Shown in pieces: positions 1-64,000 of a DNA stretch of 64,000 nt (position 1 is the stretch's first letter; every line of letters starts with the position of its first letter). Source of the DNA: Liolophura sinensis (Eukaryota; Mollusca; Polyplacophora; Chitonida; Chitonidae). The stretch spans positions 34,903,191 through 34,967,190 of the forward strand of contig NC_088302.1 in assembly GCF_032854445.1 (NCBI RefSeq). The letters run 5' to 3'. The position numbers and the translations under genes were made by a program. Under the pieces are notes generated by a model, which saw only the letters and a list, made by a program, of their open reading frames with translations, searched no databases and was not told where the DNA came from.

Positions 1-1987
1 TCAGATTGATGCTGTTGTTGCGGCATTTTACACAAGATAATTCTGTTTGAATGATACTAGCAATGTTTTTTGAGAGAAATAAACTATAATGAGTAATGGG
101 TTGGAGATTGTTTACCTTGCTGAAAGGTGTTACCTAACCAGCAACAACAAAGAAAAAGATCATGTGGTCGGGTACAGGTGGAGCTTAGGCCCCTGGCCTC
201 AGATGCAGTGCGGTAGAACAGGTAGGTTTGATTAGCTACCTCTACCAGTTTTGGTGGTCTCACCTTTTTCATTAGCAGCCTGCTTGTCTCGAACATCGCC
301 ACACATTAAAATGAAATCTGTCCATTATCATGGCTGTGGCGTGTGTAAATAATGTCACATCCTTTGTGTGGAGACTTTCCAAAGAAGCTATGATTCTGCC
401 ACATCAGCATAGTTCATTTTGAAACTTATGACTACTGCAATATTTCACCAACATATGTGAACTACAAACCCATAACTACTCCACTTGGGTTCACAGACTA
501 GTTCTATTTTGTGAAATATTGAACTGAGCCAAATGTTACAAAAGTCACCTGCCATTGCTCTAAGAGTGGACGCAGTCGCAATTACGGTTTGCTTTCGTTT
601 TGTAGTGGGATGATGATCTTCGAGGTGAGGCCGCTGAAATTGTAGCGCATATTTGTGGAGGTCTGTACTTATACAGGAGACACTCTAAAAGTGTCCGAGG
701 AGCAAGGTGGCAGAACTCTGGCACTACTCCAAGAAATGTAAATATAAGGATGTGTGACTTCTGAATCTCTGTAGTGGCTTTAAAATGATATCGAGGTGAA
801 GGTGTCATCTAGCAGGATCAGCATTTTGCCAAAAGATTACTAGTCCTTTCAATCCCACTAAGAGCATCTTTAGGGCGAGTTGTTAAGTACATATAACCAC
901 CATTTAATGATTAAATATGGTATTGATTTTTGCCCTAGATTTTTGTTACTAGAAATTTTAGGTAATTTCAAGATGGTCAGTCACATCTCTTTTACTTGCT
1001 AAGTGGGCGAAAGTAAAGCCCACAAGTAGGCCTACTCGAATCCAGCCACTCAACCCAAAACTACATATTGCTTACCCACAACATCTAAGAAGTAAAGGAA
1101 CACAGTTTGTGCAACAAGGCAAAATGTAGTTTCACCAATTTAAGCGATCCACTGCTATTTGTCAGCTGTAAGCGGGCAGTGTAACCTTTCACAGCATAAC
1201 ACCACGAATAACGTAGCGGTTTCAAAAGATGCATAAAAATAAAATGTCTAAGTTGGTGTCAGATTCTGCGTCTAAAAGAACATTGGCTTGAAACATATTG
1301 TATTCATTTACCTAATAAATCATTTTATTATTTTATTGGACGGCTGTCAAGGCCTGATTCCTATTGTCAATTTATAACCAAAACCATGTTAAAACCATAA
1401 GCCAAACCAGACAAGCCTGTGCATTGATTATAAAAAAATGGATGGGATTTGACTTGGTACAGAAATTAGCATACATTATTAATATAGACCTGAATCATTC
1501 AGCAATGTCCGTTGTAGTTACTCCATGTCGTTTTTTAATAACTCTAAGAGTCAAGTCCAATATTTCCATTAACCGGAAGTGAAATTACCGAGCACAGCAT
1601 TCGGCAGTTCTTCTGTGCTGAATGGATGCTTGAAGCTGTCACTACTCAAATGCATTAGGCTTGGAAACTCCAGTAAGAAAATCCACAACAGCTAAAATTT
1701 TGACTCAATACCTTGCTGTCATTAAATGTTCAGTGCATGTATATTCTTAATTCTAAATGATAAAATTGAGCTAAGAAGCCTAAGGACCGATCAGTTTTGT
1801 TCATCACCCATACTGATTCCATTCTTCTCTTATCTATAATGAAACAGCTCTGATAAAGCTTATTGTTTTTTCTGAACAGGTTGTCTATATAGTATCATGG
1901 ACTATAGCATGGTACCATCCCTGTTGTACCCCCCTGACTGATAATTGGATAGATCAGAGCACTTGGGACAAGCCTTAGCCAATCAGA
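1..1987. other. Upstream region of TAF1, no clear gene
   Basis: I see no convincing gene here. A minus-strand frame runs from 302 down to 84; its first 13 codons (from MAMFETSR) end at AAAAAG followed by GTGAGA, a good donor, so a divergent first exon is possible but unproved. The TAF1 promoter and 5' UTR must lie somewhere before 1988; I could not place a TATA box or initiator with confidence. A possible acceptor (TTTTTTCTGAACAG) ends at 1879, which would fit a 5' UTR exon covering 1880-1987. Confidence 0.4.
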
Positions 1988-34276
<32,289 letters not shown>

Positions 34277-34470
34277 TGGTTTTCATTTACCATAACATTG
34301 GACAGGGAGTAGATAGGGTCTGATATCAACAGTATGAAAGTATGCATGTTGTAGGTATTTGGAGTTGTATTAAGGCCAGTTGTTCCATTCTGTTGAGCAC
34401 TGACTGTTAGGTCAGATGTGTAACCACTGCCACATTTCTCATGCTTTATCATTAGCCTCACTGAAAGATG

Positions 34471-34476
34471 AATAAA
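34471..34476 (+). other. TAF1: Polyadenylation signal of TAF1
   Basis: AATAAA lies 195 bases after the TAF1 stop, the first good signal downstream; cleavage would be near 34490-34500. Confidence 0.6.
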
Positions 34477-35994
34477 TGAATGTATAAAGTGAAAATTGAC
34501 TTCATATTGGTGCAGATTATTGTATTAAGCATTGATGTTTGAACTGAAATGTACTTCTAGATAGGATTCCTAGTTTTCTTAGAGATACCTATTTATGGAC
34601 AGTGTGAGTATGTGAAATATATGCTCAGAATGTATTATTTTTCATGCAAGTCACAGTTGTTATCCCCTGCTTAAGTTAGTCAGTTTTTGAGAAACGTTCT
34701 CAAGCAATGATATCGAATGGTAACGATTTCATGATCGACTAGTGATAAGTTAGTCGTCTTACGAGAAACGCTCTCATGCACTGTCAGATGTTAACCATTT
34801 CATGACCAGTGAGATCTTGTACTGCTCTGTTATTTATGTTGTAAATAGCAAATGTCCTGATTGTTTAACCATGTTATTCTTTATCAAATGAATAACATAT
34901 CTTAGCTTCAGGAAGCCGGTGCTTGCAAGGATGTAAAATTACGTAGATGTCCATTAATCATCATTGTAAATACAGAACACGCATCATTGTGTACATTGTA
35001 GATAGGAAATCATGTCGCATTATGTTTTATTATTGTTACTCATATTAGAGATTCGCACATTCTGTTGTAACACCACAGTCAAAATGGCATAGCATTTGTC
35101 TTGTTGCAGCTTTGAATATTTTGCTAAAATTTATGCCTGTGTTAAATGAAAAGAACAGAGGTGTTATATTTTCCAAGGTGTGCCTGATTTGTTGAATCGA
35201 TATGTATTGTTTTGTAGTTTGTAAGAACACTGATTGAAGTTATACATCTCTACGGATTTACAAAGTAAGTTGATCATGAATGTTTATGTCCTGATTTATA
35301 ATTACATGTATGTATGTCTTTTACAGGACAGGGCCTACTTTCACAAATGTCCAAAATTCCAGTTCCTCAGAACTTTCATTTAGGCTACTTTGTAGATAAT
35401 GTTGTCAGAGATGTACTACCATCAGTTATTAGAAAAGAAAAAGAAAGTTGATTTATGATGCTTTATTGTTTTGTCCCTGTTCGGAAAAGATTTATGGGCA
35501 AACATAGCTTATTTTTTGTGTTGTGGGGAACACTTCTTGGAAACAGCTCAGGTGCATGTTTGCCCTGCACAACCAAGTAAAGAGTTCTAATTTAAGAGGA
35601 GATAACTCCCTCTTTCCAAACAGGCCTGTAACTTGATGGATCCAAAAGCTACGCACGGCATTGTACTTTGTCTTAGTGTCCTCATGTAATGACTATGACC
35701 ATCTGTATGATTCTATCATTGGGCAAGTGAATGACAACATCCACATGTTACACATCAAAACATTGTTGTTTCCATAGTAACCACATTTTACTTCATTCAT
35801 CTCATCATCTCATATCTTGTGATCATCAGGAACCATCTGCTGGTGTAAATATCAATACATATATATTCACAACAATCAGAACGGTGTTTGATTTTTCCCT
35901 GAGCTTCATTTTTCTATCATCGTAAAGATATCAAGTCTTCCTTCCAGTACTAAGCACTGATATCGAAGGTAGGAGGTTTGTCGGGTATCTGTCA

Positions 35995-36500
35995 AAACTG
36001 ATGGTTTCCTCTGGGCAGTTTTAGTGTCCTTCAGGCAGTCTAGGTCTTTCAGGTAGTCTTGGTTTCCTCCAGGAAATTTTAGCGTCCTTGAGGCAGTCTT
36101 AGTGTCATTCAGGCAGTCTTGGTTTCCTCAAGGCAGTTTATGTGTCCTCCAGGAAATCGTAGTGTCCTTCAGGCAGTCTTGGTTTCCTCAAGGCAGTTTA
36201 TGTGTTCTCCAGGAAATCGTAGTGTCATTCAGGCAGTCTTGGTTTCCTCAAGGCAGTTTATGTGTCCTCCAGGAAATCGTAGTGTCCTTCAGGCAGTCTT
36301 GGTTTCCTCAAGGCAGTTTAAGTGTCCTCCAGGAAATCGTAGTGTCCTTCAGGCAGTCTTGGTTTCCTCAAGGCAGTTTAAGTGTCCTCCAGGAAATCGT
36401 AGTGTCCTTCAGGTAGTCTTGGTTTCCTCAGCCCATAAACTTGAGTGCTGTCGTATAATTGATATTGTCTTGAGAACTACATTGGATACTAATGAAATGA
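35995..36500 (+). repeat. 60-bp minisatellite inside a SINE copy
   Basis: At least five units of exactly 60 bases (36121-36420), plus diverged ones before, built on TTGGTTTCCTCAAGGCAG and GTGTCCTCCAGGAAATCG. On the right it continues as CCCATAAACTTGAGTGCTG then GTCGTATAATTGATATTG, the SINE family A body, and on the left as GATGGTTTCCTCTGGGCAG, also SINE-like. Long open frames here come from the 60-base period and are not genes. Confidence 0.9.
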
Positions 36501-37967
36501 AATCCTTTACAGAAAACAATATAACCTTACCATACTTACAAAAGACAGACCTAAATGGTCAAGAGTTTGTTCTGACGGACCGTAAATCAGCTTTTAATCT
36601 GCAATTCTTACTAAGCCGTGTTAGAGAAACTGGAAATTCAATGTCGCATCATTGGTACAAAGGCTAATATGGCTAAAAGGCAAAAAGGGTTAATCAAATG
36701 AAGTTTTTGAAGAACATTTCAAAAAGGGCAATTCTTCAATCACTTTGCCATGTTGTTTGTTTAAACTTATTTTGATAGTGTTAGTTTTCTTTTATGATGC
36801 TCTCATGATACAAGAGAGAAAATGTATGTATATTCTTATTTTATTGGTTTTAATTTAAGGCATGCATCCACATGCCTGATCAGTTTGCCTGTTTGGAGAA
36901 CATAGATTTTCCTGTTCAAACCATAGATTTCATATCATGAAAAAAATGGCTTCATCCGTTGTTGAAGTGTGGCATAGTACTCTAGCTGACACTATATAGT
37001 TTGCACTTGTGCCATAGATGCACACGTACTTGCAGATGGGCTGACTTCTAAACCTGTGGCTGATAGTAAGGCTTAGCAGGCCGTGGCTGATTGGCTAAGG
37101 TCATGAGACACATAGACCTAATGTGCAGGTTCAGATTAGGACAAGGAATCTGTTGCTTTTCCCCATTCTCACTGCTTGGTGTGGCCTTGAAGACTGTAAG
37201 CAGTTGGTGGTGTTTGCCCATTTTGCAAACACTTCTTCCACTAAGAAGGTTAATGCATCTGTATATCTGTATATCAGTCGTACATATGAAAGTTTGTCAG
37301 TAACTTGCCACAGGTCGGTGGTTTACATCAGGCGTTCTGTTTTCCTCCTCCAGTACAACTGACCACCACCTTTAAGTGAAATACTCAGGAAAATCGATTA
37401 GGCAATAAACAACAATCAAATAAATACAGAATGAATTGAAATAAACCATAATGTACTGGCCCAAAAATTGTGATATTCCAACGTTAATTTCTGAGTAAAT
37501 AGTGATATATGGATAAAGGCTTATGAATTCTGAAGACCATGATAACGGTGCCAATCACTCCAAACCTTTAGGCTCTGCAAAATTCATTTTACCCAGTAGT
37601 CCGTTTTCATTTTTGTAAATGCTTTTACGGTCTGTTGTGGCGCGTAAAAAATGTTGCTGTTGTTGTTGCTGTTGTAACGAAGCGTGAAGAGACTTGTTTC
37701 ATTTGAAAATCAGCTGTCAAAATTTTTGTGGATGTGTGTCTAATGATGGCTGAACGTTCATTGGAAACTAATCAGTCTTAAAACGTTTATGACGTTTTTG
37801 ATCCAGGTTTGTCGAGGGAGTGGCAGTACCCTACGTATTTTTCCTCCATCACTCATTCATTTCATTGAATGCCATTTGACCCTCGTTATTGCGGGAAGCC
37901 ATGCCAGGCGGGGTATTATTCCTGCAGTAGACACCAGGGTATATGCAAAACAGAAGCACACTCTGTA

Positions 37968-38230
37968 TCACGACTAATATATATATACTAGGTGATTCCG
38001 TCTCAACGGCGTTCAAACACTCAGCAAAAGGGAATTTTGGAGGACTATCCTGGACCGAAAATGGGGCATGGTTCATTTTTCTGGGAGTATGTACAAAAGA
38101 AAGGCGCCGTTTGTGGAGGGCTATATCACGACTAATATATAGTAGGTGATTCCGTCTCAACAACTATTGTCGATCGAAAAAGGGGCATGGTTACATTTTC
38201 GAGGGCATACAGAAAAGAAATGTGCAATCT
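37968..38230 (+). repeat. Two-copy direct repeat
   Basis: Both units start TCACGACTAATATATA and share AGGTGATTCCGTCTCAAC and GGGGCATGGTT. The units start at 37968 and 38126, about 158 bases apart. A third trace, CACAACTAATATATAACAG, is at about 39227. Confidence 0.75.
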
Positions 38231-38274
38231 GTGTGTGTGTGTGGGGGGGGGGGGTATATATATATCTCATAAAT

Positions 38275-38405
38275 GGCATCTTAAATGGTTGACATCCCTC
38301 AGATAATTGGCATCCCTTAAATGATTGGCATTTCCTAAATGATTGGCATTTCCTAAATGATTGGCATTTCCAAAATGATTGTGATTTCCAAAATGATTGT
38401 GATTT
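38275..38405 (+). repeat. 18-bp tandem repeat
   Basis: Seven or so units like TAAATGATTGGCATTTCC, the outer ones diverged. Confidence 0.8.
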
Positions 38406-39908
38406 CTGTTGTAGACATTGCTAAACTCATTTACAAAAAATGGAACGAACAAGAGGCATGTAGGCTTACTTAGATCTACTGCACTTGTGGTGGAGTTTTG
38501 CTTTCCCTGTATAGCCACTGAAGTCCCCTCATAACAACATTGTACGTGTGGTACTGACGGCCATATATGCCTTAATGCAGATATTGTAAATGTTGCAGGT
38601 GAGGCTTTAACTGCAGAAGTTGTATTCGTTCCAATAGGACAGCTGGATCTAGGCCATTAACGTATACGAACAAGGCTATCCGGAATCGCTGCCAATTGTT
38701 TAACCCTTCATTCAGAATAGCCTTCTGACATGTCTGATGGCAGGTAGTCACAATTTAGCTTCACTGATGCAGCCTTGAATGGTTGCCCACATTTTGAAAA
38801 TATGTTTGTTTCGCATTGACATAACTTCATCTGACTTTCACTGATTTCTGAATGACTGCAATGCAATGAATGAGTAAGCACTAGTGCGCAAACCCTATTG
38901 TTTTGTGTGTATGGGTATATAGCTGTATATCTGCATGCGTTATGCCTGAGGCAAACTTTGTGTGTGCAACAAAAGGGTGAATATGCAATTTTGTGTTTGT
39001 TTCTCTAGTCGCCCAAAGCATTAGCCCGATTTCACACACGCATTTCTTGTATATCGGTACGCCACCAGCCCTCCCCACGTCCGCATTTATTGGCTGGCAT
39101 GTATTGTGAGTTAGAGGTGGGATGCTATTTGGCAAGTAATACTAATTCTTATATTAGTGTTACAGCATCCCAGAGTGGGTTTTAACCCACATAAATTTTA
39201 TCTTGAGATAAATTTGAGGTGCTTTTTCACAACTAATATATAACAGGGCTTAGGGCTATTGCCTAGGGCTTAAAATGAAAAGAAGACTTGATGTACATAA
39301 CTTCTGATCTTCTGTATTCTGACCAGTCTCCGACAAATGATACCCGGCATACTACGGGTGTACGGCTTTCTCAATATACATTCGTGTATATGTAGTTTTT
39401 GTCATGTTACTAAGTGTATTCCATGCGGCGCTATTCAGGGTATTTCACTCAAAAATACATATTTGCTGTTGATGATGACCTATCCATGGCATCTCCATAT
39501 CTGATACCAAGAAAACTAGTATTTTTCAGAACACTAGCTGACAAAACTCTGTTTGCTATTTTAAACACTTGACATTCACCATTACAATGTGTTTCAGTGA
39601 ATGTCAGAATTTGAAAATAACACTCTGATAAGTACTGCCTCCAACCATTTTGCTGACCGCAGTCCTATAAATGAAGTATTCTTAAGTCTGGCAAAAAACA
39701 CCAATCAAGATGATCGAAAAAATAAATAAAGAAGTTGCATATTAACACTTCAGTTTACAGGGAAGAACCAGTAAAGATTATGCAATACAGTGCTCATATT
39801 GATCAGTTGTCCTCCTTGACACCAGCTTTGCTCTAATATTGTGGTATTTTGTATATATTTGTACTTAAATTTTTGTTTTCAGATTTATTTGCATATGATA
39901 GGTCGAGG

Positions 39909-40420
39909 ATGAGTCACCGTAAGCTTCGTGTGACAGAGTCTGATCATAGACTTGCAGTGGGTGCTCTGTTGAAGCCTGAGGTTCTCCCAACTCGTTCGTC
40001 AATATCACCAACTCCACGTTCTCTCAGAGGGCACACCCCTTCTTCTGTGCGCTTTTCTGATGCTGCGGAGAGCCACCCGTATTCCAGTACTTTTGAGGAT
40101 GCACCAACGGAAACCAGAACTGTTTCTCTGTGGAGCGATAACTTTGACTCTGCTGTGACTTGCAGGACATCATACACAGACACTTTTGTTAGCAAATCCA
40201 GTGTTAGAGCGTCTGAATCGCAGGCGTCCTTGTCAAGGAGATCACTTCAATCTCTGGATGATTCTAGTGTCGGAGCATCATACTCTGACACTTTTGAGGC
40301 CACGTCATCAAACCAGCTCTCAAGGACACAGGATGTTTCACAATTAGGTTATAGCTTGTACTCTTCTGAGGCAGACAGGGATAGTCAGAGCACAGTGAAG
40401 TCTGTGATTGACTCCCACAG
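39909..40420 (+). CDS. Uncharacterised gene, exon 1 (Ser/Thr-rich, repeated motif)
   Basis: 170 codons plus two bases; donor GTAGGC. The exon physically starts at 39883 after TTTTGTTTTCAG if an upstream exon exists. It contains four of the five aromatic-S/T-D/S-x-F motifs (YSSTFE, WSDNFD, YTDTFV, YSDTFE). Confidence 0.85.
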
Positions 40421-43400
40421 GTAGGCACATGTTCCCCAATATGACTGTATAATGAGAATTTATTATTTATGTATGAAGGTGAAATATCAGGGTGATCTTT
40501 TCAGATAAATAGGGATAGTGCACAGTGAAGGTTGAATAATATAAAAATTGCCTGAGTGTGAGGTGGAAATTGTATAACCCAAGACTTGACATACTTGAAG
40601 CATCATGTGGGTTATCATTTTGCACCTTTAACAAGAGCAATATTTATGGTATTAAACTTTCATAGTGCAATATTCTATTTATTATTTATATTTTGACAGT
40701 ACCCTCCCACTACCGTCCTACTTTCCTACTTTTGCAGACAACCCTCCCACCTGTCCAACTTTCCTACTTTTGCAGACAACCCTCCCACCTGTCCAACTTT
40801 CCTACTTTTGCAGACAACCCTCCCACCTGTCCTACTTTCCTACTTTTGCAGACAACCCTCCCACCTGTCCAACTTTCCTACTTTTGCAGACAACCCACCC
40901 ACCTGTCCTACTTTCCTACTTTTGCAGACAACCCACCCACCTGTCATACTTTCCTACTTTTGCAGACAACCCTCCCGCCTGTATAATTTTCCTACTTTTG
41001 CAGACAACCCACCCACCTGTCCTACTTTCCTACTTTTGCAGACAACCCTCCCACCTGTCCTACTTTCCTACTTTTGCAAAAAAACCCTCCCACCTGTCCT
41101 ACTTTCCTACTTTTGCAGACAACCCTCCCACCTGTCCTACTTTTCCTACTTTTGCAGACAACCCTCCCGCCTGTATAATTTTCCTACTTTTGCAGACAAC
41201 TCACCCACCTGTCCTACTTTCCTACTTTTGCAGACAACCCTCCCACCTGCCCTACTTTCCTACTTTTGCAGACAACCCTCCCACCTGTCCTACTTTCCTA
41301 CTTTTGCAGACAACCCTCCCACCTGTCCTACTTTTCCTACTTTTGCAGACAACCCTCCCACCTGTCCAACTTTCCTACTTTTGCAGACAACCCTCCCTCC
41401 TGTCCTACTTTCCTACTTTTGCAGACAACCCTCCTACCTGTCCTACTTTCCTACTTTTGCAAACAACCCTCCCAACTGTATAATTTTTCTACTTTTGCAG
41501 ACAACCCTCCCACCTGTATAATTTTCCTACAATAAATGTGGCAATCTCACCTTGCAACTCTTCTTTTCAGGAGGTTAAGAACTGAAGACACACAGGGTAG
41601 TCTTGTTATCAGATATGATTACACCGACTCATTTGAGACATCAGATTTAAGTCCATCTGAAGAGGAAAGCGAAACTGTGAGTTAATGTACGATATATGTG
41701 GATGTTGTAAAGAAAAGGTTGCTGCCATGTGGTAGTGATGTCAATTCATTGAAGAATCTCCTTTTCACTGTGAACATTTGATAAGTGGGTCAGCGGCCAA
41801 CAAATGGTCACAACTCCAGTATTTTTAATCAGAATGTAGTGTAAATGTCTTTGACACTTATAAATATGTCTTTATATTTTATGTTTGTACATTAAATACA
41901 TGTATGACTGAAATAAATTTCACAACATCAGCTGTTAAAAGAAGCAAACTTTTAAACAAGTACCATGTGTATTGCTCTGCCTCTGCGTTTTGCAGGCCTT
42001 GGTAACAAGAAAGGGGCAAATGTCCCTTTCCCAAAATCGGTAAATTATGCTTTACTTTAAGCTACTTGTAGCTTTGCAGTACAAAACCTGTGTGCTGTGT
42101 GTTGGAGAGCTTGTCAGTTACTCTGTATGAATTATAACAAACACAGATTCTCTACTAGTCACTTCAGTTTTCTCCACCGACATGTATACAACTGATGATT
42201 ATTGTATAAATAAAGCATTCTTGAGATTGACATTAATCCCCAATCAAATCACCACAGGGTCTACCAACCATCAGTGAGGACGATGCTCGCTATGAATTTG
42301 TCAGGCGTCTTCTGGACAGATTGAGAGGCGAGAAGGATGAGGGCTTGAGGAAGTCGGCAGGATCCATATCACAGCACTCAGAAAAGACAGGTGGGGTAAC
42401 GGTATTTGGAAGCACATGTAACGGCTTCACTTACCATAGCGCACTTCTAGGGCCATTACAGTTAGTAATGTATTGACAACTCTCTCTCTTTCCCTCAGTA
42501 TGATGAACTGCATATTTGCACCAGACCTCACATTAACTTATTCTAAAAAAGAAATATTGATTTATCTATTAAGTGTGATGCAATACCATAATGCAGACAT
42601 GTAGTACCGTAATCCATAAATGCATGCAATACTGAAGAATGGAGGAGGTAGGGGTGGGGGTGTTGGGGGCAAAAATTGTGCCCCATTTACCCTATTTGTG
42701 TACGAAAATAAATAGGAAACTCCAGACTTAAACTGCAACCGAGCGGAGATCATTTGAGAACAGAATGATCAACACTGCATTATTTATACATCAGTGTCAG
42801 TATAGCTTACATGTACAGAAAAACTTCAGCTCACACTTACATAATAACAATACAACAGGAAGAAAGCTAACCTATTCATAGGTGCATTAAATTAGCAGTT
42901 GACTTGTATTACCAAAGATGTGATTCTGAGGGTCACATGATATGCGTGCACTGTTTTATTTGTACATTCATACAAGCACTTTTCATATTGCTTTAAATAC
43001 AGAGTCAGCAAAGATGCTTAAGGCCAATGATGTCAGTACATCCTCAAAGTACTGCAAGGAGAAAATCAAACTTCTGAAGAGGAAGAAAAAATATGGCAAG
43101 TTTTAAACCTCCTTTCAGATTTCCTTGATTTTTTACAAGGACCGGAAGATGGACTGGAAGACGGAAATATATTTTATACAACCTATTACTATAGAGGGAT
43201 GCAAAATTGGTGATTTGTACAGAATGCTTTTAATTTATGATTTTTTCAGCTCAAATTGAGATCAATTTTGAGTTTTCTGACAAACAAAAAAACAGCCTTG
43301 GACTTTCATGTTTCATGGATAAAACTGACCAATGTTGCATAAGTGATATATTCCTAATTAATCAAGCAAATGAGTAATCACATAAGTAAATAAATTGCGA

Positions 43401-45942
43401 CATGGGTGTTGTTTTGTTTTTGTGGCTAGGAATGGATTGTAGGAAACAGAAAGATAGCAGCCCAGTTGAGGAGAAGGTGTCAGTAACAGAATACGGCTTC
43501 CATCCTTCTATTATAGAAAAGCTAAAAACTAAAAGTTTTATGGCTGCCATGGAAAAGGTAAGTTAAAGAATATGCTGAGATGCAACAAGTTTCTTGGCAT
43601 TTAAACCCTAAAGTGAAACAAATCAAAAAGAAAATAAATTTGCAGTGAAACATTCACTGAAAGAGAAAACAAACGGTTCACTGCATTTTGATTTTTTTTT
43701 TTTGTCTCTGTCAACTCAGGCTTCCTTACTTTGGTTATTCTTTTACTTCATAAGCACAATGATTTTTATGACATACACAAAAGTAGTGTTTTTTTTTCTT
43801 TCTTTTTTTTTGCTGTTGTTGTCATGTATGATCACTTTTGAGCCTGAATATGTTTCAGGCATCCAAAGCTGAAATCCACGAGCCAAGACATTGCAGAGAC
43901 TGCAGGTATGTTATTTATTGTTGGTATAAGGGTGAAAATATTGAGCTTTCCATCACAGATAAAGGTGATGCTATATCACGTTACGACTACTATGTTGGTA
44001 GGAATGCTTAATTTTAAATTATTTCTTTATTTACACGATTATTGTTCAAACCATAATGACACAAGTAAAATTGGTGGAAAGCAAGAAGTCTGCAACAACT
44101 ACCGTAAATCACGAAGAGTTTAGCCGATGATTTCAAACAGTGTATTCCATGATTCCTTGTGTTTAGTTGTGATTCTTGGTAGTTGGACACAGCTGTAGGG
44201 CAGTAGGGGTCTGAGGAGTGTGTTTATAAAATTGTACATACCTGTGACAAGACCAGTAAACACTTTGACGCTTCACTGAACCTACTGCTGTTAGCTCTAG
44301 TAGAATTGCTACACAGCTACTGCCAGAATGCACATCTCACATATGGTGTGCCGAGTGAGTTGTGCGAAAAGCGCTAGTACCATCTCTACATATCTTCTAC
44401 CAGAATGCATGTTTCATGTATGGCCTGCAAGAGTATGTTGTGCCAAAGCAGGCGGATTGAGTTTAGACAGTGGACTGGTAACAAATGAGCCCACATTGAT
44501 AAGCATGCAGGTTTTTCAAGACATCACCAGACAACGAATATGTGTCTAGGGTAAAGTAAATAAATATCCATATGCGTTTTAGAAGCTAATTTACAAATAT
44601 AAATACAACACTTCACTGCTCTGACTTACCGCGATTAGGTTCAGCTTTATAGGTTTGCCCATGTTGGAGTAAGATCATCCATTTTTACGTAATTTGCTTG
44701 AATCAAAACTCGTGATCACACCTTACCAGTGTAGGCCATGATAATTTAAACATATCATTCATTAAATGGAAATTTCGGATGTCTCGTATGACTCAGGTGT
44801 CATTTTGGCTTCTCACTTGTTTACAGGGTTGTGCTGGAGGAAATCGAGGAAAGGGAACAAGAAAAAATATTCATCCGTGGAAAAGTGGCAGATCTTCAGA
44901 GAAAAATAATGGAGGATAAAATATGTAACCACTTGGTGAAAATGGTAAGTATTTTATTCTGAGTAAGTTACGGCAGATTAATATTTTGTGTTTTATGGAT
45001 GAGCACATGCGAAAAAAAATCCAAAAATGGAATAAAAATAAAATAGAGAATGCACTTTTTTATTGTGTCAAATGTTAATGTTTCATATGTGATTTTTTTT
45101 GTTTTTCGATCACATAAATTTGTTTTTAACAGAAACCATTGCTGAGACATTCCATGTTTTCCACAAATTAGATGATTTTCAGTTCATATGCCTGTCAAAC
45201 AAAAATTGAAATATCAATTCAGGCTTCCATTTTGCAAAGCTTGCATGACTGTGACAGAAACAACTGTGACGGCAATGAAATACTTCTGTATATGACATCT
45301 TGAGAAACATTTGCGCAAATTTCCACATGCTTTGTACGATGGGCCCCAGGTGTGCAAATCAGCATTATGATTAAGTGAGGCAGCACTATAATACTATAAT
45401 AGTGATGACATGGTAATGATTCTGCTGAAATGATGAACCTGCAAGAAGTACCTATGTGGTACCTCCTAGGGGGGGGAAAAGGGAGTACACTATCCGATTC
45501 CCTTGTGCAAAAGAGTTTAGCTGTGTTAGAATTATATAACATTTTAGATGAAAAAAAAAATTCTTGTGCAGTAAAAACCTCACCTTCATTGACAGTTCAT
45601 ATCACCTCCACTGGCAGTTCTTATCACCTCCACTGACAGTTCATATCACCTCCACTTCATACTAAAGTCAGTGGAGGTGATTTTTTTTTTTAGCTTAGAA
45701 ATATGGAAATTAATTACAAATTTCTCAATATTTTTGCATTAGACACTGAAATCTTCATTTGTTATCTTCTTCAGGATTCCATCTCACTGATAGCAGATAT
45801 TTTACAAGATTTGCCCCGAATGAGTGACAGCCCTGCTGTCATCAGTAAACGTTTGAACCAACCACTGACAGACCATCTGGATGTTCTACACAGACAAACC
45901 TTACATGTACCTCCTGAGAAATCCTCTAGTAGTACAACATGA
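39909..45942 (+). CDS. Uncharacterised protein, possible C8orf48/DUF4606 relative (8 exons)
   Basis: I joined eight exons in one frame (1,305 bases, 434 residues). The first ATG in frame after an acceptor at 39881-39882 is used as start; the frame is open back to that acceptor, so further N-terminal exons are possible. Residues 1-200 are Ser/Thr-rich and probably disordered, with a motif of aromatic-S/T-D/S-x-F repeated five times (58-63, 75-80, 89-94, 125-130, 188-193). Residues 215-240 and 260-285 are charged. The C-terminal part (about 305-415) carries IIEKLK, a HEPRHCRDC element, a Glu/Lys-rich helix and LPRMSDSPAVI. This end recalls vertebrate C8orf48 (DUF4606), from memory only. No signal peptide or membrane segment is seen. 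It lies head-to-tail after TAF1 and converges with UBL3. Function unknown. Confidence 0.85.
40699..41531 (+). repeat. 38-bp minisatellite of splice-acceptor-like units
   Basis: About 21 units of 38 (some 39) bases in intron 1 of the uncharacterised gene. Each holds ACTTTCCTACTTTTGCAG, a pyrimidine tract ending in CAG, then ACAACCCTCCCACCTGTC. About 19 keep the AG; units near 41070 and 41452 have lost it. Open frames across the array come from the lack of stop words and do not look coding. Confidence 0.92.
41571..41676 (+). CDS. Uncharacterised gene, exon 2
   Basis: Acceptor CTCTTCTTTTCAG, donor GTGAGT, phase 2 in, 0 out. It encodes the fifth motif (YTDSFE) and an acidic SPSEEESET end. The acceptor follows the 38-bp array by about 40 bases. 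Confidence 0.88.
42258..42390 (+). CDS. Uncharacterised gene, exon 3
   Basis: Acceptor CAAATCACCACAG, donor GTGGGG, ends phase 1. It encodes LPTISEDDARYEFVRRLLDR, a likely helix. Bases before the acceptor resemble a SINE tail. Confidence 0.85.
43003..43095 (+). CDS. Uncharacterised gene, exon 4 (GC donor)
   Basis: Acceptor TTTAAATACAG; ends at TATG before GCAAGT, a GC-type donor with otherwise good consensus. It encodes YCKEKIKLLKRKKKY, strongly basic. Confidence 0.82.
43430..43557 (+). CDS. Uncharacterised gene, exon 5
   Basis: Acceptor TTTTTGTGGCTAG, donor GTAAGT, phase 1 in, 0 out. It encodes VTEYGFHPSIIEKLKTKSF, the start of the conserved-looking C-terminal domain. Confidence 0.88.
43859..43905 (+). 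CDS. Uncharacterised gene, exon 6 (47 bases)
   Basis: Acceptor ATATGTTTCAG, donor GTATGT. It encodes ASKAEIHEPRHCRDC, with His and a Cys-x2-Cys pair that could bind metal. Confidence 0.85.
44827..44944 (+). CDS. Uncharacterised gene, exon 7
   Basis: Acceptor TTGTTTACAG, donor GTAAGT, phase 2 in, 0 out. It encodes a Glu/Lys-rich helix (LEEIEEREQEKIFIRGKVAD) and EDKICNHLVKM. Confidence 0.88.
45589..45681 (+). repeat. Short tandem repeat with inverted copy
   Basis: Three units of about 26 bases contain ATCACCTCCACTGRCAGTTC. One unit (ATCACCTCCACTGAC, 45623-45637) is a perfect 15-base inverted match to GTCAGTGGAGGTGAT at 45667-45681, so the intron 7 RNA could form a hairpin. Confidence 0.8.
45775..45942 (+). 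CDS. Uncharacterised gene, exon 8 and stop
   Basis: Acceptor TATCTTCTTCAG, stop TGA at 45940-45942. It encodes LIADILQDLPRMSDSPAVIS and a Ser/Thr end. The LPR-S-D-P pattern is what recalls C8orf48. Confidence 0.88.
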   Translation, partial: DSISLIADILQDLPRMSDSPAVISKRLNQPLTDHLDVLHRQTLHVPPEKSSSSTT

Positions 45943-46539
45943 AGTTGTATATCTGTCACAGCATTCGACATCTGCAATGCTTTGTCCAAAGATATGTTAC
46001 GGGTACTAAATATGTATATTTTGTTTTACTTAAAGACAAATTTATTTATAGATCTTTTTCTGAAACCTTAAAGATTACAGGCTTAGCTTGGCTGACCTAG
46101 GCTGGGTGTAATATAAGCTCTAAAAATTATTTTAATGAAAGGTCAGTCTGATTTTGTAAAAAAATCTAATTTTACGTTTATAATGCTCCAGCATTAACAA
46201 TGAAACAAATGCCTCTGGCATCTTTACTGAAAGCTCCTTGGCCAGGTGTCTAATTAGCCAGTTACCAAAAGTCCTAAATGTGTCGTGTATTGACACCATG
46301 TTAACTCATTGTTTACTTTACGTGTATGATTATCAAGGATTTAAATTAGACTGCATAAGAGAATGTGATTCCAAAGATTGTGGTCGCAAGAACAGAGTTA
46401 CAGATTGGTGTCCCTTTGTTTAGAATATATGATGGTATGTTACAGTAATTAGCCTATATTTATCATGACATAGACTCAAATGTAGGTCTTCAAATTTCTA
46501 CATACATGTACATGCAATTTATAACTTTCAATGCCCTGA

Positions 46540-46545
46540 AATAAA
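46540..46545 (+). other. Possible polyadenylation signal of the uncharacterised gene
   Basis: AATAAA repeated in an AAATAAAT run, about 600 bases after the stop. It could also be a leftover SINE tail. Confidence 0.4.
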
Positions 46546-47197
46546 TAAATAAATAAATCAGAAGATTCTGATATCGTGCGGTTTTTACCATTTAATATAC
46601 ACAAGTCTGTGAAATGTGGTTGAAATTTTGACACAGCTAGCACTGTGTTTAACAGGATGCACAGGCTCCAGGATCAAGAAGCTGTCTTAGACTTAAGTCA
46701 AGCTGCTTCTTAATATGTGGTATTATTCTTAAATATAGATTTGAACTTAGACACCAATTTTCCATTTTGTCATGAGAACTAGTGTTGAAGTAAAAATTAC
46801 TCCAGTAAATCACAATTTTAACGTGGTAAACTAGTTTCAAGTAGACAGCTTTATCAACCTGGGGCCAGCAGCTTGTCTTGATGGAAAGAAGCGTTCCATA
46901 AAAAGATGATACTCCTGCCTGATACTATTGTGTCTATATATTAGTATTATCAATCCAACAAAAGCTGAATTTTTAATTTATGGGAAAAAACCTTGATACC
47001 ATCTTTTTAGACTGAAGGTTTATATGCCTGCATGATACGAAACACCGCAACTCTATCCTACAACCCCCACCACTGGTGAGGTACTGTTACTTCTGCCTTT
47101 CTGAGGGGTGTCTTTCATGTACATAATGATGTAGAGTATGATTTTTCTTATTTTAGCTCCGTTTCCTCTGCAGTGTTGCGTGCACTTCATGTAACTA

Positions 47198-47315
47198 TTT
47201 ATTTGATTGGTGCCGTACTCAAGAATATTTTACTTATACTGTGGCTGTGGCCAGCATTATGGTGGGAGGAAACCCACTGCTATCCCCGGGTTGCTGTCAG
47301 ACCTTCCCACGACTC
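47198..47315 (-). repeat. SINE family A, truncated copy with target-site duplication
   Basis: The minus-strand body and tail are flanked by the direct repeat CATGTAACTA at 47188-47197 and 47316-47325, a clear 10-base target-site duplication. The copy is 5' truncated, as expected from L1-type or related reverse transcription. Confidence 0.85.
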
Positions 47316-47370
47316 CATGTAACTACTTATGTACAGTTTGGTGCAGTTTCCTATGCATGGTGTTGGAGTC

Positions 47371-47570
47371 TTTTTCATTTACTTAATGATGTTGACTATG
47401 ATTTTCAGATTTTAGCATGGTTTCCTCCAGTCTTGTGTATTTCATTTACTTAATGATATTGACTATGATTTTCAGATTTTAGTATGGCTTCCTCAAAAGT
47501 CTTTTCATTTACTTAATGATGTTGACTATGATTTTCAGATTTTAGCATTGTTTCCCCTGCACAGTGCTGG
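47371..47570 (+). repeat. About 65-bp tandem repeat, three units
   Basis: Units contain TTCATTTACTTAATGATGTT, GACTATGATTTTCAGATTTT and GTTTCC. A diverged unit lies at about 47110-47180, beyond a SINE copy that seems to have inserted in the array. Confidence 0.85.
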
Positions 47571-47979
47571 ATAAAGAAGATCCAAGTGCAGTGATTGGTG
47601 GGGCATGCAGTACACACGAAACTATCAACGAAGCTGCCACAGTTCAGTTTAGTGTTTCCCATACTCTTGCCAACAAATGAAGTACTCAACTGAAGACCCC
47701 ACGTTTCAGCTTAAGGTTTCTTATAGATAATTTGCTCTTACCGACATGTTGGATCAGCAACAAAAGAATTTGATGGTATAGCTCTCTTGGAGTGAGCCTT
47801 TAAGTATATTCGCTCAGCCATGAGATTCTTTTGTTAGAGATCCAATTTCACCAACATGGCCATAACTGCAATCTTCTCATCTAATAAAACAATTACACGC
47901 AGATTTCACATCCCAGCTTCGTGTTTCCTATACTAAAAACAGAACATATGCTGTGAGCAAATAAAACAGACTGATGAGG

Positions 47980-50900
47980 GTGTGTTATGTAAAGATTTAT
48001 TGACTGTACCGATGTACACTGATGAGAGCTCTGTCAAGTGGCCCTGTGAAGAATGGATGTGTAAAGGGAGCGCTGAAGGCCCATTATGTACAGAGATTTA
48101 ACTGTGAGGAAGAGGGTTACATTACAGGATGTGATGTACAAACCAACGTGGACAGAAAAAATCACAGCATTGAATAACATATAACTACACCTTTACACAG
48201 ATAAACCAATACTCCAGTTGTACAGAATTTAAAAAAAAAAACCCACTGAATCTAAAGAGAACTGTACAGCTGAAATTAATGGTCAAAAATTTATCACACT
48301 ATGCAAGATAATGAAAAGTAAGAACTTGCAAGTTCTCTGAATACAGATCTATGTAAAAAGAGTAATGTTAAGCATTGTTTATACTACATGCAGAAAATAC
48401 TCAGAAACATAAATAATGCCGCACTACAGTAAGTCACCAAACATCAAATTATGGAACAAGAATTTCTCACAGTAGAGGACACCTTAAAAGTAGGTAGAGT
48501 TAATTCTACAGTGTCATTCACCTGTTAGGAGTTTTACTAAAATTTTCTTCAGTTTCATCATATTTAATATTGCTATATTTCTTTTAGTTTCATATCAGAG
48601 TACATTGATGTTAGTTGGGTATAACTTGCATTTCAGATTAAAAAACTGATGTACTTTAGTATTAAATTTCCTGGATGGAAATTGTACTGTACGTTGTATT
48701 TGCTTGTGCCTACCTACCCTTAAAATATTGTATGTCCATAATAGCATGAGCTGTACTAGATTACATCTATGAGGATTCAAATTTCATTCAGGAATATAGA
48801 AGGTTTTAGCAGGAAATAAAACACACTCTGTAAACTGAAGCCATTTGTAAACAGCCGATAAACTTTCACATACATGTGCTTCAGTCCAGTGACACTGTTC
48901 AGTCTTGGATAATATAGTGCAGCTGATACTTTGCATATTGAGAAAAACTCTATTTGTGACTAATATTTCAGTCATAAATTTGGCCTTGACATGGTGTCTT
49001 ATGCTGTGTTCAGGAATAGTTTTCGTATGGTAAAAGTAGTTAAGGAAAGCAGACAAAAGGCAAAAACCATGCAGCACCAGTTACCTGACAATCCCTAAAT
49101 TATAAATCACTATATAGACAACATGAGCTGAAATTCAACATGTTACCTCATTTGGTCTGCAGCTAGAACTCTATTTACAGCTTGGCCAGCAAGTGTCCAA
49201 AATTAGCCCTTCATCAAGAGATGAAAGCCAAATTTAAAATGAACAGTCCAAATATGAGGTCAAAATAAAGTTTTCCTCTAAATTCCAAGTAACAACTGAC
49301 ATTTATATACATGCATATTGTGTTCTTTCACACTGGTACTTTACAAGTATAGCTCTTGGGAGGGCAGAAAGAGTCTTTGGAGATGGAAAAAAAAAGAAAG
49401 AAAAAAAAGCACATGTAAGCATGGATTTGAGCAAAATAGACGTACATGCAATTTTTCATCAGATGACTTTAACTTCGTACATATTTATCCAGGAAAGAAA
49501 GTAAGAACATTGAAACAATACTTAATAACAAGCTTAAAAAGGATAGTGAAGATGACTACATGTATGTAAGCCCATAACAACACCTTGTACTAAACATTCT
49601 CTCCCTTATGAACATGCACTGTAAGCATACTAGAGATAATCCTTGCAGGAACCTGAACACATACAAATAACCTGAATAGGCAGGGTAAGTCTCTGAGCTC
49701 CCTTACCGACATAGAGCACTATTTCTGGACTAGACAGGTAAAGGTGAGGTGGTGTCGCTGCATCAATCATTAGGGTAACATTGTTGAAAGCTTTTTCTTG
49801 GCTAATAATAATAATAATAAAAAAAGCAGACCTAAAATTTCTGGCATTTCCAGCAAATTGCATCAAAGAACAGAACTGTCGAATACTGGTACAACGCATG
49901 TAATTTGCTTTTCCTTGTTACCTAGGAGTGTAAACTTGTGATTCCAATGATTCGGGTACATTGACCTCTCATACGTGTCTAACACACTAGTGACTACTAC
50001 TTGCAGTTCCTCGGGAACTGATATTCGTTATACACTAGGGTATGTATATATGTAGGTCTGGTGATTCAATTTTTTTTTTTATATACATCTTAAAAGTTCA
50101 ATCCTGTATTTTCATAGCTTTCACAAATGTAAGATGCTTGCCTCAGAAATTTGCCAATGCAGGTAGTGATGTTTGTTATTTTCAGATTAATCCTTTCATG
50201 CTGGATTAGCATCCTAACACACACCCATGTTCAATAATCTGTCAAAATGATTAGAAAACTGTTTATCACTGTTTTGCGATGTATTGCTTACAGTATTGAT
50301 TTTGCTCTATTCACCGTCAATGTGATGTACAAATAGAACACACATGTACAAAAAAAAAAAAAAAAAAAAAAATTACCATAGCAGAGAACACACTTTCCCC
50401 AAATAACCTCACAGCATATTTCATAAATTCACAAGTTTTTCTGTCAATCTCTATCAATAAACACAACTGTGATGATAATAAATTATATACACCCTACTTC
50501 CAACCATGGCAAGTACAATTCAACATTAAACAATCTGTACAGCAAATTTTCAGTTCATTTCAACATCAAACCCTAGGAGCAGATTACTTGCTCTTAGGTT
50601 TCAGATGTTTTAAATCCCAATTTTAACCATATTTTGGGGCCGGAAATTAACCGTCAATATGATATGAATTCAATGTTTACCAGTACGTCTGATCATTATA
50701 TATATATTCAAATGTTGTGAAATCAAAACTCGTTCCTCTATCTTTATATTTCAAATCAAAATGAAAAGTGTAAATTATAAGAGTCTTACTGAGGATCCAT
50801 CATTGAATTGTCAGAGTTGAAACTTTAAGATAACACCAATCAAAGCTCCAACACTAAAGAATGATGCTCTGGTCAACTAGTTTCTTCGTTGCATTTAATA

Positions 50901-52037
50901 TCAAAGACGGGTGACGTGTTTTCTGGTTGTTATAAACTGTACATAGAAGCGGAAATCTTTTAAAGCAACTGCTTCAAGAACAGCTGCAATTTACTTTAGA
51001 AATATAATGGATCTGCTGATCATAGGCATTCTATAAAATAATGTACATCACAAGATGGGATTGAAACCTTGCTACTCAATACTACTTCTGTATATCACTT
51101 TTCTTCTGATTAGACATACTTTTAATTCATGAAAGTGGAAAAAGAAATTCAAGCACTACATAAATAAAACATCAACTGTAAAACTCAACTGACCATACCC
51201 ATCCTGTTTACCATATCAATATTTTTTTTTTCTTAAACATAAATTTTTTTTTTACACATTTTAGTTTTTAATTGCAATCATATCTGATATTTGTCAGTCA
51301 ATTGTCATTTGTGTTGACTGTGTGTGTCAGGGGAAATGTTAATTATTGGCTAACGGTGGGCTATACAGATAGAATCAAGAATTCATAAAATTATTTGACA
51401 CTCATAATGTACTGTTATTTACACTTTGTTACATTCAAGTTGAGAGAGATGAACATGTGAGAACCATCATGCAATGGGGACTACTCACTATGCTCATATG
51501 ATAAATAACTGTAGATAAATCAGTCTCTTGTGATCCCTCCCCTGCCCCCTAAAACCCAAATTGACCAATCACCAGAGGCAGATCATCAGTAGATCCTGTC
51601 ACATAAAGCCAGGCCATCAAAGGTCAGACAGTCTGGCTGATTGGTTCACACAGTCCCTGCCTGTGTCTCAATGACCAATCAAATAATTTCAGCACTTGTC
51701 TATCATGTGCTCCACACACAACATTGCCGGGCTTGTAACGTCACGGGGTGGGCATGAATTACAGGTGATACGGCTGAGCTGGATGAAAAATCCAATTTGA
51801 ACATGTTGTTGTTAAAATGATATCCTTGAACTATTAAAGCAAGTCCGGTGGTTTGCCGGTAATTGGCCATTTCCTTGCAGCGGAGCCGATCTGGGTTCCC
51901 TGGCCACTGGAGCGGCGGACAAACGCTGTGGTCATCACTGACAGGCCTGATCCCCACAGCTGAAAGACTGATTGAGGTGAGAGGGTAAGGCAGGCAGCCC
52001 CTGTCCCCAACCCCTCTGCCAGGCCACGCCCACCTGG
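47980..52037 (-). other. UBL3: Likely UBL3 3' UTR
   Basis: No intron-exon structure or coding frame is seen on either strand over about 4 kb after the UBL3 stop. Vertebrate UBL3 also has a long 3' UTR, so this is assigned as UTR by inference. A poly-A tract lies at about 50350-50371. Confidence 0.5.
47996..48001 (-). other. UBL3: Polyadenylation signal of UBL3
   Basis: TTTATT on the plus strand is AATAAA on the minus strand, followed by AT-rich and GT-containing sequence. It would give a 3' UTR of about 4 kb. Nearer signals could also be used. Confidence 0.5.
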
Positions 52038-61523
<9,486 letters not shown>

Positions 61524-62457
61524 CTGCAATACAGCAAATTAACACATACATGTACTACATGCGTGAACATGAGAGAACGGCACTTGTTTTAAATATGTAT
61601 ATGCATTCGTTAGCTTGCTGTTAGCTTTGAAGTTTCCTGACTAAGTCTACTGTATTTCACTGTTTAATAGATCTAGGGCCTTAAAGTGATGGTCAGAAGA
61701 AAAAAATGTTTTTTGAAAAAAAAAAAAAAATCAAATGAAAAAAAACCCCCAGGAAAACAAGATTCTCTGAGCCTACATGTACATGTACACGTACTTCACT
61801 TTTTTAATTAAGGACACATCCACAAAGTCCCCAATCTAAAGCTGTACTTATAAATACATCCGTGTTGTCTTCAGTGTACAGTACATAGCTATTGATTAAA
61901 ACATTTGTGATAATGCTGAACTGATATTGTCAGTGTTGTCAACCCCAAACGCCACAAACATCCTGAATGCCAGTATAATGCACTAATAAATTCTGTTTGA
62001 TAAGGAATGACACACCTTTGTGTCATTAGGGCATGTAATACAGGTGGTGTGTACTGCTTTCCATCCATACATCTCTGATCAAACTGCAGTTCGTAACTAT
62101 ACATGTACATACACCTGTCATAATACTTTCAATGACACATTATTAAAGGATTTATGAATGACACATGTAATGTGTTTCTCCTGGTAATGTTTTCACACAC
62201 AGACACACAGGAGTACAACTAAGTTTCTCAACCTTCTTGTTTAATGTGTTAAATGGATTAACGATAAGGGTATTAAAGCATCATCAGCTCTCCATGGGCT
62301 ATGTCAGTGACATGTGCATGTAAAATGCATGGTGAACACAGTTAATAGTACATTCTGAAAACAAAGCTTTATATAAATATATTGTATTGGAGGTGGAGTA
62401 CATGTATAGGTCACATTTTGTTGTATCATGTTTAACGCTTTGGCTTTTTGAGTTTTA

Positions 62458-62542
62458 GGGGCCTCCCTGCCTGAGTGACGCAATGACCCAGGAGCCTCCC
62501 ACCAATGTGGTTGTTTTAAGTTCCAGTCTAGCTCATTAAAGG
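62458..62542 (+). repeat. SINE family A head fragment
   Basis: It reads GGGGCCTCCCTGCCTGAGTG then CAATGACCCAGGAGCCTCCC and ends near CCAGTCTAGCTCAT. Only the tRNA-like 5' part is present. Confidence 0.75.
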
Positions 62543-63968
62543 TTAGTTTTTGAGGTTTGAAATTACAGGAAGTGCGACCTCGTCTAACATGCAGTATGTG
62601 GGTTGTCACAAGAACATGATATCAGTGGCAGAAATGAGGCTCACTCCTAAAAATGTACCTTTCAGATGGGAGAGTGACCTCATAAGAATTAACTCAGTGA
62701 GGCCCTATTGTATTCACATGTAGGTAGCGGATTTCAGGGCCATTTCAAATACAATTTATTTATAAACTTTGGAAATTTCAACAAATTACAAGGCAAGTTT
62801 AAATTTTGATGCTCAATTTGCTTTTGTCACAGTTAATCTGTTAATTTGCTTTGGTAACATTTTGTCTCTCATTTTATCACAGGCATTATGATCCATAGAG
62901 CAAGTACTGTATTAAAACACTACGTTTCTGCACCCACAAGAAATCTGCTCCCAGACAAATTCTGCGCCTGGCATCACTTTCCGTAATTTCTAAGTACTCA
63001 TGCAAAATATCAATAAATGAGCAAAATAATGACAAGACAGCAATTTACAATAAGTACATGTAGGCCAAGAGTGACAAATACATGTAATTGTGTTGAATCT
63101 TTTTGTTAATTTGTGTATTATTGGCCTAAATACTTAACCGAACAATGATTAGTTCCGGTCTATGATACATGTATATCCTTCAATAATGTATAACAAGCTG
63201 GCTTGTTGGCTTTAGGTTACCTTGGTTTTTCAATATTTATACTTTCTGATGGTATTTCATCATACAGTAGCATGTACTGCCTCAATGGAATGTCATGGTA
63301 AGATACTACACAAAAATGCCACACCCTGTCTAAGTGTCACAAAATACAGATACCTAAGTGACAAAAATATGCTCTCAGTAATAATGTTTCTCTTTCAGCA
63401 AAACATTTCCATGCACTCTGCCAGTCGTGCCTAGCTATTAACAAACCCAACTTTATTTGGCATATATTCAGATTAACAGGAGCAGGGGCAGGGTCAGGGT
63501 CAGGTCTCTTGATCTGAGTTTCCAGACATATTCAAGGCTGCTGGAATCAAACTACATGTGCATGAGCATGTGCCTGAAGCAACTTAACTGCCAGATTTGC
63601 CACTCCACCCAGCATGATTCAAAGTATGTATTTTACTCTTGTCCATCAGATCCCGGAGAGCCATATTATTTTCATATTGTAAGGTAGCAATTAAGGGAAA
63701 TAACTTAATACGCTATTTAAGCATCTGGGGGTGCTGCTGTGTGTACCATTTGCCCTACACAATTTTGCAAACACTGACAAGGATGAAATGTTGAGTGATG
63801 AATAAATTTCATCATTTGTTGATTTCCAAATTTCGCATGTGACTTAGGAATACTCAAGCGCTAAGTACAGACTGCTTTACTAAATCAAAACAGGGAAATC
63901 AAAAACTTACTCCACTCCGGGCCAGCTAAATCTGCAAGTGTATCTTCCGTCGTTATTTGTAAGGTAGA

Positions 63969-64000
63969 TAAGTCCAGTTTATGCTGTCTTCCTCTCCCAC
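63969..64000 (+). repeat. SINE family A, partial at window edge
   Basis: AAGTCCAGTTTATGCTGTC and following bases match the region after the B box of family A; the rest runs off the right edge. Confidence 0.5.

Follow-up and report, generated by a model that had tools for sequence, protein, structure and literature searches.

The window analysed here, the whole 64-kb stretch of DNA, carries the TAF1 gene and, downstream of it on the same strand, an uncharacterised gene (the host gene), one predicted intron of which contains a tandem array of acceptor-like units. Many exons of TAF1 are recognisable by their likeness to human TAF1. They were located by tblastn, the query being a human TAF1 sequence, and the 3' end of the gene near 34273 is deduced from an open frame. 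The features that define the locus are as follows.

1979..34273, plus strand: TAF1 gene, source of 34 control acceptors; traced by tblastn exon by exon to ~30958 and by an open frame at 33791-34273
39897..40420, plus strand: upstream coding exon (exon 1) of the uncharacterised gene, with YSDTF-like repeats; open frame 39837-40424, coding score and donor
40421..41570, plus strand: predicted phase-2 intron around the array; GT...AG borders, flanking exons join in frame
41546..41550, plus strand: CTCAC, candidate branch point for the acceptor at 41570, with its A 21 nt before the intron end
41571..41676, plus strand: exon 2, whose acceptor ends at 41570; in frame with exons 1 and 3, donor ACT/GTGAGT

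The name exon 1 is our numbering within this finding; its predicted start at 39897 is perhaps not the true 5' end of the gene. Exon 3 begins at 42258. The donors of exon 1 (CAG/GTAGGC at 40421) and exon 2 each match 7/9 donor positions. Exon 1 holds three copies of the YSDTF-like motif and exon 2 holds one. A Pfam search with exon 1 returned no family at E values up to 0.1. The array itself was considered as coding sequence and rejected. It contains long open frames (275, 274 and 118 aa) because the unit holds no stop codons, but the frame of exon 1 runs into TAG at 40422-40424, at the very start of the intron. Rfam and tRNA scans gave nothing that bears on the array.

Structure of the array

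Tandem Repeats Finder reports a minisatellite at window positions 40701-41517 (period 38, 21.4 copies, 91% matches, score 1358). Cutting the sequence at TTTTGCA[GA] resolves 21 units between 40700 and 41500, 18 of them 38 bases long and three 39 bases long. The parts of the array referred to below are:

40700..41500, plus strand: tandem array of 21 units with the consensus ACAACCCTCCCACCTGTCCTACTTTCCTACTTTTGCAG, from Tandem Repeats Finder, unit cutting and a column table
40966..41348, plus strand: a block of five units may have been duplicated here (unit 8 = unit 13; unit 12 = unit 17)
41196..41233, plus strand: unit 14, the sole unit away from the array edge that combines an AG with a consensus branch-point 5-mer within range (one yTnAy upstream of 41233)
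41501..41530, plus strand: partial last unit of 30 bases without AG, matching the array unit over those 30 bases

Units end in TTTTGCAG in 19/21 cases and in TTTTGCAA in the other two. These two, units 10 and 20 (ending at 41079 and 41462), carry AA instead of AG and lie apart within the array. A sequence-only reading of this DNA had described about 21 units of 38 bases, of which about 19 keep the AG, with the real acceptor of exon 2 some 40 bases further on. This description holds: there are 21 units of 38-39 bases, 19 with the AG, and the partial unit stops at 41530, 40 bases before the intron ends at 41570. With head-to-tail units in the range of roughly 10-100 bases, inside an intron that is itself predicted, the array is an intronic minisatellite. 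No second near-identical copy of it was present among nine whole-assembly matches.

The identity of unit 8 with unit 13, and of unit 12 with unit 17, suggests that copying within the array may have proceeded in multi-unit steps. Lag 5 (mean identity 0.920, 2/16 pairs identical) is not the sole lag with high identity, since the mean at lag 13 is higher (0.925) and lag 3 likewise gives two identical pairs.

The units resemble 3' splice sites

An acceptor weight matrix was trained on the 34 TAF1 acceptors, which were hand-picked from the tblastn borders, leaving out unclear starts such as the one near 4400. Scored by leave-one-out, these acceptors have a median of 6.9 (range 1.8 to 12.8, n = 34). 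All 19 array AGs exceed this median with scores of 7.3 to 10.6, and the real acceptor at 41570 scores 12.4, above every one of them. Among the other plus-strand AGs of the 64-kb window, 129/3928 (3.3%) reach 6.9. By this measure each AG-bearing unit is on a par with a typical real acceptor or slightly ahead of it, and the acceptor at 41570 surpasses them all. The earlier description of the units as consensus-like 3' splice sites is therefore supported by a locally trained score.

Seven other arrays in the window were scored in the same way. Acceptor-like AGs occur on the plus strand in three of them, with 8/47 (36002-36430), 3/9 (47367-47555) and 7/33 (55795-56403) AGs at or above the TAF1 median; the minus strands of these three give 0/30, 0/13 and 0/63 respectively. 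On the minus strand acceptor-like AGs occur in one array (33430-33766, 1/10 AGs).

Branch points were sought as a yTnAy 5-mer located 15-51 nt upstream of the AG. Such a 5-mer is in reach of 23/34 TAF1 acceptors and of the acceptor at 41570, but of only 2/19 array AGs, those at 40737 (two candidates, both from the upstream flank) and 41233 (one). The remaining 17 array AGs have none. The same is true of 11/34 TAF1 acceptors, so a missing yTnAy is not prohibitive. If any array unit gets used as an acceptor, unit 14 would be a candidate. The 68 nt upstream of 41570 are free of AG, and the last array AG therefore precedes the candidate branch point of this acceptor. As a rule the spliceosome takes the first AG past the branch point, which here is 41570. 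The array also contains 22 GTs; these match at best 5/9 donor positions, compared with 7/9 for the two real donors.

Splicing of exon 1 to the array AGs is predicted to lead to a stop codon in 19/19 cases, 18 within the extension and one in exon 2. An exon 2 that began inside the array would therefore truncate the product, which argues against the array as a supplier of useful variant exon 2 starts. Truncation is, in turn, what a different reading calls for, namely that array AGs are used at a low level, that the resulting transcripts are prone to decay and that expression of the host gene is lowered. Array scores inside the range of real acceptors, the consensus branch points for 41233 and 40737 and the uniform predicted stops are all compatible with it. 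However, a consensus branch point is missing for most array AGs, and every one of them lies upstream of the candidate branch point of 41570; we regard such use as improbable.

A dispersed family of related repeats

The whole assembly (632 contigs) was searched with the array, with two patterns and with the consensus. The array query gave nine matches including itself, the patterns 45 and 17 and the consensus 44, and reversed-pattern controls gave one match (versus 45) and none (versus 17). Related sequence lies at no fewer than 11 sites on eight contigs: C1, C4, C6 (four sites), C7, C8 (the window), C9, C12 and C13. This number is a lower bound, as the searches score the best candidates only; the consensus search, the wider one, added no sites to these 11. 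Related arrays at several unlinked sites constitute a dispersed minisatellite family. Its units are ~29 to 39 bases long and share the core CAGACAGGCCTCCCACCTGTCCTACTTTT, composed by eye from printed units; the site on C1 is a single unit. At least one AG reaching 6.9 is found at 8/11 sites (the window and 7/10 sister sites, with none at C4, C1 and C6:46.94 Mb), so that a sense copy of the family tends to resemble a row of acceptors. In the sister array on C9 (L058:4404-6290), which is ~1.9 kb long and lies inside a predicted coiled-coil gene, the TAF1 median is reached by 48/129 plus-strand AGs and by 0/277 minus-strand AGs.

Several sister arrays can be assigned to genes. The array at C6:30.57 Mb begins ~30 nt past the donor of a PNPT1 exon, in which 34/34 residues align to polyribonucleotide nucleotidyltransferase 1 (E 8e-14). 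The array at C6:54.48 Mb begins ~70 nt past the stop codon of a TIP30 (HTATIP2) gene, identified by two exons (E 3.9e-12 and 1.8e-7). On C9 the array sits in a predicted intron of the long coiled-coil gene, ~950 nt before the next predicted exon; the exons and strand of this gene rest on coding score, and its Pfam matches are weak and below the cut-offs. The site at C6:46.94 Mb lies ~110 nt past an armadillo-repeat exon with a donor and holds copies in both orientations. A PDB search with an open reading frame near the C12 array yielded nothing informative. Overall, four sites are placed in introns (the window, C9, PNPT1 and the armadillo gene), one lies just past a stop codon (TIP30) and six are unplaced. 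The acceptor-like strand is the sense strand at all four sites that have one orientation and a known host strand (the window, C9, PNPT1 and TIP30); this count leaves out C1, C4, C12 and C13, where the host strand is not settled, and C7 and C6:0.51 Mb, where both orientations occur. The probability of four out of four by chance is 1 in 16, so the sense orientation is a lead only.

The existence of the family bears on the proposal that the array grew by duplication of the host gene's own exon 2 acceptor. Proximity (40 bases) and a general likeness to acceptors favour this proposal. However, the unit aligns to its own acceptor region (41532-41620) with a score of 13. The median score is 12 both for the 34 TAF1 acceptor regions and for 494 random stretches, and the value of 13 is equalled or exceeded by 16/34 of the former and 31% of the latter. 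Since the unit matches its own acceptor no better than it matches others or random sequence, the array did not visibly grow from it. With ten further family sites elsewhere, three or more of which (C9, PNPT1 and TIP30) are not beside a predicted acceptor, this origin was already disfavoured and is, in our view, very improbable.

A different origin, which would be compatible with the explanation we prefer below, is descent of the whole family from a miniature inverted-repeat transposon, one end of which, CAGGCCTCCCACCTGTCCTAC, was amplified in tandem. The family occurs in both orientations and opposed copies are found at 3/11 sites (C7, C6:0.51 Mb and C6:46.94 Mb), so it may descend from a small inverted-repeat element. 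Indeed, the C7 site starts with CAGGCCTCCCACCTGTCCTAC and finishes with its complement, and the single unit on C1 points the same way. Against this, no convincing target-site duplication was seen by eye in the printed flanks of the sites, and flank matches among family loci occur at unlike distances from the arrays, so that no common larger element is seen. We consider this origin a reasonable possibility, albeit one with the balance somewhat against it.

Variation among the units

The 21 units have a mean identity to the consensus of 94.7% over 38 columns. The sequence-only reading had seen a hint of purifying selection in the retention of the AG. This is not what the column table shows: the G of the AG deviates in 2/21 units, and of the 37 other columns 28 deviate less, three equally and six more. 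Among the sister arrays, the AG deviates in 0/41 units on C9 (kept in 41/41) and is retained in 12/14 scored hexamers on C13. In the C4 array no AG follows a pyrimidine tract; there are instead 13 copies of TTTCAAAC and six of TTTAAAAC, which likewise argues against selection on the AG.

The pyrimidine tract and AG taken together do vary less. Columns 23-38 contain 2/16 variable positions, compared with 11/22 elsewhere (Fisher p = 0.036, uncorrected and with non-independent units); this comparison leaves out unit 1, the divergent edge unit, which is included in the 21-unit table. In the C9 array, 41 of the 48 pieces are exactly 39 bases long and were used. Here 19/656 cells deviate in the pyrimidine-AG part, compared with 73/943 in the rest, and the contrast is less clear when counted by columns (8/16 versus 17/23 variable). 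The lower variation of this half could reflect weak constraint or the mode of copying of a low-complexity part.

Interpretation

We conclude that the array is probably a local member of a small, dispersed family of minisatellites that expanded in the intron and is carried as a tolerated passenger, its acceptor-like appearance being inherited from the family unit. It would represent a ready-made repeat that expanded in the host intron rather than visible growth from the acceptor. In this scheme a unit landed or arose in the intron of the host gene, and the array would then have grown and been homogenised by slippage or unequal exchange, possibly several units at a time. It would have been tolerated because the signals of the real acceptor are intact beyond it: 41570 keeps its branch point, pyrimidine tract and AG-free zone, most array AGs have no consensus branch point and the array offers no good donor. 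Splicing to 41570 would dominate and the array would be close to neutral. Of the sequence-only interpretation as a whole, the acceptor likeness of the units survives, and the lower variation of the pyrimidine-AG half speaks in its favour; an origin from the acceptor, selection on the AG and useful alternative exon starts do not.

There are two hints of function, the less variable pyrimidine-AG half and the uniform sense orientation of the four sites with one orientation and a known host strand. The strongest functional rival to the tolerated passenger is a length-dependent modulator of splicing, in which the array would bind many molecules of U2AF and poly(C)-binding proteins and either sequester them or enhance the acceptor downstream, allele length tuning exon 2 inclusion or intron retention. 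The array does present 19 acceptor-like sites, and the motif CCC[TA]CCC occurs 20 times in it versus four plus-strand and seven minus-strand occurrences in the remainder of the window. There are precedents for both elements of the idea in two reports: in mammals, C-rich tracts to which poly(C)-binding proteins bind enhance acceptors (PMC4797308), and exon skipping changes with the length of a variable number tandem repeat (VNTR) in an intron of human ABCA7 (PMC5954066). The reduced variation of the pyrimidine-AG half is also in its favour. However, the AG itself is unprotected in the array, the C4 array has no tract-AG and the family arrays hold no fixed position relative to acceptors. We therefore regard a modulator as unlikely. 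A broader version, in which the family spread sense-strand acceptor mimics into chiton genes as multivalent platforms for U2AF and poly(C)-binding proteins, with array length tuning splicing and the pyrimidine-AG half under weak constraint, appears to us a little less likely still.

As matters stand, the array does not amount to evidence for a novel splicing device; what it offers is a natural case of one intron that bears many strong-looking acceptors without obvious need for them. The family also provides a comparison set, with acceptor mimics in the window, C9, C12, PNPT1 and TIP30-end arrays and none in the C4 array, with which to ask why such sites are skipped by the spliceosome.

Relation to known systems

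Tandem repeats that carry splice signals have reportedly been described before by Zhuo et al. 2007, who are said to have traced human introns to tandem arrays. Those arrays reportedly gave rise to introns, whereas here one ordinary intron contains an array. A full-text literature search found no paper on a chiton minisatellite, and other searches brought up no title on such a family, in a coverage that excludes most subscription journals.

The VNTR in intron 18 of human ABCA7 has a 25-bp unit in 12 to about 427 copies (PMC5954066). It and the chiton array share an intronic location, a similar unit length, a recurring splice-site motif and a frame shift when the site of one unit is used. In ABCA7, however, the repeat itself opens with the two bases of a donor that is really used and that adjoins the exon, and the effect of length on exon skipping was measured (PMC5954066). 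The motif of the chiton array is acceptor-like, and the splice site predicted for this intron, at 41570, falls outside the repeat.

The amphioxus 'mirages' resemble minisatellites and carry splice signals at the border of an intron; they seemingly leave regular splicing undisturbed (PMC3087553). Mirages span the exon-intron border (PMC3087553), whereas the chiton unit shows no likeness to the exon 2 border beyond that to other acceptors. It is no closer to its own acceptor than to 34 others, and the array stops 40 bases before the exon. The CeRep25B family of Caenorhabditis elegans consists of dispersed short tandem repeats, 75% of them in introns, in a palindromic arrangement (PMC4039745). 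The chiton family is alike in being dispersed and made of short tandem repeats, and the units differ; enrichment near multiple alternative splicing is shown for the C. elegans family (PMC4039745).

Flanking and neighbouring repeats

A further repeat lies directly to the left of the array:

40607..40690, plus strand: short interspersed repeat beside the array; 83% identity over 84 bases to L058:6527-6609, partial in L060

This repeat recurs near two sister arrays. Both it and the stretch at 40505-40579 match one piece of L058 but run in opposed orientations, so that a palindromic interspersed repeat (40505-40690) may abut the array on its left. An inverted-repeat search of the region to the left of the array returned just one 12-base pair at 83%.

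Opposed family copies at L061:4880-5100 form a hairpin-like pair (CAGGCTTCCCACCTGTCC... and its near complement), and an exon of the Tpt1/KptA RNA 2'-phosphotransferase family lies ~4 kb away. At L061:5926-6180 there is a 39-base repeat with an open frame and a 13-residue unit, present in 7.9 copies in L007. Beside the C6:46.94 Mb copy, L021:1620-1990 holds a sequence ending in a CTCA repeat, which resembles a tRNA-derived SINE; parts of it recur in other loci examined.
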